64,000 nt of DNA from Actinomycetota bacterium (GTDB taxonomy: Bacteria > Actinomycetota > Acidimicrobiia > Acidimicrobiales > JAJPHD01). The position numbers were made by a program, and so were the translations under genes. Below the pieces are notes generated by a model, which saw nothing but the letters and a program-made list of their open reading frames with translations, ran no database searches and was not told the DNA's origin. Positions 1 through 64,000 of this stretch are shown here, piece by piece (position 1 is the first letter of the stretch; the number at the start of each line of letters is the position of its first letter). The DNA lies in contig JAJPHD010000008.1 of NCBI GenBank assembly GCA_021325455.1, positions 62,001-126,000 on the forward strand, in the 5' to 3' direction.

Positions 1-1
1 G

Positions 2-751
2 GTCCAGGGGGAGATCGAGGCCCTGGTGGCGGACCTGTCCGCCCTGCGCGACGAGGTGGCCGGCACGGCCCGCCTGGGGCTGATAGGAACCACTGCCCGC
101 TGGCTCGTCCCCCGCCTGCTGTCGACCGTCGCCCAACGTCACCCCCGGCTCCACCTGGAGGCCGTGGAGGGCAACACCACCCTCCTCGAGCCCCTGCTGG
201 TTGCGGGGCGGCTCGACCTGGCCGTCCTGCAGGGAACGGTCGCCGGCAGCGACCTGGTGCTGACCCCCCTCTTCACCGAGGACCTGGTGCTGGTGGTGCC
301 AGCCGATCACCCGTTGGCCGACCAGGGACCCTTGGACCCGGCCCTGCTGGCGGGCTTGGGCCTCCTGCTACCGGTCAAGGGCACCGCCTTCCGCAACGAG
401 ATCGACGCTGCCCTGGAGCCGCTCGGGATCACGCTCTCGCCGCGCGCCGAGCTGGACGGGGTGCGGCTCATCGCCTCGCTCACCTTCGAGGGGCTGGGGC
501 CCGCCATCCTCCCCGCCACAGCCGTGCCCGGCTACCTGCGGGAGCAGTTCAGCCTGGTCCAGGTGAAGGGCATGCCGCGCCGGCGCATCGGCGTGGCCCT
601 CCCCCGCAGGGGGAGGCCGTCGGCGCCGGCCCGGGCCGTCATATCCCTCCTGGACGAGGTCGTGGCGGACACCTCCTCCATCCCTGAGGGGCTGCATGCC
701 GCCCCCCGGCTGGAAGGGTCCTCGAGTGGGAGGCACCCCGGGCAGGGATGA
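2..751 (+). CDS. LysR-family transcriptional regulator, C-terminal part
   Basis: The reading frame is open from the left edge, so the N-terminal winged-helix DNA-binding domain lies outside the window. What remains is a LysR-type effector-binding domain. It opens with a linker helix (EVAGTARLGLIGTTARWLVP), followed by the alternating alpha/beta periplasmic-binding-like fold with the typical LysR segments GRLDLAVL, LVLVVPADHPLA and EGLGPAILPA. Family members bind a small metabolite and control a nearby, usually divergent, gene. The target cannot be named because the promoter side is missing. The 3' end lies 46 bases before the next gene on the same strand. Confidence 0.85.
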   Translation, partial: VQGEIEALVADLSALRDEVAGTARLGLIGTTARWLVPRLLSTVAQRHPRLHLEAVEGNTTLLEPLLVAGRLDLAVLQGTVAGSDLVLTPLFTEDLVLVVPADHPLADQGPLDPALLAGLGLLLPVKGTAFRNEIDAALEPLGITLSPRAELDGVRLIASLTFEGLGPAILPATAVPGYLREQFSLVQVKGMPRRRIGVALPRRGRPSAPARAVISLLDEVVADTSSIPEGLHAAPRLEGSSSGRHPGQG

Positions 752-797
752 AGCGCCATTTCGTCATGGACCGGCCAACGCTTATGTTCGAGGCCTG

Positions 798-2066
798 ATG
801 ACCAGTCCACCCCCTGCTGCTGCCGCCGTTGGATCCCTGGCCGAGAGCCTCCTGCGGGAACCGCTGCCCTTTGGCCTGAGGTGCTGGGACGGGAGCCGGG
901 CCGGGCCGGCCGATGCCAAGGCCACCCTGGTGCTGCACTCACCCCTCGCCCTCCGGCGGGTCCTCTATGCACCCGGCGAGCTGGGTTTCGCCCGCAGCTA
1001 CGCCGCTGGCGAGCTGGATGTGGAGGGAGACCTCCTGTGGCTCATCGAGGTGGCGAGGCCGGCCCTCCGCCAGGCGAAGGCCCTGCGACCGGCGTCCCTG
1101 GCCCGGGCCAGGCAGGTGGCGGCCCTGGAAGGGGTGCTCGGAGGACCCTTGCCTCCCCCCCCCGAGGAGGCAAGGGTGGCCAGGTGGCGGGGACCCCTGG
1201 CCCGGGACAAGCGGGGCACCGCCCACCACTACGACATGGGCAACGAGTTCTACCGCCTGGTGCTGGGTCCTTCCATGACCTACTCCTGCGCCCGCTTCGT
1301 CCATCCCGACGACACGCTGGAGGCAGCCCAGGAGGCCAAGCACGACCTCATCTGCCGCAAGCTGGGCCTGGAGCCAGGGATGCGGCTGCTCGATGTGGGC
1401 TGCGGGTGGGGGACGCTGGCCCGCCATGCCGCCAGCCGGTACGGGGCCAAGGTGGTGGGCATAACCCTGTCGCCGGCCCAGCGCGACTGGGCCCTGGCAG
1501 CCGCTGAGGAGGCAGGGTTGGCCGGGCAGGTGGAGATCCGCCTGCAGCACTTCCGGGAGCTGGCCGGCGAGCAGTTCGACGCCGTCTGCAGCGTCGGGAT
1601 GTACGAGCACGTAGGCCCGGGGGAGGCGGAGAGCTACTTCGAGACCCTCCACCGGGCTTTGCGCCCCGGGGGACGGCTGCTCAACCACGCCATCTCGAAG
1701 CCCGGGGGGAGCCACTATGGATCCCGCTCGTTCCTGTTGCGTTACGTCTTCCCCAACGGGAGGCTGCGGGACGTGGGAGCCACGGCCCAGGCCATGCAGC
1801 GAGCGGGGCTCGAGGTGAGAGACGTGGAGTGCCTGAGGGAGCATTATGGGCTGACCCTGCGGGCATGGGTGGCGAACCTGGAGCGCCACTGGAAGGAGGC
1901 CGAGGCACTGGTGGGCCCGGGGCGGGCCAGGGTCTGGCGTCTCTACATGACCGGTTCCATCAACAGCTTCGAGACCGCCACCATCGCCGTGCACCAGGTG
2001 CTAGGAGTGAAGCTGGCCCCGGGAGGCCGCAGCGGGATGCCCATGACCAGGGCCGGCTGGCGATAG
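798..2066 (+). CDS. cfa: Cyclopropane-fatty-acyl-phospholipid synthase family methyltransferase
   Basis: This 422-residue protein is predicted to transfer a methylene or methyl group from S-adenosylmethionine to the double bond of membrane phospholipid acyl chains. The family signature HYDMGNEFYRLVLGPSMTYS sits near residue 170, followed by the SAM-binding loop LLDVGCGWGT and the later MYEHVG segment. Length matches bacterial CFA and mycolic-acid cyclopropane synthases. The ATG at 798 is chosen because residues upstream of it are low-complexity and not family-like; the ribosome site is weak. The last 66 bases overlap the 3' end of the convergent ftsH gene. The exact product (cyclopropane or methyl-branched) cannot be told from sequence. 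Confidence 0.88.
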   Translation: MTSPPPAAAAVGSLAESLLREPLPFGLRCWDGSRAGPADAKATLVLHSPLALRRVLYAPGELGFARSYAAGELDVEGDLLWLIEVARPALRQAKALRPASLARARQVAALEGVLGGPLPPPPEEARVARWRGPLARDKRGTAHHYDMGNEFYRLVLGPSMTYSCARFVHPDDTLEAAQEAKHDLICRKLGLEPGMRLLDVGCGWGTLARHAASRYGAKVVGITLSPAQRDWALAAAEEAGLAGQVEIRLQHFRELAGEQFDAVCSVGMYEHVGPGEAESYFETLHRALRPGGRLLNHAISKPGGSHYGSRSFLLRYVFPNGRLRDVGATAQAMQRAGLEVRDVECLREHYGLTLRAWVANLERHWKEAEALVGPGRARVWRLYMTGSINSFETATIAVHQVLGVKLAPGGRSGMPMTRAGWR

Positions 2067-4004
2067 GGCCCCACCGCCCGCCGCCACGGCGACGGGCCGG
2101 GAGGCGGCCCGCCCGGGGGGGCCGGGGCGGCCGACCAGCCTGTACACCTCCTCGCCGGCCACGGTCTCCTGGTCGACCAGGAGCTGCACCAGGGCATCCA
2201 GGGCCTCCCTGTGCGAACGTATGAGATCGGTCGCCCGGGCCTCGGCCTCCCGCAGCAGGCGGGCCACCTCGGAGTCGACCAGGCGCTGGGTCCGATCGGA
2301 GTACGGATGACGCTCGAGAGGGTCCGGACCGAGGAAGCGCGGCCCGTGGCTCGAGTAGCCGACGGGTCCGAGGGCCGGGCTGAGCCCGAACTCCACCACC
2401 ATCTTGGTGGCCAGCTCGGTTGCCGAGGCCAGGTCGTTGGCTGCACCCGAGGATGCCTCCCCCACCACCAGCATCTCGGCGGCCCGGCCTCCCAGGCGCA
2501 CAGCCAGGGTGTCGTGCAGGTAGCCCTCGCCGTAGAGGTGGCGCTCGTCCAAGGGGAGCTGCTCCGTGACCCCGAGAGCCTGGCCGGCGGGCAGGATGGA
2601 CACCTTGGCCACCGGGTCCGCCTTCGGGCACAGCGCCGCTACCAGGGCATGGCCTGCCTCGTGGACGGCCACCACGTGCCGCTCCTCAGGGCGGAGAGCG
2701 TTGGGGCTGAGGCGCTGGCCCAGGAGCACCCGGTCCCTGGCCTCCCAGAAGTCCTCGGAGGCCAGGACCTCCCGCCCGGACCGCACGGCGACAATGGCCG
2801 CCTCGTTGGCCAGGTTGGCCAGGTCGGCACCTGAGAACCCCGGGGTCCCCCGGGCGATCTCCATGAGGTCCACGTCGGCGCCCAGCCGCTTGTCGGCACA
2901 GTGGACCCCGAGGATGGCAGCCCTCTCGGAGAGGTTGGGGAGGGGGACGGTGATCTGCCGGTCGAAGCGCCCCGGACGGAGGAGCGCCGGATCCAGCACC
3001 TCCGGGCGATTGGTGGCTGCCAGCACCACCACCCCCTGGCCGGGCTCGAAGCCGTCCATCTCGGCCAGGAGCTGGTTGAGGGTCTGCTCCCGCTCGTCGT
3101 TGGCCCCGGCGGTCAGGCCCGCCAGGCGCCTGCCTCCGATGGCGTCGATCTCGTCGATGAACACGATGGCCGGGGCCCGGCTCCGGGCCTGGGCGAAGAG
3201 GTCCCGGACCCGGGAGGCCCCCACCCCGACGTAGAGCTCCACGAAGGCCGAGCCACTGGTGGCAAAGAAGGCCACCCCGGCCTCGCCTGCCACCGCCCGG
3301 GCCAGCAGCGTCTTGCCTGTGCCGGGAGGCCCCGAGAGGAGCACGCCACGGGGCCCCTTGGCTCCCACCCGCCGCCACCGGGAGGGGTCCTTCAGGTAAT
3401 CGACCACCTCGGCAATCTCCGCCTTCACTCCTTGATAGCCAGCCACCTCGGCAAAGGTCGTCCTGGGCATGTCCGGGGTCACCACCTTGGCCCGCGACCG
3501 GCCCACTCCCATTATCTGGCCCAGCACACCGCCGCGGTTGCGCCTCACCGCCCATCCGATCCAGGCGAACAGGCCGACGAAGAAGGCCAGAGGGAGGAAG
3601 CTGACGAGCACCGACACCCAACCGGGGCCGGCCGGGACGGCGCGCACCCGGACATGGTGGGAGGCGAGCAAGGGGAGCAGCCCGGTGTCGGGTACCGCCG
3701 TCGGAGCGGCCGAGATGAACGCCTGCCCATTGCGCAGGTGCCCGGAGAGGGTGCCGTCGGAGGCGATGGCGACCGAGGCGACCTGGTTGTGGGCCACGTC
3801 CGAGACGAAGGAGCTGTAGGCGAGGGAGCGAGGAGCGGCCTGAGGGGGCGCCCCCACCGCCAGGGGCCAGAAGAGCAGGAGGGCGATGGTTGTCAGGCTG
3901 CCTACGACGAGCAACCATCCTCGCCAACCCGGAGGCTCGGGAGGCGGCGGGGAAGGAGGCGGGGTCTGGTCCCTCGGGGTTCCGGAGCGTGCTGGCGTGG
4001 ACAC
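2001..4004 (-). CDS. ftsH: ATP-dependent zinc metalloprotease FtsH
   Basis: This is a 667-residue membrane-anchored AAA protease that degrades misfolded membrane and regulatory proteins. A proline-rich N terminus leads into a membrane helix (about 29-50), an extracytoplasmic segment and a second helix (about 130-152). The AAA module has Walker A GPPGTGKT (225-232), Walker B IVFIDEID (280-287) and the second region of homology ending [10 protein letters not shown]. The peptidase zinc motif HEAGH is at 448-452. The GTG start is supported by a GGGGAG ribosome site eight bases upstream. The Gly/Pro/Ala-rich C-terminal tail is encoded by the part that overlaps the convergent cfa gene. Confidence 0.96.
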
Positions 4005-4034
4005 CTTGCTACTCCCCTTGCGTCATGCGCCCTT

Positions 4035-4040
4035 TGTATA
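4035..4040 (-). promoter_or_regulatory. Candidate -10 element of the ftsH promoter
   Basis: The minus strand carries TATACA about 30 bases upstream of the ftsH GTG, in an otherwise very GC-rich 179-base divergent intergenic region. No convincing -35 hexamer lies 16-18 bases upstream, so this is only a likely -10 box. The rest of the region shows no other recognisable signal. Confidence 0.35.
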
Positions 4041-4183
4041 CCAGGACGCTTCCGGGACCGGGCGTCAGGCCCGGCCCAGGTTCCCCTGCGACGGCGGGGC
4101 TGCGGGCTGGGTGCCCCGGGGCCGGCTTCCGTTCGCCCCCCAGGCTCGGTAGCCTGCCCGGGGTGAAGGGAAGGACGACCCCC

Positions 4184-5332
4184 ATGGAGCCCACCACCAC
4201 CCCTTCTGACCATGCCATCCATGCCCCTGACCTGGCCGGCCTCATGGCCGGTGAACGGCCGGCCGCCACTATCTACCTGGCAACGGGAACGGGAGGAGAG
4301 GAGGCCCTGGCCGAGGTGGAGCCCCGCTGGCGCGAGCTGCGAGCCTCGCTGGCCAAGGACGGTTGCCCGGCCACGGCGCTCACCGGCATCGACCGCCTGG
4401 TCCGGAGGTACCACTCCGAGGAGGGGTGCCTGGCCGTGGTGGCCGACGAGACGGGTGTGCGCTTCACCACCCACGAGCCCGAAGCTCCTCGGCGCGACCT
4501 CGCCAGGTGGGACAGCCTGCCTTCGGTCGGCCCTCTCCTGGAGTGGCGACAGCTGGCCATCCCCCATGTCGTGGTGGTGGCAGACCGGGTAGGCGCCGAC
4601 CTGGTGGGCGTGGGACCGGGCCAGGCGGAGGTGCACGAGGAGATCGAAGGGGCGACCGAGCCGCTCACCAAGTCCAAGCCGGGGGGCTGGTCCCAGCGCC
4701 GGCACCAGCAGCGGGCCGAGAACACCTGGGACCGCAACGCCAAGGCCGTGGCCCACGAGGTGGCCGCTCTGGCGGCCGAGGTGAGGGCTCGCCTGATCCT
4801 GGCAACGGGAGATGTGCGGGCCCTCGCCCTCCTGGAGGAGCACCTCCCCGAGGGGGCCCGCCCCGACCTCCGGATCCTCAGCCACGGCGTGGGCTCCGAT
4901 GCCCTGGCCGACGAGGTGGTGAGGCTGCTCTGCGACGTGTCCGCCCGGGACACGGTCTCCGTGCTGCGGGCCTGGCGGGCCGGCCTGGGCAAGCCCGTGC
5001 AGGGAGCAGAAGGGACCCCGGCCGGCGGGCGGCGCGCCGTGGAGGGAGCCGAGGACACCATGGCCGCCCTGCGCGCCGCCCAGGTGGCCACCTTGCTCGT
5101 CCACGACGACCCCGACGACGAGCGCCGCGCCTGGTGGGGGCCCGACCCTGTCCATGTAGCCCTGGGACGGGGGGAGCTGGAGGACCTGGGCGCGGCCAGC
5201 CTCCAGCCGGCCCGCCTGGTGGACGTGGCCCTGCGGGCCGCCCTTCTCACCGGAGCTGGTGTCCGGGTGGTGCCCCAGGCAGGGGGGCCCCGGGACGGCT
5301 TGGGAGCCCTGCTGCGCTGGACCAGCGCCTAG
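4184..5332 (+). CDS. baeRF-type (Rv2629-like) release-factor-like protein
   Basis: A 382-residue protein of the bacterial archaeo-eukaryotic release factor (baeRF/Vms1-like) superfamily, whose best-known actinobacterial member is Mycobacterium Rv2629. The diagnostic segment GGWSQRRHQQRAENTWDRNA (about 165-185) occupies the place of the GGQ loop of eukaryotic eRF1. It is followed by an alpha/beta domain with RLILATGDVRAL and a C-terminal lobe ending in VRVVPQAGG. Family members are thought to act on stalled ribosomes or peptidyl-tRNA, but few have been tested. The ATG at 4184 has an AAGGA-type ribosome site. It is followed after five bases by the Tat-exported protein gene, suggesting co-transcription. 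Confidence 0.8.
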   Translation: MEPTTTPSDHAIHAPDLAGLMAGERPAATIYLATGTGGEEALAEVEPRWRELRASLAKDGCPATALTGIDRLVRRYHSEEGCLAVVADETGVRFTTHEPEAPRRDLARWDSLPSVGPLLEWRQLAIPHVVVVADRVGADLVGVGPGQAEVHEEIEGATEPLTKSKPGGWSQRRHQQRAENTWDRNAKAVAHEVAALAAEVRARLILATGDVRALALLEEHLPEGARPDLRILSHGVGSDALADEVVRLLCDVSARDTVSVLRAWRAGLGKPVQGAEGTPAGGRRAVEGAEDTMAALRAAQVATLLVHDDPDDERRAWWGPDPVHVALGRGELEDLGAASLQPARLVDVALRAALLTGAGVRVVPQAGGPRDGLGALLRWTSA

Positions 5333-5337
5333 CGCAG

Positions 5338-7101
5338 GTGGACCCCGTAGCCGACGAAGAGGTGGCGGGGGTCGTCAGCCGTCGGGAGTTCCTCCGCCGG
5401 CTGGGGGCCGGCGCCGCCGTGGCCGGGGCCGCCGGGCTGGGCCTGGGAGCAGCTGGGTGCGGCACTTCTCCGCCTCGCCGGCGGTCTGCTTCCACCAGCT
5501 CGTCCCTCCCCTCCCCGTCCTCCACCCCCAGCTCCTTGGGGCCCTCCAGCCAGGCCACCCGCCTGCCGGGTGGCCCCGTGGTGCAGACCGCAGGCTGGGT
5601 GAGGGCCGAGAACGCCCGGCCCGGGACGACGGAGTGGGCCATACAGGGCCACGCCATCCCCCGTGTCCTCGAGGGTTACGCCGACCGGGTGAGCGCCACC
5701 CAGGGGGAGGCCGTGACCCTCTATGTGAGCAGCCGGGACCCGAGCTTCGAGGTCGCGGCCTACCGGATGGGGTACTACGGCGGCAAGGGGGGCCGCCTCA
5801 TCTGGCGCTCCCATCCCCTTCCCGGGAAGGTGCAGCCCGACCCCACCTTCACTCCCGGGGTGAACATGGTGGAGTGCCACTGGTCCCCCTCGGTGCACGT
5901 TCCCATCACCCGCCACTGGCCGCCCGGCGACTACCTGTTCAAGCTGACCGGTAGCAGCGGCCAGGCCCGCTACGTGCCCTTCGTCGTGCGGGACGACGCC
6001 AGCCGGGCCGCCTATGTGATCCAGAACTCCGTCACCACCTACCAGGCCTACAACTGGTGGGGAGGATTCAGCCTGTACTTCGGGACCAGTGCCGGGAACG
6101 GCATCTACATGGGGCCCCAGGGGGGAGCGGGGAGCTCCTTCGCCACGAGGTCGCGGGTGGTCTCCTTCGACCGCCCCTATCCCCACGACTGGTCCTACGG
6201 GGCCTCCGACTTCATCGGCAACGAGCTGCCCCTGGTGATGCTGGCCGAGAAGCTGGGCTTGGACGTCACCTACTGGACCGACGTGGACTTCCACCAGCGG
6301 CCCCAGCTGCTATCCCGCCACCGGGCCCTCATCAGCCTGGGCCATGACGAGTACTGGTCGGCTCCCATGTACTACGGCGCCCTGGATGGTGTCCGCCACG
6401 GCGTCAACCTCATGGTCCTCGGGGCCAATGCCTGCTACCGCCACATCCGCTTCGGCCCGTCGCCCCTGGGCCCGGACCGCCATCAGATCTGCTACAAGGT
6501 GGCCACCGAGGACCCCCTCTACGGCAAGGACAACGCCGCCGTCACCTCTGACTGGCCCGACCCTCCCAACCCCCGCCCCGAGTCCCTCATCATCGGCAAC
6601 ATGTACCAGTCCAACGGCGTGAACGCCGACCTCGTGGTGGTGGACGCGTCGTCGTGGATGGTCTCGGGCTCCGGCCTGTCGGACGGCGACCGGCTCCCGG
6701 GGGTGGTGGGCTCCGAGTACGACGGCTACGACCCGGCAGTTCCCGCCCCCCGCAACCTCGACGTGGTGGCCCACTCCCCCGTCACCGCCTTCGGGACCCC
6801 TGGCTACTCCGACATGACCTGGTACACGAGGAAGCGCGGGGGCGGGGTGTTCGCCAGTGGCACCAACTACTGGGTGTCGAAGCTCTCCGACAACCCCGCT
6901 GTGTTCAACCCCGGCCTGGTCCCCAAGCCCATCCCGGGCGTCACCGCCCCCCTCACCCGCATAACCGAGAACGTCCTGGCCGCCTGCGGGGCCGGCCCCG
7001 CCAGCCACTCCCACCCCTCTACCGGGAACTGGCGGCGCTTCTACCCCGGGCCTCGCTCTCCTGGCGTGGCCTCCAACTACCGTACGTTCTGGCCGGCGTA
7101 G
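5338..7101 (+). CDS. Tat-exported N,N-dimethylformamidase beta-subunit-like protein
   Basis: A 587-residue exported protein. The N terminus carries the twin-arginine motif SRREFLRRL, a hydrophobic Ala/Gly stretch and a cysteine in GAAGCG that could be lipidated, although the lipobox is weak. A Ser/Pro-rich linker follows. The rest resembles the large-subunit fold of N,N-dimethylformamidase, with segments such as AYRMGYYGGKGG, YQAYNWWGG and SLGHDEYWS. Homologues are common in soil actinobacteria as uncharacterised secreted proteins, so true dimethylformamidase activity is doubtful. GTG 5338 is used as start; GTG 5362 is an alternative, still upstream of the Tat motif. It follows the baeRF gene by five bases. 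Confidence 0.8.
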   Translation: MDPVADEEVAGVVSRREFLRRLGAGAAVAGAAGLGLGAAGCGTSPPRRRSASTSSSLPSPSSTPSSLGPSSQATRLPGGPVVQTAGWVRAENARPGTTEWAIQGHAIPRVLEGYADRVSATQGEAVTLYVSSRDPSFEVAAYRMGYYGGKGGRLIWRSHPLPGKVQPDPTFTPGVNMVECHWSPSVHVPITRHWPPGDYLFKLTGSSGQARYVPFVVRDDASRAAYVIQNSVTTYQAYNWWGGFSLYFGTSAGNGIYMGPQGGAGSSFATRSRVVSFDRPYPHDWSYGASDFIGNELPLVMLAEKLGLDVTYWTDVDFHQRPQLLSRHRALISLGHDEYWSAPMYYGALDGVRHGVNLMVLGANACYRHIRFGPSPLGPDRHQICYKVATEDPLYGKDNAAVTSDWPDPPNPRPESLIIGNMYQSNGVNADLVVVDASSWMVSGSGLSDGDRLPGVVGSEYDGYDPAVPAPRNLDVVAHSPVTAFGTPGYSDMTWYTRKRGGGVFASGTNYWVSKLSDNPAVFNPGLVPKPIPGVTAPLTRITENVLAACGAGPASHSHPSTGNWRRFYPGPRSPGVASNYRTFWPA

Positions 7102-7272
7102 AGAGCCCGAACGAGGGTGGCAGTGGCAGAGCCGGCCGGCTCGGCGCTGGCTGGCGGCCGCCTCCTGGCCGCCTGAAGGGGGCTCCCCGCCCAAGGACCC
7201 TGCGGCCAGGGCCCGATCCCTAAGCTGGCTCTACCAGGTGAGTCCCTGGCCGGAAAGGACAGGATCCGGGGA

Positions 7273-8445
7273 ATGAGCTTGAGCAGGACCGACGAGCGGG
7301 CCGGCCAGGACCACCGCCTCCCGTCGGGCGGGTTGGCGCCGAGGGATCGACCCAGCACCGCCCGGCCCAAGGAGGTGCCGGCCCGGCGAGGGCCGCGCTG
7401 GTGGCGCTGGTTGCGCCGCCTCCTGGAGCTGGCCGTGATGGGAGGGGCCGCCTACGCCCTCTGGCACGAGCTCACCCGCTTCCACAACGCCTCGGGCCTC
7501 TTCAGCCACCTGCGCTGGCCCTGGCTGGTGGCGGCGGCGGCGGCCGAGGCGGCCTCCATGGTGGCCTTCGCCCGCCTGCAGCGCTGGCTTCTGCGGGCCG
7601 GCGGCGTGGACCTCGATCTCGGCTCCATGGTCGAGATCACCTTCGCCGGCAATGCCCTTTCGGTCAGCCTGCCCGGGGGGGCGGCCTGGTCGGCAGCTTG
7701 GGCCTACGAGCAGCTCCGCCGGCGGGGGGCGGACCGCACCCTCGCCGTGTGGGTCCTGCTCGTGGCCGGGGCCCTGTCGAGCTACGCCCTGTTCCTGCTC
7801 CTGGTCACCGGCGTGTGGTGGGCTGGGGACCAGGGCCCCGCCAAGGACTTCCGCCTCCCGGGGCTGGCCTTGGCCTGCATCCCGCTGGCCGCCCTCGCCC
7901 TGGGGCTCCTGGCCCGCCGGAGCCGGGCGGTCCGCCACCAGGTCGTCGCCGTGGCCTCCTGGGGGGAGCGGCGGCTGCCCGGGGGGCCGGCCGCCGGGCG
8001 GGGCCTGCGCTCGCTGGCCGGCCGGCTCCGGGCTGTCCAGCCCCGCCCCCTGGACTGGATGGGCACCTTCGGGCTGGCCCTGCTCAATTGGGTCTACGAC
8101 GCCGGCTGCCTGGTCCTCTCCATGATCACCCTCGGCATCCCCGTCCCCTGGCGGGGGTTGCTGGTGGCCTACGGGCTGGCCCAGGTGGGAGCCAGCCTCC
8201 CCATAACCCCGGGGGGGATCGGGGTCGTCGAAGGCAGCCTGTCCTTCGCCCTCATCGCCTACGGCGTGGGCGGCAAGCAGGCCGTGGCGGCCGTCCTGCT
8301 GTACAGGATCATCAGCTTCTGGGCGCTCGTCCCCATCGGGTGGGGGGCTTGGGGCTGGCTGGAGCTGCAGAGCCGGGACCGCCGTCACCCCGAGCGCCAC
8401 CATCCCTGGGCCTGGCACCACGGGACGCCGGCGCACAGCCGTTGA
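7273..8445 (+). CDS. Lysylphosphatidylglycerol synthase-type flippase membrane protein
   Basis: A 390-residue polytopic membrane protein of the UPF0104/LPG-synthase transmembrane family. After a basic, proline-rich cytoplasmic N terminus it has about eight hydrophobic helices. The family hallmarks are the FAGNALSVSLPGGAAWSA segment and the late SLPITPGGIGVVEGSL loop. The synthetase (GNAT) domain of true MprF is absent, so it is more likely a lipid flippase-like protein than an aminoacyl-phosphatidylglycerol synthase. The ATG at 7273 has an upstream GGAAAGGA sequence. The 171-base gap before it holds nothing else that I recognise. Confidence 0.83.
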   Translation: MSLSRTDERAGQDHRLPSGGLAPRDRPSTARPKEVPARRGPRWWRWLRRLLELAVMGGAAYALWHELTRFHNASGLFSHLRWPWLVAAAAAEAASMVAFARLQRWLLRAGGVDLDLGSMVEITFAGNALSVSLPGGAAWSAAWAYEQLRRRGADRTLAVWVLLVAGALSSYALFLLLVTGVWWAGDQGPAKDFRLPGLALACIPLAALALGLLARRSRAVRHQVVAVASWGERRLPGGPAAGRGLRSLAGRLRAVQPRPLDWMGTFGLALLNWVYDAGCLVLSMITLGIPVPWRGLLVAYGLAQVGASLPITPGGIGVVEGSLSFALIAYGVGGKQAVAAVLLYRIISFWALVPIGWGAWGWLELQSRDRRHPERHHPWAWHHGTPAHSR

Positions 8446-8502
8446 GGGGGGCAGCGAGGGGCCGCGGAACCCGCAAGATCCCGGCTGGAGGGCTCAGGCG
8501 CC

Positions 8503-8518
8503 GGCCCAGGCCTGGGCC
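8503..8518. terminator. 16-bp perfect palindrome, possible terminator
   Basis: GGCCCAGG followed directly by CCTGGGCC lies between the flippase gene and the oppositely oriented tRNA-Gly. It could form a hairpin at the end of either transcript. There is no U-tract, which is common in high-GC actinobacteria, so the assignment is tentative. Confidence 0.3.
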
Positions 8519-8552
8519 TGCACCCCCGGACCACCTCCCTCAGCCGGAGCCG

Positions 8553-8625
8553 AGCGGACGACGGGACTCGAACCCGCGACCCTCACCTTGGCAAGGTGAT
8601 GCTCTACCAACTGAGCCACGTCCGC
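8553..8625 (-). tRNA. tRNA-Gly (anticodon GCC)
   Basis: A 73-base cloverleaf on the minus strand. The acceptor stem GCGGACG pairs with CGTCCGC, the D arm contains GGCTCAGTTGGTAGAGC, and the T arm holds GGTTCGAACCC. The anticodon loop TTGCCAA exposes GCC, which reads GGC/GGT glycine codons. The 3' CCA is not encoded. It lies 14 bases downstream of the acyltransferase stop and may be processed from that transcript or have its own promoter. Confidence 0.96.
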
Positions 8626-8639
8626 GTTGGCTCCTCATT

Positions 8640-10127
8640 CTAGCCCGGCGCCTTCCCCTTCGGCACGGAGCCTGTCGCCTGGCCCGATCCCGCCCGGGCC
8701 CCTCCGCCCCCGCTGCGCCGCCGCCGCGACCGGCGGCCCGCCGCCTTGGCCAGCTCGGCCAGCGACTCCCCGAGGCCGGCCGCGATCTCCTCCAGTCCGG
8801 GCACGGTCTCCCGGCACCCCACCAGCCCGAAGTACATCGTTCCCTGGTAGCTGATGACGGTCATGTTGAGCCCGACCCCGTCGGTTATGGGGCCCATCGG
8901 GTACATGGCCCGCATGGGGGCGCCGGCGCAGTAGAGGGGGAACGAGGGGCCGGGAACATTGGAGATCACCACGTTGAACAGGGGGCGGACCCGGTCGAAG
9001 ACCTTCATCCTGGAGATCAGCCGGGCTGCCCGGGCCGCCACCGCCGGGGCGGCGAACTCCACCCAGTTCATGAGGGTCTCGGCCCCGATGGCCTCGTGCT
9101 GCTCCTTGGCGCCCTGCGTCCCCCGGCTGATGGCGTGCAGGCGCTCCACGGGGTCGTCGAGGGCAGTGGCCAGGGAGACGAGCATGGCCGAGACCCGGTT
9201 GCCCAGCGTCCCCCGCTCGTCAGCCCGGCGCACGGAGATCGGCACCATCCCCACCAGCGAGGCCTCGGGTAGCTCGCCCCTGGCCGCCAGGTAGCGGCGG
9301 AGGGCGCCGGCGCACACAGCCAGCACCACGTCGTTGACCGTGCCGCCCAGGGCGTTCTTCACCGCCTTCACCTCGTCTAGGGGGACCTCGGCGAAGGCCA
9401 CCCGCCGATGGGGGGTGATGCTGGAGTTGAACGAGACCTTGGGAGCGCTGAACGGCGCCGGCGGCGGGACCTCGAGCTCCCGCCGCTGGCGGGCCACGTG
9501 CAACCCCGTCTCCACCGACCGCTCCAGGGCCCGGGCCAGCTCGAGAGGCTGGCGGGCCAGCGACAGGACGGCAGAGGAGAGGAGCTCGAGATCGCTCGGC
9601 ACCCGGTCCGGCCGCCAGGGGGGGTCCTCGGGGGGGACCTTCCTCGGCTCGGGGCTCATGTCCAGCAGATTGGCCACCAGCTCGGCGCCCGAGATGCCGT
9701 CGATGGCGGCATGATGGGTCTTGCTCACCACCGCCACCATGCCCTCCTCCAAGCCCTCCACGACGTACATCTCCCAGAGGGGCTTGGCCCGGTCCAGGGG
9801 ACGGCCCATGAAGTCGGCAGTGAAGTCAGCCAGCTCGGCCGGTCCCCCCGGAGCGGGCAGGCAGGCCCGGCGCAGGTGGTAGTCGAGGTCGAACCCCGGG
9901 TCCTCGATCCACAGCGGGTGGTGGAGGCCGAAGGGCACCTCGACCAGACGCCGGCGGAACGGCGCCAGCAGCGGCAGCCTCTCCTCCACGAGGTCCCGGA
10001 CCCGGTGGAAGGACCAGTCTCCCTCCACACCCGAAGGGTCGAAGACGGCGGCCATGCCCACGTGCATGTGGGTGCTGGGCGTCTCCAGGTAGAGGAAGCC
10101 CGCATCGAGCCCGGAGAGGCGTCTCAT
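8640..10127 (-). CDS. Wax ester synthase / diacylglycerol O-acyltransferase (WS/DGAT)
   Basis: A 495-residue acyltransferase predicted to make triacylglycerol or wax esters from acyl-CoA and diacylglycerol or fatty alcohol. The N terminus MRRLSGLDAGFLYLETPSTH is typical of the family. The catalytic HHxxxDG motif is HHAAIDG at 138-144, and the later segments GNRVSAMLVSL and VISNVPGP also match. The C-terminal extension is basic and low-complexity. The ATG start lies 15 bases after mutM on the same strand, so it probably belongs to the dut-mutM transcription unit. Together with the cfa, plsC and glycerol genes in the window it points to active neutral-lipid metabolism. Confidence 0.92.
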   Translation of the reverse strand: MRRLSGLDAGFLYLETPSTHMHVGMAAVFDPSGVEGDWSFHRVRDLVEERLPLLAPFRRRLVEVPFGLHHPLWIEDPGFDLDYHLRRACLPAPGGPAELADFTADFMGRPLDRAKPLWEMYVVEGLEEGMVAVVSKTHHAAIDGISGAELVANLLDMSPEPRKVPPEDPPWRPDRVPSDLELLSSAVLSLARQPLELARALERSVETGLHVARQRRELEVPPPAPFSAPKVSFNSSITPHRRVAFAEVPLDEVKAVKNALGGTVNDVVLAVCAGALRRYLAARGELPEASLVGMVPISVRRADERGTLGNRVSAMLVSLATALDDPVERLHAISRGTQGAKEQHEAIGAETLMNWVEFAAPAVAARAARLISRMKVFDRVRPLFNVVISNVPGPSFPLYCAGAPMRAMYPMGPITDGVGLNMTVISYQGTMYFGLVGCRETVPGLEEIAAGLGESLAELAKAAGRRSRRRRSGGGGARAGSGQATGSVPKGKAPG

Positions 10128-10142
10128 CCGCCCATTCTTCCC

Positions 10143-11012
10143 CTACTTGATGAGCCGGGACAGCCGGCGGTCGGCCAGGACCCTGCCTTTGGTCTGGCAC
10201 CTCGGGCAGTACTGGAGGGACCGGTTGGAGAACCACACCTCCCTGATGGTGTCGCCGCAGACCGGGCAGGTCAGCCCGGCCCGCCCGTGCACGGCCAGCC
10301 CGGCCTTCTTCTCTCCCTTCAGCTTCGACGCCGCCAGGCCGGCGGAGCGGGCCAGGGCAGCGGAGAGCACCCCCACCAGGCCAGCATGGAGCCGGGCCAC
10401 CTCATCCCCCGTGAGACGCCCGGCGGGCTTGAATGGCGAGAGGCGGGCGGCGTGCAGGGCCTCGTCGGAGTAGGCGTTGCCCACCCCGGCCACCACCCGC
10501 TGGTCGGTCAGCGCCCCCTTCAGGTTGCCCCCCCGTCCAGCCAGCGCCGCGGCCAGGGTCGAGACGTCGAAATCAGGCGCCAGGGGGTCGGGCCCGAGAT
10601 CGGCCAAGGGCCTCACCTCCAAGGGATCCCGCACGACCCAGAGGGCCAAGCGCTTCTCCGTGCCGGCCTCGGTCAGCTCCAGCCCCCCGCCGCCCGAGAG
10701 CCCCAGGCGCAGGGCGAGAGGGCCCCGCCCGGGGTGGGCACGGGCCGAGGGCAGCTCGTCCCTCCACCGGACCCATCCCCCCCGGGCCAGGTGCACGACC
10801 AGGTGGAGGGGTGGGCCCGGCCCCGTCGCGAGCACCAGGAACTTACCCCGCCGGCCCACGCCGGCAACGGACCGCCCCAGCAGCTCGGTGAGCGGCGGGG
10901 CGAAGGTCTTGAGGGCAGCCACGGCCACCAGCTCCACCCTCTCCAGGACGCGCCCGGCCAGCCTGCGCTCGAGGTCCCTGGCCAGCGCCTCCACCTCGGG
11001 CAGCTCAGGCAC
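10143..11012 (-). CDS. mutM: Formamidopyrimidine-DNA glycosylase (Fpg/MutM family)
   Basis: A 289-residue base-excision-repair glycosylase/lyase that removes oxidised purines such as 8-oxoguanine. After removal of the initiator residue the protein begins PELPEVE, placing the catalytic Pro and Glu at the N terminus. The conserved Lys is in RRGKFLVL. The C-terminal zinc finger is CPVC-x16-CPRC, preceded by the DNA-binding segment GVGNAYSDEALHAARLSP. The start is GTG: the V of the VPELPEVE run is the only start that gives the obligatory Pro2. It lies eight bases after dut, forming a compact nucleotide-pool and DNA-damage pair. A Nei-type specificity cannot be excluded. Confidence 0.93.
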   Translation of the reverse strand: MPELPEVEALARDLERRLAGRVLERVELVAVAALKTFAPPLTELLGRSVAGVGRRGKFLVLATGPGPPLHLVVHLARGGWVRWRDELPSARAHPGRGPLALRLGLSGGGGLELTEAGTEKRLALWVVRDPLEVRPLADLGPDPLAPDFDVSTLAAALAGRGGNLKGALTDQRVVAGVGNAYSDEALHAARLSPFKPAGRLTGDEVARLHAGLVGVLSAALARSAGLAASKLKGEKKAGLAVHGRAGLTCPVCGDTIREVWFSNRSLQYCPRCQTKGRVLADRRLSRLIK

Positions 11013-11020
11013 CGTCGCCC

Positions 11021-11458
11021 CTACCGCCCGGTGTGCCCGAACCCCCCCATGCCCCGGGCACTGGCAGGCAGCTCGGCCACCACCTGGAACCGCACCTGCT
11101 CGGTCGCCATCACCACCAGCTGGGCGACGCGGTCGCCCCGCGCCACCTCGTAGTCCCGCTCGGGATCGGTGTTCACGAGCACCACCTTCAGCTCGTCCCG
11201 GTAGCCGGGGTCGATGAGGCCGGGGGCGTTCAGGACGGTGACCCCGTGGTGCAGGGCCAGGCCACTCCGGGGGACCACCAGGCCGGCCCACCCCCTGGGT
11301 ATGGCGACCGCCACCCCGGTGCCGACGGCGGCCCGGCCCCCGCCGGCGGCCAGGCGGACATCCTCGCGGGCGACGAGGTCAGCGCCGGCGTCCGCTTCCC
11401 GGGCATAGGCGGGCAGGTCCAGCTCGGGATCCAAGCGGAGCAGGTCGACTCGGACCAC
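11021..11458 (-). CDS. dut: dUTP diphosphatase
   Basis: A 145-residue trimeric dUTPase that hydrolyses dUTP to dUMP, keeping uracil out of DNA and supplying thymidylate synthesis. All five family motifs are visible: ADAGADL, PRSGLALHHG, NAPGLIDPGYRDE, RVAQLV and the C-terminal arm RGMGGFGHTG. The GTG at 11458 is chosen because it gives the usual length and the usual VVRVDLLRLDPEL opening. A TTG at 11494 would extend it by 12 residues and overlap the preceding small membrane-protein gene. It is followed by mutM after eight bases. Confidence 0.94.
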   Translation of the reverse strand: MVRVDLLRLDPELDLPAYAREADAGADLVAREDVRLAAGGGRAAVGTGVAVAIPRGWAGLVVPRSGLALHHGVTVLNAPGLIDPGYRDELKVVLVNTDPERDYEVARGDRVAQLVVMATEQVRFQVVAELPASARGMGGFGHTGR

Positions 11459-11471
11459 GGGCCGGCGGGCC

Positions 11472-11603
11472 TCAGTGACCGAGACCGAAGGCAACGGTCA
11501 AGGCCACCATGGCGCAGGCCACGACCGTGATGAGGGCCATCGGCCACTGCGCCAGCAGCTCGCGGCGGCTGGAGGGGAAGATGTGCCGGTCGGAGAGGGG
11601 CAT
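11472..11603 (-). CDS. 43-residue single-pass membrane peptide
   Basis: A small open reading frame from ATG 11603 to TGA 11472, too short for routine listing. It encodes a hydrophilic N terminus (MPLSDRHIFPSSRRELLAQW) followed by a hydrophobic helix of about 19 residues (MALITVVACAMVALTVAFG). It ends 13 bases before the preferred dut start and is divergent from orn by 35 bases, so it would be the first gene of the dut-mutM unit. No function is recognised. Small single-helix proteins in this position are plausible in actinobacteria, but I cannot assign a family. Confidence 0.5.
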   Translation of the reverse strand: MPLSDRHIFPSSRRELLAQWPMALITVVACAMVALTVAFGLGH

Positions 11604-11638
11604 GCCCGGAGAGTACCCGCCGCCTACCATCGACCTCT

Positions 11639-12190
11639 GTGCTCGTGTGGATGGACCTGGAGATGACCGGGCTGGACCCCTCCCGCCACGTCATCCTCGA
11701 GATCGCCACCCTGGTCACCGACGACCAGCTGGGGTTGGTGGCCGAGGGCCCCGACCTGGTGGTGCAAGCCCCTCCGGCCGCCCTGGAGGCCATGGAGGAG
11801 CCCGTGTCCAGCATGCACGCGAGGAGCGGGCTCATCGACGCCGTCCGGAGCTCAACGGTGTCCCTGGAGGAGGCGGGTGCTGCCACCTTGGACTTCCTGC
11901 GGTCGCACGTCCCCGAGCCAGGCACGGCACCCCTTTGCGGCAACTCGATAGGCACCGACAGGAGGTTCCTCGCCACCTACCTTCCCCGAGTGGACGCCCA
12001 CCTCCATTACCGGTCCATCGACGTGTCCAGCGTGAAGGAGCTGTGCCGGAGGTGGTACCCCGAGGAGTTCCGGAAGGCCCCCCGCAAGGTCTCCGGCCAC
12101 CGGGCCATGGACGACATCAAGGAGAGCCTGGCCGAGCTCGCCTACTACCGGGAGGCCATCTTCCGCCAGCCCGAGGAGGCCCGCCCGTGA
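11639..12190 (+). CDS. orn: Oligoribonuclease
   Basis: A 183-residue DEDDh exonuclease that degrades 2-5 nucleotide RNAs, including pGpG from cyclic-di-GMP turnover, completing mRNA decay. The motifs are WMDLEMTGLD (Exo I, Asp and Glu), GNSIGTDRRFL (Exo II) and SGHRAMDDIKES (Exo III with His and Asp). Length matches E. coli Orn. The GTG start is the first codon in frame and gives the normal MLVWMDLEMTGL opening. The stop overlaps the GTG of the following metallo-hydrolase gene by four bases, implying translational coupling. Confidence 0.95.
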   Translation: MLVWMDLEMTGLDPSRHVILEIATLVTDDQLGLVAEGPDLVVQAPPAALEAMEEPVSSMHARSGLIDAVRSSTVSLEEAGAATLDFLRSHVPEPGTAPLCGNSIGTDRRFLATYLPRVDAHLHYRSIDVSSVKELCRRWYPEEFRKAPRKVSGHRAMDDIKESLAELAYYREAIFRQPEEARP

Positions 12191-13263
12191 CACCCAAGCA
12201 GGAGCAAGAGCCTGCGGAGGAGGAGCCGAGGGAGGTCTCGCCCGGCATCGTCCGCCTGCAGCTCCCCGTGGACATGCCGGGCCTGGGTCACGTCAACGCC
12301 TACGCCATAGGGGACGGGCGGGGCGTGACCCTGGTGGACCCCGGCGTCCCCGGGGACCGCTCGTGGAAGGCCCTGCTGGCCAGGCTGGCGGACGCCGGGC
12401 TGTCCCCCGCCGACGTCCACACCATCCTCATCACGCACTCGCACCCCGACCACTTCGGGGGCGCCCACCGGCTGGCGGAGGAGGTGGGTGCGGCCATTGT
12501 CACCCACGGGGCGTGGCGGACCCGGCTGTGGCCGGGGGACGGCCGGGCAGCGCCCTGCCACCACCTGGCAGAGCTGCCGGACATCGACCCCGCCGACGTG
12601 GCTCCGTCCAATCCCTGGGAGGATCCTCTCCCCTGGGGAGGCGAGAGCATGGCGAGCGGCTGGCGCCGGCGCCTGGCCGAGGCCGGCCCGGCAGATCGCC
12701 CCCAGGACTGGGTTCCCCCCGAGCCCGACCGAGGCGTCGCCGACGGTGACAGCCTTCTCCTCGCCGACCGCGAGTGGATCTGCCTCTACACGCCAGGGCA
12801 CACCCTCGACCACCTGTGCCTCTACGACCCGGAGACCGGCACCCTCCTGTCGGGGGACCACGTGCTGCCGACCATCACCCCCCACATAGCCGGCATCGGC
12901 TCGGGCCGCGACCCCCTCTCCTCCTATGTCGCCTCCCTGGACCGGGTGGCCGGCGTGGGCCCGGTGAGGGTGGTCCTGCCCGCCCACGGGCAACCCTTCG
13001 CCGACCTGGCTGGCCGGGTGGCAGCCATCAAACGGCATCACGAGGAGCGCCTGGACCGGGTGGTCCGGATACTGGAGGGACTCAACCGGGCCACCGTGGC
13101 CGAGCTGTCCCACCACCTGTTCCGGCCCGACCTGTGGGGGCCAATGGCCGAGAGCGAGGCCTACGCCCACCTGGAGCACCTCCGGCTGGCCGGTGGGGTC
13201 GAGCGACGCCGGCGGGACGACGGTCTGCTGGAATACAGCTTGGCCACGGCGGAAAGGACTTAA
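12187..13263 (+). CDS. MBL-fold metallo-hydrolase (glyoxalase II / LACTB2-like)
   Basis: A 358-residue metallo-beta-lactamase-fold hydrolase. The metal site is complete: THSHPDHFGG (HxHxDH), a later His in YTPGHTLDHL, GDHVLP, and the C-terminal LPAHG. The last 100 residues form a winged-helix-like C-terminal domain (RVVRILEGLNRATVAELSHH) as in LACTB2-type proteins. The substrate is unknown; thioesters, lactones or RNA are all possible for the family. The GTG start overlaps the orn stop (GTGA). The aldo/keto reductase gene follows after four bases, so the three genes are probably one transcript. Confidence 0.83.
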   Translation: MTPKQEQEPAEEEPREVSPGIVRLQLPVDMPGLGHVNAYAIGDGRGVTLVDPGVPGDRSWKALLARLADAGLSPADVHTILITHSHPDHFGGAHRLAEEVGAAIVTHGAWRTRLWPGDGRAAPCHHLAELPDIDPADVAPSNPWEDPLPWGGESMASGWRRRLAEAGPADRPQDWVPPEPDRGVADGDSLLLADREWICLYTPGHTLDHLCLYDPETGTLLSGDHVLPTITPHIAGIGSGRDPLSSYVASLDRVAGVGPVRVVLPAHGQPFADLAGRVAAIKRHHEERLDRVVRILEGLNRATVAELSHHLFRPDLWGPMAESEAYAHLEHLRLAGGVERRRRDDGLLEYSLATAERT

Positions 13264-13267
13264 GCCC

Positions 13268-14320
13268 ATGGAGTACCGCACGCTCGGACGAACCGGGATC
13301 CAGGTATCGGCGCTCTGCCTGGGGGCCATGATGTTCGGCTCCTGGGGGAACCCCGACCGCCAAGCGGGGATGGAGGTGATCCGTGCCGGCCTGGATGCCG
13401 GGATCAACTTCATCGACACCGCCGACGTCTACAGCCGGGGGGAGTCCGAGGAGATAGTTGGTCAGGCCATCAAGGGCCGGCGGGACGACGTGGTGCTGGC
13501 GACCAAGTTCCACGGGGCGATGGGCGAGGACCCCAACCAGCGGGGCAACTCCAGGCGCTGGGTGGTCAGGGCCTGCGAGGACAGCCTGCGCCGGCTCGGG
13601 ACGGACTGGATCGACCTCTACCAGGTGCACCGCCCCGACCCCGGGACGGACATAGACGAGACCCTCGGCGCCCTAACGGACCTGGTCCGAGCGGGCAAGG
13701 TGCGGACCATCGGCTCTTCCACCTTCCCGGCCGAGGAGATAGTCGAGGCCCAGTGGGTGGCCGAGTCCCGCGCCAGGGAGCGGTTCCGCTGCGAGCAACC
13801 CCCGTACTCGATCTTCGCCCGGGGCGTGGAGGGCTCCGTCCTGCCCACCTGCCAGCGCTACGGGATGGGCGTGATCCCCTGGAGCCCGCTGAACGGCGGC
13901 TGGCTGACCGGGCGCTACCGGCGGAGTGGCACGGCTCCGGGAGCAGGCGAAGGGGCGGGCGGGACCCGTGCCCAGCGCATGCCAGAGCGCTTCGACCCCT
14001 CGGACCCCCACAACTCCCGCAAGCTGGACCTGGTGGAGGAGCTGTCCAAGCTGGCGTCCGAGGCGGGCTGCACCCTGGTGCACCTGGCGCTGGCCTTCGT
14101 GCTGAACCACCCGGCCGTGAGCTCGGCCATCATCGGGCCCCGGACCATGGACCAGCTCCAGGGTCAGATGGGGGCTTGCGACCTGCACCTCGAGGAAGCG
14201 GTGCTGGACCGGATCGACGAGCTGGTGCCTCCGGGGACCAACGTGGCGCCCTGGGACGCCGGATGGGCCTCGCCGGCCCTGGAGCCGGGACGACGCCGCC
14301 GGCCACGGCCCGGGCCGTAG
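13268..14320 (+). CDS. Aldo/keto reductase
   Basis: A 350-residue NADPH-dependent (alpha/beta)8-barrel oxidoreductase of the YajO/Tas-like branch. The family features are YRTLGRTGIQVSALCLGAMMFG at the N terminus, INFIDTADVYSRG with the catalytic Asp and Tyr, the Lys in VVLATKFHG, the His in DLYQVHRPDP, and the cofactor-binding tail VSSAIIGPRTMDQLQGQ. The substrate is not predictable. The start ATG is four bases after the metallo-hydrolase stop. The C terminus is extended by a short basic tail. Confidence 0.9.
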   Translation: MEYRTLGRTGIQVSALCLGAMMFGSWGNPDRQAGMEVIRAGLDAGINFIDTADVYSRGESEEIVGQAIKGRRDDVVLATKFHGAMGEDPNQRGNSRRWVVRACEDSLRRLGTDWIDLYQVHRPDPGTDIDETLGALTDLVRAGKVRTIGSSTFPAEEIVEAQWVAESRARERFRCEQPPYSIFARGVEGSVLPTCQRYGMGVIPWSPLNGGWLTGRYRRSGTAPGAGEGAGGTRAQRMPERFDPSDPHNSRKLDLVEELSKLASEAGCTLVHLALAFVLNHPAVSSAIIGPRTMDQLQGQMGACDLHLEEAVLDRIDELVPPGTNVAPWDAGWASPALEPGRRRRPRPGP

Positions 14321-14414
14321 GAGCGCTCTGGTCCGAGGGAGGGACCGATTAGGTCTTGGCCCGCGGCCTTTCGTAAGATGACCGTGCCCCGATGCTGAGG
14401 AGAGGGAGGCGGGC

Positions 14415-15746
14415 ATGGCCAGGTCGTGGTGGAAGCGTGGAGGGACCGGTGTGGCGGCCAGCCTGGGCGCCGTGTCCCTGGCCCTGGGACTGACCGCCGT
14501 GCCGGCGGCGGCCTCCCCGGCGAGGCGGATCGTCTACCACGTCCACCCCTTGGCGCACCTGGCCATCAGGACCTCCAAGGCGACCCCCGGGGGCTTCCCC
14601 TACACCCCGAGCCAGTGCGTGGCCAAGTTCGGCCTGGCCTGCTACAGCCCTCAGGACCTGCGCACCGGCTACGACATCCCCGCCGCTGACACCGGGGCAG
14701 GGCAGACCATCGTCATCGTCGACGCTTACGGCAGTCCGACCATCCGCTCCGACCTGGCCGTCTACGACGCGGAGTTCGGCCTTCCCAAGGCCACGCTGAA
14801 CATCTTCTATCCAGAGGGCCGCCCCACCTACAACCCCCGCCAGCACCACGGCGAGACCTCTTGGGCCGAGGAGACGAGCCTCGACGTCGAGCAGTCCCAT
14901 GGGCTGGCCCCCGGGGCGACGATCGACCTCGTGGTGGCACCCAACAACTCCGGCAACGCCCTGAACCTGGCCGAAGCCTTCGCCGTCGACCATCACCTGG
15001 GCAACGTGATGAGCATGAGCTTCGGGGCGCCCGAGGACCTCTTCCACGGCAACAACAACCAGGTGGCGCAGGCCAATCGCATCTACCGCCAGGCGGCGGC
15101 GGAGCACATGAGCCTGTTCGCCTCGTCGGGGGACGGCGGGGCCACCGAGGGGACGGCTACCCCCACGGCCCTCTTCCCCTCCTCCGATCCCCTGGTCACC
15201 TCGGTGGGGGGCACCAACCTGTTCCTCTCTGACAGCGGCGCCTACCAGTCCGAGGACACCTGGAACGACGCTGTCGACTGCCCCTTCGGCTGCACCGCCG
15301 GCGAGTTCGGGGCCACGGGAGGCGCTCCGAGCACCCTGTTCGCCTCACCCTCCTACCAGGACGGGATCACGGGGCAGGCGACAAGGACCACTTCTGACGT
15401 GTCCTTCAACGCCTCCGTCTACACGGCCACCATGATCTATCTGGGCTTCCTGGGCCCCAACAACGGCTTCTACTTCTTCGGGGGCACCAGCGAGGGCTCG
15501 CCGTCCTGGGCGTCCATCACCGCCATCGCCGACTCGGTCATCGGCCGGCCCCTCGGGCAGATGAACCCGCTCCTCTACAAGATCTATGGGACCTCCTCGT
15601 ACTCGAGCGACTTCCACGACATAACCGTGGGCAACAACGCCTTCCAGGGCCCCGGCTTTCCCGCCCGGGCGGGCTACGACCTGCCCACCGGCCTCGGCTC
15701 ACCGGACGTGGCCAACCTGATCACCTCCCTCGCCGCCGGCCAGTAA
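14415..15746 (+). CDS. Secreted S53 (sedolisin-type) serine-carboxyl peptidase
   Basis: A 443-residue exported peptidase. It has a Sec-type signal peptide (basic start, hydrophobic 13-32, AAAS cleavage region). The catalytic Glu and Asp are at 153 and 157 in WAEETSLDVEQ, the Asp in ASSGDGG is near 240, and the catalytic Ser is at 359 in FGGTSEGSPS. The calcium site is in FHDITVGNN. Sedolisins work at acid pH, consistent with an acid-tolerant lifestyle, though this is inference. The usual large N-terminal activation prodomain is missing: only about 60 residues separate the signal from the catalytic domain. The ATG follows a strong GGAGAGGGAGG ribosome site. Confidence 0.88.
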   Translation: MARSWWKRGGTGVAASLGAVSLALGLTAVPAAASPARRIVYHVHPLAHLAIRTSKATPGGFPYTPSQCVAKFGLACYSPQDLRTGYDIPAADTGAGQTIVIVDAYGSPTIRSDLAVYDAEFGLPKATLNIFYPEGRPTYNPRQHHGETSWAEETSLDVEQSHGLAPGATIDLVVAPNNSGNALNLAEAFAVDHHLGNVMSMSFGAPEDLFHGNNNQVAQANRIYRQAAAEHMSLFASSGDGGATEGTATPTALFPSSDPLVTSVGGTNLFLSDSGAYQSEDTWNDAVDCPFGCTAGEFGATGGAPSTLFASPSYQDGITGQATRTTSDVSFNASVYTATMIYLGFLGPNNGFYFFGGTSEGSPSWASITAIADSVIGRPLGQMNPLLYKIYGTSSYSSDFHDITVGNNAFQGPGFPARAGYDLPTGLGSPDVANLITSLAAGQ

Positions 15747-15784
15747 GGCAAGGACGGGTAAGGACGGGTGCTCCTCCGGGTACG

Positions 15785-16183
15785 GTGCCTGACGTGATAG
15801 ACGACGCCGTGAAGAACCTGGCCCAAGGCCCCAACTTCGCCGCCCTCACAACGGCGCTGCCCGGGGGCGCCTTCCAGACCAACGTCATGTGGGTGGACTG
15901 CGATGACGAGCACCTCCTCATCAACACCGAGGTGCACCGCCAGAAGTACAAGAACGTGTCCCGGGACCCCCGGGTGACGGTGGCCATCTGGGACCAGGCC
16001 AACCCCTACCACTACGCCGAGGTGCGGGGCAGGGTGGAGTCCACCACCACCGGCCCGGAGGCCAGGGCCCACATAGACCACTTGTCGCGCAAGTACACCG
16101 GCTCGGACTACGACGCCTCCGCCATCCAGAGCGAGAGGGTCATCCTGCGCATCGCCCCCGAGCGCCAGCGCCACCAGGCCTGA
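15785..16183 (+). CDS. PPOX-class F420/FMN-dependent oxidoreductase
   Basis: A 132-residue split-barrel flavin/deazaflavin protein resembling the F420-dependent FDOR-B proteins of mycobacteria. Typical features are FAALTTALPGGAFQTNVMWV, HRQKYKNVSRDPRVTVAI and YAEVRGRVE. Such proteins reduce small molecules with F420H2 or FMN. The substrate is unknown. The start is GTG at 15785 (MPDVIDDAV). The 38-base spacer before it contains a tandem AAGGACGGGT decamer. The stop TGA overlaps the probable CTG start of the next gene. Confidence 0.83.
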   Translation: MPDVIDDAVKNLAQGPNFAALTTALPGGAFQTNVMWVDCDDEHLLINTEVHRQKYKNVSRDPRVTVAIWDQANPYHYAEVRGRVESTTTGPEARAHIDHLSRKYTGSDYDASAIQSERVILRIAPERQRHQA

Positions 16184-16737
16184 GCACCCGCCTGCTCACC
16201 TTCGGCCACGGCACGCTCCCGGCCGAGGGGATCGCCTCCCTGCTGTCTGGCGCCGGCGTGGAGGCCGTGGTGGACGTGCGAACCGCCCCGGGGAGCCGCC
16301 GGCACCCCCATGTCGGGCGGGAGCAATTGGAGACCTGGCTACCCACCGCCGGCATCCGCTACCGCTGGGAGAGGAGGCTCGGGGGATGGCGGAAGGCCGG
16401 CGCCGGGTCCCCCAACGGAGGGCTCAGGAACGCATCCTTCCGCGGGTACGCCGACTGGATGGCCACCGCGGAGTTCGGGGCGGCCTTGGACCTGCTCGTG
16501 GAGGAGGCGGGCCAGCGGCCCACCGCCGCCATGTGCTCGGAGGCGGTCTGGTGGCGGTGCCACCGCCGGCTCCTGGCCGATGCCGCCGTGCTGCTGAGGG
16601 GCCTCGAGGTCCTGCACCTCGGGCACGACGGCAACCTCACCCTCCACCCCCCCACCCCCGAGGCGGTGCGCACCGAGATCGGTGGACGCCCGGTGCTGCG
16701 CTATCCCCCGGCTGCCGGCGACCCTCGTGCCAGGTAA
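16180..16737 (+). CDS. DUF488-family protein with probable CTG start
   Basis: A protein of the DUF488 family, about 185 residues. The family opening, normally a strand followed by GHS or GHG, is present here as LLTFGHGTLPAEGIA. It is followed by VVDVRTAPGSRRHPH and the later CSEAVWWRCHRRLLA segment. No ATG, GTG or TTG exists upstream of this conserved opening in frame. The best start is CTG at 16180, overlapping the preceding TGA as CTGA; CTG 16192 is an alternative. An internal GTG at 16258 would delete the conserved first strand. The biochemical role of the family is not established. Confidence 0.72.
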   Translation: MSTRLLTFGHGTLPAEGIASLLSGAGVEAVVDVRTAPGSRRHPHVGREQLETWLPTAGIRYRWERRLGGWRKAGAGSPNGGLRNASFRGYADWMATAEFGAALDLLVEEAGQRPTAAMCSEAVWWRCHRRLLADAAVLLRGLEVLHLGHDGNLTLHPPTPEAVRTEIGGRPVLRYPPAAGDPRAR

Positions 16738-16738
16738 C

Positions 16739-17368
16739 GTGCCGGCCGTGACCGATCGCAGCCTGCCCGAGGGGATGGCCTGGGACGGGATCGGAGTGCT
16801 CATCGCCCAGCACCGGCAGGTGGCCGCGATCTGGGAGCGCCTCGAGGGCTCGGCGGGGATCATCCCCGATGACCGTCGGTGGGCGATGTCCGCCGAGCTC
16901 CTGAAGCGCCTGTCCATCCATGACGGCGTGGAGGAGGTCTACCTCTACCCCATGGTCCGCTCGGCCCTGCTGGAGGGTGACGAGCTGGCCGATCAGGCCC
17001 AGGCATCCCACCACGAGCAGGCCAGGCGCCTCTCGGTGCTGGAAGGCCTGGGACCCGAGGACCCCGGTTTCGAGGTGGGCTGGGCCGAGCTGATGGCCGA
17101 GGTGTCCAGGCACGTGACCATGGAGGAGAGGGAGATCTTCCCTCGCCTGCTCCAGTCAGTGGACCGCCTGACCCTCACCCTGCTCGCCGGTCGGATCCAG
17201 CGGGCATCCCGTGTCGGGCCCACCCGTCCCCACCCTCGCATGCACCAGAGCCGTCTGCTGGGCCGGGCCACCGCCCCGGTGATCGGGGCCATGGACCGCC
17301 TGAAAGATGCCACCCGCTCCCGGCCCACCGAGGGTGCGGGGGAGCCGTCCGAGTCGACGCGGCCCTGA
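16739..17368 (+). CDS. Hemerythrin HHE cation-binding domain protein
   Basis: A 209-residue protein with a four-helix hemerythrin-like domain. The metal-binding His and Glu residues are seen in LIAQHRQVAAIWERL, SIHDGVEEVYLYP, SHHEQARRL and VSRHVTMEEREIFP. The last 60 residues are basic and less ordered. Family members bind a di-iron centre and sense or carry oxygen or reactive species. The start is GTG 16739 (or GTG 16748), just after the DUF488 stop, so the two are probably co-transcribed with the PPOX gene. Confidence 0.83.
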   Translation: MPAVTDRSLPEGMAWDGIGVLIAQHRQVAAIWERLEGSAGIIPDDRRWAMSAELLKRLSIHDGVEEVYLYPMVRSALLEGDELADQAQASHHEQARRLSVLEGLGPEDPGFEVGWAELMAEVSRHVTMEEREIFPRLLQSVDRLTLTLLAGRIQRASRVGPTRPHPRMHQSRLLGRATAPVIGAMDRLKDATRSRPTEGAGEPSESTRP

Positions 17369-17425
17369 GGCTCGTGTCCCGGGGTTCGGGGAGATCCCGG
17401 GCGCCTTCCCCATCGGGAAAGGGCG

Positions 17426-17461
17426 ACCTGGCCAGGTTTCGCCGGCGCCGGCGCGCCAGGT
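17426..17461. terminator. Hairpin between convergent genes, possible terminator
   Basis: ACCTGGC and GCCAGGT form a 7-bp stem whose loop contains the self-complementary CGCCGGCG run. It lies in the 169-base gap between the convergent hemerythrin and VOC genes. No U-tract follows, so it is a plausible but unproven bidirectional terminator. Confidence 0.3.
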
Positions 17462-17537
17462 GGCGGGGCCGCTGGGGAGGCGGGTAAGCCCGGGCGCCGG
17501 CGCAGGCGAGAGTGGCTGGAGGCGGCACGGCCCCGGC

Positions 17538-17912
17538 CTACATGCCTCCTACCAGTCCGATCCGGTTGCCCTGGGGGTCGGCGAACATGGCAATGACGGG
17601 CCCTCCTGGCACCTCCGTGGGAGGGAGCAGGGTCTTGGCCCCCAGGGTCTCGGCCTTGTCCAGGTACTCCTGAAGGCTGTCCACCTGGACGTAGAAGCTG
17701 ACCTGCGAGCTGCCGTCTGCCGAGGAGCTCACGCCGCCGCCGATGGCCCCCTCCCCGGTGGTCACCATCCCGTAGCCCGAGGGGTTGTCGGTGTCGATGG
17801 TCCAGTCGAAGAGGGACCGGTAGAAGCCCTGCAGAGCCTGGCCATCGGGACCGAGGATCTCGAAGTGAACCACTGGATTGCCCACGGGAACCCCCTCCCT
17901 GCCATGCGCCAT
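17538..17912 (-). CDS. VOC (glyoxalase/bleomycin-resistance) family protein
   Basis: A 124-residue protein with two beta-alpha-beta-beta-beta units, typical of the vicinal oxygen chelate superfamily. The opening VGNPVVHFEILGPDGQALQGFYRSLFDW and the closing MFADPQGNRIGLVGGM match the group of short VOC proteins found in actinobacteria. These may act as hydrolases, isomerases or simple ligand binders. No substrate can be proposed. It starts at ATG 17912 and is divergent from a TetR regulator gene 133 bases away. Confidence 0.82.
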   Translation of the reverse strand: MAHGREGVPVGNPVVHFEILGPDGQALQGFYRSLFDWTIDTDNPSGYGMVTTGEGAIGGGVSSSADGSSQVSFYVQVDSLQEYLDKAETLGAKTLLPPTEVPGGPVIAMFADPQGNRIGLVGGM

Positions 17913-17965
17913 CCCCGCCGGTGCAGCCCCACCTCGCTGCCTGTCCCGTTGGGTCCTACGCTGTA

Positions 17966-17977
17966 TGCTTATTAGCA
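17966..17977. promoter_or_regulatory. AT-rich dyad upstream of the TetR gene
   Basis: TGCT TATT AGCA stands out as a small dyad in a very GC-rich region between the divergent VOC and TetR genes. It could be part of a promoter or a TetR operator. The evidence is limited to base composition and symmetry. Confidence 0.25.
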
Positions 17978-18045
17978 GTATCCCCTAGCTGGGGCAGCTG
18001 GTCAAGGGGGAAGTTCACCTGCGTTCGGGACAGCTGGGAGGTCGA

Positions 18046-18894
18046 ATGATGCAGATGACCGGGACGGAGAGCAGGCGGGTGGCCCCAGCGGGTCCCAACC
18101 TCGCCCCAGCCGGCAAGGACAAGGGGGGGGCCGGGGCCGTCCAGGCCAGGCCGGGAAGGCGGGCCCGGCTCTCCCGGGACCTGGTCCTCGACACGGCCCT
18201 GGCCCTGGTCGACCAGGAGGGCCTGGAGGGGCTGTCGATGCGGCGCCTGGCGTCGAAGCTGGGGGTGGAGGCCATGGCCATCTACCGCCACGCTGCCAAC
18301 AAGCAGGAGCTGCTGGGGGGCATCATCGACCGGGTCCTCAGCGAGCTGCGGGTGGACAGCCGTGACTGTGACGACTGGCAGGAGTGGTTGCGAAGCTGGG
18401 CCCGGGACTTCCGCCGGGTGGTGCTCGCCCATCCCAACGTCTTCCCCTTGCTGGTAACCAGGCCGCTGTCGATCCCCCTCAGCCAGCGCCCGCCCGCCGT
18501 CCTGGCGCAGCTCGAGGCCATGCTCACGGTGCTGGAGAAAGCCGGCTTCTGCCCACAAGAGGCCCTGAGGGCACAGCAGACCTTCAGCGGCTACCTGCTC
18601 GGACACCTTCTCATCGAGCTGCGACAGGTGATCGAGGACCCCGAGGAGCCGGAGCCCGCCTTGAGGCTGGGCCTCTACCGCCTACCGGCCCGCCAGTTCC
18701 CCCGGCTCCGGAAGGCAGCGGTCCTGCTCGTGGACCAGGACGCCGACGCCGCCTTCGAGACCGGGTTGGGGACCATCCTGGACGGCCTGCGCCGGCAGGC
18801 GGGCGCAGGAGCCGAAGGGGCTGGCGCCGGCGGGAGGGCAGGCGAGCCCCACGCGGTCACCCCGAGAGCCAAAGCAAAGCAGGAGCCGGCCTAG
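18046..18894 (+). CDS. TetR/AcrR-family transcriptional regulator
   Basis: A 282-residue TetR-type repressor. A basic, flexible 40-residue N terminus precedes the helix-turn-helix LDTALALVDQEGLEGLSMRRLASKLGVEAMAIYRHAANKQELLGGI. The C-terminal half resembles the TetR_C ligand-binding domain, with a 20-residue cap and a low-complexity tail. Members with this C-terminal type often control a divergent efflux or oxidoreductase gene; here the divergent neighbour is the VOC protein. It ends 31 bases before the convergent P450 gene. Confidence 0.87.
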   Translation: MMQMTGTESRRVAPAGPNLAPAGKDKGGAGAVQARPGRRARLSRDLVLDTALALVDQEGLEGLSMRRLASKLGVEAMAIYRHAANKQELLGGIIDRVLSELRVDSRDCDDWQEWLRSWARDFRRVVLAHPNVFPLLVTRPLSIPLSQRPPAVLAQLEAMLTVLEKAGFCPQEALRAQQTFSGYLLGHLLIELRQVIEDPEEPEPALRLGLYRLPARQFPRLRKAAVLLVDQDADAAFETGLGTILDGLRRQAGAGAEGAGAGGRAGEPHAVTPRAKAKQEPA

Positions 18895-18925
18895 ACATCC
18901 CCCGGGGCCCGCCCGGGCCGGGTCC

Positions 18926-20194
18926 TCAGCGGGCGGTCACCTGGACCGGCAGCCGGGCCAGGCCCCGCAGGGTCAGGCCGGGGCGCCACTCAGGCTCGTC
19001 GACCATCAGCTCCATAGCGGCGAACCTGCGCACCAGGGCACCGAGGGCCACCTGACCCTCCAGACGGGCCAGGGCGAACCCCAGGCAGTGGTGGATGCCG
19101 GCGCCGAAGCTGAGCGGGCCGTTGTCGGCCCGGAGCACGTCCAAGGTCTCCGGGTGGGCGAAGCGCCCGGGGTCCCGGTTGGCCCCGCCGATCAGCGTGA
19201 GCACGAGCGCCCCGGAGGGAACGAGGTGGCCGGCCACCTCCACCTCCTCCAGGGCCACCCGGCCATCCAGCTGGACCGGGCTGTCCCAACGCAACAGCTC
19301 CTCCACGGCCGAGGCCAGCATCCCCGGGCCGGGGTCCGGCCCCAGGCGGGCCATCTGGTCCGGATGGCGGAGCAGGGCCAGGAGTCCGTTCCCTATGAGG
19401 TTGGTGGTGGTCTCGAACCCCGCTCCGAACAGCAGTATGGCGGTGGCGATCACCTCCGCCTCCGTGAGGGCGTCGTCACGGTCCCGAGCCTGGGCCAGGG
19501 CGGTCACGAGGTCGTCCTGCGGGTGAGCCCGGCGCTCGGCCATGAGGTCCCTGAAGTAGGCGGCCATGGTGGCCTCGGCCTGGGCCGCCCGGGCCATGGT
19601 CTGGTCGTCGACCACCACCTCCAAGGTGGCGGCGGCGTCCCTCACCAGGGGCTGGAAGCCAGCGCGGTCGGCCGGCGGCACCCCCAGCAGCTCCCCTATG
19701 ACGGTCACGGGGAGCGGGAAGGCCAGCTCGGTCATGACATCGGCCTGGCGAGCCTCGGCCAGCCTGTCGACAAGCTCCTCCACGATCGAGGTCACCGCCG
19801 GCCGGAGCGCCTCCACCCGTTGGGGGGTGAAGGCCCGGCTCACCAGCCGGCGCTGACGGGTGTGCTCGGGGGGATCGAGATGCAGCATCGAGGCCACTGG
19901 CCGGTGGGCCCCCTCCCGGGGGTCGCCGGCTCCCTCTCCCCGCCCCGCCGGGTTGGCGCCCGGGCCCGAAGGTGCCATCTCGAAGCCCTTGCCCAGGCGA
20001 TGGTCCCGCAGGGCGCGCAGGCAGTCGTCGTAGCGGCTGAGCACCAGCCCCCAGTCCCCGCGGTACACGGGGGCCAGCTGGCGCAGGCGCCGGTAGTAGG
20101 GGTAGGGGTCGGGCCTTGCCTCCCCGTTCACCGTGAGGGCGGAGACGAGAGCGCCGGGGTCGGCGGGAAGGTCCCCGGGAGGGTGGGCAGGCAC
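18926..20194 (-). CDS. Cytochrome P450
   Basis: A 422-residue soluble heme monooxygenase of the bacterial CYP type. The I-helix oxygen-activation motif is GAGFETT (257-263), the K-helix ExxR is EELLR (299-302 core), and the heme-binding loop FGAGIHHCLG places the cysteine ligand at 370. The substrate cannot be predicted. Redox partners are not encoded nearby. It starts with GTG nine bases after the permease gene on the same strand, so the two are probably co-transcribed. Confidence 0.92.
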   Translation of the reverse strand: MPAHPPGDLPADPGALVSALTVNGEARPDPYPYYRRLRQLAPVYRGDWGLVLSRYDDCLRALRDHRLGKGFEMAPSGPGANPAGRGEGAGDPREGAHRPVASMLHLDPPEHTRQRRLVSRAFTPQRVEALRPAVTSIVEELVDRLAEARQADVMTELAFPLPVTVIGELLGVPPADRAGFQPLVRDAAATLEVVVDDQTMARAAQAEATMAAYFRDLMAERRAHPQDDLVTALAQARDRDDALTEAEVIATAILLFGAGFETTTNLIGNGLLALLRHPDQMARLGPDPGPGMLASAVEELLRWDSPVQLDGRVALEEVEVAGHLVPSGALVLTLIGGANRDPGRFAHPETLDVLRADNGPLSFGAGIHHCLGFALARLEGQVALGALVRRFAAMELMVDEPEWRPGLTLRGLARLPVQVTAR

Positions 20195-20203
20195 CCACCC
20201 AAG

Positions 20204-21397
20204 TTACCGCGCAGTAGGTTCGGGCTCGGCATCGGCCCCCTTGGCGGGCTCGCCCCCCCTCCGGCGAGCCGAGCCGGGGAGACCAGGCCGGAAGGAGCCT
20301 GGCCACCACAGCCCCGGGATGGCCGATCGCTCCAAGGGGTCCCTCTGCTGGCGGTAGTAGCCCGCCACGGCGAGGACCACCCCCGCCACCGGCACGGCCA
20401 GGAAGGCGCCCACCACCCCGCCCAGGATGGTCCCTATGCCGAGGACCAGGATCACAGCCACGGGGTGGAGCCGCACGGCCCGACCCAAGACGAAAGGCCC
20501 GACCAGGTAGCCCTCCAGGTTGTGGATCAAGATGGTGGCCCCCACCACCACCCCGGCAGCGATGGGGCCCTTGGCCACCAGGGCCACCACGGCGGCCACC
20601 AACCCGGACAGCACCCCACCCACGAGGGGCAAGAACCCCCCCACGAACGTGAGCAGGGCCAGGGCCCCGACCAGGGGCACCCCCAGGGCCAGCAGGGTCA
20701 GGGCCAGGACCAGGGCGTTCACGGCCCCGTTGAGAGCGGTCCCCCGGATGTAGCCGGTGAGGACACCCCAAGCCCGCCGCCCCAGCTCCTCCATCTCCAT
20801 GGCCCGGGCGGGGCTGGCCCATCCGGTGAACCACCGGGCCAGGCTGGCCCCGTCCTTAACGAAGAAGAAGGACAGCACCACGGTGAGAAGGACGCCGGCC
20901 AGCACGCTGGCCGCCACCGACACTCCGGTCAGGGCCCCGTGGATGAGGGCCTGGCGGTGCGAGTTGAGGACCGAGGTGGCCTGAGCGAACAGATGGTGGA
21001 CCTGGTGCCGGGACAGGTGGAGGGGGCCGTGCACCAACCACTGCTCCGCCTGGCTGACCCCTGTCCCGAGCGCCTGGCCCAGCTTGCCGAACTCCGTCTC
21101 CAGCCCGGGCAGCACGCCGAACACCACGCCGGCCACGACCGCTCCCGCCAGCAGGAAGACGATCCAGGTGGCCACCAGGGCCGGCAGGCCGCGCCGGCGG
21201 AGCCATACCGCTGGCGGGCTCAGCACGGTGGTGACGAACAGAGCCGCCACGACGGGGACCACGATCACCCGGAGGCGCACGAAGGCCAGCCCGATGAGCA
21301 CCAGGGCTCCCGCCACCACCAGCACCCGCCATGACCAGGCCGCGGACCTGGCCAGCCAGCGGGGCACCGATGAAGGCACAGGTTCGTCGGGGGTCAC
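20204..21397 (-). CDS. AI-2E family (PerM-like) transporter
   Basis: A 397-residue integral membrane protein with about eight transmembrane helices. It has the long extracytoplasmic helical segment (about 95-160) and the conserved FFFVKDG, LGVPLVGALALLTFVGGFLPLVGG and LVGPFVLGRAVRLHP stretches that define the AI-2E/PerM family. Characterised members export AI-2 or exchange sodium and protons, so the name should not be read as a substrate. The GTG start at 21397 is the first in frame. It precedes the P450 gene by nine bases. Confidence 0.87.
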   Translation of the reverse strand: MTPDEPVPSSVPRWLARSAAWSWRVLVVAGALVLIGLAFVRLRVIVVPVVAALFVTTVLSPPAVWLRRRGLPALVATWIVFLLAGAVVAGVVFGVLPGLETEFGKLGQALGTGVSQAEQWLVHGPLHLSRHQVHHLFAQATSVLNSHRQALIHGALTGVSVAASVLAGVLLTVVLSFFFVKDGASLARWFTGWASPARAMEMEELGRRAWGVLTGYIRGTALNGAVNALVLALTLLALGVPLVGALALLTFVGGFLPLVGGVLSGLVAAVVALVAKGPIAAGVVVGATILIHNLEGYLVGPFVLGRAVRLHPVAVILVLGIGTILGGVVGAFLAVPVAGVVLAVAGYYRQQRDPLERSAIPGLWWPGSFRPGLPGSARRRGGEPAKGADAEPEPTAR

Positions 21398-21507
21398 AGG
21401 ACGCTCATCTCACGTAGCGGAGCTTGGTCCCCAAGGCTAGTGGCCCCGCTCCGGCGGCGGGCGGAAGGCCGCCCGGCCGCCCCGGCCGGAGGCAGGCCCG
21501 GCCCCTC

Positions 21508-23793
21508 CTAGGGGGCCTGCTCCCGCCGGCGAGCCCCCTTGCCGGAGAGGTACTGCACCGGCCACACCACCCCGGGTCCCTCGTAACCCTGGTCCAGGGC
21601 GGCGTTGAGCGTCCAGTAGGGGTCCACCAGGTGGGGGCGGGCCAAGAGGCACAGGTCGGCCCGGCCCGCCAGGATGATCGTGTTCACGTCGTCCACCGAC
21701 GAGACCGCCCCCACCGTCATGGTGGGCACGCCCACCTCCTGCCTGATGCGATCGGCGAAGGGCGTCTGGTACAGCCGGCCGTACTCCGGGCGCTGGTCCG
21801 GATGGACCTGGCCCGAGGAGACATCCACTATGTCGCAGCCGTGGTCGACCAGCATGGCCGCCAGCTCCACGGCGTCGTCGCCCGTGAAGCCCCCCGGCAC
21901 CCAGTCGGTGGCCGAGATCCTCACCGAGAGGGGACGGTCGTCGGGCCAGACCGAGCGCACGGCGGACAGCACCGAAAGGGGGAACCGGGACCGCCCCCGG
22001 AGCGAACCCCCGTAGGCGTCCGTGCGCCGGTTGGTGAGCGGGGAGAGGAACGACGACAGGAGGTAGCCGTGGGCCATGTGCAGCTCCAGCCAGTCGAAGC
22101 CGCAACCCGCCCCCAATCGCGCCGCCGCCACGAACTGGTCCCTCACCGAGCGCAGGTCGGCCAGGGTCATCTCCCGGGGCACCTGGTTCTCCGGGCGGTA
22201 GGCGAGGGGCGAGGGCGCCATCACCTCCCAGTTCCCCGAGGGCAGGGGCAGGTCCTCGCCCTCCCACATGGCCCGGGTGGAGCCCTTGCGCCCCGAGTGG
22301 CCGAGCTGCAGCCCCACCGCCGCACCGGTGTGGCCGTGCACGAAGGAGACGATCCGGGCGAAGCCGGCAGCCTGGCGGTCGTTCCAGAGGCCGGGGCAGT
22401 AGGGGGAGATGCGGCCCTCGGGGGACACGCAGGTCATCTCCGTGAGCACCAGCGCCGCCCCGCCCACCGCCCGGGACCCCAGGTGGACCAGGTGCCACTG
22501 GCCCGGAACACCGAGGTCCTCCCCCGAGGACGGGCAGGAGTACTGGGCCATGGGCGATACGACCACCCGGTTGCGCAGCTCCAGCCCCCGCAGTCGAAAG
22601 GGGAAGAACATGGGTGGGGTCCCCTCTGCCACCTCCATTCCCTGGCTGCGGGCCTGGGCCGCCAGCCAGGCGTCCAGGTCCCGGACGTAGGCCGGGTCCC
22701 GGAGCCGGAGGTTCCCGTAGGTGACCCGCTGGGATCGGGTGAGCACCTGGAAGCAGAACTGCTCGTGGGGCAGCCGGGCGTAGCGACCCACTCCCTCGAA
22801 CCATCGCATGGACGTGGCCGCCGCCCGCTGCAGCGAGGCCACGACCGGCTGGCGCTGCTCCTCGTACTCCTTCAGGGCCGCCTGCAGGTCACCGCCCTCA
22901 CCGGCCATCGCCAGGGCGCCGGCCAGGGCAATGGAGTCCTCCATGGCCAGCTTGGTCCCCGAGCCCACCGAGAAGTGGGCCGTGTGGGCAGCGTCGCCCA
23001 CCAGCACCACGTTCCCGGTGTGCCAGACCTGGTTGTGCACGGTGGCGAACTGCAGCCACCGGGAGTTGTTCGCCAGCAGCGGGTGACCGTCGAGGAACTC
23101 CCCGAACACTTGCGCGGCGAAGGCGATCCCCTCCTCGTCGGGCCTGTCGCCCAGCCCGGCCCGGGCAAAGGTGGAGGCCGGCATCTCCACGATGAAGGTG
23201 GCCAGCCCCTCGGAGTAGGGGTAGACATGGGCCTGCACCCAGCCGTGCTCGGTCTCCTCGAAGAGGAACGTGAACACCTCCACGGGGCGGGTGGTGCCGA
23301 GCCACATGTACCGGCAGCTGCCCCTCTCCACGCTGGGCCCGAGCTGGCCCGCCCGGGTGGCCCGCACCCGGCTGTTGACCCCGTCAGCGCCCACCACCAG
23401 GTCGTAGGCCCGGGAGAGCTCCTCCACGTCGGTCACCTCGGCCCCGAACCGGACCGAGGCCCCCAGCTCCAGGGCCCGGTCGGCCAGGACGCCGAGAAGA
23501 TCCTTGCGGGCCAGGGCGGCGAACTGGTGGCCGTCCGAGCGGGTCACCCGTCCCCGGTGGTGGATGTCGATGGCGCTCCAGCTCCGCCATCTGGCCGCTA
23601 CCCGGGAGAAGGCCACGGGGTCCGCCTCCTCCAGGTTGTCCAGCGTCTCCTGGGAGAAGACCACTCCGAAGCCGAAAGTGTCGTCCCTGGCGTTGCGCTC
23701 GAAGACCTGCACCTCGTGTCCCGGGCCAGACCGCCTGAGCAGTGACGCCAGGAGGAGCCCACCCGGCCCGCCGCCGACGACGGCCACCTTCAC
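21508..23793 (-). CDS. Bifunctional FAD monooxygenase / OYE-type reductase (2-aminobenzoyl-CoA monooxygenase/reductase-like)
   Basis: A 761-residue fusion. Residues 1-390 form an aromatic flavin monooxygenase: dinucleotide motif VVGGGPGG at the N terminus, DLVVGADGVNSRVR, and LVGDAAH near 267. Residues from about 394 form an Old Yellow Enzyme-type FMN domain (FRLRGLELRNRVVVSPMAQY, later HMAHGYLLSSFLSP). This exact fusion is known for 2-aminobenzoyl-CoA monooxygenase/reductase and for salicylyl-CoA 5-hydroxylases. The kynureninase and CoA-ligase neighbours favour aminobenzoyl-CoA as substrate. It starts with GTG immediately after the stop of the 78-residue gene. The predicted product is a non-aromatic 2-amino-5-oxo-cyclohexene carboxyl-CoA. 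Confidence 0.87.
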   Translation of the reverse strand: MKVAVVGGGPGGLLLASLLRRSGPGHEVQVFERNARDDTFGFGVVFSQETLDNLEEADPVAFSRVAARWRSWSAIDIHHRGRVTRSDGHQFAALARKDLLGVLADRALELGASVRFGAEVTDVEELSRAYDLVVGADGVNSRVRATRAGQLGPSVERGSCRYMWLGTTRPVEVFTFLFEETEHGWVQAHVYPYSEGLATFIVEMPASTFARAGLGDRPDEEGIAFAAQVFGEFLDGHPLLANNSRWLQFATVHNQVWHTGNVVLVGDAAHTAHFSVGSGTKLAMEDSIALAGALAMAGEGGDLQAALKEYEEQRQPVVASLQRAAATSMRWFEGVGRYARLPHEQFCFQVLTRSQRVTYGNLRLRDPAYVRDLDAWLAAQARSQGMEVAEGTPPMFFPFRLRGLELRNRVVVSPMAQYSCPSSGEDLGVPGQWHLVHLGSRAVGGAALVLTEMTCVSPEGRISPYCPGLWNDRQAAGFARIVSFVHGHTGAAVGLQLGHSGRKGSTRAMWEGEDLPLPSGNWEVMAPSPLAYRPENQVPREMTLADLRSVRDQFVAAARLGAGCGFDWLELHMAHGYLLSSFLSPLTNRRTDAYGGSLRGRSRFPLSVLSAVRSVWPDDRPLSVRISATDWVPGGFTGDDAVELAAMLVDHGCDIVDVSSGQVHPDQRPEYGRLYQTPFADRIRQEVGVPTMTVGAVSSVDDVNTIILAGRADLCLLARPHLVDPYWTLNAALDQGYEGPGVVWPVQYLSGKGARRREQAP

Positions 23794-24030
23794 CTACGTC
23801 CCCCGGTCGAGGAGGTGCTCGAAGACGAGCCCCAGGTCGGTGACGGCGACGCCCACGAACCCCAGGGCATGTCGCACGTTGGCCGTCACGCAAGGCGGGA
23901 GATCGTCTCGCCCCGCCAGGTGGCGCAGGCGGGCGTAGACCTCGAGCAGCTCGGCGTCGGCATCCTCCACCGGCCGGCCGAGCAGGTCGGTGGGGCCGGC
24001 ACCTGCGCCGTACCCGGCCGTCGCCCTCAC
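23794..24030 (-). CDS. 78-residue unknown protein of the aminobenzoyl-CoA operon
   Basis: A small gene sealed between its neighbours. Its GTG overlaps the CoA-ligase stop (GTGA), and its TAG abuts the GTG of the monooxygenase. The protein is mostly helical by composition, beginning MRATAGYGAGAGPTDLLG and continuing with ELLEVYARLRHLAGRD and ALGFVGVAVTDLGLVFEHLL. It has one cysteine and no signal or membrane helix. I do not recognise the family. Its position suggests a structural or regulatory partner of the ligase or monooxygenase, but no activity can be stated. Confidence 0.68.
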   Translation of the reverse strand: MRATAGYGAGAGPTDLLGRPVEDADAELLEVYARLRHLAGRDDLPPCVTANVRHALGFVGVAVTDLGLVFEHLLDRGT

Positions 24031-25391
24031 GGGGCCACCTCGAGGGTGAGAGGGCGGGAGGCAGCCCTCAGGTCCACGAGGCGCTTGGCCTTGAGCTCGA
24101 AGCGGGGAAGGGAGCCGGGCTCGGCCAGCTCGACCCGGAAGCGCAGGCCCTCGTGGGCGCCGGCCAGGGCGTCGGCCAGCCAGGCCTGGATGGCCGGCCA
24201 CTCCGCCGCCCGGGCCGCCTGGTCGTGCAGCTCGCAGCGCAGGTAGATCTCATCCCGGATGCCCTCGGTGACGATCCGCACCTGGAACTCGTCGATCTCG
24301 GGGCGGGCCCGCACGATGCTCTCCACCGCCCGGGGGTAGACGTTGGTGCCCCTCACCAGGCGCATGTCGTCGGCCCGGCCCAGCACCCCGCCCTCGTAGA
24401 TGTCGAAGGTGCGCCCGCAGGAGCAGCGGGAGGCGGGCACCTTCACGACGAGGTCGGAGGTGCGGTAGCGGATCAGGGGGATCATGCTCCGTCCGAAGGA
24501 GGTCACCACCCTCTCCCCCATCTCGCCATAGGGCACGGGCTCGTCGGTCACCGGGTCGACCACCTCCTCCAGCACGTGGTCCTCGATGATGTGGGCCCCG
24601 CCCGGCTGGTGGAGGCACTCGAACATGAAGATGGTCGCTATCTCGGTCATCCCCGCCGTGTCGTAGGCCCTGGCCCCCCACTGGTCCTCTATCAGGCGCT
24701 TGGTCTCGGGGATGGACCCCGCCGGCTCACCGGACAGCACCACGGTCCTCACGGCCGACCCGGGCAGGTCCAGACCGAGGTCGCGGGAGCACTGGGCCAG
24801 CCGCAGGGCATAGGTGGGAGTGGTGGCCACCACGGTGGCGCCGAACTCCACGATCTGGCGCACCCGGCTCTCCGTGGTCTGGGCCCCCCCGGGGACGACC
24901 AGGGCACCCAGCTTCTCCAGCCCGTAGTGCAGGCCCCAGAAGCCAATGAAGCTGCCGTAGCCGAAGGCCAGGTAGGCCAGGTCGTGGGGGCGCACGCCCA
25001 TGGCCCACATGCCGTAGCACCACATGTCCGCGGCCCACGCCCAGTCCTTGCGGGAGTCGAGGGCCCGCAGGGGCGTGCGCCCGGTGGTACCCGAGGTCGT
25101 GTGGAGGCGGATGGCGGCCTCGGGACCGGCGACCGGCAGGGTCCCGTAGGGGGGCCGGAGGTCCTGGCCCTCCATCCACTCCTGCCTGGTGGTGAAGGGG
25201 AGGCGGCGCAGGTCGGCCATGGTCGAGAGGTCCTGAGGCCCCACCCCGGCCTTGGCCAGGGCAGCCCGGTAATGGGGGCTGCGCTCTCCCGCATAGGCGA
25301 CCACCCGGCGCAGCTTGGCCAGCTGGAGGGCCTCGAGCTCCTCCCTCGCCATGGTCTCGGTCCTCGGGTTCCAGTAGGGCTGGTCAGCCAC
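24027..25391 (-). CDS. PaaK-type aryl-CoA ligase, probable anthranilate-CoA ligase
   Basis: A 454-residue adenylate-forming enzyme like phenylacetate-CoA ligase. The P-loop HTTSGTTGRT is at 97-106, followed by YDTAGMTEIA (the adenylate-binding region) and GEMGERVVTSFGRSMIPLIRYRTSDL. A CxC segment follows (ASRCSCGRTFDIYEG), and the C-terminal lobe contains VRGTNVYPRAVESIV. Because it lies directly after kynureninase and before a CoA-ester monooxygenase, the likely substrate is anthranilate. The family itself also includes phenylacetate, benzoate and salicylate ligases. The start GTG overlaps the kynureninase stop region by eight bases, suggesting tight coupling. Confidence 0.84.
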   Translation of the reverse strand: MADQPYWNPRTETMAREELEALQLAKLRRVVAYAGERSPHYRAALAKAGVGPQDLSTMADLRRLPFTTRQEWMEGQDLRPPYGTLPVAGPEAAIRLHTTSGTTGRTPLRALDSRKDWAWAADMWCYGMWAMGVRPHDLAYLAFGYGSFIGFWGLHYGLEKLGALVVPGGAQTTESRVRQIVEFGATVVATTPTYALRLAQCSRDLGLDLPGSAVRTVVLSGEPAGSIPETKRLIEDQWGARAYDTAGMTEIATIFMFECLHQPGGAHIIEDHVLEEVVDPVTDEPVPYGEMGERVVTSFGRSMIPLIRYRTSDLVVKVPASRCSCGRTFDIYEGGVLGRADDMRLVRGTNVYPRAVESIVRARPEIDEFQVRIVTEGIRDEIYLRCELHDQAARAAEWPAIQAWLADALAGAHEGLRFRVELAEPGSLPRFELKAKRLVDLRAASRPLTLEVAP

Positions 25392-26649
25392 GGCGCTCCT
25401 TTCGGAGGTCCTCCGCCACCTGGCGGATGACGGTCATGCCCCGGTGCACCTCGCCGAAGCTGGTGGAAAGGGGCGACGGCCCCAGGCGAACCCTCTCGGG
25501 GGCCCTGAGGTCGGCGACGACCCCGCGGGCCGCCATCCCCTGGACGATGAGGCCCGCCAAGGGGTGATGGAGGGTCACGTGGGAGCCTCGCCGGGCCGGG
25601 TCCCGGGGGGAGGCCAGGGAGAAGCCGAGAGGGCGGAGCCAGGCCTCGTACAGGCCTATGAGGTACTCCGTTAGTGCCACCCCCTTGGCCCGCAGGGCCT
25701 CGATGCCCGCCTCGGCCAGGAGCGCCACCCCTTCCTCCACGGCAGCCAGGAGGGGTACCGGTGGGGTGCCGGTCAGGAAGCGCTCGATGCCGGCCCGGGG
25801 CCGGTAGCGAGGGCCCATCTCGAACTGGTCCTCCTGGCCGAACCATCCCCAGATGGGCTGGCGCAGCTCGGCCTGGAGCTCGCGCCGCACGTAGAGGAAG
25901 GCGGGGGCTCCAGGCCCGCCGTCCACGTACTTGTAGGTGCACCCCACAGCCAGGTCCGCCCCCGCCGCCATGAGGTCGATGGGGACGGCCCCCACGGCGT
26001 GGCACAGGTCCCACAGCACCAGGGCGCCGGCCCGGTGGACCAGCTCGGTGACGGCAACCATGTCGGCCAAGGCGCCCGAGCGGTACGCCACGTGGGACAG
26101 GCTCACCAGGGCCACCGCCCCTGCCTCCAGGGCGGCGGCCAGGCGGTCCATGTCCAGGCCCTCGTCGGGGTCGGTGTGCAAGAGGCGCAGCTCCCGCCCC
26201 TCCCGCTCGGCTATCCCCTGCAGGACGTAGCGGTCCGTGGGGAAGTTGTCGTCGTCGGTGATGATGGCGCCCCCCTCGGGGCCGGCATCCAGGGCCGCCA
26301 CCGCCAGCTTGTACAGGTTGACGGTGGTGCAGTCGGACAGGGCCACCTCCCCAGGCCGGGCCCCGAGGAGGTGCTCGGCCATGAGGTCGCCCACCCGCTG
26401 GGGCAACCCGATCCACTGGTCCCAGGACCGAACCAGGCCCCGTCCCCACTCCTCGTCTATGACCTGGCCCAGGCGGGCCCGGGTGGCCAACGGGAGCCGG
26501 CCGAGGGAGTTCCCGTCCAGGTAGACGAGGTCAGGATCGGGGATGGCGAACCGGTCCCTCAGGTGGGCCAGGGGGTCCGCCTCGTCGAGGGAGGCTGCGT
26601 AGGCGGGGTCGGTGAGGTCAGCCGCCGTGGTTGCCGTCGTCTCGCTCAC
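25384..26649 (-). CDS. kynU: Kynureninase
   Basis: A 421-residue PLP enzyme that cleaves L-kynurenine to anthranilate and alanine. The protein begins near DPLAHLRDRFAIPDPDLVYLDGNSLG. The active-site segments are WDLCHAVGAVPIDL and GCTYKYVDGGPG with the PLP lysine at 240. Length equals that of bacterial kynureninases. The GTG at 26649 is chosen; an upstream extension to 26769 would add low-complexity residues and run through the shared promoter region. It is divergent from the tryptophan dioxygenase gene with a 118-base gap and is the first gene of the anthranilate-activating operon. Confidence 0.94.
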   Translation of the reverse strand: MSETTATTAADLTDPAYAASLDEADPLAHLRDRFAIPDPDLVYLDGNSLGRLPLATRARLGQVIDEEWGRGLVRSWDQWIGLPQRVGDLMAEHLLGARPGEVALSDCTTVNLYKLAVAALDAGPEGGAIITDDDNFPTDRYVLQGIAEREGRELRLLHTDPDEGLDMDRLAAALEAGAVALVSLSHVAYRSGALADMVAVTELVHRAGALVLWDLCHAVGAVPIDLMAAGADLAVGCTYKYVDGGPGAPAFLYVRRELQAELRQPIWGWFGQEDQFEMGPRYRPRAGIERFLTGTPPVPLLAAVEEGVALLAEAGIEALRAKGVALTEYLIGLYEAWLRPLGFSLASPRDPARRGSHVTLHHPLAGLIVQGMAARGVVADLRAPERVRLGPSPLSTSFGEVHRGMTVIRQVAEDLRKERRG

Positions 26650-26703
26650 CTCTCGCGTGCCCGCCCGCTCTCCTGTCTCGCCTCTCGCCCTTGTCGGCAC
26701 ATG

Positions 26704-26726
26704 GTAGGACGCTGGTAGCGTCCTAC
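26704..26726. promoter_or_regulatory. Perfect inverted repeat in the kynU-tdo divergent promoter region
   Basis: GTAGGACGC and GCGTCCTAC form two perfect 9-bp arms separated by TGGTA. The site lies 41 bases upstream of the tdo ATG and 54 bases upstream of the kynU start, so one bound regulator could act on both genes. The overlapping TAGCGT and TACCAT hexamers fit loose actinobacterial -10 boxes. The binding protein is not known. Confidence 0.6.
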
Positions 26727-26767
26727 GAGTTACATCACCTGCGGACGACCTCGGGGCAGGGAGGCCC

Positions 26768-27556
26768 ATGACCGGCCGCTCCTTCGGCGAGGAGGGGGGG
26801 CGGCTCTCCTACGGCAGCTACCTCAGGCTGAGCCAGCTCCTCGACCAGCAGAGGCTCCTCTCCGACCCGCCCGCCCACGACGAGCTGCTGTTCATCACCG
26901 TCCACCAGGTCTACGAGCTGTGGTTCCAGCTCCTCCTGTTCGAGCTGGAGACGGTGCGGGACCTGCTCCGGGAGGGTGCCGACCTGTGGACCCCCCGACG
27001 CCTGCTCGACCGTTGCGCGGTGATCGAGCGGATGCTCGTCGCCCAGGTCGACGTGATCGAGACCATGACCCCCCAGGACTTCCTGGAGTTCCGCTCCCTC
27101 CTGGCCCCGGGGAGCGGGTTCCAGTCCGTCCAGTTCCGGGAGCTGGAGTTCCTCTCGGGAGCCAAGGACCCCTCCTACCTCGAGCGCCTGCACGATGCCA
27201 GGCCCGCCGAGCTGGCTCGGCTGCGCCGGCGGCTCTCCGAGCCCACCTTGTGGGATGCCTTCTTGGACGCCATGGCCGGCCAGGGGCTCCCGGTGGAGGA
27301 CCCCGAGGAGCGGATGGCCTCCCTGCAGGAGGTGGCCACCAACCGGGAGCGCCACCGGGCTCTCTGGGACGTGGCCGAGGGCCTCGTGACCCACGACGAG
27401 CTTTCCGCCGCCTGGCGCAGCCGGCACGTTGCCATGGTGGAGCGCCAGATCGGCACCAAGTCGGGGACCGGCGGCTCGACCGGCGCCCCGTACCTCCGCA
27501 GCCGGCTGCACTTCCACTACTACCCCGAGCTCTGGGACCTGCGCAGCCGGCTCTAG
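26768..27556 (+). CDS. kynA: Tryptophan 2,3-dioxygenase
   Basis: A 262-residue heme dioxygenase that opens the indole ring of L-tryptophan to N-formylkynurenine, the first step of the kynurenine pathway. The distal active-site segment FITVHQVYELWF has His46. RELEFLSG and the proximal heme ligand His220 in SRHVAMVERQIGTKSGTGGS are typical, and the C terminus LHFHYYPELWDLR is conserved. Length matches bacterial TDO. The ATG has an AGGGAGG ribosome site five bases upstream. It is divergent from kynU. A kynurenine formamidase, needed for the next step, is not encoded in the window. Confidence 0.95.
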   Translation: MTGRSFGEEGGRLSYGSYLRLSQLLDQQRLLSDPPAHDELLFITVHQVYELWFQLLLFELETVRDLLREGADLWTPRRLLDRCAVIERMLVAQVDVIETMTPQDFLEFRSLLAPGSGFQSVQFRELEFLSGAKDPSYLERLHDARPAELARLRRRLSEPTLWDAFLDAMAGQGLPVEDPEERMASLQEVATNRERHRALWDVAEGLVTHDELSAAWRSRHVAMVERQIGTKSGTGGSTGAPYLRSRLHFHYYPELWDLRSRL

Positions 27557-27581
27557 CCCACCGATGCGGTGAGCCCTCTCC

Positions 27582-28304
27582 TCAGGCGGCAGGGCGGCGG
27601 GACCCCGATCCCGTCACCCACACCGCCGAGGCCACCCGGCTCCTCACCCGGGCCCGGTGACCCCTCACCTCGAGCACCATGGTCCCCTCGTCGTCCACCG
27701 AGACCACGGTTATGGGGGTGGTGGGGACGAGGCGGGCCCGGTAGGCTTCGTCCAGGACGTCGTGGGCGTCGTGCTCGGCCAGCTCGCTGATGCGGACCAC
27801 TTCGGCCCGCTCGCCCGCCCCCAGGTCCACCAGGCGCCGGGCACAGCGGGCGGAGGAGGGGACCGGCTCCCCCGGGATGGGGTTGCCATGGGGGCAGCAC
27901 GACGGCCTGCCGATGGTCTGGTGCATGCGGTCGAGGACGCGCTCCGACACGACCGGGGCCAGGCGCTGGGCCTCCTCGTCGGCCGCCACCCAGTCCAGGC
28001 CCAGTGACATGACGGCCCAGGCCTCGATGATGCGGTGGCGGCGCACCACCCGGGCGGCCATGTCCTGGCCTTCGGAGGTGAGCTGGAGAAGGCGGCCCGG
28101 CCCGGCCTGGAGGAGGCCCTCGTCGATGAGGCGGCCCACGGCCTCGGTCACCGAAGGCGCTGATATCCCCAGCCACTGGGCCAGGCGCGCCCGGCGGATG
28201 GGCAGGCCCTCGCCCGCCAGGTAGTAGGCCGCCTCCAGGTACCGGAGGGTGGCGGCAGACACCTCCTCGCGTTCGGGCTGGGCCATACGGCTCACCGGGG
28301 ACAT
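27582..28304 (-). CDS. DtxR/MntR-family regulator with a degenerate metal site
   Basis: A 240-residue regulator with the DtxR layout. It has a winged helix (LRYLEAAYYLAGEGLPIRRARLAQWLG then SVTEAVGRLIDEGLL), a dimerisation domain and a C-terminal FeoA/SH3-like domain. By alignment from memory with Corynebacterium DtxR, His79 and Glu83 are kept (RRHRIIE), but Met10, His98, Cys102, Glu105 and His106 are Arg, Asp, Gln, Ala and Pro. The primary metal site therefore looks lost. The segment CCPHGNPIPG is retained. ATG 28304 or 28286 may be the start. It is the last gene after the LLM-SDR-RidA-kinase string and is convergent with tdo. Confidence 0.84.
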   Translation of the reverse strand: MSPVSRMAQPEREEVSAATLRYLEAAYYLAGEGLPIRRARLAQWLGISAPSVTEAVGRLIDEGLLQAGPGRLLQLTSEGQDMAARVVRRHRIIEAWAVMSLGLDWVAADEEAQRLAPVVSERVLDRMHQTIGRPSCCPHGNPIPGEPVPSSARCARRLVDLGAGERAEVVRISELAEHDAHDVLDEAYRARLVPTTPITVVSVDDEGTMVLEVRGHRARVRSRVASAVWVTGSGSRRPAA

Positions 28305-28336
28305 ACTGTCACGGCCGGGCACCGGTCCCCTTTCGG

Positions 28337-29215
28337 CTAAGCAGGCACCAGGACCCGGAGGGCGCCCGGGCGCGACCGGTACCGCAAGGGGGGATGGAGC
28401 TCCACCACCTCGCCGTCCAGGGTGACCTCGGTGCCGGGTTCCAGCCCCACCTCCACCGCCTCCACCAGCTTCTCCTCCACCACCCCCGAGCGCCCCATCC
28501 TCCCCGAGGTCAGGGCGGCGATCAGCCGGAGCCTGGACAGGCGGTGCTCCGCCCGCACCACCCTCAGGTCCAGGACCCCCCGGTCCAGGTGAGCCCGGCG
28601 GGCCAGGGCCACCGGGCGGGCGCCGTAGTGGTTGTTGCCCACGAACACCATCCAGGCCCACACCTCCCTTCCACCCAGCACGACGGGCACGGAGTCGGTG
28701 GCCACCAGCTCCTCCACGCTCGCCAGCATCACGGCCAGGCCCTTGGGCAGGCCCCGGTGGCGCCACCCCTCCCTCTTGGCAATCAGCTGGGCATATATGC
28801 CGACGCTGGAGTTGTTCACGAAGCACCTACCGTTCACCTCGCCCAGGTCGACCTCCCTCACGTGACCGGCAGCCAGGGCCCGGGCCGAGGCGCCGAGGTC
28901 GGTGAGGCCCAGGTCCCGGGCGAAGTGGTTGGTGGCCCCCGCCGGCACGACCAGCAACGGGACCGGTGACCCAGCCAGTGCCTCGGCCACCGTCCTGATG
29001 CTGGCGTCCCCGCCGGCCATCCCCACGAAGGCGGCCCCCTCCGAAACCGCCGCCCGGGCCCGCTCGGCCACCTCCTCGGGCGGGCACACCGCCAGATCTG
29101 CCCCGGGCAGGAGGCGGCGCAGCTCGCCGGGGACGTCGTGGTGCCTTCCCAGGTGGGCGGCACCGGGGTCGACCAGGACCGGTCCGGATGGGGGCCCGCC
29201 CCCGGGCCCGCTCAC
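28337..29215 (-). CDS. Diacylglycerol/sphingosine-kinase-like lipid kinase
   Basis: A 292-residue protein of the DAGK catalytic (YegS/LCB5-like) family, which phosphorylates lipid hydroxyl groups. The nucleotide-binding motif, usually GGDGT, reads GGDAS at 68-72. The following PAGATNHFARDLGL matches the second family motif, and the C-terminal beta domain includes VTLDGEVVELHPPLRY. The Gly-to-Ala change may alter ATP binding. The GTG start overlaps the RidA gene stop. The DtxR-type gene follows 32 bases downstream. Confidence 0.84.
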   Translation of the reverse strand: MSGPGGGPPSGPVLVDPGAAHLGRHHDVPGELRRLLPGADLAVCPPEEVAERARAAVSEGAAFVGMAGGDASIRTVAEALAGSPVPLLVVPAGATNHFARDLGLTDLGASARALAAGHVREVDLGEVNGRCFVNNSSVGIYAQLIAKREGWRHRGLPKGLAVMLASVEELVATDSVPVVLGGREVWAWMVFVGNNHYGARPVALARRAHLDRGVLDLRVVRAEHRLSRLRLIAALTSGRMGRSGVVEEKLVEAVEVGLEPGTEVTLDGEVVELHPPLRYRSRPGALRVLVPA

Positions 29216-29616
29216 CTCTCGGCCACCACCGCCACCCCCATCAGCTCGACCAGGGCAGCGGGGTCGAACAGGCCATTCACCTCGATGAGGGCCATGGCCG
29301 GATAGTGCCTCTGGAAGTGCCTGCGCCACACCTCGCCCAGCTCCCTCAGGCAGGTCCGGTAGGCCCCGGCGTCGGTCACGAACACCTGCAGCGACACGAG
29401 GTCCGACGGGGTCCCGCCGGCGGCCTCCAGGGCGGCGAGGAGGTTGGCAGCGGCCCGGTCGAACTGCTCGACCAGGGTGGCTCCCACGATCTCGCCCTCA
29501 GGACCCTGAGCAGTCTGGCCCCCCAGGTAGACGGTGGCCCCCGGCCCCGCCACCACGGCGTGGGCATAGCCCACGGGCCGGGGGAGCCGGGGGCTGGTGA
29601 CGATGCGGGAGGTCAA
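29212..29616 (-). CDS. RidA-family (YjgF/YER057c/UK114) protein
   Basis: A 134-residue trimeric enamine/imine deaminase-type protein. Typical segments are GYAHAVVAGPGATVYLGGQTAQGPEGEIVG, FDRAAANLLAALEAAGGTPSDLVSLQVFVTD and the C-terminal ALIEVNGLFDPAALVELMGVAVV. The arginine normally found near the C-terminal active site (in a PxRxxxE context) is not visible here, so this may belong to a non-canonical subgroup. TTG at 29616 overlaps the SDR stop (TTGA) and is the only upstream start. It is followed with a four-base overlap by the lipid kinase gene. Confidence 0.85.
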   Translation of the reverse strand: MTSRIVTSPRLPRPVGYAHAVVAGPGATVYLGGQTAQGPEGEIVGATLVEQFDRAAANLLAALEAAGGTPSDLVSLQVFVTDAGAYRTCLRELGEVWRRHFQRHYPAMALIEVNGLFDPAALVELMGVAVVAER

Positions 29617-30359
29617 GCCTGCACCCCTCCCCCGTCGAGCACCACGGCCTGGCCGTTCACGGCCCCCGCCTCGTCGGACGCCAGGTAGGCCACGGCCGCC
29701 GCCACCTCCTCCGGGTCGAGCAGACGGCCGAGGGGCGAGAGGGAGGCCAGGGCGGCCCTGGCCTCCTCCTCGCTCCTCCCCGTGCGGGACACGATGCGGG
29801 CCACGGAACGCTCCGTCATGGGGGTGTCCACGAAGGCCGGGCACACGGCGTTGGCCGTCACCCCGGTCCCCGCCACCTCCGCGGCGACGGCCCTCATGAG
29901 CCCCACGGCGGCATGCTTGGAGGCGGTGTAGGCCGTCGTGTAGCGGGACCCGGCCCGCCCCGCCGTGGAGGCCACCGTGACCACCCTCCCCCACCCCCGC
30001 TCCAGCATGCCCGGGACCACGGCCCGGGTGCACAGGAAGGGGCCCGTGGCGTTAACGGCCAGGTGCTCCTCCCAGCTCTCCACCGAGGTGGCCGCCAGGG
30101 GGGCGCTGTCGGAGACCCCGGCCGCATTGACGAGCACATCCACCCGCGCCAGGGACGAGAAGGTGGCGGCCACCGAACCTGGGCTGGACACGTCGCAGGC
30201 TCCCACCTCCACTCCTCCCACCTCGGCGACCAGCTCCTCCAGGGCTCCCAGGTCCCGCCCCAGGGCCAGCACCTGGTCACCAAGGGAGGCCAAGCGCCGC
30301 ACCACCGCCCGCCCGATGCCGCCCGCCCCGCCCGTCACGACCACCCGCCGGCCGGTCAC
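29613..30359 (-). CDS. Short-chain dehydrogenase/reductase
   Basis: A 248-residue classical SDR. The cofactor motif is TGGAGGIG near the N terminus, NAAG is intact, and the catalytic Ser-Tyr-Lys triad is visible as VASTAGRAGSRYTTAYTASKHA. The C terminus ends LASDEAGAVNGQAVVLDGGG, as in FabG-like enzymes. The substrate is unknown. The GTG start overlaps the stop of the upstream LLM oxidoreductase by four bases, and its stop overlaps the RidA start, so it sits in the middle of a coupled operon. Confidence 0.92.
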   Translation of the reverse strand: MTGRRVVVTGGAGGIGRAVVRRLASLGDQVLALGRDLGALEELVAEVGGVEVGACDVSSPGSVAATFSSLARVDVLVNAAGVSDSAPLAATSVESWEEHLAVNATGPFLCTRAVVPGMLERGWGRVVTVASTAGRAGSRYTTAYTASKHAAVGLMRAVAAEVAGTGVTANAVCPAFVDTPMTERSVARIVSRTGRSEEEARAALASLSPLGRLLDPEEVAAAVAYLASDEAGAVNGQAVVLDGGGVQA

Positions 30360-31294
30360 GACAGCGCCCCCATTACCTCCTCGGAGAAGAGGCGCATCTG
30401 GGCGAGGCGCTCGGGGTAGCGGCCCACCAGGAACTGGACGGCGACGTGTCCCACCCCTACCTCGGCAAAGCGCCCCAGGGCCGCCACCACCTGCTCCGGC
30501 GTGCCCCGGACCCGGTCGGCCTCCTCCTCGACGGGCTGGTCGGTCACCTCCACGGGCAAGCAGCAGTTGAGCCGGACCTGGGCCGGGTCCCGCCCCGCCT
30601 CTTCGGCATGCCGGCGCACGTTGGCGAAGCGGTCCCGTAGCTCGGAGGGGGTGATGCGGGCGAAGTACGGGAACCAGGCGTCGCCATAGCGGCCCGCCCG
30701 CCGCTGGGCCGCTTTGCCCTCGCCTCCACACCACACCGGCACCGGCCGGGCGGGGTCGAATCCCTTCGGGTAGAAGGCGATGTCCTCATAGGAATAGCGC
30801 CGGCCCCGGAAGGTGCAGTGGTCCTCGGTGAACAGGTTGCGCAGCACCTCCAGCTGCTCGTCGCCCACCTGGCCCCTCTCCTTGTACAGCTCGCCCCGGC
30901 CCAGCGCCTCGAACTCCTCGGCCATCCAGCCCACTCCGACGCCCAGGACCAGGCGGCCCCGGGAAAGCCAGTCGATGGTGCTGGCCACCTTGGCCCAGTG
31001 GAGGGGGTCCCGGTAGCCCATGACCAGGACGCTCACACCCAGGCGGACCCGCTCGGTGCAGCCGGCCAGGAAAGCCAGGGCCGTCATGGACTCGAGGAAC
31101 GGCTTGTCGGGCGGGACGATGAACCGACCCGTCCAGCTGTAGGCATAGGGGGTCTCGATCTCCCAGGGGACCACTATGCGGTCGGCGGCCCACACGGTGG
31201 AGAACCCCAGCTCCTCGGCCTCCCGGGCCGCCCCCATGAGCCCCTCCCGGGCGCAGGCCCGCCCCGACACAGGGAGGAAAACTCCGAAGTCCAT
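30356..31294 (-). CDS. LLM-class F420-dependent oxidoreductase
   Basis: A 312-residue luciferase-like (alpha/beta)8 oxidoreductase. The N terminus MDFGVFLPVSGRACAREGLM, the segment RVRLGVSVLVMGYRDPLHWAKVASTIDWLSRGRLVLGVGVGW and the later PVPVWCGGEG are typical of F420-dependent members in actinobacteria. FMN use cannot be excluded. The substrate is unknown. It starts at ATG 31294, is divergent from an amine-oxidase-like gene by 117 bases, and is the first gene of a four- or five-gene operon. Confidence 0.9.
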   Translation of the reverse strand: MDFGVFLPVSGRACAREGLMGAAREAEELGFSTVWAADRIVVPWEIETPYAYSWTGRFIVPPDKPFLESMTALAFLAGCTERVRLGVSVLVMGYRDPLHWAKVASTIDWLSRGRLVLGVGVGWMAEEFEALGRGELYKERGQVGDEQLEVLRNLFTEDHCTFRGRRYSYEDIAFYPKGFDPARPVPVWCGGEGKAAQRRAGRYGDAWFPYFARITPSELRDRFANVRRHAEEAGRDPAQVRLNCCLPVEVTDQPVEEEADRVRGTPEQVVAALGRFAEVGVGHVAVQFLVGRYPERLAQMRLFSEEVMGALS

Positions 31295-31411
31295 GGCGCA
31301 GCAGTCTCAGCCCTGCCCGTTCCGGCGTCAAGACGCCTCCCTCTCCCGCTCCCGCCTCCCTCCTCCTCCGCCGCTCCCAGCACCCTCCTCCTCTCCCGTA
31401 GGGTGGCGGGC

Positions 31412-32575
31412 ATGGGTGCGGGAGGTCAGTGGGTGGAGCGACCGGTGTGGGCCGACCTGGCCGAGCCCTTGGGCCCACTCCCTGCCCTGGAGGGGCACCA
31501 CGAGGCCGAGGCCTGCGTGGTGGGGCTGGGGGGGACGGGCCTTGCGGCCCTGGGCGCCCTGGTGCAGCGGGGCCTCCGGGCCGTGGGACTGGACTCGACC
31601 GTGGTGGCCGGCGGCGCTGCCGGGCGCAACGGCGGCTTCCTGCTGGCCGGAGCGGCCGATCCCTACCACCGGGTGGTGGCCACCCTGGGCAGGCCGCGGG
31701 CCGCAGCCATCTACCGGGCCACCCTGGACGGCCTCCTGGGCATGGCCGCCGAGACGCCCGAGTCGGTGGCCCTCACGGGGAGCCTCCGGGTGGCCCGGTC
31801 AGAGGAGGAGGCCCTCGACTGCCAGCTCCAGCGGGAGGCCATGGAGGCCGACGGCCTCCCGGTGGAGCCCTACGACGGGCCGGAGGGAACGGGCCTGCTG
31901 TTCCCTGCCGACGGGCGCTTCCAGCCCGTGGCCCGGTGCCGCGAGCTGGCCCGCCGCCTGCTGGCGGCCGGCGCCTCCTTGCACGAGCACAGCCCGGTGG
32001 TGGCCGTCGAGGGGGGGCGGGTGGCCACGACCCGGGGCTCGGTGACCTGCCGTTGGGTGCTGCTCGCCACCGACGGGGGCCTGCCCCGCCTGGTCCCGGC
32101 CGCCACCGGGGCGGGTGGGGTGCGCAGCGTCAGGTTGCAGATGCTGGCCACCGCCCCCGCCGCCGACCGGGGCTGGCTCCGGCCCGTCTACGCCCGCTGG
32201 GGCCTGGACTACTGGCAGCAGCTCCCCGACGGGCGGGTGGTGCTGGGGGGCGGCCGGGACAGGGCCGGGGAGGAGGAGTACACCGAGCAGCAGAGGACGA
32301 CGGCCACCGTGCAGGGGCACCTCGACCGGCTTCTCCGGGAGGAGCTCGGCGTGGAGGCCCCCGTCACCCACCGCTGGTCGGGGATCGTGTCCTACTCGGA
32401 CAGCGGCCTGCCCCTACTGGGCCGGGTCGGCCCGGGCGTGTGGGCGGCCGGCGCCTACAACGGCACCGGGAACGTCATCGGTACCCTGTGCGGCAGGGCC
32501 CTGGTCGAGCTGGCCCTGGACGGACGCTCCGAGGTGGCCGAGGTCCTGGCGGGGCCGGTCCCGGCAGGGCGCTAG
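31412..32575 (+). CDS. FAD-dependent amino acid/amine oxidoreductase (DAO family)
   Basis: A 387-residue flavoprotein of the glycine/D-amino-acid oxidase type. The FAD-binding motif is ACVVGLGGTGLAALGALVQRG, followed by GGAAGRNGGFLLAG, a segment characteristic of the gamma-glutamylputrescine oxidase-like branch. The C-terminal HRWSGIVSYSDSGLPLLGRVG and GAYNGTGN close the FAD site. The likely substrate is an amine or amino acid, not identifiable from sequence. The ATG start at 31412 follows a short GC-rich leader. A hairpin begins right after the stop codon. Confidence 0.88.
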   Translation: MGAGGQWVERPVWADLAEPLGPLPALEGHHEAEACVVGLGGTGLAALGALVQRGLRAVGLDSTVVAGGAAGRNGGFLLAGAADPYHRVVATLGRPRAAAIYRATLDGLLGMAAETPESVALTGSLRVARSEEEALDCQLQREAMEADGLPVEPYDGPEGTGLLFPADGRFQPVARCRELARRLLAAGASLHEHSPVVAVEGGRVATTRGSVTCRWVLLATDGGLPRLVPAATGAGGVRSVRLQMLATAPAADRGWLRPVYARWGLDYWQQLPDGRVVLGGGRDRAGEEEYTEQQRTTATVQGHLDRLLREELGVEAPVTHRWSGIVSYSDSGLPLLGRVGPGVWAAGAYNGTGNVIGTLCGRALVELALDGRSEVAEVLAGPVPAGR

Positions 32576-32623
32576 AGGCGCCGACAGGGACGGCCGGGGC
32601 AGCCCCGTCCCGGACAGGCGCCT
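32576..32623. terminator. Two-tier hairpin between convergent genes
   Basis: An outer stem AGGCGCC/GGCGCCT encloses an inner stem GGGACGG/CCGTCCC. It starts at the base after the FAD-oxidoreductase stop and faces nrdJ, which ends at 32669 on the other strand. The symmetry makes it usable from both sides. No U-tract follows, as is usual in high-GC actinobacteria. Confidence 0.6.
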
Positions 32624-32668
32624 ACCCTGCCTGCTTCCGTCGAGGTCGTCAGCGGGGACGCTGCGTCG

Positions 32669-35524
32669 CTAGGAACACCCGCTGGTGGTGCCACAGGTCG
32701 GGCATACGTAGCAGGCGCCAGCCCGCTGCATGGCATTGCCGCACTGGTAGCAGTAGGGAGCGTCCCTGGCCTCACTGGCCGGGCCCCGCACCTCCGGGCC
32801 TGCCGGCGACGGCGCCCCCGCCAGCTCCAGGCCGGCCCGGTCGGCCGGGCTGAGCGGGCTCTCCACCATGACCTGGTTGGAGGTGGCCGCTTCCTCCACG
32901 CCAGGCAGGGTGGGCTGGGTCCTCTCACCGGTGGTGAGGACGCCCAGCTCCACCCGCTCCTCGTAAGGCAGGTAGTCCACGGCCAGCCGACGGAATATGT
33001 AGTCGACAAGGCTGGTGGCGATCCGGATGTCGGGGTCGTCGGTCATGCCCGCCGGCTCGAAGCGCATGCTCGTGTACTTGCGCACGAAGGTGGAGAGCGG
33101 GACGCCGTACTGGAGGGCGATGGAGACCGCCACCGAGAAGGCGTCCATGATGCCGGCCAGGGTGGAGCCCTGCTTGGACACCTTCATGAACACCTCGCCC
33201 GGGCGGCCGTCGTCGTACTCCCCCACCGTCACGTAGCCCTCGCAGTCGGCCACCTGGAACTTGAAGGTGCTCGACCGGCGGCGGCGGGGGAGGCGCTCGC
33301 GGATCGGCTGCTTCACCACCACGGTGGTCTGGTTGCCGAGGGCCCGCTCCAGCTCGGCCACCTTGGCGGCCAGCTCCCGGTCATGGGCCTCAGCGGGGGA
33401 AGCCGCCTCCTCCGGCGGGCCCGGCTCGGCGCCACCCTGCCTCTTGGTGGTGGCCAGGGGTTGGGCCACCTTGCAGTTGTCCCTATAGATGGCAATGGCC
33501 TTGAGGCCCATGCGCCAGGCATCGACGTGCAGCTGTTCCACGTCCTCCACGCTCACCTGCTCGGGCAGGTTGACGGTCTTGGAGATGGCCCCCGAGATGA
33601 ACGGCTGGGCGGCCGCCATCATGCGGATGTGGCCCATGTAGTGGATGGTGTTGTCGCCCATGGAGCAGGCGAAGACCGGCAGGTGCTCCTCCCGCAGGTG
33701 GGGGGCGCCGACGATGGTCTTGTGCTCGTCGACGTAGGCCACGATGGCAGCCACCTGGTCCTCGTCGTAGCCGAGCCGGCGCAGCGCCCGGGGGACGGTC
33801 TGGTTCACGATGGACATGGTCCCCCCACCCACCAGCTTCTTGGTCTTCACCAGGCTCAGGTCCGGCTCTATGCCGGTGGTGTCGCAGTCGAGGAGGAAGG
33901 AGATGGTCCCCGTGGGGGCGATGACGCTGGCCTGGGAGTTGCGCACCCCGTTCTCCTCCCCCACGGCCACGGCCTGGTCCCAGGCATCCTGGGCCGCCGA
34001 CAGGATCCCTGCCGGGACCAGGCACCGGTCGATCCTCGCCACCTCGTCCCGGTGCATGCGCAGCACGCCGAGCATGGCGTCACGGTTCTCGTGGAAGCCG
34101 GCGAAGGGCCCCATCCGGGCCGCCGTACGCGCCGAGGTCAGGTAGGCGTGGCCGGTCATGAGAGCGGTGATGGCCCCGGCCCACGCCCGCCCCTCGTCTG
34201 AGTCGTAGGGGAGGCCCTGGGCCATGAGCAGGGCGCCCAGGTTGGCGTAGCCGATCCCGAGCTGGCGGAACCGCCTGGACGTATCGGCAATCTTCTCCGT
34301 CGGGTAGTCGGCATTGCCCACCAGGATCTCCTGGGCCGTGAAGAGGACCTCGACGGCGGCCCTGAAGCCCGCCACGTCGAAGTCCCCGTCGTCGGAGAGG
34401 AACTTGAGCAGGTTGAGACTGGCCAGGTTGCAGGCGGAGTTGTCGAGGTGCATGTACTCACTGCACGGGTTGGAGGCGTTGATCCGCCCCGTGGCCGGAG
34501 CCGTGTGCCAGCGGTTGATGGTGGTGTCGAACTGCATCCCGGGATCGGCGCACTCCCAGGCTGCGGTGGCGATCTGGCGGAAGAGGTCCCGTGCCTTGAC
34601 CGTCCGCATGACCTCGCCCGTGGTGACAGCCCGGAGCTCCCAGTCCCGGTCCTCCACGACTGCCTGCATGAACTCGTCGGTCACCCTGACGGAGTTGTTG
34701 GCGTTCTGGTACTGGATGGAGTGGCTGTCCCGGCCGTCGAGGTCCATGTCGAAGCCGGCGTCGCGAAGGGCACGGGCCTTGCGCTCCTCAAGTGCCTTGC
34801 ACCAGATGAAGTCCTCGATGTCCGGGTGGTCCACGTCGAGGATCACCATCTTGGCGGCACGGCGCGTCTTGCCGCCCGACTTGATGGTCCCCGCCGATGC
34901 GTCCGCCCCCCGCATGAAGCTGACCGGCCCCGAGGCCGTCCCTCCGCCCGTCAGGGGCTCCCGGGACGAGCGGATCCTGGAGAGGTTCACCCCCGCCCCC
35001 GAGCCCCCCTTGAAGATGATCCCCTCCTCTGTGTACCAGTTGAGGATGGAGGCCATGCTGTCCTCCACCGAGAGGATGAAGCAGGCCGAGGCCTGCTGGG
35101 GGACGCCCCTCACCCCGACGTTGAACCACACCGGGGAGTTGAAGGCCGCCCGCTGGGACACGATCAGGTAGCGAAGCTCGTCGGCGAAGGCCCGGGCCTC
35201 CTCACCATCGACGAAGTAGCCGTCCCGCTCCCCCCAGGCCGTTATGGAGTCCACCACCCGGTCCACCACCTGGCGCAGGGAGGACTCCCGCTCCGGGGAG
35301 CCCAGGGGGCCCCTGAAGTACTTCTGGGCCAGGATGTTGGTGGCGTTCATGCTCCACGTCGACGGCACCTCCACCCCGCGCTGCTCGAAGGCCACGCTCC
35401 CGTCGACGAAGCTGGTGATGCGGGCATCCCTCCGCTCCCAGGTGACCTGGTCGTAGGGGTGGACCCCCTTGGTCGTGAAATGGCGCCGGATGCCGATGCC
35501 CAGCCGCTGAGGAGCAATGGCCAT
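32669..35524 (-). CDS. nrdJ: Adenosylcobalamin-dependent (class II) ribonucleotide reductase
   Basis: A 951-residue enzyme that reduces ribonucleotides to deoxyribonucleotides with vitamin B12 coenzyme. The active-site and fold motifs include AAFNSPVWFNVGV, GGSGAGVNLSRIRSS, NPCSEYMHLDNSACNLASLN and APTGTISFLLDCDTTGIEP. The C terminus bears cysteine pairs (CYQCG, CYVCPTCG) that act as the redox shuttle or zinc site of the family. The ATG at 35524 is chosen because the family opening MAIAPQRLGIGIRRHFT begins there; the extension upstream is unlike the family. A ribosome site GAGGAGG lies about 11 bases upstream. Confidence 0.95.
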   Translation of the reverse strand: MAIAPQRLGIGIRRHFTTKGVHPYDQVTWERRDARITSFVDGSVAFEQRGVEVPSTWSMNATNILAQKYFRGPLGSPERESSLRQVVDRVVDSITAWGERDGYFVDGEEARAFADELRYLIVSQRAAFNSPVWFNVGVRGVPQQASACFILSVEDSMASILNWYTEEGIIFKGGSGAGVNLSRIRSSREPLTGGGTASGPVSFMRGADASAGTIKSGGKTRRAAKMVILDVDHPDIEDFIWCKALEERKARALRDAGFDMDLDGRDSHSIQYQNANNSVRVTDEFMQAVVEDRDWELRAVTTGEVMRTVKARDLFRQIATAAWECADPGMQFDTTINRWHTAPATGRINASNPCSEYMHLDNSACNLASLNLLKFLSDDGDFDVAGFRAAVEVLFTAQEILVGNADYPTEKIADTSRRFRQLGIGYANLGALLMAQGLPYDSDEGRAWAGAITALMTGHAYLTSARTAARMGPFAGFHENRDAMLGVLRMHRDEVARIDRCLVPAGILSAAQDAWDQAVAVGEENGVRNSQASVIAPTGTISFLLDCDTTGIEPDLSLVKTKKLVGGGTMSIVNQTVPRALRRLGYDEDQVAAIVAYVDEHKTIVGAPHLREEHLPVFACSMGDNTIHYMGHIRMMAAAQPFISGAISKTVNLPEQVSVEDVEQLHVDAWRMGLKAIAIYRDNCKVAQPLATTKRQGGAEPGPPEEAASPAEAHDRELAAKVAELERALGNQTTVVVKQPIRERLPRRRRSSTFKFQVADCEGYVTVGEYDDGRPGEVFMKVSKQGSTLAGIMDAFSVAVSIALQYGVPLSTFVRKYTSMRFEPAGMTDDPDIRIATSLVDYIFRRLAVDYLPYEERVELGVLTTGERTQPTLPGVEEAATSNQVMVESPLSPADRAGLELAGAPSPAGPEVRGPASEARDAPYCYQCGNAMQRAGACYVCPTCGTTSGCS

Positions 35525-35633
35525 ATCCCTCAAGCCTCCTCGCCCAGAGAGTGCGTTCCAACAACTGCCCCGGCCACCTGATCGGCAGCCCCGCGGGCAC
35601 ACTTCCCCGGAGGGCCACGGTCACAACGACCGG

Positions 35634-35668
35634 GGTGTAATTACACCACCGTAGTCCTCCGCCGTCAA
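35634..35668 (-). promoter_or_regulatory. nrdJ promoter with palindromic -10 region
   Basis: On the minus strand a -35 hexamer TTGACG (35668-35663) is separated by exactly 17 bases from TGTAAT (35645-35640), close to the sigma-70-type consensus. The -10 box is embedded in a perfect 14-bp palindrome, GGTGTAATTACACC (35634-35647), which could be a repressor operator. The leader to the ATG would be roughly 105-110 bases. The site does not fit the NrdR box consensus. Confidence 0.62.
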
Positions 35669-35689
35669 CGCCAAGCCTGGCACGGGCCC

Positions 35690-36199
35690 CTAGACGTGGC
35701 GAATCACCTGGTCACGGGGCCGGCGGTCGGCCCTGGCCACCCACTCCTCGGGTGAGCGGCGCCCGGGGTCGGCACCTCCTTCGGGGTACCCGAAGGAGAT
35801 GATGGTAGCCACCTCCTCCCCTTCCGCCAGCCCCAAGGCAGCGGCCACCGCCCCGGCGTCCCGGGGGCCGTTGGGGCAGGACCCCACACCGGCGTCCCAG
35901 GCGGCGAGCATCATGTTCTCGGCCGCCCGCCCGGCGTCGAAGGAGACGGGGCCCTTCCCCCCCGTCACCACGGCCACCACCAGGGCCGCCCCCCGGAGGT
36001 TGGCCGGCTCCCAGACCGCTTCAGCCACCCTCGCCACCGTCCCGGGGCTGAGGACCAGGAAGCTCCAGGGCTGACGGTTGCGGGAGCTGCCGCTCACCCT
36101 CCCGGCATCCAGGATCCGCTCCACCACCTCCTCGGGTACGGGGCGGCCGGCGTAGCGCCGGCGGGCCCGCAGGCTGGCCAGGGCCAGGTACGTCTCCAT
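35690..36199 (-). CDS. Nitroreductase-family protein
   Basis: A 169-residue FMN oxidoreductase, shorter than most nitroreductases. The N-terminal FMN-binding stretch LRARRRYAGRPVPEEVVERILDAGRVSGSSRNRQPWSFLVL and the central AGRAAENMMLAAWDAGVGSCPNG match the family, as does the C-terminal VATIISFGYPEG. The physiological substrate is unknown. The ATG overlaps the stop of the upstream MBL-fold gene by three bases, so the two are translationally coupled. The nrdJ promoter lies just downstream of its stop. Confidence 0.88.
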   Translation of the reverse strand: METYLALASLRARRRYAGRPVPEEVVERILDAGRVSGSSRNRQPWSFLVLSPGTVARVAEAVWEPANLRGAALVVAVVTGGKGPVSFDAGRAAENMMLAAWDAGVGSCPNGPRDAGAVAAALGLAEGEEVATIISFGYPEGGADPGRRSPEEWVARADRRPRDQVIRHV

Positions 36200-37032
36200 C
36201 ACTCCTCCTCGTCCAAGCGGGAGCCCCGCGTCATCCGGGCAACGTACCTCTCGGCGGACCGGCGGACGGCGCCCGCTCCGTCCCCCACCACCACCCTCCC
36301 CCACCACCCGCCGTAGATCCGCTCGAAGCGGTAACGGCCCACCCGGTCGGCGATGTCGAGGACGGTGGCCGCCGGCAGGGGTATGAGGTTCGGGTAGCTC
36401 CACATGAAGCTGACCCAGCGCCGGTCAGCCACCACGGTCACCGTGTCGCCGGTGAGGAGGGCACCCCGCCCCCCGGCACCCGTCGGCCAGTGCAGCACGG
36501 CCGCCCCGTCGAAGTGCCCTCCCGTGCGGGCCAGGGTCACCCCCGCCACCGGCTCGACCTCGTCCTCGTCCCACACCCTCAGGCTGGGGGGGCGGCGCAT
36601 GACCCAGTCACGGTCGGCGGCGGGGACCCAGACGGTGGCGCCACCAAAGGCCTCGCTCCAGTCCACCATGCTGCCGTAAAAGTGGGGATGGGAGAAGCAG
36701 ATGGCATCTATGCCCCCGAGCCTGCGCACCGCCTCCACCGTCTCGGGGTGAAGCAGGGGTATGCAGTCCCACAGCACGTTGCCTCCCGGGGCCCGCACCA
36801 GGAGGGCCCTCTGGCCGATGGCGAAGGAGGGGCTGGTCCCGATGCCCCACAGCTCGGGCTCCTCCTCGCGCAGCTCGTTGGTGTGGCCCGACGCCAGCTC
36901 CTGCTGGGTTGTCCAGCGCTGCCCCCCCCATCCCACGTACTGGCGCTCGTCGAGGCAGATGGGGCAGGAGCCCGGGGGGTCGGCGGTGTCCTCGTGCTGC
37001 ACGCCGCAGGTGGCGCAGATCCAGGCTGTCAT
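36199..37032 (-). CDS. MBL-fold protein with N-terminal rubredoxin-like zinc knuckle
   Basis: A 277-residue two-part protein. Residues 1-30 form a four-cysteine knuckle: Cys6 and Cys9 (WICATCG), Cys23 and Cys26 (CPICLD), similar to rubredoxin or a zinc ribbon. The rest has the MBL fold, but the metal motif normally HxHxDH reads SHPHFYG, so the Asp and third His are missing. A later GGHFDGAAV and LTGDTV are kept. It may bind one metal or none. The electron-carrier-like knuckle and the coupled nitroreductase hint at a redox role, which is inference. Confidence 0.8.
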   Translation of the reverse strand: MTAWICATCGVQHEDTADPPGSCPICLDERQYVGWGGQRWTTQQELASGHTNELREEEPELWGIGTSPSFAIGQRALLVRAPGGNVLWDCIPLLHPETVEAVRRLGGIDAICFSHPHFYGSMVDWSEAFGGATVWVPAADRDWVMRRPPSLRVWDEDEVEPVAGVTLARTGGHFDGAAVLHWPTGAGGRGALLTGDTVTVVADRRWVSFMWSYPNLIPLPAATVLDIADRVGRYRFERIYGGWWGRVVVGDGAGAVRRSAERYVARMTRGSRLDEEE

Positions 37033-37066
37033 CCCCCGATCATGCCCGGCGCGAGATGATGGTGCC

Positions 37067-38389
37067 GTGGCCTCCCTCCCCTCGCCCGGGGCCGCCGGCG
37101 TTCCCGGCCCCCCGGGGGAGCCGGCGACGACCGATGCCAGCGCGGCCTACCTCCGCCTCCTCGTCGTGCTGCTCGCTTCAGCGGCGTTCTTCGACGGCTT
37201 CGACGACCAGGTGATCTCCCTCCTGCTGCCCGACGTGCAGCGCAGCTTCCACGCCAGCGTCACCACCTTGGGCCTCATACACATCCCCATAGGCGCCGGC
37301 CAGTTCGTGGCCTTCTTCATCGTCTACCTGTCGGACCGCGTGGGCCGCCGGCCCCTGCTCCTTTGGACCATCTTCGGCTACACCCTGTTCACGGTCCTCA
37401 CGGCCGCCTCCCCCACCATCTGGGCCTACGCCTGGTTCCAGTTCGGGGCGGCCACCTTCACCGGCGCCGAGTACGGCGTGGCCGTCACCATGGTCATAGA
37501 GGAGTTCCCCACCCTCCAGCGGGGACGGGCCCTGGGGGGCCTCATGGCCATGGGGCCGCTGGGGGCGATCCTGGTCGGCCTCCTGGCCGCCACCCACCTC
37601 CAGTCCTCCCCGCTGTCGTGGCGGGCCTTCTACCTGGTCGGGGTCATCCCCCTTCTGGTCGTGGCCTGGGGGAGGCGCAGGTTGCGGGAGACGGCCCGCT
37701 TCGAGGCCGAGCGGGCCCGCCGGGCCCACTCGCCGGGAGCACGACGCTCGGGGCGCCAGCAGCTCCTGGAGCTGCTGGCGGCCTGGAGGGCCGAGTCGCG
37801 GGGCCGGCTCGTCGCCGTGGGCCTGGTCTCCTTGTGCCAGACGCTGCCGGTCTCGGCCGGCACGGCCTGGTGGGCCTTCTACGCCGAGCGCCAGCTCGGC
37901 TACTCCTCCACCCGGGTGGCCCTCTACTTCCTGGTGGCGGCGGGTGTCGGCGCCGTCGGCTATTACGCCTGCGGGTGGCTCATGGAGCGCGTCGGCCGGC
38001 GCCCCACTTCCGGGCTGTACGTGCTGGCCACCATCGGCTTCGGCGTGTCCCTGTTCCAGGTTCAGGGCCACTGGCTGAGCTTCGTGCTCCTCGTGGGGGC
38101 GGTGTTCTTCGGCCTGGGGATCGGGCCGGTGCTCTCCGCCTTCGCCACCGAGCTCTTCCCGACCAGCATCCGGGCCCAGTCGTCGGCCTGGATCCGCAAC
38201 TTCTTCGCCAGCACGGGCATGCTGGGGGGGCCGGCGCTGGTCGGGGTGCTCGGGGCCAGCGGGGGCCTCATCGGCAACGTGGGCGATGCCGCCAGCGTCC
38301 TGGGGGCGCTGCTCGTGCCCAGCCTCTTCATCATCTGGCGCTATCTCCCCGAGAGCCGGGGCCGCCAGCTGGAGGAGCTGTCGGGGTGA
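37067..38389 (+). CDS. MFS sugar/organic-acid transporter
   Basis: A 440-residue major facilitator with 12 predicted helices in two halves separated by a basic loop (about 205-245). The signature between helices 2 and 3 is DRVGRRPLLLW, with a second copy MERVGRRPTSGLY after helix 8. The pattern resembles metabolite:H+ symporters. GTG 37067 is the first start in frame giving the N-terminal cytoplasmic segment. The stop overlaps the GTG of the glycerol kinase gene by four bases, so glycerol or a related polyol is a reasonable substrate guess. Confidence 0.85.
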   Translation: MASLPSPGAAGVPGPPGEPATTDASAAYLRLLVVLLASAAFFDGFDDQVISLLLPDVQRSFHASVTTLGLIHIPIGAGQFVAFFIVYLSDRVGRRPLLLWTIFGYTLFTVLTAASPTIWAYAWFQFGAATFTGAEYGVAVTMVIEEFPTLQRGRALGGLMAMGPLGAILVGLLAATHLQSSPLSWRAFYLVGVIPLLVVAWGRRRLRETARFEAERARRAHSPGARRSGRQQLLELLAAWRAESRGRLVAVGLVSLCQTLPVSAGTAWWAFYAERQLGYSSTRVALYFLVAAGVGAVGYYACGWLMERVGRRPTSGLYVLATIGFGVSLFQVQGHWLSFVLLVGAVFFGLGIGPVLSAFATELFPTSIRAQSSAWIRNFFASTGMLGGPALVGVLGASGGLIGNVGDAASVLGALLVPSLFIIWRYLPESRGRQLEELSG

Positions 38390-39897
38390 GCGTCGCCGTG
38401 GTGGCCGTGGACGCCGGCACCACCGGTGTACGGGCCTTGGCCGTGAGCGAGGAGGGCGTCCCATTGGCCGGCGCCTACCGGGAGATAGGCCAGCACTTCC
38501 CCCGGCCGGGCTGGGTGGAGCAGGACCCGGAGGAGATATGGCAGGCGGTCGTGGCCACCGTGGGCGAGGTGGCAGCCTGGGTGGCTGATGGTGGCCACAC
38601 CGTGGCCGCCATCGGCCTCGCCAACCAGCGGGAGACCGTGGTGGCCTGGGACCGGCGCAGCGGCAGGCCGCTGTACCGGGCCATCGTGTGGCAGGACCGG
38701 CGCACCGCCGGCCGCTGCCGGCAGCTGGCGGAGGCGGGCCACCACGACCTGGTGCGGGCCCGCACGGGCCTCGTGCTCGACCCCTACTTCTCGGCCACCA
38801 AGATCGAGTGGCTGCTCGCCGAGGGAGGCGTCGAGGCCGGACCCGACCTCGCCCTCGGCACGGTGGACGCCTGGATCCTCTGGCACATGACGGGGGGCTC
38901 CAGCTTCGCCACCGACCCTTCCAACGCCAGCCGCACTCTCGTGTACGACATCGTGGAGCGGCGCTGGTCGGAGGAGCTGTGCGAGCTGTTCGGCGTGCCC
39001 ATGGCAGCCCTGCCCGAGGTGCGCCCCAGTGCCGGGCGCTTGGGGCAGCTGGCCCCCGGCGCCTCCTGCGCCACCGGGCTCGTGGCCGGCACTCCCATCG
39101 CGGGCATGGCCGGGGACCAGCCCGCCGCCCTTCTCGGCCAGGCCTGCCTTCAGCCCGGCATGGCCAAGGCCACCTACGGCACGGGCACCTTCGTCCTGCT
39201 CAACGCCGGTCCCGGTCCGCCGGCGCCCGGGCCCGGGCTGCTCGCCTCGGTGGCCTGGGACCTGTCAGGAGCGGTCCGCAGCCACCACCTGGCATACGCC
39301 CTCGAGGGGTCCATCTTCTCCACCGGCTCGGCCATCCAGTGGCTGCGAGACGGGCTGGGCCTCATCGACCGGGCCGAGGAGGCCGCCACCCTGGCCGCAT
39401 CGGTGCCGGACACCGCCGGCCTCGTGCTCGTCCCCGCCTTCACCGGCCTGGGCAGCCCCTGGTGGGACCCCGCTGCCCGGGGAGCCGTGGTCGGGGTGAC
39501 CAGGGGGGCAGGCCGGGCCCACCTGGCCCGGGCCGCCCTCGAGGCCGTGGCCCACCAGGTCCGTGACGTGGTGGATGCCATGGCCGCCGCCGGCGGCCAT
39601 GGCATCCGGTGCCTGCGCGCCGACGGCGGGGCCTCGGCAGCCGACCTGCTCCTACAGCTCCAGGCCGACCAGCTGGGGGTGCCGGTGGCCCGGTCGCAGG
39701 TGAGGGAGACAACCGCCCTCGGGGCCGCCTACCTCGCCGGCCTGGGCGTGGGGGTGTGGGCCTCGCCGGCCGAGGTGGCCGCCTGCTGGCACCTGGACCG
39801 TGAGTTCCGGCCCGGCCCGGGACGGGCCGGGCCGGAAGGCGCCCACTCCAGCTGGCTCCGGGCCCTGGAGAGAGCAAGGGGCTGGGCCCCCGGTTAG
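38386..39897 (+). CDS. glpK: Glycerol kinase
   Basis: A 503-residue FGGY-family kinase that phosphorylates glycerol to sn-glycerol 3-phosphate with ATP. The N-terminal phosphate loop is VDAGTTGVRALAV. Substrate and hinge motifs include IGLANQRETVVAWDRRSGRPLYRAIVWQDRRTA, YFSATKIEWLL, GMAGDQPAALLGQ, KATYGTGTF and the signature LRADGGASAADLLLQLQADQL. These are characteristic of GlpK more than of other FGGY sugar kinases. The GTG start overlaps the MFS gene stop. A second, more divergent FGGY kinase lies at 51845-53311. Confidence 0.92.
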   Translation: MSVAVVAVDAGTTGVRALAVSEEGVPLAGAYREIGQHFPRPGWVEQDPEEIWQAVVATVGEVAAWVADGGHTVAAIGLANQRETVVAWDRRSGRPLYRAIVWQDRRTAGRCRQLAEAGHHDLVRARTGLVLDPYFSATKIEWLLAEGGVEAGPDLALGTVDAWILWHMTGGSSFATDPSNASRTLVYDIVERRWSEELCELFGVPMAALPEVRPSAGRLGQLAPGASCATGLVAGTPIAGMAGDQPAALLGQACLQPGMAKATYGTGTFVLLNAGPGPPAPGPGLLASVAWDLSGAVRSHHLAYALEGSIFSTGSAIQWLRDGLGLIDRAEEAATLAASVPDTAGLVLVPAFTGLGSPWWDPAARGAVVGVTRGAGRAHLARAALEAVAHQVRDVVDAMAAAGGHGIRCLRADGGASAADLLLQLQADQLGVPVARSQVRETTALGAAYLAGLGVGVWASPAEVAACWHLDREFRPGPGRAGPEGAHSSWLRALERARGWAPG

Positions 39898-39924
39898 CGC
39901 TCCTCGCCCTTAGATCCGGAAGCC

Positions 39925-40659
39925 CTAGGTACGGAGCGGGGCCGGCGCCAGCGGCGCCGGCGCCCGGCCCTCCATCCCCTCTCCCCGCTTGGCGTAGCGG
40001 TCAACGTACTCCTGGCCCGACAGGGAGGCGATCTCGAACATCACCTCGTCTGTCAGCTCCCGCAGGACGAGGGGGTCGGCAGCGCGCTCCAGGTACCGCT
40101 CCAGCGGGACCGGAGGCGAGAACCGGACCGTCACGGAACGGAAGACCCTCGGGCGCACCCGCCCGATGGGCAGCACCTCGGCCGTGCCGATCATGGCCAC
40201 CGGTATCACGGGAACCCGGCACTCGAGGGCCAGGCGGGCCACCCCCGTGTGCCCACGGTAGAGGCGGCCGTCGGGCGAGCGGGTCCCCTCGGGGTAGATG
40301 CCGAACAACCTTCCGGCCTCCAGCACCTCCCGGGCCGCGGCCAGGGCTCCCTCGGAGGCCGCCCCGCCCGTGCGCTTGATGGGGATCTGACCGGTGGAGC
40401 GGAAGAACCACGCCTTGCGAGGGTCCTCGAAGTACTCCGCCTTGGCCACGAAGGTCAGTCGCCGGCGTAGCACCAGGGGAAGGAAGATGGAGTCGCAGAA
40501 CGACAGGTGGTTGCTGGCCAGTATCGCCGCTCCCCGGCGGGGCACGTGACGGGCCCCCTCCACCCTGACCCGGTAGAGCAGGACCAGGATGGGGGTGAGC
40601 ACGGCCTTGATCACCCAGTAGGCCACGCCGCAGCGTACAGCCGGTCCGCGGGTCGGCAC
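39925..40659 (-). CDS. plsC: 1-acyl-sn-glycerol-3-phosphate acyltransferase
   Basis: A 244-residue membrane-associated acyltransferase that converts lysophosphatidate to phosphatidate. Motif I NHLSFCDS (HX4D), motif II around GQIPIKRTGG, motif III YPEGTRSPDG and motif IV VPVIPVAMIGT are all present. An N-terminal hydrophobic helix anchors it. The GTG at 40659 is preferred because an AAAGG ribosome site lies seven bases upstream; GTG 40626 is an alternative. It is divergent from a TetR gene only 20 bases away, so the regulator may control it. Confidence 0.9.
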   Translation of the reverse strand: MPTRGPAVRCGVAYWVIKAVLTPILVLLYRVRVEGARHVPRRGAAILASNHLSFCDSIFLPLVLRRRLTFVAKAEYFEDPRKAWFFRSTGQIPIKRTGGAASEGALAAAREVLEAGRLFGIYPEGTRSPDGRLYRGHTGVARLALECRVPVIPVAMIGTAEVLPIGRVRPRVFRSVTVRFSPPVPLERYLERAADPLVLRELTDEVMFEIASLSGQEYVDRYAKRGEGMEGRAPAPLAPAPLRT

Positions 40660-40679
40660 CGAGCTACCTTTACCGCCCG

Positions 40680-41333
40680 ATGCCCACGGCCCGGGGCCTT
40701 ACCGAGCGCGGCCGCCAGCGCCGGCGCCAACTTCTCGACCATGCCGCCCGTCGCTTCGCTACAGGCGGCTACGACCCCACCCCGGTGGCCGGCATCGTGG
40801 AGGACCTGGGGGTGGGCAAGGGTGTCTTCTACTGGTACTTCTCCTCCAAGGAGGAGCTGTTCAGGGAGATCCTGCGGGAGGCTCAGCAGGACCTGCGCCG
40901 GCGCCAGCAACAGGCCATAGATGGCGAGCCGGACCCCGTGCGGCGGCTGGAGCTGGGCATCCGGGCCTCCCTGGGGTGGCTGGCCGAGCACAGGCACCTC
41001 GCCACGCTGTTCAGCTTCGCCCGCAGCGACGAGCGCTTCTCCACCATGGTGAGCCACGGAGACGACGTGGCGGTGGCCGATGCCCTCCGACACGTGAAGG
41101 AGGGCATCGTGGCAGGCCGCATCCGTGACGCCGACCCCCTCGCCCTCACCCATGCCATGGTGGGGGTCATAAACCACCTGGCCCGCACCATGGTGCTGGA
41201 GGGGGGCGCCGATCCCGGGGAGGTGGCAGAGGAGGCGGTGGCCTTCTGCCTGGGGGGGCTGCTGGCGCCCGGCCAGGCGCCGGCGCCGGTTCCAGGGCAC
41301 ATGGGCCCGGTGGGCAGGGCGGCCCTTTCGTAG
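40680..41333 (+). CDS. TetR/AcrR-family transcriptional regulator
   Basis: A 217-residue TetR-type repressor. The helix-turn-helix is LLDHAARRFATGGYDPTPVAGIVEDLGVGKGVFYWYFSSKEELF. The C-terminal helical domain includes LEGGADPGEVAEEAV and a Pro/Ala-rich tail. It is divergent from plsC with 20 bases between starts, so the promoters must overlap. A role in repressing acyl-lipid synthesis, as known for FadR-like TetR proteins, is plausible but not shown. Confidence 0.88.
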   Translation: MPTARGLTERGRQRRRQLLDHAARRFATGGYDPTPVAGIVEDLGVGKGVFYWYFSSKEELFREILREAQQDLRRRQQQAIDGEPDPVRRLELGIRASLGWLAEHRHLATLFSFARSDERFSTMVSHGDDVAVADALRHVKEGIVAGRIRDADPLALTHAMVGVINHLARTMVLEGGADPGEVAEEAVAFCLGGLLAPGQAPAPVPGHMGPVGRAALS

Positions 41334-41375
41334 GACTACCATCCCACCTGGGCCGGGACCGGGGCGGCGCGCCTG

Positions 41376-41834
41376 TCAGGTGCGGAGGTGGCTGTGGTCC
41401 TGCTCCGCCCTGGCCTTCAGGTCGTCGAGAGCGGTGTGGATGATGCGGCCCTCGGCCCGGCGCTTCACGAAGCCGGGGATTGGCACGCGCAGCTCCACGT
41501 CCAGGTGGTAGACGGCCTCGGTGTCGCCCCCTTCGGTGGGCTCGAAGATGTAATGGCCGTCCAGGCGGGACGTCAGGTCCCCCCTGGACTGGACCCAGGA
41601 GAGGGACCCGGGCGCCCCGCTGTAGTCGTAGGAAAGCGTGTAGGTCGTGCTCCTCCCGAAGGCGGCGGCACGGAAGGTCACCTCGACCGGCCTGCCCTCG
41701 TCGTCCCGGCGCTCGACCTGGACGGACTTGATGTCCGGCACCCACTCGGCGTACCGCTCGAAGTCCGTGATCACGGCGAAGCACCGGTCGGCAGGGGCCC
41801 TTATGACCGTGCGCTGTGTCGCCTGCTCCGTCAC
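41376..41834 (-). CDS. SRPBCC-family (START-like) protein
   Basis: A 152-residue helix-grip-fold protein of the polyketide cyclase/dehydrase-like group. Typical pieces are TVIRAPADRCFAVITDFERYAEWVPDIKSVQV, YDYSGAPGSLSWVQSRGD and a C-terminal helix. Members bind hydrophobic ligands or act in polar lipid handling; no activity can be assigned. The GTG start overlaps the stop of the upstream glycosyltransferase gene by four bases, linking the two functionally. Confidence 0.85.
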   Translation of the reverse strand: MTEQATQRTVIRAPADRCFAVITDFERYAEWVPDIKSVQVERRDDEGRPVEVTFRAAAFGRSTTYTLSYDYSGAPGSLSWVQSRGDLTSRLDGHYIFEPTEGGDTEAVYHLDVELRVPIPGFVKRRAEGRIIHTALDDLKARAEQDHSHLRT

Positions 41835-43036
41835 CCCATCCTCCTGTGAGCGAACCGCCCTGCAGCGTAGCGAGGGGCGTCTGCCTCGAGGACCTGGGCC
41901 AGGCGGGCAGCCAGGAGGTCGTAGGAGAAGAAGCGCTCCACCCTCTCTCTCGCCCGGCGGCCCAGGCGGGCCCTGGTGGCCTCGTCGTCGAGCAGCCGGG
42001 CCAGGCTCGAGGCCACGGCAGCCGGGTCGCCCGGCCTGTCCACCACCAGGCCGGTCCTCTCGTGCAGCACGGCCTCCGGGGCCCCGCCGCTGCGCCCGGC
42101 GACCGAGGGAACACCACAGGCGGCCGCCTCCAGGAACACGATGCCGAAGCCTTCCTGCTCGAGGCCCGCCCACCGGGTGCGGCAGGCCTGGACGAACACG
42201 TCAGCGGCGCCGTACAGGAAGGGCAGGTGGGCACCGTCCACCCGCCCCAGGAGGCGAACGGGGGCCCCGGTGGCGGCCACCAGCTCCCGGAGCTGGCCCT
42301 CCTGGCGCCCGGTACCGGCTATGGCGACGGTGAGGTCGGAACGGGACGGGGCCAGCCTGGCCACAGCCCGTATGAGGGTGTCCATTCCCTTGCGGGGTAC
42401 GAGACGGCCCACGCTCAGCACCAGGCGGCCGTCGGGGGGAAGGCCGCTGGCTACCCGGGCGGTCCGGCGCTCCTCGGGCGTGAGGGGCCGGAAGCGGTGA
42501 TGGTCGACCCCGGGCGTTATGTCCACGAACGGCGGGAGAGGCGGCACCGGCTGCTCCTGGCGGCGGTACGGGAGCGCCCCAGTGCGGGCGAGCCGGCGGG
42601 CCTCGGCCTCGGTCCAGCGTCCGCCCGTCACCACCAGCTCGGCCCCCCTGAGCACCTTTGCCATGGCCCAGCGTGTCCCCGGGAGCCGACCGGGCACGCT
42701 CACCTCGGCCCCGTGCAGTATCACCGCGTAGGGCAGGCCCAGGGACGGGCCGAGGAGGCCCACGGGGAAGAGTGGGTCGAGGACCACCAGGCTCGATCCG
42801 GTCCTGTCTGCCACATGGCGGATCCTCCTGGCCAGGCGGGGGGTGGGCAGGAGCATGGGCACCGGGACCCGCTCGATAGGGAACCCCTGGCCCGCATCGA
42901 ACCGGGCGGCGCCGGGCAGGTCGATGGTGAGCACGCTGAAGGACTCCGGTGGAAGCCGGCGCCACAGCTCCCACAGGTAGGTCTGGATCCCCCCGATCTT
43001 GGGCGGGAAGTCGTTGGTGACGAGAAGGTGCCTCAC
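41831..43036 (-). CDS. Glycosyltransferase family 4 (PimB-like)
   Basis: A 401-residue GT-B glycosyltransferase. The N-terminal acceptor domain begins RHLLVTNDFPPKIGGIQTYL. The C-terminal nucleotide-sugar domain shows LVLSVGRLVPRKGMDTLIRA, the EX7E motif region EQEGFGIVFLEAAACGVPSVAG and GGAPEAV. In actinobacteria close relatives mannosylate phosphatidylinositol mannosides (PimB), and the N terminus is similar, but other lipid or polyprenol acceptors are possible. GTG 43036 is the start. It follows queG by seven bases and is coupled to the SRPBCC gene. Confidence 0.87.
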   Translation of the reverse strand: MRHLLVTNDFPPKIGGIQTYLWELWRRLPPESFSVLTIDLPGAARFDAGQGFPIERVPVPMLLPTPRLARRIRHVADRTGSSLVVLDPLFPVGLLGPSLGLPYAVILHGAEVSVPGRLPGTRWAMAKVLRGAELVVTGGRWTEAEARRLARTGALPYRRQEQPVPPLPPFVDITPGVDHHRFRPLTPEERRTARVASGLPPDGRLVLSVGRLVPRKGMDTLIRAVARLAPSRSDLTVAIAGTGRQEGQLRELVAATGAPVRLLGRVDGAHLPFLYGAADVFVQACRTRWAGLEQEGFGIVFLEAAACGVPSVAGRSGGAPEAVLHERTGLVVDRPGDPAAVASSLARLLDDEATRARLGRRARERVERFFSYDLLAARLAQVLEADAPRYAAGRFAHRRMG

Positions 43037-43043
43037 CGGGGCG

Positions 43044-44390
43044 TCACGTGGGGCGAGGCCCGGGGGTTGCGTCCCGGGCGGCTCCTTGCGCCCAGGCGCT
43101 GGCGGCCGGCGGCCTGATGGCGCCGGCGGTCACCCGGGCCAGCTCGGCTAGGACACCGGGGTCCCCCTCGCCCCCCATCCGGGCCAGCAGGTCCTGCCTC
43201 CCCAGGCGAGCGGCGGCCCACACGGCGTGGCCCCGGACCAGGGGATCAGGGTGGGAAAGGCAGGCCCTCAGGGCTGCTTCGACCTCGGGCTCCGAACCCT
43301 CGGCGATGTTGCCCAGCGCCACCAGGGCGTTGCGGCGCAGGTAGCGGGCCTGCCGGCGGGGGATGTACCAGCGGCCGAAGTGCTCGAGCAGGGTGGCGTC
43401 GTCCTGGGCGAGCAACCACGCCAGGTCGACCCAGGCCTCGTCGTCGGCGCCGGCAGGGGGCGGTGGGCGGCGGCGCTCGGCGGCCCGGTTGGCCGGGCAG
43501 GCCTCCTGGCATTCGTCACAACCGTAGATGCGCCCTCCCAGCGCCTCACGCTGCTCGGGGGGGAACCAGCCCGGCGCTTCCAGCAGCCAGGCCAGGCAGC
43601 GACGGGCATCTAGCACCCCGGGAGCCACCAGGGCGCCCGTGGGGCAGGCGGCGAGGCAGCGGGCGCAGGACCGGCAGCCGTCGCCGACCCGCTCGGCGGA
43701 GGCCGGCAGCGGGGCGTCGGTCACCACTGACCCCAGGACGTACCAGGAGCCCAGGCGGGGCAGGAGCAACAGGGTGTTCTTCCCGTACCAGCCCAGGCCC
43801 GCCCGGTAGGCCGCCTCCCTGTCCACGAGGGAGTTGTCGTCGACCAGGACCCGGGCCCGCCACCCCGCATCCTGCAGATGCCCTGCCAACGACCCCAGGG
43901 CATCCCGCAACGGCTGGTAATGGTCCTGCCAGGAGTACCTGGCCACCCGCCCGCGAGGGGTGCCCGCCCTGGCAGGAATGGCGACCGGGACCGGCTCCTT
44001 GGTCGGCATGCCGACGGCCCGGCCCGGATCGGCCCGGCGGCCTATCCCTGCCTCGTGGCCCGGCTCGGCCCGGCGGCCTATCCCTGCCTCGTGGCCCGGC
44101 TCGGCCCGTCGGTACGAGCGGGCTCCCACCAGGAGGGAGCGAGCACCGGGGAGGGCCTGCCCGGGATCCGTCGAACGCACCGGGTTCCCGTAGGTGAAGT
44201 GCATGCCGGCATGCAAGCCAGCGTTCCGCCGCTCCTCCAGGACGCGCCTCGTGCCCAAGAAAGGGTCGGCCCTGGCCACCCCGATGGCGTCCAGACCCGC
44301 CCGCCGGCCCAGCTCCAGCAGGTCGGCGGCGAGGGACGCCATCGCCTCCCGGGAAGGGGCGGGTTCCTCGTGGTCGGCCCCGGGCACCAT
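43044..44390 (-). CDS. queG: Epoxyqueuosine reductase
   Basis: A 448-residue cobalamin- and iron-sulfur-dependent enzyme that reduces epoxyqueuosine in tRNA to queuosine. The substrate-binding Asp region VLVDDNSLVDR (about 181-191) precedes two 4Fe-4S clusters: CRSCARCLAACP (Cys239, 242, 245, 249) and CDECQEACP (Cys291, 294, 298). The C-terminal 120 residues form HEAT-like helical repeats (RNALVALGNIAEGSEPEVEAALRA). Residues about 95-121 are a tandem 12-residue repeat absent from most homologues. Other queuosine genes are not in the window. It uses B12, as does nrdJ. Confidence 0.92.
   Translation of the reverse strand: MVPGADHEEPAPSREAMASLAADLLELGRRAGLDAIGVARADPFLGTRRVLEERRNAGLHAGMHFTYGNPVRSTDPGQALPGARSLLVGARSYRRAEPGHEAGIGRRAEPGHEAGIGRRADPGRAVGMPTKEPVPVAIPARAGTPRGRVARYSWQDHYQPLRDALGSLAGHLQDAGWRARVLVDDNSLVDREAAYRAGLGWYGKNTLLLLPRLGSWYVLGSVVTDAPLPASAERVGDGCRSCARCLAACPTGALVAPGVLDARRCLAWLLEAPGWFPPEQREALGGRIYGCDECQEACPANRAAERRRPPPPAGADDEAWVDLAWLLAQDDATLLEHFGRWYIPRRQARYLRRNALVALGNIAEGSEPEVEAALRACLSHPDPLVRGHAVWAAARLGRQDLLARMGGEGDPGVLAELARVTAGAIRPPAASAWAQGAARDATPGPRPT
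44031..44102. repeat. 36-bp perfect tandem duplication inside queG
   Basis: Two identical 36-base units (44031-44066 and 44067-44102) encode an in-frame 12-residue repeat EPGHEAGIGRRA, flanked by diverged partial copies. It falls in a loop region before the Asp-containing catalytic segment. The length is a multiple of three, so copy-number change would keep the frame. Confidence 0.9.
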
Positions 44391-44614
44391 GGGACCATCG
44401 TGTCATGAGCGGGCGGGAAGCATGGAGGGCGGTGGGGCGAGGGTTCCTGGTCCGGGGGCCGGGGGCACCGAGGGGTCGGGTAGGAGCGCGGGTGGGACGG
44501 CGCCCGGTGGGGACGGCCCGAGGGGGGCAGGGGCAGGTGACCTGCGGCTCCGGCCTGCAACCCCGGGCCTGCGAGCGGAGCCAGGCAACCGACGGCGCCC
44601 GGCCCCTGGCCGGA

Positions 44615-44812
44615 CTATCCCGCCCGCCTGCGGTGGCGCAGCCGGGGGACCAACCCGGCCTGGCCCAGGAGACGCACGGCCCGGGCCTCCTCGGCATCGA
44701 TGACCACCGCCCGGCCCGGCTCCTCCTCGAGGAGGAACGTCACGACACAGTCATTGCAGGCGTCCGTGTGCTGGCAGCAGCACTCGTCACAGTCGATGGT
44801 CAGCCCGGTCAT
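44615..44812 (-). CDS. 65-residue cysteine-rich protein
   Basis: A small protein whose first 25 residues hold five or more cysteines and a histidine (TGLTIDCDECCCQHTDACNDC) followed by VVTFLLEEEPGRAVVIDAEEARAVRLL. Short actinobacterial proteins of this pattern are widespread but uncharacterised. A metal-binding role is likely from the CxxCCC-x5-CxxC arrangement. ATG 44812 is preferred; GTG 44821 would add three residues. The 224 bases between its stop and queG hold only the queG promoter region, in which I see no clear signal. Confidence 0.72.
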   Translation of the reverse strand: MTGLTIDCDECCCQHTDACNDCVVTFLLEEEPGRAVVIDAEEARAVRLLGQAGLVPRLRHRRRAG

Positions 44813-44881
44813 GCCCACCACTGTGACGAAAGGGTGTGACAGGTCCCGGGAGATGACCCATGACTGCGGGGGCCAAGACGG

Positions 44882-45166
44882 TCAGGAGCCCCCCCGGCCA
44901 GGACCGGGCTCGAGCGGTCCCGTGGTGAGGGGCTCGATGTCGGCTCCGGAGCCGCACCAGCGGCAGGTGACGTCGTTCACCTGTTCATCCAGGACCACCA
45001 CCTCCTCCACGTTCAGCTCGCCCCCCAGCGTGTAGTGGTGGAAGGCTCGCACCGTGCGCGTGGTGGTCACGTCGAAGCGGGTCCGGTTCCCGCACGCCCG
45101 GCACCGGAACCGCCGGCTCTCCCCGGGGTGCTCCGGGGCGGGCGGGAAGGGCGATGGGGCCACCAT
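44882..45166 (-). CDS. 94-residue zinc-ribbon-like protein
   Basis: A small protein with two CxxC pairs: CRACGNRTRFDV near residue 22 and CRWCGSG near residue 68. They are separated by a beta-rich middle (YTLGGELNVEEVVVLDEQVNDVT). This is the layout of a treble-clef or zinc ribbon fold. The function is unknown; similar proteins are common in actinobacteria. It starts at ATG 45166, divergent from the DUF885 peptidase gene by 24 bases. Confidence 0.72.
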   Translation of the reverse strand: MVAPSPFPPAPEHPGESRRFRCRACGNRTRFDVTTTRTVRAFHHYTLGGELNVEEVVVLDEQVNDVTCRWCGSGADIEPLTTGPLEPGPGRGGS

Positions 45167-45190
45167 GACCCAAAGCTAGCCTCCGCCCCC

Positions 45191-46699
45191 ATGAACCCCC
45201 GGTTGCGAGCTGTGTGCGACCTCTCCGTGGCCGAGGTGCGGGAGTACGCCGGGCGCCACGAGTACGACGGGGTGGTCCAGGACCTCTCCCCCGCCGGCGT
45301 GGCGGCCGGTCTGGCCCGGCTGGGCGGCGGCCCGGCTGAGGCCGATCCCCACGACGAGGCCCACCTGGCAGCGGCCGAGGCCGGGTTGCGGGCCTGGTAC
45401 GGGATAGCCGAGATGCACCGGCGAAACCCGCTGGTCCACCTGGCCAACCTGGACCTGGCCAGCTACGACCGGGAGTACGCCCCGCCCGAGGAGCGGGCCG
45501 AGGCCCGCCGGCGCCACCTCTCCGCCTGGCCCGAGGCAGTGGACGGGGCCCTCCAGGCCCTGGACCAGGTACCGGCCCCGGTCGCATCCTCCCTGCTCGG
45601 GGCGGCTCGCGGCCTGGCTGCGGGCCTCGGGGATGAGGCCGGGCCCGAGGCCCACAGCGCCCACAGCCGCCTCGTGGCCCACCTGGAGAGAGCAGCCCGG
45701 GAAGGGCCGCCCGAGGTGGCCCTGGGGGGAGCGGTCCTCGCCCGGGTCATGGGGGACCCCGAGGCCCTGCCGGTCGACCTCGGGCGCCTGGCAGAGCGGG
45801 CCGACCGTGAGAGGGCCCGGTTGCGGGAGCTGACGGCCCAGGCCTGCGAGCAGTTTCGTCCCGCGCTGGAGCCCGGCGGGATCCCCGCCCTCCTTGCCGA
45901 GCTGGATGGCGACCACCCCGGCCCCGATGGCATCTCCTCGGAGGCGAGCGCCCAGATCGACCAGCTCCGGGCCTTCGTCACCGAGGCGGACCTGCTCCCC
46001 GATCTGGGAGGAACCTGCCTGGTCGGCCCCGCCCCGGCGTCGCGCCGGTGGGCCATGGCCATGATGTCGTGGGCCGCCCCTTCCGAGCCCGAAGCGCCCG
46101 CCTGGTACTACGTCAACCCGCCCGACCCGTCCTGGAGCCCCGAGGAGCAGGAGCAGTGGCTGGCCGTGTTCAGCCGCACCACCCTCCCCGCCATCACGGC
46201 CCATGAGGTCGTGCCCGGTCACTTCGCCCACGGCCAGATGCTGCGCCGGGTCAGGGGCGAGGTGCGCAGGACCCTCTTCTCCCCGGCCTTCGTCGAGGGA
46301 TGGGCCCACTTCGGCGAGGAGCTCATGGTGGAGGCCGGGTTCCGGTCCCGCGACCCCCGCTTCGCCCTCGGGGTCTGGCTCGAGGGGCTGGTCCGGGTCA
46401 CCCGCCTGGCGGTGGCCATCGGCATCCACACCGGTGCCATGGACCTGGCCGAGGCCGTGCACCGGTTCGAGACCGACGCCTTCATGGGCGGCCGGGCCGC
46501 CCGCAGCGAGGCCGAACGGGCCACCTTCGACCCCACCTACGGCCGTTACACATGGGGCAAGCTGGAGATACGAGCCCTGCGTGACGAGGCTGTGGCCCGC
46601 TGGGGCCGCCGGTACGGCCACCGGAGGTTCCACGAGTCGCTCCTCGCCCTCGGTGCCCCACCCCTCGGTCTGATGGGAGACGCCCTGGACGGGGCCTGA
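45191..46699 (+). CDS. DUF885-family putative metallopeptidase
   Basis: A 502-residue cytoplasmic protein with the DUF885 fold, related to thermolysin-like zinc peptidases. The zinc motif HEVVPGHFAH (HExxxGH type) and the downstream EGWAHFGEELMVEAGF are both present, and the C terminus PTYGRYTWGKLEIRALRDEA is typical. No signal peptide is visible. The substrate is unknown. ATG 45191 is the start; upstream residues in frame lie in the divergent gene. Confidence 0.86.
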   Translation: MNPRLRAVCDLSVAEVREYAGRHEYDGVVQDLSPAGVAAGLARLGGGPAEADPHDEAHLAAAEAGLRAWYGIAEMHRRNPLVHLANLDLASYDREYAPPEERAEARRRHLSAWPEAVDGALQALDQVPAPVASSLLGAARGLAAGLGDEAGPEAHSAHSRLVAHLERAAREGPPEVALGGAVLARVMGDPEALPVDLGRLAERADRERARLRELTAQACEQFRPALEPGGIPALLAELDGDHPGPDGISSEASAQIDQLRAFVTEADLLPDLGGTCLVGPAPASRRWAMAMMSWAAPSEPEAPAWYYVNPPDPSWSPEEQEQWLAVFSRTTLPAITAHEVVPGHFAHGQMLRRVRGEVRRTLFSPAFVEGWAHFGEELMVEAGFRSRDPRFALGVWLEGLVRVTRLAVAIGIHTGAMDLAEAVHRFETDAFMGGRAARSEAERATFDPTYGRYTWGKLEIRALRDEAVARWGRRYGHRRFHESLLALGAPPLGLMGDALDGA

Positions 46700-46768
46700 G
46701 AAGCGGCGCCCGGGCGCTCCTTCGTGCCGCCCCGGGCCTGGGCCACAGCCCGGCGGTAGCCTCCGGCC

Positions 46769-47050
46769 ATGGTCCACGCCTTCGTCCTCATAGACGCCGA
46801 ACCCGCCCGCATCGCCGACCTGGCCCAGGAGCTGGCCGACGTCGAGGGGGTGTCGGAGGTCTACTCCGTGGCGGGCGAGACGGCAGACCTGGTGGTGGTG
46901 GTGAGGGTGCGCCGGCACGAGGAGCTGGCCGAGGTGGTGACCAGGCGGATAGTGGAGCACCCGGGGATCCTGGCCACCTCCACCATGATCGCCTTCCAGT
47001 CCTACAGCCGCCACGACCTCGAGGCCATGTGGGACCTGGGGCGGGGCTGA
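46769..47050 (+). CDS. Stand-alone Lrp/AsnC ligand-binding (RAM) domain protein
   Basis: A 93-residue protein consisting only of the Lrp/AsnC effector domain: HAFVLIDAEPARIADLAQELADVEGVSEVYSVAGETADLVVVV, then VVTRRIVEHPGILATSTMI. The DNA-binding helix-turn-helix is absent from the start. Such proteins bind amino acids and may modulate full-length Lrp proteins or enzymes. It is convergent with trpD, the only tryptophan biosynthetic gene here, so an amino-acid-sensing role near that gene is possible but unproven. Confidence 0.85.
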   Translation: MVHAFVLIDAEPARIADLAQELADVEGVSEVYSVAGETADLVVVVRVRRHEELAEVVTRRIVEHPGILATSTMIAFQSYSRHDLEAMWDLGRG

Positions 47051-47051
47051 C

Positions 47052-47071
47052 GGGCAGGAGGCTGGCTGCCC
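47052..47071. terminator. Short hairpin after the AsnC-domain gene
   Basis: GGGCAG and CTGCCC form a 6-bp stem with an 8-base loop directly after the stop codon, in the gap before the convergent trpD gene. It is a weak terminator candidate. Confidence 0.3.
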
Positions 47072-47160
47072 AGCGACCGGCGCTCGAGGACGGCGCCTCG
47101 GGGCCGCAGGGCGCCCCCGGCGCCCGGCGGCCACAGGCGCCACCACCCTCCCGGCGACCC

Positions 47161-48222
47161 CTACGGGACGGCTCCTCCCTCCGCCTCCCGGGCCGCCTTG
47201 GAGGTACGCACCAACCCGTCCAGCACCTCCGCCGCCCGGCCCCCGTCGATGGCCGCCTGGGCCCTTTCCACCCCCTCGCCGAGGTCGTCGGCAAGGCCGG
47301 CCACGACCAGGCCGGCCGCCGCGTTGAGCACGACTATGTCCCGTTCCGGTCCGCCCTCTCCGTCGAGCACCCGGTGCGCCACCCGGGCATTGGCCCCGGC
47401 GTCTCCCCCGAGGAGCGCCTCGGGAGGGGCCAGGGCCAGGCCCAGGCGGGAGGGGTCGACGTCGAACCGGCGCAGCTCGCCCCCCGGCTCCAGGCACAAC
47501 GCTGTAGACGGCCCCGTGGTGGACAGCTCGTCCAGGCCGTCGTGGCCCCAAACCACCATGGCCCTGGCGGCTCCGTTCCTAGCCAGGACCCCGAGCATCT
47601 TCTCCGCCATGGCCGGGTCGCTCACCCCCACCACCTGCCGGCGAGCCCGGGCGGGGTTGGCCAGAGGCCCCAGGAAGTTGAACACCGTGGCCACGCCCAG
47701 CTCCCGGCGCACCGGGGCAGCGTGGCGCATGGCAGGGTGGAAGCGGGGGGCGAAGCAGAACCCCATCCCCACCTCCTCGATGCAGCGCGCCACCCCCTCG
47801 GGTCCGAGGTCGATCACGACCCCCAGGGCCTCCAGCACGTCGGCCGACCCGCTGGCCGAGCTGGCCGCCCGTCCCCCGTGCTTGCACACGGGAGCCCCGG
47901 CGCCCGCCACCACCAGGGCCGCGATGGTGGAGACGTTCACCGTATGGCGCCGGTCCCCCCCGGTCCCGCACGTGTCCACCAGGCGCTCCGCCACCCCGGG
48001 GGGCACGGGTACGGGCTCGGCGTGGGCCAGCATGGCCCGCACCAGGCCGGCCATCTCCTCCACCGTCTCGCCGCGGAGTCGCAAGGCCGTGACGAAGGCG
48101 GCTATCTGGGCCGGCGTGGCGTTCCCCGCCAGGATGTCGCCCAGGGCCGCCCCCGCCTCGTCGCCCGAGAGCGTCTCGCCCTGCAGGAGCCTCCCCAACA
48201 CCGATGGCCAGGCGAAATCCAT
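47161..48222 (-). CDS. trpD: Anthranilate phosphoribosyltransferase
   Basis: A 353-residue enzyme that joins anthranilate and PRPP in tryptophan biosynthesis. The PRPP and magnesium motifs DTCGTGGD, NVSTIAALVVAGAGAPVCKHGGRA, SGSADVLEALG and FLGPLANPA are all in place. The ATG at 48222 gives a normal length. It is not next to other trp genes. Anthranilate is also the product of the kynureninase encoded 20 kb away, so salvage or competition at this metabolite is possible. Confidence 0.95.
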   Translation of the reverse strand: MDFAWPSVLGRLLQGETLSGDEAGAALGDILAGNATPAQIAAFVTALRLRGETVEEMAGLVRAMLAHAEPVPVPPGVAERLVDTCGTGGDRRHTVNVSTIAALVVAGAGAPVCKHGGRAASSASGSADVLEALGVVIDLGPEGVARCIEEVGMGFCFAPRFHPAMRHAAPVRRELGVATVFNFLGPLANPARARRQVVGVSDPAMAEKMLGVLARNGAARAMVVWGHDGLDELSTTGPSTALCLEPGGELRRFDVDPSRLGLALAPPEALLGGDAGANARVAHRVLDGEGGPERDIVVLNAAAGLVVAGLADDLGEGVERAQAAIDGGRAAEVLDGLVRTSKAAREAEGGAVP

Positions 48223-48280
48223 CCCGGCGAGGCTAACCCGCTTTGCCCACTGCCGCCGGTCCCCCGCCTCCCGCCTCCCC

Positions 48281-48514
48281 TCAAGCAGTTCGCCGGCGCT
48301 GGCGGAGGATCCTCCTCCGTTCCCGCTCGGTGGCTCCCCCCCACACCCCTTCCCGCTCCCCCTTGGACAGGGCGTGCTCGAGGCAAGCCTGGCGCACCTG
48401 GCAGCGCCCGCACACGGCCTTGGCCCTGCCCGCCTCCTCTTCGGCCTCGGGGTAGAAGATCTGAGGGTCGAGCCCCCGGCAGGCGGCCCGCTGGCGCCAG
48501 GAGTGGAGTTTCAC
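48281..48514 (-). CDS. WhiB-family iron-sulfur transcription factor
   Basis: A 77-residue actinobacteria-specific WhiB-like protein that binds a 4Fe-4S cluster and works with the housekeeping sigma factor. The cluster ligands are Cys in RAACRG and the set AVCGRCQVRQAC. The turn GVWGG precedes a basic C terminus (TERERRRILRQRRR). The start is probably GTG 48514, although the purine-rich GGAG lies directly against it, so the true start is uncertain. It is divergent from glpD with an 82-base shared region that contains TAATAG. Confidence 0.9.
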   Translation of the reverse strand: MKLHSWRQRAACRGLDPQIFYPEAEEEAGRAKAVCGRCQVRQACLEHALSKGEREGVWGGATERERRRILRQRRRTA

Positions 48515-48596
48515 CTCCGGTGAACTATTACCGCCCCCGGCCCCCCTCAACCAGTTCGTGAGCCGACCGGGGCCCGTGGGAAGATCACCATCCGCG

Positions 48597-50270
48597 ATGC
48601 CACGAGCCCGCACCGTCTTCAGCCGCCGTGCCGCACTGGACCGCCTGGCAAGGGAGAGCTTCGACGTCCTGGTGCTGGGCGGGGGCATCACCGGGGTGGG
48701 CGTGGCCCTGGACGCAGCCGCCCGGGGCCTGCGCACGGCCCTGGTGGAGCGGGAGGACCTGGCCTCCGGCACCTCCTCCCGCTCCTCCAAGCTCGTCCAC
48801 GGCGGGCTGCGCTACCTCCAGCAGCACGAGTTCGCCCTGGTGCACGAGAGCCTGGCCGAGCGCCGGCACCTGCTCGCCAACGCCCCTCACCTCGTGCACC
48901 CCATGGAGTTCCTGATACCTCGGTTCGGGAACGCCACCGGGGCCCGGACCGTCAGCACCGGGCTGTGGGTCTACGACCTCGCCGGGGGATGGCGCATCGG
49001 CCATTGGCACCGCCGGGTGAGCCCGGCATGGGCCCACCGCCGCCTCCCGGCCCTCCGGCCCGACCGGCTGGTGGGGGGATGGACCTACTGGGACGCCCAT
49101 GCCGACGACGCCCGCCTGACGCTGGCCATAGCCCGGACCGCCGCCCTCCACCATGGAGCGGCCGTCGCCACCTACACGCCGGCCACGGGCTTCTTGATGG
49201 ACGGGGCGGGGAAGGTGGTGGGGGCCAGGGTGGCGCCGGCGGGTGGCGAGGAGATGGAGGTCAGGGCCGGGGTGGTGGTGAACGCCACCGGGGTGTGGGC
49301 CGACCAGGTCGAGTGGTGGGCCGAGGGCCGGGCCGGGGCTGGCCACCACCCGGAGCGCCCTGGCATCCGGCCGGCCAAGGGGGTGCACGTCACCGTGCCC
49401 GCCAACCGGCTGCCCACCGACCTGGCCGTGGTCCTGCCCGTACCGGGGGACCGGCGCACGATCTTCGTGGTGCCCTGGGGGGGCCAGGTCTACCTGGGCA
49501 CCACCGACACCGACTACCGGGGGTCGCTCGAGGACCCCCGAGCCACCCCCGATGACGTGGGCTACATCCTGGAGGCGGCCAACCACTCCCTCACCACCCA
49601 CCTGTCGCCGGCCGACGTGACCGGCGTGTGGGCGGGCCTGCGGCCCCTGCTCGCCGACGACAGGGTGCCGGCCCGTACCGCCGACCTCTCACGCCGCCAC
49701 CAGGTGGGCGTGTCCCCGAGCGGCCTGGTCACGGTCACCGGGGGCAAGCTCACCACCTACCGCCTGATGGCAGCCGACACCGTGGACCGGGTGGTCGGCC
49801 TCCTCGGGCGGGGGAGCCGGCGCAGCCCGACCGCCTCCCTCCGCCTCCACGGGGCGGCCGGGGGGGGTCACCGGGCTGGGCCGCCCGGGACCGACCCCGC
49901 CCTGTGGGACCACCTGACCCGGCGGTACGGGGCCGAGGCGGGGTCCGTGCTGGCCCTGGCCCGGACCCGGCCCGAGCTGGCCCGCCCCCTGGTCGAGGGG
50001 CTTCCCTACCTGGTGGCCGAGGCGGTGTGGGCGGCCCGCTACGAGATGGCCCACACCCTGGAGGACGTCCTCTCCCGGCGCACCCGGGCCCTGCTCCGGG
50101 ACCGCCTGGCCACGGCCCGCGCCGCCCCCGAGGTGGCCGGCGTCCTGGCCGGCGAGATGGGGTGGGACAGCGAGGAGACCGCCCGCCAGGTGGCCTCGCT
50201 CGTGGAGAGGGTTGCCACCGAGGGCCGGCTCGCCGGCCTCGCCGTCCCCGAGCCCGTGACCCCCCGCTGA
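48597..50270 (+). CDS. glpD: Glycerol-3-phosphate dehydrogenase (FAD-dependent)
   Basis: A 557-residue membrane-associated flavoenzyme oxidising sn-glycerol 3-phosphate to dihydroxyacetone phosphate and feeding electrons to quinone. The FAD motif is DVLVLGGGITGVGVALDAAARG. The GlpD signature RSSKLVHGGLRYLQQHEF, the KGVHVTVP and PWGGQVYLGTTDTDY segments and VTVTGGKLTTYRLMAADTVD follow in order. A C-terminal helical domain begins near residue 420. The ATG at 48597 is used. The next gene starts seven bases after its stop. Confidence 0.94.
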   Translation: MPRARTVFSRRAALDRLARESFDVLVLGGGITGVGVALDAAARGLRTALVEREDLASGTSSRSSKLVHGGLRYLQQHEFALVHESLAERRHLLANAPHLVHPMEFLIPRFGNATGARTVSTGLWVYDLAGGWRIGHWHRRVSPAWAHRRLPALRPDRLVGGWTYWDAHADDARLTLAIARTAALHHGAAVATYTPATGFLMDGAGKVVGARVAPAGGEEMEVRAGVVVNATGVWADQVEWWAEGRAGAGHHPERPGIRPAKGVHVTVPANRLPTDLAVVLPVPGDRRTIFVVPWGGQVYLGTTDTDYRGSLEDPRATPDDVGYILEAANHSLTTHLSPADVTGVWAGLRPLLADDRVPARTADLSRRHQVGVSPSGLVTVTGGKLTTYRLMAADTVDRVVGLLGRGSRRSPTASLRLHGAAGGGHRAGPPGTDPALWDHLTRRYGAEAGSVLALARTRPELARPLVEGLPYLVAEAVWAARYEMAHTLEDVLSRRTRALLRDRLATARAAPEVAGVLAGEMGWDSEETARQVASLVERVATEGRLAGLAVPEPVTPR

Positions 50271-50277
50271 GCCGGCC

Positions 50278-51768
50278 GTGGTCACCCTGCCCCCCGTCCC
50301 CCTGGCGAGCGGCGCCCGCAGGCGCCTGGGCGCCACCCCGGTGGAGATCGGGGACCGGGTGCTGGAGCGGTTGCGGGACGCCTGCCCGGCGGTGGAGGAG
50401 GGGGAGGAGGCCCGCCTGGGAGCCGCCCGGGACTGGTGGCCCCTGTCCCTGCACTGGGCCCGGGAGGGCCTGGTCCCGGCCCTCCCGGGGGCGGTGGCCC
50501 GGCCCGAGAGCACGGCCCAGGTGGCCGGAGTGGTGGCGATCTGCGCCAAGCACGGTGTCCCCGTCACGGTGGTGGCCGGCCGCAGCGGGGTCTGCGGGGG
50601 GGCGGTGCCGGCCTATGGGGGCCTGGCCCTGGACCTGGTGGGGCTGGCGGGCGTGGAGGAGGTCGATGTCCGCTCCCTCCTGGTCCGGGTGGCGGCCGGC
50701 ACCTTCGGCCTCGACCTCGAGGGAGCCTTGAGGGAAGGGCACGGCCTGACCCTCGGGCACTGGCCCCAGTCCATCCAGCTGTCCACCGTGGGGGGCTGGC
50801 TGGCCTGCCGATCGGCGGGCCAGTACTCCACCCGTTACGGCAAGATCGAGGACATGGTGACGGGCCTGCAGGTGGTGCTGGCCTCGGGCCAGGTGGTGGA
50901 GACGGGGGGACGGGCACCCCGGGCTGCCACCGGGCCCGACCTCAATCAGTTGTTCGTGGGCAGCGAGGGCACCCTGGGGGTCATCACCAAGGCCTGGCTC
51001 CGGGCCCACCCCCGGCCCCCCTGCGAGCGGATGGGGGCCTGGGGGTTCGCGGCCTTCGACGCCGGCCTGGAGGCCTGTCGCCGGGCCCTGCGGCGGGGCG
51101 CCACCCCTGCGGTCCTGCGCCTCTACGACCGGGCCGAGGCGTCCCGGCACTTCGGGGCCGAGGAGGATGGCGTGCTGATCGCCCTCGACGAGGGCGATCA
51201 GCTGGTGGTGGAGGCGGCCATGACCGTGCTGGCCGAGGAGTGCCGGGCAGCAGGGGGCCGACCCCTCGGCGAGGGCCTGGTGCGGAGGTGGCTGGAGACC
51301 CGCAACGACGTCCCCCCCCTGGCCGCCCTCACCGAGGCCGGGATCGTGGTGGACACCGTCGAGGTGGCGGGGCGCTGGTCGGTGCTGGCGGCCCTCTACC
51401 ACCGGGGGACGGAGGCCCTGGCCTCGGTGGAAGGGACGGTGGCGGCCTCCGCCCACCTTTCCCACGCCTACCTGGACGGGGCCTGCCTCTACTTCACCTT
51501 CGCCGGCCAGGGCCGGGACGACCCCGAATGGGCGGAGGGCTACTACCGGGCGGCCTGGGACGCCATCATGGGCGCCACCTTGAGCTCGGGAGCGGCCATC
51601 AGCCACCACCACGGCATCGGGCTGAACCGGGGCCGGTTCCTCGCCGCCGGCCTGGGGCCGGCCTTCCCCGTGCTGGTGAGGCTCAAGGAGGCCCTCGACC
51701 CGGCGGGGATCCTCAACCCGGGCAAGCTGGGCCTCCCCTCGCGCTTCGGGCCACTGCCGTGGCCATGA
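50278..51768 (+). CDS. FAD-binding oxidase, alkyl-DHAP-synthase-like
   Basis: A 496-residue flavoprotein of the vanillyl-alcohol-oxidase/alkyldihydroxyacetonephosphate synthase type. The PCMH FAD domain shows VPVTVVAGRSGVCGGAVP and STVGGWLACRSAGQYSTRYGKIEDMV. The C-terminal part has FVGSEGTLGVITKAWLR, and the active-site SHHHGIGLNRGRFL resembles the HHH motif of alkyl-DHAP synthase. Known AGPS makes ether lipids from acyl-DHAP; bacterial relatives next to glpD have no proven activity. GTG 50278 is the start, seven bases after glpD. Confidence 0.84.
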   Translation: MVTLPPVPLASGARRRLGATPVEIGDRVLERLRDACPAVEEGEEARLGAARDWWPLSLHWAREGLVPALPGAVARPESTAQVAGVVAICAKHGVPVTVVAGRSGVCGGAVPAYGGLALDLVGLAGVEEVDVRSLLVRVAAGTFGLDLEGALREGHGLTLGHWPQSIQLSTVGGWLACRSAGQYSTRYGKIEDMVTGLQVVLASGQVVETGGRAPRAATGPDLNQLFVGSEGTLGVITKAWLRAHPRPPCERMGAWGFAAFDAGLEACRRALRRGATPAVLRLYDRAEASRHFGAEEDGVLIALDEGDQLVVEAAMTVLAEECRAAGGRPLGEGLVRRWLETRNDVPPLAALTEAGIVVDTVEVAGRWSVLAALYHRGTEALASVEGTVAASAHLSHAYLDGACLYFTFAGQGRDDPEWAEGYYRAAWDAIMGATLSSGAAISHHHGIGLNRGRFLAAGLGPAFPVLVRLKEALDPAGILNPGKLGLPSRFGPLPWP

Positions 51769-51844
51769 CGGGTGAGCGGACAGGAGAGGTGGAGGGCAGG
51801 GAGCTGCCTTTCGCCAAGGAGCGGGTCAGGAAGGACCGAGGAAC

Positions 51845-53311
51845 ATGAGCATCCTGGTGGTTGACGCCGGCACCAGCGGCGTGCGGGGGGCCGTCGTCGA
51901 GGGGGACGGGACGGTGAGCCACACCGTCCACCGGCGGGTGCCGCCCAGCTCCCCTGCTCCCGGGTTCGTGGAGTTGGACGCCCGGGTGCTGGCGGAGGCG
52001 GCGCTGGAGGTGGCAAGCGAGGCGCTCTCGGCGGGCGGCCCGGTGGAGGCGGTGGGGATCGCCAACCAGCGGGCCACCACCATCGTGTGGGACCGGGCCA
52101 CCGGGGAGCCGGTGGGGCCGGGCATCAGCTGGCAGGACCTGCGCACGGCCGGGATGTGCCTCAGCCTGGCAGCCCAGGGGATCCGCCTCGCACCCAGCGT
52201 GTCGGCCACCAAGCTGGCCATGCTGCTCGACCTGTCCGACCCCGACCGGTCCCGGGACCTGTGCTTCGGGACCGTGGAGACCTGGCTGGCCTGGACCCTC
52301 TCCAAGGGGTCTGTCCACGTGACCGACGCCACCAACGCGGGGGTGACCGGCCTGGTGGAGGGGGAGACGCCGGTGTGGTCGGAGCGCATCCTGGCCGCCC
52401 TGCGCATACCGGCCTCGGTCCTGCCCACCATCGTCGACTCCTCGGGGCCGGTGGGCGAGGCCACCGCCCTGCCGGGGGCGCCCCCCATCACCGGGCTGGC
52501 GGGTGACCAGCAGGCGTCGCTGGTGGGCCAGGGCTGCACCAGGCCGGGGCTGGCCAAGGCCACCTTCGGCACGGGCGGGATGCTGGACCAGTGCACCGGG
52601 GAGGGCCGGCCCGGCTTCGACACCCGCGGCGAAGGAGGGTGCTTCCCCATCGTGGCGTGGCGCCGGCAAGGGAGGTTGCGCTGGGGGGTCGAGGCCGTCA
52701 TGCTCACCGCCGGCACGGCCGTGGACTGGCTGGTGGACGACCTCGGCATCCTGGGCTCGGCGGCCGAGTCCGATGCCGTGGCCGCTTCCTGCCCCGACAC
52801 CGGGGACGTGTGGTTCGTGCCGTCCCTCCTGGGGCTGGGCACGCCGGTGTGGGACTTCGGCGCCCGGGGGCTCCTGATCGGCCTGACCAGGGGGACGGGA
52901 CGACCCGAGGTGGTGCGGGCGGTGCTAGAAGGGGTGGCTCATCGGGGAGCCGACCTCGTGGAGGCGGCAGAGAGGGACTCGGGGTTGCCCATCGCTTCGG
53001 TCAGGGTTGATGGAGGGATGAGCGCCAACGACACGTTCCTCCAGCTCCTGGCCGACGCCACCAGCCGGCCCGTCGAGGTGTCGCCGGTGCTGGAGGCGAC
53101 GACCCTGGGGGCGGCCTACCTGGCCGGCATGGCCGTGGGCACCTGGTCGGACGAGGAGGAGGTGGCCGAGGCCTGGTCGCCCCGGAAGGTGGTCGAGCCC
53201 TACCAGGGACCGGGTGCGGAATCCCGGGCCCGGGCCGCCAGGGAGAGGTGGCTGGAAGCCCGGTCCCGGGCCGAGCGCACCGTGCCGGAGCTGTCAGCCC
53301 TGGAGTTCTGA
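51845..53311 (+). CDS. FGGY-family carbohydrate kinase, glycerol-kinase-like
   Basis: A 488-residue FGGY kinase. The phosphate loop VVDAGTSGVRGAVV, AVGIANQRATTIVWDRATGEPVGPGISWQDLRTA, LAGDQQASLVGQGC and KATFGTGG follow the GlpK pattern, and the signature VRVDGGMSANDTFLQLLAD is intact. It is more divergent than the glpK at 38386. Its place after glpD and the AGPS-like gene suggests glycerol or a related triose/polyol as substrate. The ATG has a GAGGAA ribosome site. The 76-base leader after the AGPS-like gene may hold a secondary promoter. Confidence 0.88.
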   Translation: MSILVVDAGTSGVRGAVVEGDGTVSHTVHRRVPPSSPAPGFVELDARVLAEAALEVASEALSAGGPVEAVGIANQRATTIVWDRATGEPVGPGISWQDLRTAGMCLSLAAQGIRLAPSVSATKLAMLLDLSDPDRSRDLCFGTVETWLAWTLSKGSVHVTDATNAGVTGLVEGETPVWSERILAALRIPASVLPTIVDSSGPVGEATALPGAPPITGLAGDQQASLVGQGCTRPGLAKATFGTGGMLDQCTGEGRPGFDTRGEGGCFPIVAWRRQGRLRWGVEAVMLTAGTAVDWLVDDLGILGSAAESDAVAASCPDTGDVWFVPSLLGLGTPVWDFGARGLLIGLTRGTGRPEVVRAVLEGVAHRGADLVEAAERDSGLPIASVRVDGGMSANDTFLQLLADATSRPVEVSPVLEATTLGAAYLAGMAVGTWSDEEEVAEAWSPRKVVEPYQGPGAESRARAARERWLEARSRAERTVPELSALEF

Positions 53312-53363
53312 GGACCAGCTTGGACGCCCCCGGCCCCGGGCAGCTGGGTACGATGGATGGCGC

Positions 53364-55229
53364 ATGGGGTTGACAAGCTTCCGGGCCTTTGGCCACCGCC
53401 ATGATGCGGGGAGGCAGGCCGCCCTGGCCACGGTCTGCGCCGTGCTGTTCCTCACCTTCTTGGACAACACGATCGTGGCCGCAGCCATGGCCGACATCTA
53501 CTCCACCCTGCACGCCGGGGTGTCCCAGCTGCAGTGGATCGTGGACGGCTACGCCCTGGCCTTTGCCGCCTTGATGCTCACGGGCGGCACCCTCGGCGAC
53601 CTGTTCGGGCGCAAGTCGGTGATGCTCTCCGGGGTAGCCATCTTCTGCGCCGGCTCGATCCTGGCCGCCCTGGCGCCCAGCAGCTCGGTGCTGATCGGGG
53701 CCCGGGTCATCATGGGCCTCGGCGCCGCCGCTTCGGAGCCCGGCACCCTGTCGGTCATCCGCCACCTGTACCCCGAGCGCCGGGCCCGGGCCCGGGCCAT
53801 CGGCGGCTGGGCGGCCGTCTCGGGCACGGCCCTGGCCCTCGGCCCCGTGATCGGGGGCGCCATCGTAGGGTTCTCCAGCTGGCGGGGCATCTTCTGGTTC
53901 AACCTGGGCTTCGGGGTGCTGGCCATCATCGCCGCCGCCCTTACGGTGCCCGAGACCTCCGACCCCGAGGGCAGGCACCTGGACCCGGCCGGCCTGGCCC
54001 TCGGCGGTGGGGCCATCGCCGTGGGGACCTATGCCGCCATCGAGGGGGAGGCGGTGGGGTACACGACCTGGTGGGTCGTCCTGGCCTTCGTCTGCGCCAT
54101 CCTGGCCATCCTGGCCTTCCCCCGGGTGGAGAGGATGGTGAGGAGCCCCGTCCTCTCACCGGGGCTGTTCCGCAACCGCAGCTTCACGGGGGCCAACTGG
54201 GGCGCCTTCGCTGTCTTCTTCGGCATCTTCGCCATCTTCTTCTTCGTGCTCCTCTACCTGGAGGTGATCGTCAGCACCTCCGCCTACAAGACGGTGATCG
54301 AGTTCCTGCCCATGGCCGTGGGCATGATCGCCGCCTCGGCGCTCACCGGGTTCTGGGTGGCCAAGGTGGGGCCGCGCCTGCCCATGGCCACCGGGTGCCT
54401 GCTGGGCGGCGCCGGCCTGCTCCTGACGGACGCCTACATCGGGCCCCACGTGGGCTTCGCCACCATGGCCTGGACCCTCGCCATCGCCGGCATCGGCTTC
54501 GGGATGGCCATCGTGCCCGCCACCTCCGCCGCCCTCTCGGCCGTCCGCCCCGAGCGCTCGGGCATGGCGGCCTCCGTCACCAACACCAGCCGGGAGCTGG
54601 GAGCGGTCATCGGGGTGGCCTGCCTGGGAGCGGTGGTGGACTCACAGCTCACCGGGCACCTGGCCGCCTCCCTCAAGAAGCTGGGCCTGCCCCCCAACCT
54701 GCAGAGCTTCATCATCACCTCGGTCACCTCCGGTGGCCTGAGCAGCAAGTCCTCCGTAGCCAAGGCGCAGAAGAGCTTCGGCCACATCGTGACCCAGGTC
54801 ATCAACGCCGCCTACGGCGCCTTCTACGCCGGCATCAACGTGGCCCTGCTGCTCTCGGCGGCCCTCATCCTGTCAGCCGCCGTGGTGGCGATCGTGATGG
54901 TGCACCGCCGCCCGGCCCCGCTGGAGGAAGCGGCCGGCGCCCTGGACCTGGCCGTCGCAGGGGACGGGGTGGAAGGACCAGCGGGCGGCCCGGAGAGCGA
55001 TGGCGGTCCCCGGCCCCGCACAGAGGCGGAGGTCGGCGCTCGCCCTTCCCTCCGGCGCCACGAGCGTCCCCGGTCCCGTCTGCGACGAGGCCCGGGGCGC
55101 CCACGGCGACGCCGGCGTCACGGGGTGGCCCGGGGGTCGGGGGAGCTGGCCCCGAATGGGCACGGACCTCCCGGCGGAGGGCAAGGAAGGCTGCGCCGGC
55201 TGGTGCGGCCCCGACGGGATCGGGGCTGA
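53364..55229 (+). CDS. MFS drug/metabolite exporter (14-helix, EmrB/QacA type)
   Basis: A 621-residue major facilitator with 14 predicted helices. The motif at the first cytoplasmic loop is GGTLGDLFGRKSVML, with the N-terminal helix 1 motif LFLTFLDNTIVAAAM (LDxTVVNVA-like), and the antiporter-type motif C near ALGPVIGGAIVG. The last 80-90 residues after the final helix are unusual: a Gly/Pro/Arg-rich tail. The substrate is unknown. ATG 53364 is the start, preceded by a GC-rich leader. It converges on the sbcC gene. Confidence 0.88.
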   Translation: MGLTSFRAFGHRHDAGRQAALATVCAVLFLTFLDNTIVAAAMADIYSTLHAGVSQLQWIVDGYALAFAALMLTGGTLGDLFGRKSVMLSGVAIFCAGSILAALAPSSSVLIGARVIMGLGAAASEPGTLSVIRHLYPERRARARAIGGWAAVSGTALALGPVIGGAIVGFSSWRGIFWFNLGFGVLAIIAAALTVPETSDPEGRHLDPAGLALGGGAIAVGTYAAIEGEAVGYTTWWVVLAFVCAILAILAFPRVERMVRSPVLSPGLFRNRSFTGANWGAFAVFFGIFAIFFFVLLYLEVIVSTSAYKTVIEFLPMAVGMIAASALTGFWVAKVGPRLPMATGCLLGGAGLLLTDAYIGPHVGFATMAWTLAIAGIGFGMAIVPATSAALSAVRPERSGMAASVTNTSRELGAVIGVACLGAVVDSQLTGHLAASLKKLGLPPNLQSFIITSVTSGGLSSKSSVAKAQKSFGHIVTQVINAAYGAFYAGINVALLLSAALILSAAVVAIVMVHRRPAPLEEAAGALDLAVAGDGVEGPAGGPESDGGPRPRTEAEVGARPSLRRHERPRSRLRRGPGRPRRRRRHGVARGSGELAPNGHGPPGGGQGRLRRLVRPRRDRG

Positions 55230-55235
55230 GCGACG

Positions 55236-55259
55236 CCGAGCCGGCTCCGCCGGCCTCGG
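55236..55259. terminator. GC-rich hairpin between the MFS exporter and sbcC
   Basis: CCGAGCCGGC and GCCGGCCTCGG form a stem with one bulged base and a three-base loop. It lies between the ends of two convergent genes. It is a plausible bidirectional terminator without a U-tract. Confidence 0.5.
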
Positions 55260-55273
55260 GACCCAGCCAGGGA

Positions 55274-57637
55274 CTACAGGACCCGGGCGGTGGCTCGCCG
55301 CCCGGGGAGCTTGACCACCTCGATGGCGTTGGGCAGCTGCTCCTTGATGTCGCTGGCATGGGTGACGACCAGGACCTGGCGGAACCGCCCCCGCAGCCGC
55401 TCCAGGGCCAGCAGCATCCGCTCTTTGCGCTCGTCGTCCAAGGGGCCGAAAACCTCGTCCAGCACGAGCAGCCCCACGGCGCCGCCGGACTGGAAGCGGA
55501 CCTGCTCGCTTATGGCGACGCGCAGGGCCAGGTTGGCCAGGTCGGTCTCCGAGCCCGAGAAGCGGCGCATCCCGTAGCTGGTCCCCTGGTCGCGTATCTG
55601 GATCTCGTAGGTCTCCGGGTCCACCTCCAGCTGGTCGTACTCGTGGTCGGTGAGCTCGGCGAAGAGCTCTCCCGCCTGGGCCGACAGGCGCGGCCCCACC
55701 GTGGCCACCACGGTGTTGCGAAATGCCCCCAGAAGCTCGGCCGTCCTGCCCAGGTGGCGGCTCTCGTCAGCCAGGTCCCCCAGGCGGCGGTGCTGGGCCT
55801 GAGCCTCCTCCAGGCGGGCCTCGGCTCCCTGGAGGGCGGCCTGGGCCCGGGCCAGGCCGAGCTGGGCCTCCTGGGCCGCCGAGGCAGCCCGTCCTGCTTC
55901 CTCCCGGGCCAGCCGGTACGCCTCCCGAGCCGCCTCCAGGTCCTGGGGGCGGAAGCCGAGCCCCCGCACCTCCTCCCGCAACCCCTCGACTTGCTCCTCG
56001 AGGTCCTCCGTCCGGTGAGCCAGGTCCTCCAGCTCCCGGCGAACGGCGGGCCTGCGCTCCAGCCTCCCCCGGATCCGTGCCGCCTCGGCAGCAGCCGCCC
56101 TGCCCCGGGCAAGCTCGCCGGCCAGGTGGGCCCGGTAGCCGGAGAGGCGCTCCACCAAGCGGTCCAGCTCCCCGCCGGAGGCTTCGGCCGGCGGCAGGCC
56201 GGGACCGCCCAGGTTGGCAGCGGCCATCGACGCCAGGTCGACAGCGGTCGCCGCCGACATGGCCCGGTCCAACCGCTCCCGGGCATCATCCCGGCGCTGC
56301 CTGGCTGACTCGTAGGCCGCCTGCAGGCGTCTCGCCTCCTCCAGGGCGGACAGTGCCTCCGCCGCCTGGCGTTCGGCCTCGGAGGCGCGCTGGCGGGCTT
56401 CTCCCAAGCGGCTCAGAAGGGAGCCCAGCTCGGCCTCGGCCTCATCCAGCTCGGCCGCCCGGTGGGCCCGGACCTCCTCGAAGGCCGCTCCCAGGGCCTG
56501 GCCACACAGGGGACAGCTCGCCTCGCCCGAGAGCCCCGCCGCCTTGGCCACGGCCTCCTCGGCCCGCTGGCGCGCCGCTCGGGCCGACCCGATGCGGCCC
56601 TCCAGCTCGGCCACCGCCTGGCGAGCGACCTCCGCCTGCCGGGCCGCCTGGCCAACAGCCTCCTCGTCGGGACGGGCGGGCGGCGCCGGCACGGCGCCCG
56701 CCGCCGAGCCCAGCTCGGTGGCCGCCACCAGCACGGCGTCGACCAGCGGGAGGGCTGCCTCCAGCTCCTGCAGCGCCGCCCCCTGGGTCTCCAGGACAGC
56801 GAGGCGCTCCTCCTCCCCGGCCAGCTGGCGGTCCTCGCCGACCAGCTGCTGCTGGCGGCACCTGGCCTTGTCGAGTTCGTCCTTGGCCCGCTTCCCCTGC
56901 TCGACCAGGCGCTCCCAGTGCCGGCCCAGGTGGTCCAGGCGGTCCCGCTCCGCCTCCGCCCTGGCCTGCTCCTCAGCTGCACCGGCTGCCGCCTTGGCTC
57001 GCTCCTCGGCCCGCCCACTGGCCTCCTCGACCTGCAGGCGGTGGGCAGCGAGCTCTTCCTCCAGCTGGGACAGGTCGGCGAGCATCCCCCGCAGCCGGTC
57101 CACCTCCTCCCGACGGGCCCGGGCGTCCCTGCGGGCCTGGTCCCGTGCCGTGTCAAGAGGGGTGATGCCGAGGAGGCCCAGCACGAGGTCCCTGCGCTCC
57201 TGGGGCCTGCGCTCCGAGAAGGCGGCCAACTGGCGCTGCTCGGCAAAGACCGAGGCCCGGAAGGCGTCATCGTCCACCCCCAGGACGGAGTGCACGTAGC
57301 GGCCCGTGTCGCGTACCCCCTCGGTCACCTGGGAACCGTCGGCCCAGGCCTCGGCCCGGGCCGTTGAGGCCACCCCTGACAGCGTGCGGCGCACCAGGTA
57401 GAGGTGCCCCTCGTGCTCGAACTCCAGCTCGGCCACGCAGTCGGAGTTCACCCCCGAGGTCCGCACCTCATCCTTGGGGGTGCGGGCCACCCCCCACAAG
57501 GCCCAGAGGAACGACTCCAACAGGGTGGACTTCCCCGAGCCGTTGGGCCCGTAGATGCCCACCAGCCCCGGGGGGATATCGAGGTCCAGCTCCTCGTAGA
57601 CCCGGTAATGGCGGAGGTAGAGATGGGTGACCCTCAC
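55274..57637 (-). CDS. sbcC: SbcC/Rad50-type DNA-end-processing ATPase
   Basis: A 787-residue SMC-like ATPase that works with the SbcD/Mre11 nuclease on DNA ends and hairpins. The Walker A motif is GPNGSGKST (30-38). Long coiled coils flank a zinc hook CPLC (376-379). The C-terminal ABC signature is FSGSETDLANLALRVAIS, followed by Walker B LLVLDEVFGPLD. It is shorter than E. coli SbcC (about 1048) and close to archaeal Rad50 length. The GTG has a GGAGGTG ribosome site. It follows sbcD by 46 bases and ends a four-gene operon. Confidence 0.93.
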   Translation of the reverse strand: MRVTHLYLRHYRVYEELDLDIPPGLVGIYGPNGSGKSTLLESFLWALWGVARTPKDEVRTSGVNSDCVAELEFEHEGHLYLVRRTLSGVASTARAEAWADGSQVTEGVRDTGRYVHSVLGVDDDAFRASVFAEQRQLAAFSERRPQERRDLVLGLLGITPLDTARDQARRDARARREEVDRLRGMLADLSQLEEELAAHRLQVEEASGRAEERAKAAAGAAEEQARAEAERDRLDHLGRHWERLVEQGKRAKDELDKARCRQQQLVGEDRQLAGEEERLAVLETQGAALQELEAALPLVDAVLVAATELGSAAGAVPAPPARPDEEAVGQAARQAEVARQAVAELEGRIGSARAARQRAEEAVAKAAGLSGEASCPLCGQALGAAFEEVRAHRAAELDEAEAELGSLLSRLGEARQRASEAERQAAEALSALEEARRLQAAYESARQRRDDARERLDRAMSAATAVDLASMAAANLGGPGLPPAEASGGELDRLVERLSGYRAHLAGELARGRAAAAEAARIRGRLERRPAVRRELEDLAHRTEDLEEQVEGLREEVRGLGFRPQDLEAAREAYRLAREEAGRAASAAQEAQLGLARAQAALQGAEARLEEAQAQHRRLGDLADESRHLGRTAELLGAFRNTVVATVGPRLSAQAGELFAELTDHEYDQLEVDPETYEIQIRDQGTSYGMRRFSGSETDLANLALRVAISEQVRFQSGGAVGLLVLDEVFGPLDDERKERMLLALERLRGRFRQVLVVTHASDIKEQLPNAIEVVKLPGRRATARVL

Positions 57638-57683
57638 GGGCCACCTCCGCTTGCCCCGGCCTCGGGGCGGAGCCTGGCGGTTC

Positions 57684-58799
57684 TCACCGGCTTCCCTCCA
57701 CGGCCCTGCCCAGGTACTCCCGGCCCAGCCGGTCGATCCGGTCACGGTCGTACCCGGTCAGGTCCTGGCCTCGCACGTACCTGGCCCATTGGGCAGGCAT
57801 GGCGTCCAGCTCGGGCAGCTGCACGTTGGCTTCCACCCCGGCGAACTGGGGCTCCAGCCGGCAGACCAGCGCGTCCCGGTGGGCCTCGCGGATGGCGTCG
57901 GCGGGCAGCAGCCGATAGGCCTCGGGGTCCACCCCCTCCAGGTAGAGCCGGGCCACGGCACCGGGGGGGACCTCGGAGACCCGCTCCAGCACCGCCTGAG
58001 CCAGCTCGTCCGGCCCCAGGCCGAGGGCCTCCACGGTGGGCAGGGTGACGAGGGGGCGCTGGCCCGTCAGGGGCAGGTGACGGCACACCCCGGTGTCGGT
58101 GTCGAGGGTGATGACGCCCTTCTCCCGGTCCGGCTCGTCCCCGAAGCTGAAGGTGTCGGTGGATCCCGCGTACCACATGCCCGGCCGCACCTGGGTGTGG
58201 ACGTGGTAATGGCCGAGGAGGACCAGGTCGGCCCGTATGGACCCGGCATCGACCTCGATCTCGTTGATGTCGGCGTGACGGGGCTCGACCTGGGGAAGCC
58301 GGGGATGGGTGAGCAGCAGGTTGACCCGGTCCAGGCTCCGGGAGCGGTCCGCCTCGTCCAGAGCCTCCAGGGTGGCCTCCACCGTCAGCATCTGGGGGAC
58401 GGCGTGGACCACCAGGCCGGGGAGCTCTATCCGCTCGTAGGCCAGTCGGTGGGCGAAGTGGAACATGGGGAAGGCGTCGGCCAGGGCGGAGTAGGGGCTG
58501 CCGGTGCCTGGCAACCGGGGGGTGTCGTGGTTGCCGCTTATGACCACCGCCACCCGGCCGTGGTCCCGGATCCGGGCCAGCGCCCTCTGGGCCACGCGAA
58601 AGGACCTGTACGTGGGCCTCGGGTGGTCGAAGATGTCGCCCAGCCAGATCACCAGGTCGGGCTCCTGGGCCAGGGCCAGGTCCACGGCGGCCTCGAAGGA
58701 GACCTCGAAGTCCCGTTCGCGCTGATTGACCCCCTCCGGGGTGGTCGCCGGGTAGTAGGAACGTCCCAGGTGGGCGTCGCCCAGGGCAGCGACAAGCAC
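57684..58799 (-). CDS. sbcD: SbcD/Mre11-type nuclease
   Basis: A 371-residue metallophosphoesterase nuclease, the partner of SbcC/Rad50. Metal motifs are in order: GDAHLGR near residue 8, WLGDIFDH with Asp55, SGNHD with Asn90-His91, a later LLTHPRLPQ and LGHYHVHTQ. The C-terminal third forms the capping and Rad50-binding region. Length is near that of archaeal Mre11. The start is GTG 58799. It lies 18 bases after herA, within the operon. Confidence 0.92.
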   Translation of the reverse strand: MLVAALGDAHLGRSYYPATTPEGVNQRERDFEVSFEAAVDLALAQEPDLVIWLGDIFDHPRPTYRSFRVAQRALARIRDHGRVAVVISGNHDTPRLPGTGSPYSALADAFPMFHFAHRLAYERIELPGLVVHAVPQMLTVEATLEALDEADRSRSLDRVNLLLTHPRLPQVEPRHADINEIEVDAGSIRADLVLLGHYHVHTQVRPGMWYAGSTDTFSFGDEPDREKGVITLDTDTGVCRHLPLTGQRPLVTLPTVEALGLGPDELAQAVLERVSEVPPGAVARLYLEGVDPEAYRLLPADAIREAHRDALVCRLEPQFAGVEANVQLPELDAMPAQWARYVRGQDLTGYDRDRIDRLGREYLGRAVEGSR

Positions 58800-58817
58800 A
58801 GCAGCTCCCTCCCTCGG

Positions 58818-60476
58818 CTACTCCACCATGGCCGCCACGTTGGGGGCGGCGCGGGGGCGAGGGGCCGGGGGGGAGGCCACGTTGGCCACATGGCGGTCGT
58901 AGAGGTGGACCTTGGCCGGCACGGCGAAGGGGGCAGCCAGGTTGACCACCAGGCACTCCCCCGGCATCAGCGTCTGGATCTCGGGACCGAGGGCGGACAG
59001 GTCCTGCTTGGACGAACCCCTCAGGATGGAGCGGTCCTTCTCATCGGCCAGCCCGAGGATGAAGAACGTGTTGAGCTGGCTGAGGAGCTCGTCGTCGAGG
59101 AGCTTGGGCTGCTGGGTGATGGCGCAGATCCCCACCTTGAACTTCCGCCCCTCCCGGGCCAGGCGGGGGAACACGTTGGACTCTCGGTCCTTGCTCGCCG
59201 ACAGCACCCGCTGGGCCTCCTCCAGGACCACGGCGACCACGGGCAGACGCTCGTGACCGGCGGGGTCCTCCAGGTAGGCGCTGGACCAGGCGTCGAGCAC
59301 CCGCCGGGTGAGGAACGAGGCCACCAGGACCTCCTCGGTGGAGGCCAGCCCGCTCACGTCGATCAGCACCACCCGCCCGTCCCGCAGGTCTTGGAGGACG
59401 GCCGATCCCACTGACACGGCCGGGTCGGTGGAGATGCAGGACAGCCCCACGATGCGCCGGGCCCGACGCTGGGTCACCTGCAAGGTGTTGAGGGCCACCC
59501 GGCCGGAGAGCTCGGCGTCCCGGAAGCCGGCCAGGTCCTCCACCCGGGCGAAATCTGCCAGCCAGGAGAGCCCTTCGGCCCGGTAATGGCGTTCCAGCTC
59601 GAAGAGGGCCTCCTCCTGGGGTCGGGTCCAGTCGTGGGCGGTGCGCAGGTCGTCCACGCTCAACTCGCCCAGGCTGACGCTCAGGCTGGTGGTGCCCGGG
59701 AGGGACCGGGCGGCATAGGTACGCAGGCGCTCGGCGGCCCACGGGTGGCGGGACAGGGCGGCGCGGTACTCGCCGTGCGGGTCCACGATGAGCAGCCCGT
59801 AACGGCCCTGCCTGGTCATGACCGCGCCGGCCAGCACCTGCATGAGGTTGGACTTGCCCATCCCGGTGGTGGCGAAGATGCCGACATGGCTGGCCAGGGT
59901 CTCCCCCGGGATCCCGACCTCCACCTCCACCTCGGACTCACCGCTTCGCAGCCAACCAACGGTCAGGTCGCCCATCCTGCCTCGCAGGAAGGCGAAGTCA
60001 GCCGGCTCCGGCGAGACCACCCGGGAGAACTGGGTGGGGAGGCTCTTGGGCTTGAGGAAGGAGCGCCCGTCGGGTGACAGGTACCCGAGGCAGCGGCACT
60101 CGGCCACCCGGTAGGTGCGCCGGCCGGCGTCGTGGAGGGGATGGGCCCCGCTCTCCCCCAAGGTGTCATCGACTAGGAGGGTGCCTGCCACCCGCTCCGC
60201 CCATCCGGGCTCCCGGTGCTCGCTCCCATAGGTCACGTCCACCACCCGGAACAGGTACCGCCGCCCGGTCCCCTCGTCCACCCCGACCAGCAGCTCACCC
60301 AGGAACAGGTCCTCGTCGGGGGCGGCCCGGAACACGGCCTCGAGCACGTTGCGCCCGAACAGCCGGCCCCTGGTGGCGTCCCGGGGCCCCGGCCTGTCCG
60401 GTATGGCGCCCAGGCCCGCTCCAGGGGCGTCCATGGCCGTCCCATCAGCACTCATGCCCGCTCCATCAGGACTCAT
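58818..60476 (-). CDS. herA: HerA-type DNA translocase
   Basis: A 552-residue hexameric ATPase of the HerA/FtsK superfamily. The N-terminal beta-barrel (HAS-like) domain covers about 30-190, including FLKPKSLPTQFSRVVSPEPADF. The ATPase core has Walker A TTGMGKSN (203-210), a VDPHGEYR segment, Walker B VVAVVLEEAQRV with Glu419/Glu420, and the ITQQPKLLDDELLSQLNTFF sensor region. HerA drives end resection together with NurA. ATG 60476 overlaps the nurA stop (ATGA). Two further in-frame ATGs at 60455 and 60434 lie in a tandem repeat and may also be used. Confidence 0.92.
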   Translation of the reverse strand: MSPDGAGMSADGTAMDAPGAGLGAIPDRPGPRDATRGRLFGRNVLEAVFRAAPDEDLFLGELLVGVDEGTGRRYLFRVVDVTYGSEHREPGWAERVAGTLLVDDTLGESGAHPLHDAGRRTYRVAECRCLGYLSPDGRSFLKPKSLPTQFSRVVSPEPADFAFLRGRMGDLTVGWLRSGESEVEVEVGIPGETLASHVGIFATTGMGKSNLMQVLAGAVMTRQGRYGLLIVDPHGEYRAALSRHPWAAERLRTYAARSLPGTTSLSVSLGELSVDDLRTAHDWTRPQEEALFELERHYRAEGLSWLADFARVEDLAGFRDAELSGRVALNTLQVTQRRARRIVGLSCISTDPAVSVGSAVLQDLRDGRVVLIDVSGLASTEEVLVASFLTRRVLDAWSSAYLEDPAGHERLPVVAVVLEEAQRVLSASKDRESNVFPRLAREGRKFKVGICAITQQPKLLDDELLSQLNTFFILGLADEKDRSILRGSSKQDLSALGPEIQTLMPGECLVVNLAAPFAVPAKVHLYDRHVANVASPPAPRPRAAPNVAAMVE

Positions 60477-60490
60477 GCCCGCTCCATCAG
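60450..60490. repeat. 21-bp tandem repeat across the nurA-herA junction
   Basis: Two copies of a 20-base identical segment (60450-60469 and 60471-60490), spaced as a 21-base tandem unit, span the end of nurA and the start of herA. On the coding strand each copy contains an ATGAGT, so the duplication multiplies the herA start codon. It produces the repeated N-terminal residues GAGMSPDGAGMSADG. Confidence 0.8.
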
Positions 60491-61507
60491 CCGATGCCGA
60501 TCGGCGAAACAGCGCTCTCGCTGCGCCAGCCCTACTCCCACTCGCTCGAGGTGCTCGTCCAGGGCCATGCGGGCCTCCGTCCGGACCCATCCCGGGCAGC
60601 CAGCCAGGCGGTCCGCCACCGACAAGGGGTAGGGATAGCCCGGGAAGGCGGCATCGTCTGCGGTGGCCGCCACCATGCCCAACGCAGTCTGGGGATCAAG
60701 GCCCAGGGGAAGGCGATGGGGCAGGTCCACCCGGAAGGCGAAGCGGGCGGCAGGATCCAACCGGGCCACCGTCACGCTGAGGGCAGGCTCCACCCCCTCG
60801 GCGGTTGCTGCCACCCGGGCCCACCAGCACGCTCGGCCCCCCAACCCGGGGTCTGCCTCAGCTTCGGCCTCCAGCTGGCCGACCAGGGGCACACCGCCGC
60901 GCGACAAGCCGGAGTGCTTGGTCACTCCGGCGACCAGGACCCCCCGCTCCGCGGCCCGGCCCAGGAACTGAGCCACCCAGGTCCCGGGAATACGCCAGTC
61001 CGGCTGGAGGTCGCCGTCCATGAGGACCAGCGCACCCGGCTCCGCCTCCTCCACGGTCCGGGCCAGCAGCTCCCACTCACCGGCATCCCGCAGCAGGTTG
61101 GCGTCCAAGGGAGCATCGGGAGACAGCTCCAGCCCCAGCTCGGCCAACCAGGCCCGGGCCGGCCCGTCGTCACCTCCGCCGAGGAGGTAGGCACGAAGCT
61201 GGCCCTCCTCCTCCTCGACAGGCTGCCCGCACCGCCACCTGGCTCGGGCCGCCCTCACCACCACCACGGCCAGGCACCGACCGTCGGCCACCGTGGCCTG
61301 CCCCCCGTCTATCCCCCACACCTCGGCCGGGCGCGGCCCCCTGGCGAGGGGTCGGAGCCGTGCCTCCGCGTCGGGAACCAGGCCGGCGTGGCCGGTGCCC
61401 CCCAGCCGCCCTGCACCCCCCGCCAGCAGGCTGGCGAGCCGGTACGCCACCGCCTCGATGGTCTCCGCTCCACCCACGCCTCCCAGCCTGCCAGGAGGGT
61501 GTGACAC
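60473..61507 (-). CDS. nurA: NurA-domain 5'-3' nuclease
   Basis: A 344-residue NurA-family nuclease that partners HerA. The first catalytic Asp is in EVWGIDGGQATV (Asp67), the second in LVLMDGDLQPDWR (Asp164). The C-terminal FPGYPYPLSVADRLAG and the VTKHSGLS segment are further family marks. The GTG at 61507 is the longest start; GTG 61477 is a possible shorter one with a purine-rich leader. Only 27 bases separate it from the divergent membrane-protein gene. It is the first gene of nurA-herA-sbcD-sbcC. Confidence 0.88.
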   Translation of the reverse strand: MSHPPGRLGGVGGAETIEAVAYRLASLLAGGAGRLGGTGHAGLVPDAEARLRPLARGPRPAEVWGIDGGQATVADGRCLAVVVVRAARARWRCGQPVEEEEGQLRAYLLGGGDDGPARAWLAELGLELSPDAPLDANLLRDAGEWELLARTVEEAEPGALVLMDGDLQPDWRIPGTWVAQFLGRAAERGVLVAGVTKHSGLSRGGVPLVGQLEAEAEADPGLGGRACWWARVAATAEGVEPALSVTVARLDPAARFAFRVDLPHRLPLGLDPQTALGMVAATADDAAFPGYPYPLSVADRLAGCPGWVRTEARMALDEHLERVGVGLAQRERCFADRHRLMERA

Positions 61508-61534
61508 TTACAAGCATGTGGTTCGGCGTCCAAT

Positions 61535-63160
61535 GTGGAGGTGACGCCTAGGGCCCGGGCCCCGGAGCCCCTCCTGGTCGAGGTCGTGGTCGGGAACCCG
61601 GCCGGCGGCCACGGAGCATCCCCGGGCCCGGCGGAGGGGATCACCGGCCGTCGCCATCGGCACCGGGGATGGGCGGCGTTCGCCGCCCTCGTCGTCCTCC
61701 TGGGCGGCCTGGCGGCTGCCGGCCCCCTCAGCCGGAGGGTGGAGAGGGGTGAGCTCCGCCGGCTGGAGGCCCAGTGGTCCACAGCCGTGGCACTCGACCT
61801 GGACCGCACGGCCTTGTCCGGCACCCTGGCCGGCCTAGCCGTGCCCTCCGACCGCGCCCTGGTCACCAGGGCGGACCGGGCCCTCAGAGCTGAGGAGGCC
61901 CGCCGCCTGGGAGTCCTAGAGGCCCAGGTGCGCTCGGACGGGGCCCTCGGCCACCGGCTGGCGACCATCCGCTCGGCCCTGGAGCAAGCAGTGGGGGCCC
62001 TGCGCGCCGACCTCCTCCCCGGGCGCTCCCCCCGGGCCGGCGCTGCCGTCAACCGGCTGAGCTCGCTCATGGCCGCGGGCCGACAGGCTCTGGGCGTCAC
62101 CGCCCCGCCACCTGGGTCCCGGGCCCGCCTGAGATCGGCCGGGGCTGCGCTCGCCCACCTGCACCACTACCTGGACAGCCGGACCGGCGATGACCTGCTC
62201 CTGGTCAACGGGGCCACGCCACCCCGGGTGGTGGAGGTGGACCGCAGCCGGGTCGGGGAGGCAGACCTCGGCCTCGGCCCTGGCGCCGCCGTTTCGGCCA
62301 TCGTGCCCAGAGCCGGCTTCTTGGCGGTGCTGGTCGAGGCCAGCCCCATGGGGGGGAACCTGTGGCGGGTCCCCCTCCGCCGAGGCGGCCACCCGAGGCT
62401 GCTGGCCCGGGGGGTCGAGAACGTCCTCCCGGCCGGCCCGCCCGACGCCGTGTGGACCCAGGACGCCGGGAGCCGCTTCAGGGAGGTCGATGGGGCCGGG
62501 CGGGTCCTCCTCGGCCCGGGGACCCTCAGGACCCCCCGGTGCTGCCTCTACCCCTACGAGTACCTGACCCAGGTCGTGAGCGTCGGTCCCTACCTGGCCT
62601 ACAGCTTCGGCTCACCCGGCCCGGGCGTGGCCACGCGGGGGCTGGAGCTGTGGAACCCTGCCAACGGTGCCTCCCACCTGGTGGCCCGGGGCTGCGCCGA
62701 CCCGCTGGCGGGAGAGGGGGACCTGCTGGCCTGGATGACCTGCTCCCGCCTCCCGGCCCTCCACGTGACGAACCTGGCCTCCGGCCTGACCCTGTCCGTA
62801 GGGGACCCCGCCGGCCTCCGGCCCGACCCGGTCGCCGCCTTCTCCCCTAACCACAGGTGGCTGGCGACCGAGATGACCAACTCCACCTCCACCAGGTCGG
62901 TCCTGGCGCTGGTGGACACCGCGACCGGCCGCCTACGCCTCATAGGCGGGGCCACCCCGGACCCTTCGCAGCCCGTCCTGGCGTGGTCCCCCCACGGGCG
63001 GCGGGTCTACTTCCTCGGTGCCGATCAGGCGGCGCCGGTGGCAACCTACGGGCTGGGAACGAGCGATGCCCTCGACCTGCGCTATCACGGCACCCCACCC
63101 GAGCCGGGGATCGTCAGCCAGCCCCTGGTGGTCCTGTCTGCCGGTAAGCTCAGCAGCGGA

Positions 63161-63166
<6 letters not shown>
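61535..63166 (+). CDS. Membrane-anchored propeller-like protein of unknown function
   Basis: A 543-residue protein I cannot assign. The N-terminal 45 residues are basic and Gly/Pro-rich; one hydrophobic helix follows (about 46-64, AAFAALVVLLGGLAAAG). Then comes a helical stretch (about 65-200). The C-terminal 330 residues are beta-rich with repeated short strands (LWRVPLRRGGHPRLLARGVEN, LVDTATGRLRLIGGA, AWSPHGRRVYFLGAD) that look like a TolB or WD40-type propeller. The topology suggests an extracytoplasmic sensor domain. The start is GTG 61535 or GTG 61541. Its stop codon lies inside the RNase P RNA P1 helix. Confidence 0.62.
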
Positions 63167-63517
<351 letters not shown>

Positions 63518-63539
63518 TTTCAGGCCTCTGACAGGTTCT

Positions 63540-64000
63540 TCACTCCCCTACCTCCTCCCCGTGACCTGCGACTGACACATGAGCACCGAGCACCGGGTCC
63601 GCCGCTGCCCTGGTGCGGTCGTCGTCCTCGGGCCACAGATGGCCATAGACGTCGAGCGCCATTTGGGCTGACGTGTGGCCCAGGCGGGACTCACGACCCT
63701 GAGCGACTCCCGGGCCCGGATGAGGACCGAGGCGTAAAGGTGCCGGAGCTGGTGGTAGCCATCTCCGGTAGCGATGCCGAGCGGGCCGGCTGCCGACATC
63801 CAGGCTTCGGAGAAGGTCGTGCGGCGTACCGGCCCGCCCCGGGGCCCCCGTGAACACCAGGCCCTCCGGGCCCAGTCCAAATCAACGGACGTGAGCAGCC
63901 AGCTCCTCTACGACGAGGTCGGCCACCGGGATGGTCCCGGGTCTCCCAGGTGCTGTCCCCATTACCGCCCCGACCCTCGGCTGAGAAGCTCGGCCGGCAC
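63540..64000 (-). pseudogene. Tyrosine-recombinase (integrase) remnant
   Basis: Pieces of a phage-type tyrosine recombinase catalytic domain lie in different frames. TIPVADLVVEELAAHVR is followed by an in-frame TGA (about 63887), then GPEGLVFTG. After a shift come GGPVRRTTFSEAW and YHQLRHLYASVLI, with the HxxR active-site His and Arg. After another shift comes RLGHTSAQMALDVYGHLWP with the late His and catalytic Tyr. At least one stop and two frameshifts make it non-functional. It continues past the right edge. It points toward rnpB, ending 23 bases from the rnpB 3' end. Confidence 0.8.

Follow-up and report, generated by a model that had tools for sequence, protein, structure and literature searches.

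A run of four genes in a 64,000-nucleotide stretch of an Acidimicrobiia genome (hereafter the window) encodes homologs of NurA, HerA, Mre11, and Rad50, a set known as a linked operon in archaea, and raises the question of whether the locus was acquired from that domain or is an old bacterial operon, and what it does beside the other end-processing enzymes of its host. Bacterial HerA-NurA has been described as confined to a few bacteria without RecBCD, such as Deinococcus-Thermus (PMC9960219), and a review already mentions HerA/NurA in Actinobacteria (PMC8708640). Our analysis indicates, with a probability that we put at about 0.7, that the locus is a bacterial operon of ancient date that Acidimicrobiia have maintained by vertical inheritance, the products of which would process DNA ends with Mre11-Rad50 and HerA-NurA beside RecBCD and fill the role of SbcCD. 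The conservation of these four linked genes alongside RecBCD in one actinobacterial class offers a direct test of what such an operon contributes to break repair in bacteria, and the change at an active-site position of NurA throughout the clade, described below, offers a test of how NurA metal chemistry evolves.

Gene content and layout of the operon

The open reading frames show that nurA, herA, mre11 (sbcD), and rad50 (sbcC) lie head to tail on the minus strand, from position 61507 to position 55274 of the window. The nurA gene (60473–61507, minus strand) encodes a 344-residue RNase H-like nuclease, in which D67, E144, D164, and K197 are conserved and D299 replaces the His of other NurAs. 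The herA gene (58818–60476, minus strand) encodes a hexameric ATPase/translocase of approximately 552 residues from the ATGA start at 60476, with the Walker A motif GMGKSN and the Walker B motif VVLEEAQ. The sbcD-like nuclease gene mre11 (57684–58799, minus strand) encodes 371 residues with the motifs GDAH, GDIFDH, GNHD, H165, and GHYH, and rad50 (55274–57637, minus strand) encodes a short sbcC-like ATPase of 787 residues from a GTG start, with the Walker A motif GPNGSGKS, the zinc hook CPLC, and the Walker B motif LLVLDEVFG. The stop codon of nurA and the start codon of herA overlap as ATGA, and gaps of 18 and 46 bases separate herA from mre11 and mre11 from rad50, respectively. These coordinates bear out the initial annotation, which had described four co-directional genes with this overlap and these gaps; its claim of a complete HerA-NurA-Mre11-Rad50 set also holds: all four genes are adjacent and co-directional, and their family assignments are supported.

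Pfam domains were detected in HerA (DUF87, 5e-20), Mre11 (Metallophos, 2.6e-9), and Rad50 (AAA_23, 8.8e-19, together with an SbcC Walker B model). The best PDB match of HerA was SsoHerA (4D2I, 1.9e-39), and those of Mre11 and Rad50 were the M. jannaschii proteins (6e-17 and 7e-24, respectively). HerA has the ATPase motifs and is most similar to repair-type HerA, and the phosphoesterase motifs of Mre11 and the ABC ATPase ends and CxxC hook of Rad50 are all present. Both Mre11 and Rad50 of the operon scored under every NCBIfam cut-off for SbcC and SbcD. The SbcC had been noted to be of archaeal Rad50 length, and we found that Rad50 and Mre11 are both archaeal in type and length.

The host genome is an Acidimicrobiia draft of 2.9 Mb with 96% completeness. 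In a composition comparison, the G+C content of the operon matched that of its surroundings, and no foreign composition was found. Scans for a LexA-type box, a sigma-70 promoter, and a terminator at the start of the operon gave no match, although such scans mean little at the G+C content of the host.

Identity of NurA and its active-site substitution

NurA scored 15.3 bits against the Pfam NurA model, under the gathering cut-off of 21, and the lack of a match in the Pfam NurA search of the host genome reflects a limit of sensitivity, not the absence of the gene. A wider NurA-family profile matched Sulfolobus NurA (2YGK) at 8e-11, and the relatives within the clade align with invariant acidic residues in the clade alignment. 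The AF2 model of the protein (pLDDT 93.9) matched the folds of Deinococcus radiodurans NurA in its complex with HerA (7f6d, 2.7e-7) and Thermotoga NurA TM1739 (1zup), as well as endonuclease V and Argonaute structures. The TM-scores for the NurA structures were low (0.40–0.46), so that the structural comparison speaks for membership in the RNase H-like class, whereas the identity as NurA rests mainly on sequence and context. We conclude that the 344-residue protein is a NurA variant, because fold, remaining catalytic residues, and context agree despite Asp299. A narrow NurA profile had given TdpB as the best PDB match, which was a first hint of a defence system; the wider profile gave SsoNurA instead.

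The activity of Sulfolobus NurA requires D58, E116, D133, and K202 (PMC4351679), and the requirement for D58 is also reported elsewhere (PMC4641729). The equivalent residues D67, E144, D164, and K197 are invariant in all 69 aligned NurAs. By contrast, position 299, which follows the invariant GYPYPL motif, is Asp in all 38 of the Acidimicrobiia members of this 69-sequence alignment and His in all 31 others; the split follows the clade exactly, and Asp was seen nowhere else among the sequences sampled. SsoNurA likewise has His after GYPYPL, and so do all 12 additional NurAs taken from other actinobacterial families. The initial annotation had stated that the key residues are intact in each gene. 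This is correct for the motifs of HerA, Mre11, and Rad50 and for the D/E/D/K residues of NurA, but not for the His after GYPYPL. The simplest reading is a single His-to-Asp change on the long stem of the Acidimicrobiia NurA clade.

In the AF2 model, position 299 sits in the helix that follows the RNase H-like core, and we take the corresponding His of Pyrococcus furiosus NurA to be part of the metal site. Active sites in the RNase H-like superfamily are built from D and E, with H also used in some families (PMC3985635). The swap makes the site all-acidic, as is more typical of RNase H-like enzymes, and, speculatively, may shift metal use from Mn2+ towards Mg2+; loss of the His could instead lower the activity and not retune it.

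Distribution of the operon

Sampling across the families of the order gave NurA of the operon type in 15 of 59 genomes, host included, and a sample of the phylum gave it in 13 of 296; its presence is patchy at both levels. The initial annotation had proposed a survey of relatives for the same gene order. In the 14 relatives within the order, each from another family, herA, mre11, and rad50 adjoin nurA in the order seen in the host, over whatever part of the locus the contigs cover, which excludes a chance arrangement.

When a HerA alignment was run against 84,980 species genomes, it gave 298 relatives, the best 80 of which were inspected. These 80 come from Acidimicrobiia, other Actinomycetota, Zixibacteria, one FCB bacterium, and archaea (mostly Thermoplasmatota), and 39 loci among them carry all four genes on one strand and in order, including loci of deep Actinomycetota (L080, L086, and L087), Zixibacteria (L088, L093, and L101), and one Thermoplasmata genome (L096). 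Outside the order of the host, the copies with the four-gene order are more divergent. The tight linkage of mre11 and rad50 is seen in 32 of 32 actinobacterial four-gene loci.

Several loci depart from the compact layout. In the subclade with Acidiferrimicrobium sp. IK (L060), herA and mre11 are separated by extra genes; in one locus (L064, 10619–12578) an antisense MarR-NUDIX-NERD cluster occupies this place, and similar gaps occur in L054–L073. One genome of the order (G048; L198, 2261–5552) has operon-type mre11-rad50, with nurA and herA not found alongside, an apparent partial loss of the operon.

Phylogeny and origin

The trees of HerA, Mre11, Rad50, and NurA each contain a single Acidimicrobiia clade, with support values of 100/100, 100/100, 97, and 100, respectively. 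The next relatives of this clade are other Actinomycetota (L072, L074, L075, and L079), although the placement of L075 is unsettled in the NurA tree. Mre11 and Rad50 of the operon stand apart from the ordinary SbcD and SbcC found in this order on branches with support of 100/100 and 100, and thus form a separate clade and do not group with ordinary actinobacterial SbcCD, the placement that would have spoken for plain vertical SbcCD descent.

The initial annotation had left the choice between an inter-domain transfer and an old bacterial version. The old version is favored by the clade in four trees, the spread over at least 15 families, the Actinomycetota kin, the host-like G+C content, and the partly shared neighbors, and a recent inter-domain transfer into Acidimicrobiia is not supported. 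An origin in which the operon reached Acidimicrobiia, or an early actinobacterial ancestor, from archaea would agree with the archaeal structures being the best matches of Mre11 and Rad50, and with the similarity of Thermoplasmata HerA (41–46%), which equals that of Zixibacteria HerA. AU tests on the deepest branching of HerA kept two alternatives (p 0.29 and 0.20), and the former is a tree that joins the Acidimicrobiia clade with Thermoplasmata HerA; the data overall speak against a recent archaeal transfer and leave room for an ancient exchange with archaea. However, the nearest kin for all four genes are other Actinomycetota, the same gene order occurs in deep Actinomycetota and Zixibacteria, and the best tree places the Thermoplasmata-type HerAs in a clade of their own (96/97); long stems and the 15 families exclude a recent event. 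We therefore regard an archaeal source as improbable and prefer an ancient operon that was maintained vertically in Acidimicrobiia.

Coexistence with RecBCD and apparent displacement of SbcCD

The contrast with RecBCD implied by the initial annotation fails for the host, whose genome contains complete recC, recB, and recD in an intact recCBD operon. RecC (852 bits) and RecD (464 bits) scored over their NCBIfam cut-offs and RecB scored 689 bits against a cut-off of 696, and the nuclease motif DYKTNWLG is readable in RecB. AdnAB was not found in the host, where the PDDEXK_1 matches listed include only one stand-alone protein of approximately 330 residues. The host has no second SbcC, and its other long AAA_23 protein is an SMC. 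Ordinary SbcC occurs in 0 of 15 NurA-positive and 17 of 44 NurA-negative genomes of the order, and on this basis the operon appears to take the SbcCD slot without replacing RecBCD in the host. Where RecBCD is present, resection may not require the operon.

A replacement of AdnAB or RecBCD by the operon as the main recombinational end-resection enzyme was first suggested for the host by the missing AdnAB and was ended there by recCBD. For the order, it can draw on the counts of AdnAB-like genes among the PDDEXK_1 matches listed (6 of 15 NurA-positive vs 34 of 44 NurA-negative genomes, Fisher p 0.012), which rest on manual scoring of long PDDEXK_1 frames in draft genomes and ignore relatedness, and on two NurA-positive genomes, G028 (97% complete) and G038 (93% complete), which show neither AdnAB nor RecBCD among the matches listed. 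RecBCD itself was found in 5 of 15 NurA-positive and 10 of 44 NurA-negative genomes (p 0.50, likewise from draft genomes with relatedness ignored). Because AdnAB pairs accompany the operon in several carriers, some NurA-negative genomes also seem to be without both enzymes, and the AdnAB test takes no account of relatedness and draft gaps, we consider a general replacement doubtful.

Proposed function

In the families concerned, Mre11-Rad50 opens blocked DNA ends, and HerA-NurA degrades DNA processively. The biochemistry, the pathway, and the cooperation of the two complexes at this locus would be those expected from the gene families. Mre11-Rad50 most likely recognizes and trims blocked or protein-bound double-strand ends; the HerA hexamer would then pump the duplex into the NurA dimer, which would degrade it, mainly on the 5′ strand, and leave DNA for RecA-dependent repair. 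In the host, the operon would act beside RecBCD and in the role of SbcCD, and in some relatives end processing may rely mainly on it.

The formation of recombinogenic overhangs by HerA-NurA is disputed even in archaea: Thermococcus kodakarensis HerA-NurA cuts both strands and did not produce overhangs, and an antiviral role has been proposed for it (PMC12977600). Deletions of nurA or herA in Deinococcus and Thermus had modest or even protective effects (PMC9960219). HerA-NurA might accordingly be mainly a means of degrading invading double-stranded DNA, with the link to Mre11-Rad50 reflecting shared end recognition, and the patchy distribution and the matches of HerA to PADLOC defence models (best 2.4e-25) point in the same direction as the T. 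kodakarensis proposal. However, NurA and Mre11 have no PADLOC match, among solved structures the archaeal repair HerA 4D2I is nearer to the operon HerA than the defence HerAs are, and the constant mre11-rad50 linkage and partly conserved chromosomal neighbors across many families are unlike a defence island. Considering this constant link, the many families, and the weak defence-model matches, we judge an antiviral function unlikely and prefer a repair role beside RecBCD.

Comparison with known systems

The archaeal operon of Sulfolobus, Pyrococcus, and Thermococcus shares with the Acidimicrobiia form the four families in one operon, the nuclease and ATPase motifs, and the short Rad50. The Acidimicrobiia form differs in its bacterial host with RecBCD, in the Asp that stands for His in NurA, in a NurA score under the Pfam cut-off, and in the uniform order nurA-herA-mre11-rad50. 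Deinococcus-Thermus bacteria also have a HerA-NurA pair, and the fold of the NurA described here matches DrNurA (7f6d), but they lack RecBCD/AddAB (PMC9960219), whereas the Acidimicrobiia host has RecBCD and its operon includes mre11-rad50. Bacterial SbcCD belongs to the same Mre11/Rad50 superfamily, with a nuclease and a zinc-hook ATPase; the operon Rad50 (approximately 790 residues) forms a clade separate from SbcC, the frames of which span roughly 850–1200 residues. TdpAB and other HerA-nuclease defence complexes likewise combine a HerA-like ATPase with a partner nuclease, and TdpB is weakly similar to NurA, but here mre11-rad50 is linked, defence-type partner genes are absent, and HerA is nearer to the repair type.

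No description of the operon in Acidimicrobiia was found in the literature searched, which was covered in part. Operons of this kind are known; what marks the Acidimicrobiia form as a variant is Asp299 in NurA, the coexistence with RecBCD, and the displacement of SbcCD. It seems rather unlikely that Acidimicrobiia possess a distinct system in which NurA was rebuilt from His to Asp as an all-acidic, Mg2+-using enzyme, SbcCD was displaced, and resection depends on the operon alone in some lineages that lack AdnAB and RecBCD.

Neighboring genes

Divergent from nurA, a gene on the plus strand (61535–63166) encodes a 543-residue protein with no Pfam, NCBIfam, or PADLOC match. Beyond it, short ORFs on the minus strand (63540–63857) look, on inspection by eye, like the C terminus of a tyrosine recombinase (GHTSAQMALDVYGHLW); an overlapping ORF (63548–63880) has no Pfam match. 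On the other side, genes for a glycerol-3-phosphate oxidase-like protein, an FAD-linked oxidase, and an FGGY kinase (48558–53311) adjoin the operon. Similar oxidase and kinase genes lie near the operon in approximately 10 other Acidimicrobiia loci, sometimes upstream of it and sometimes downstream.
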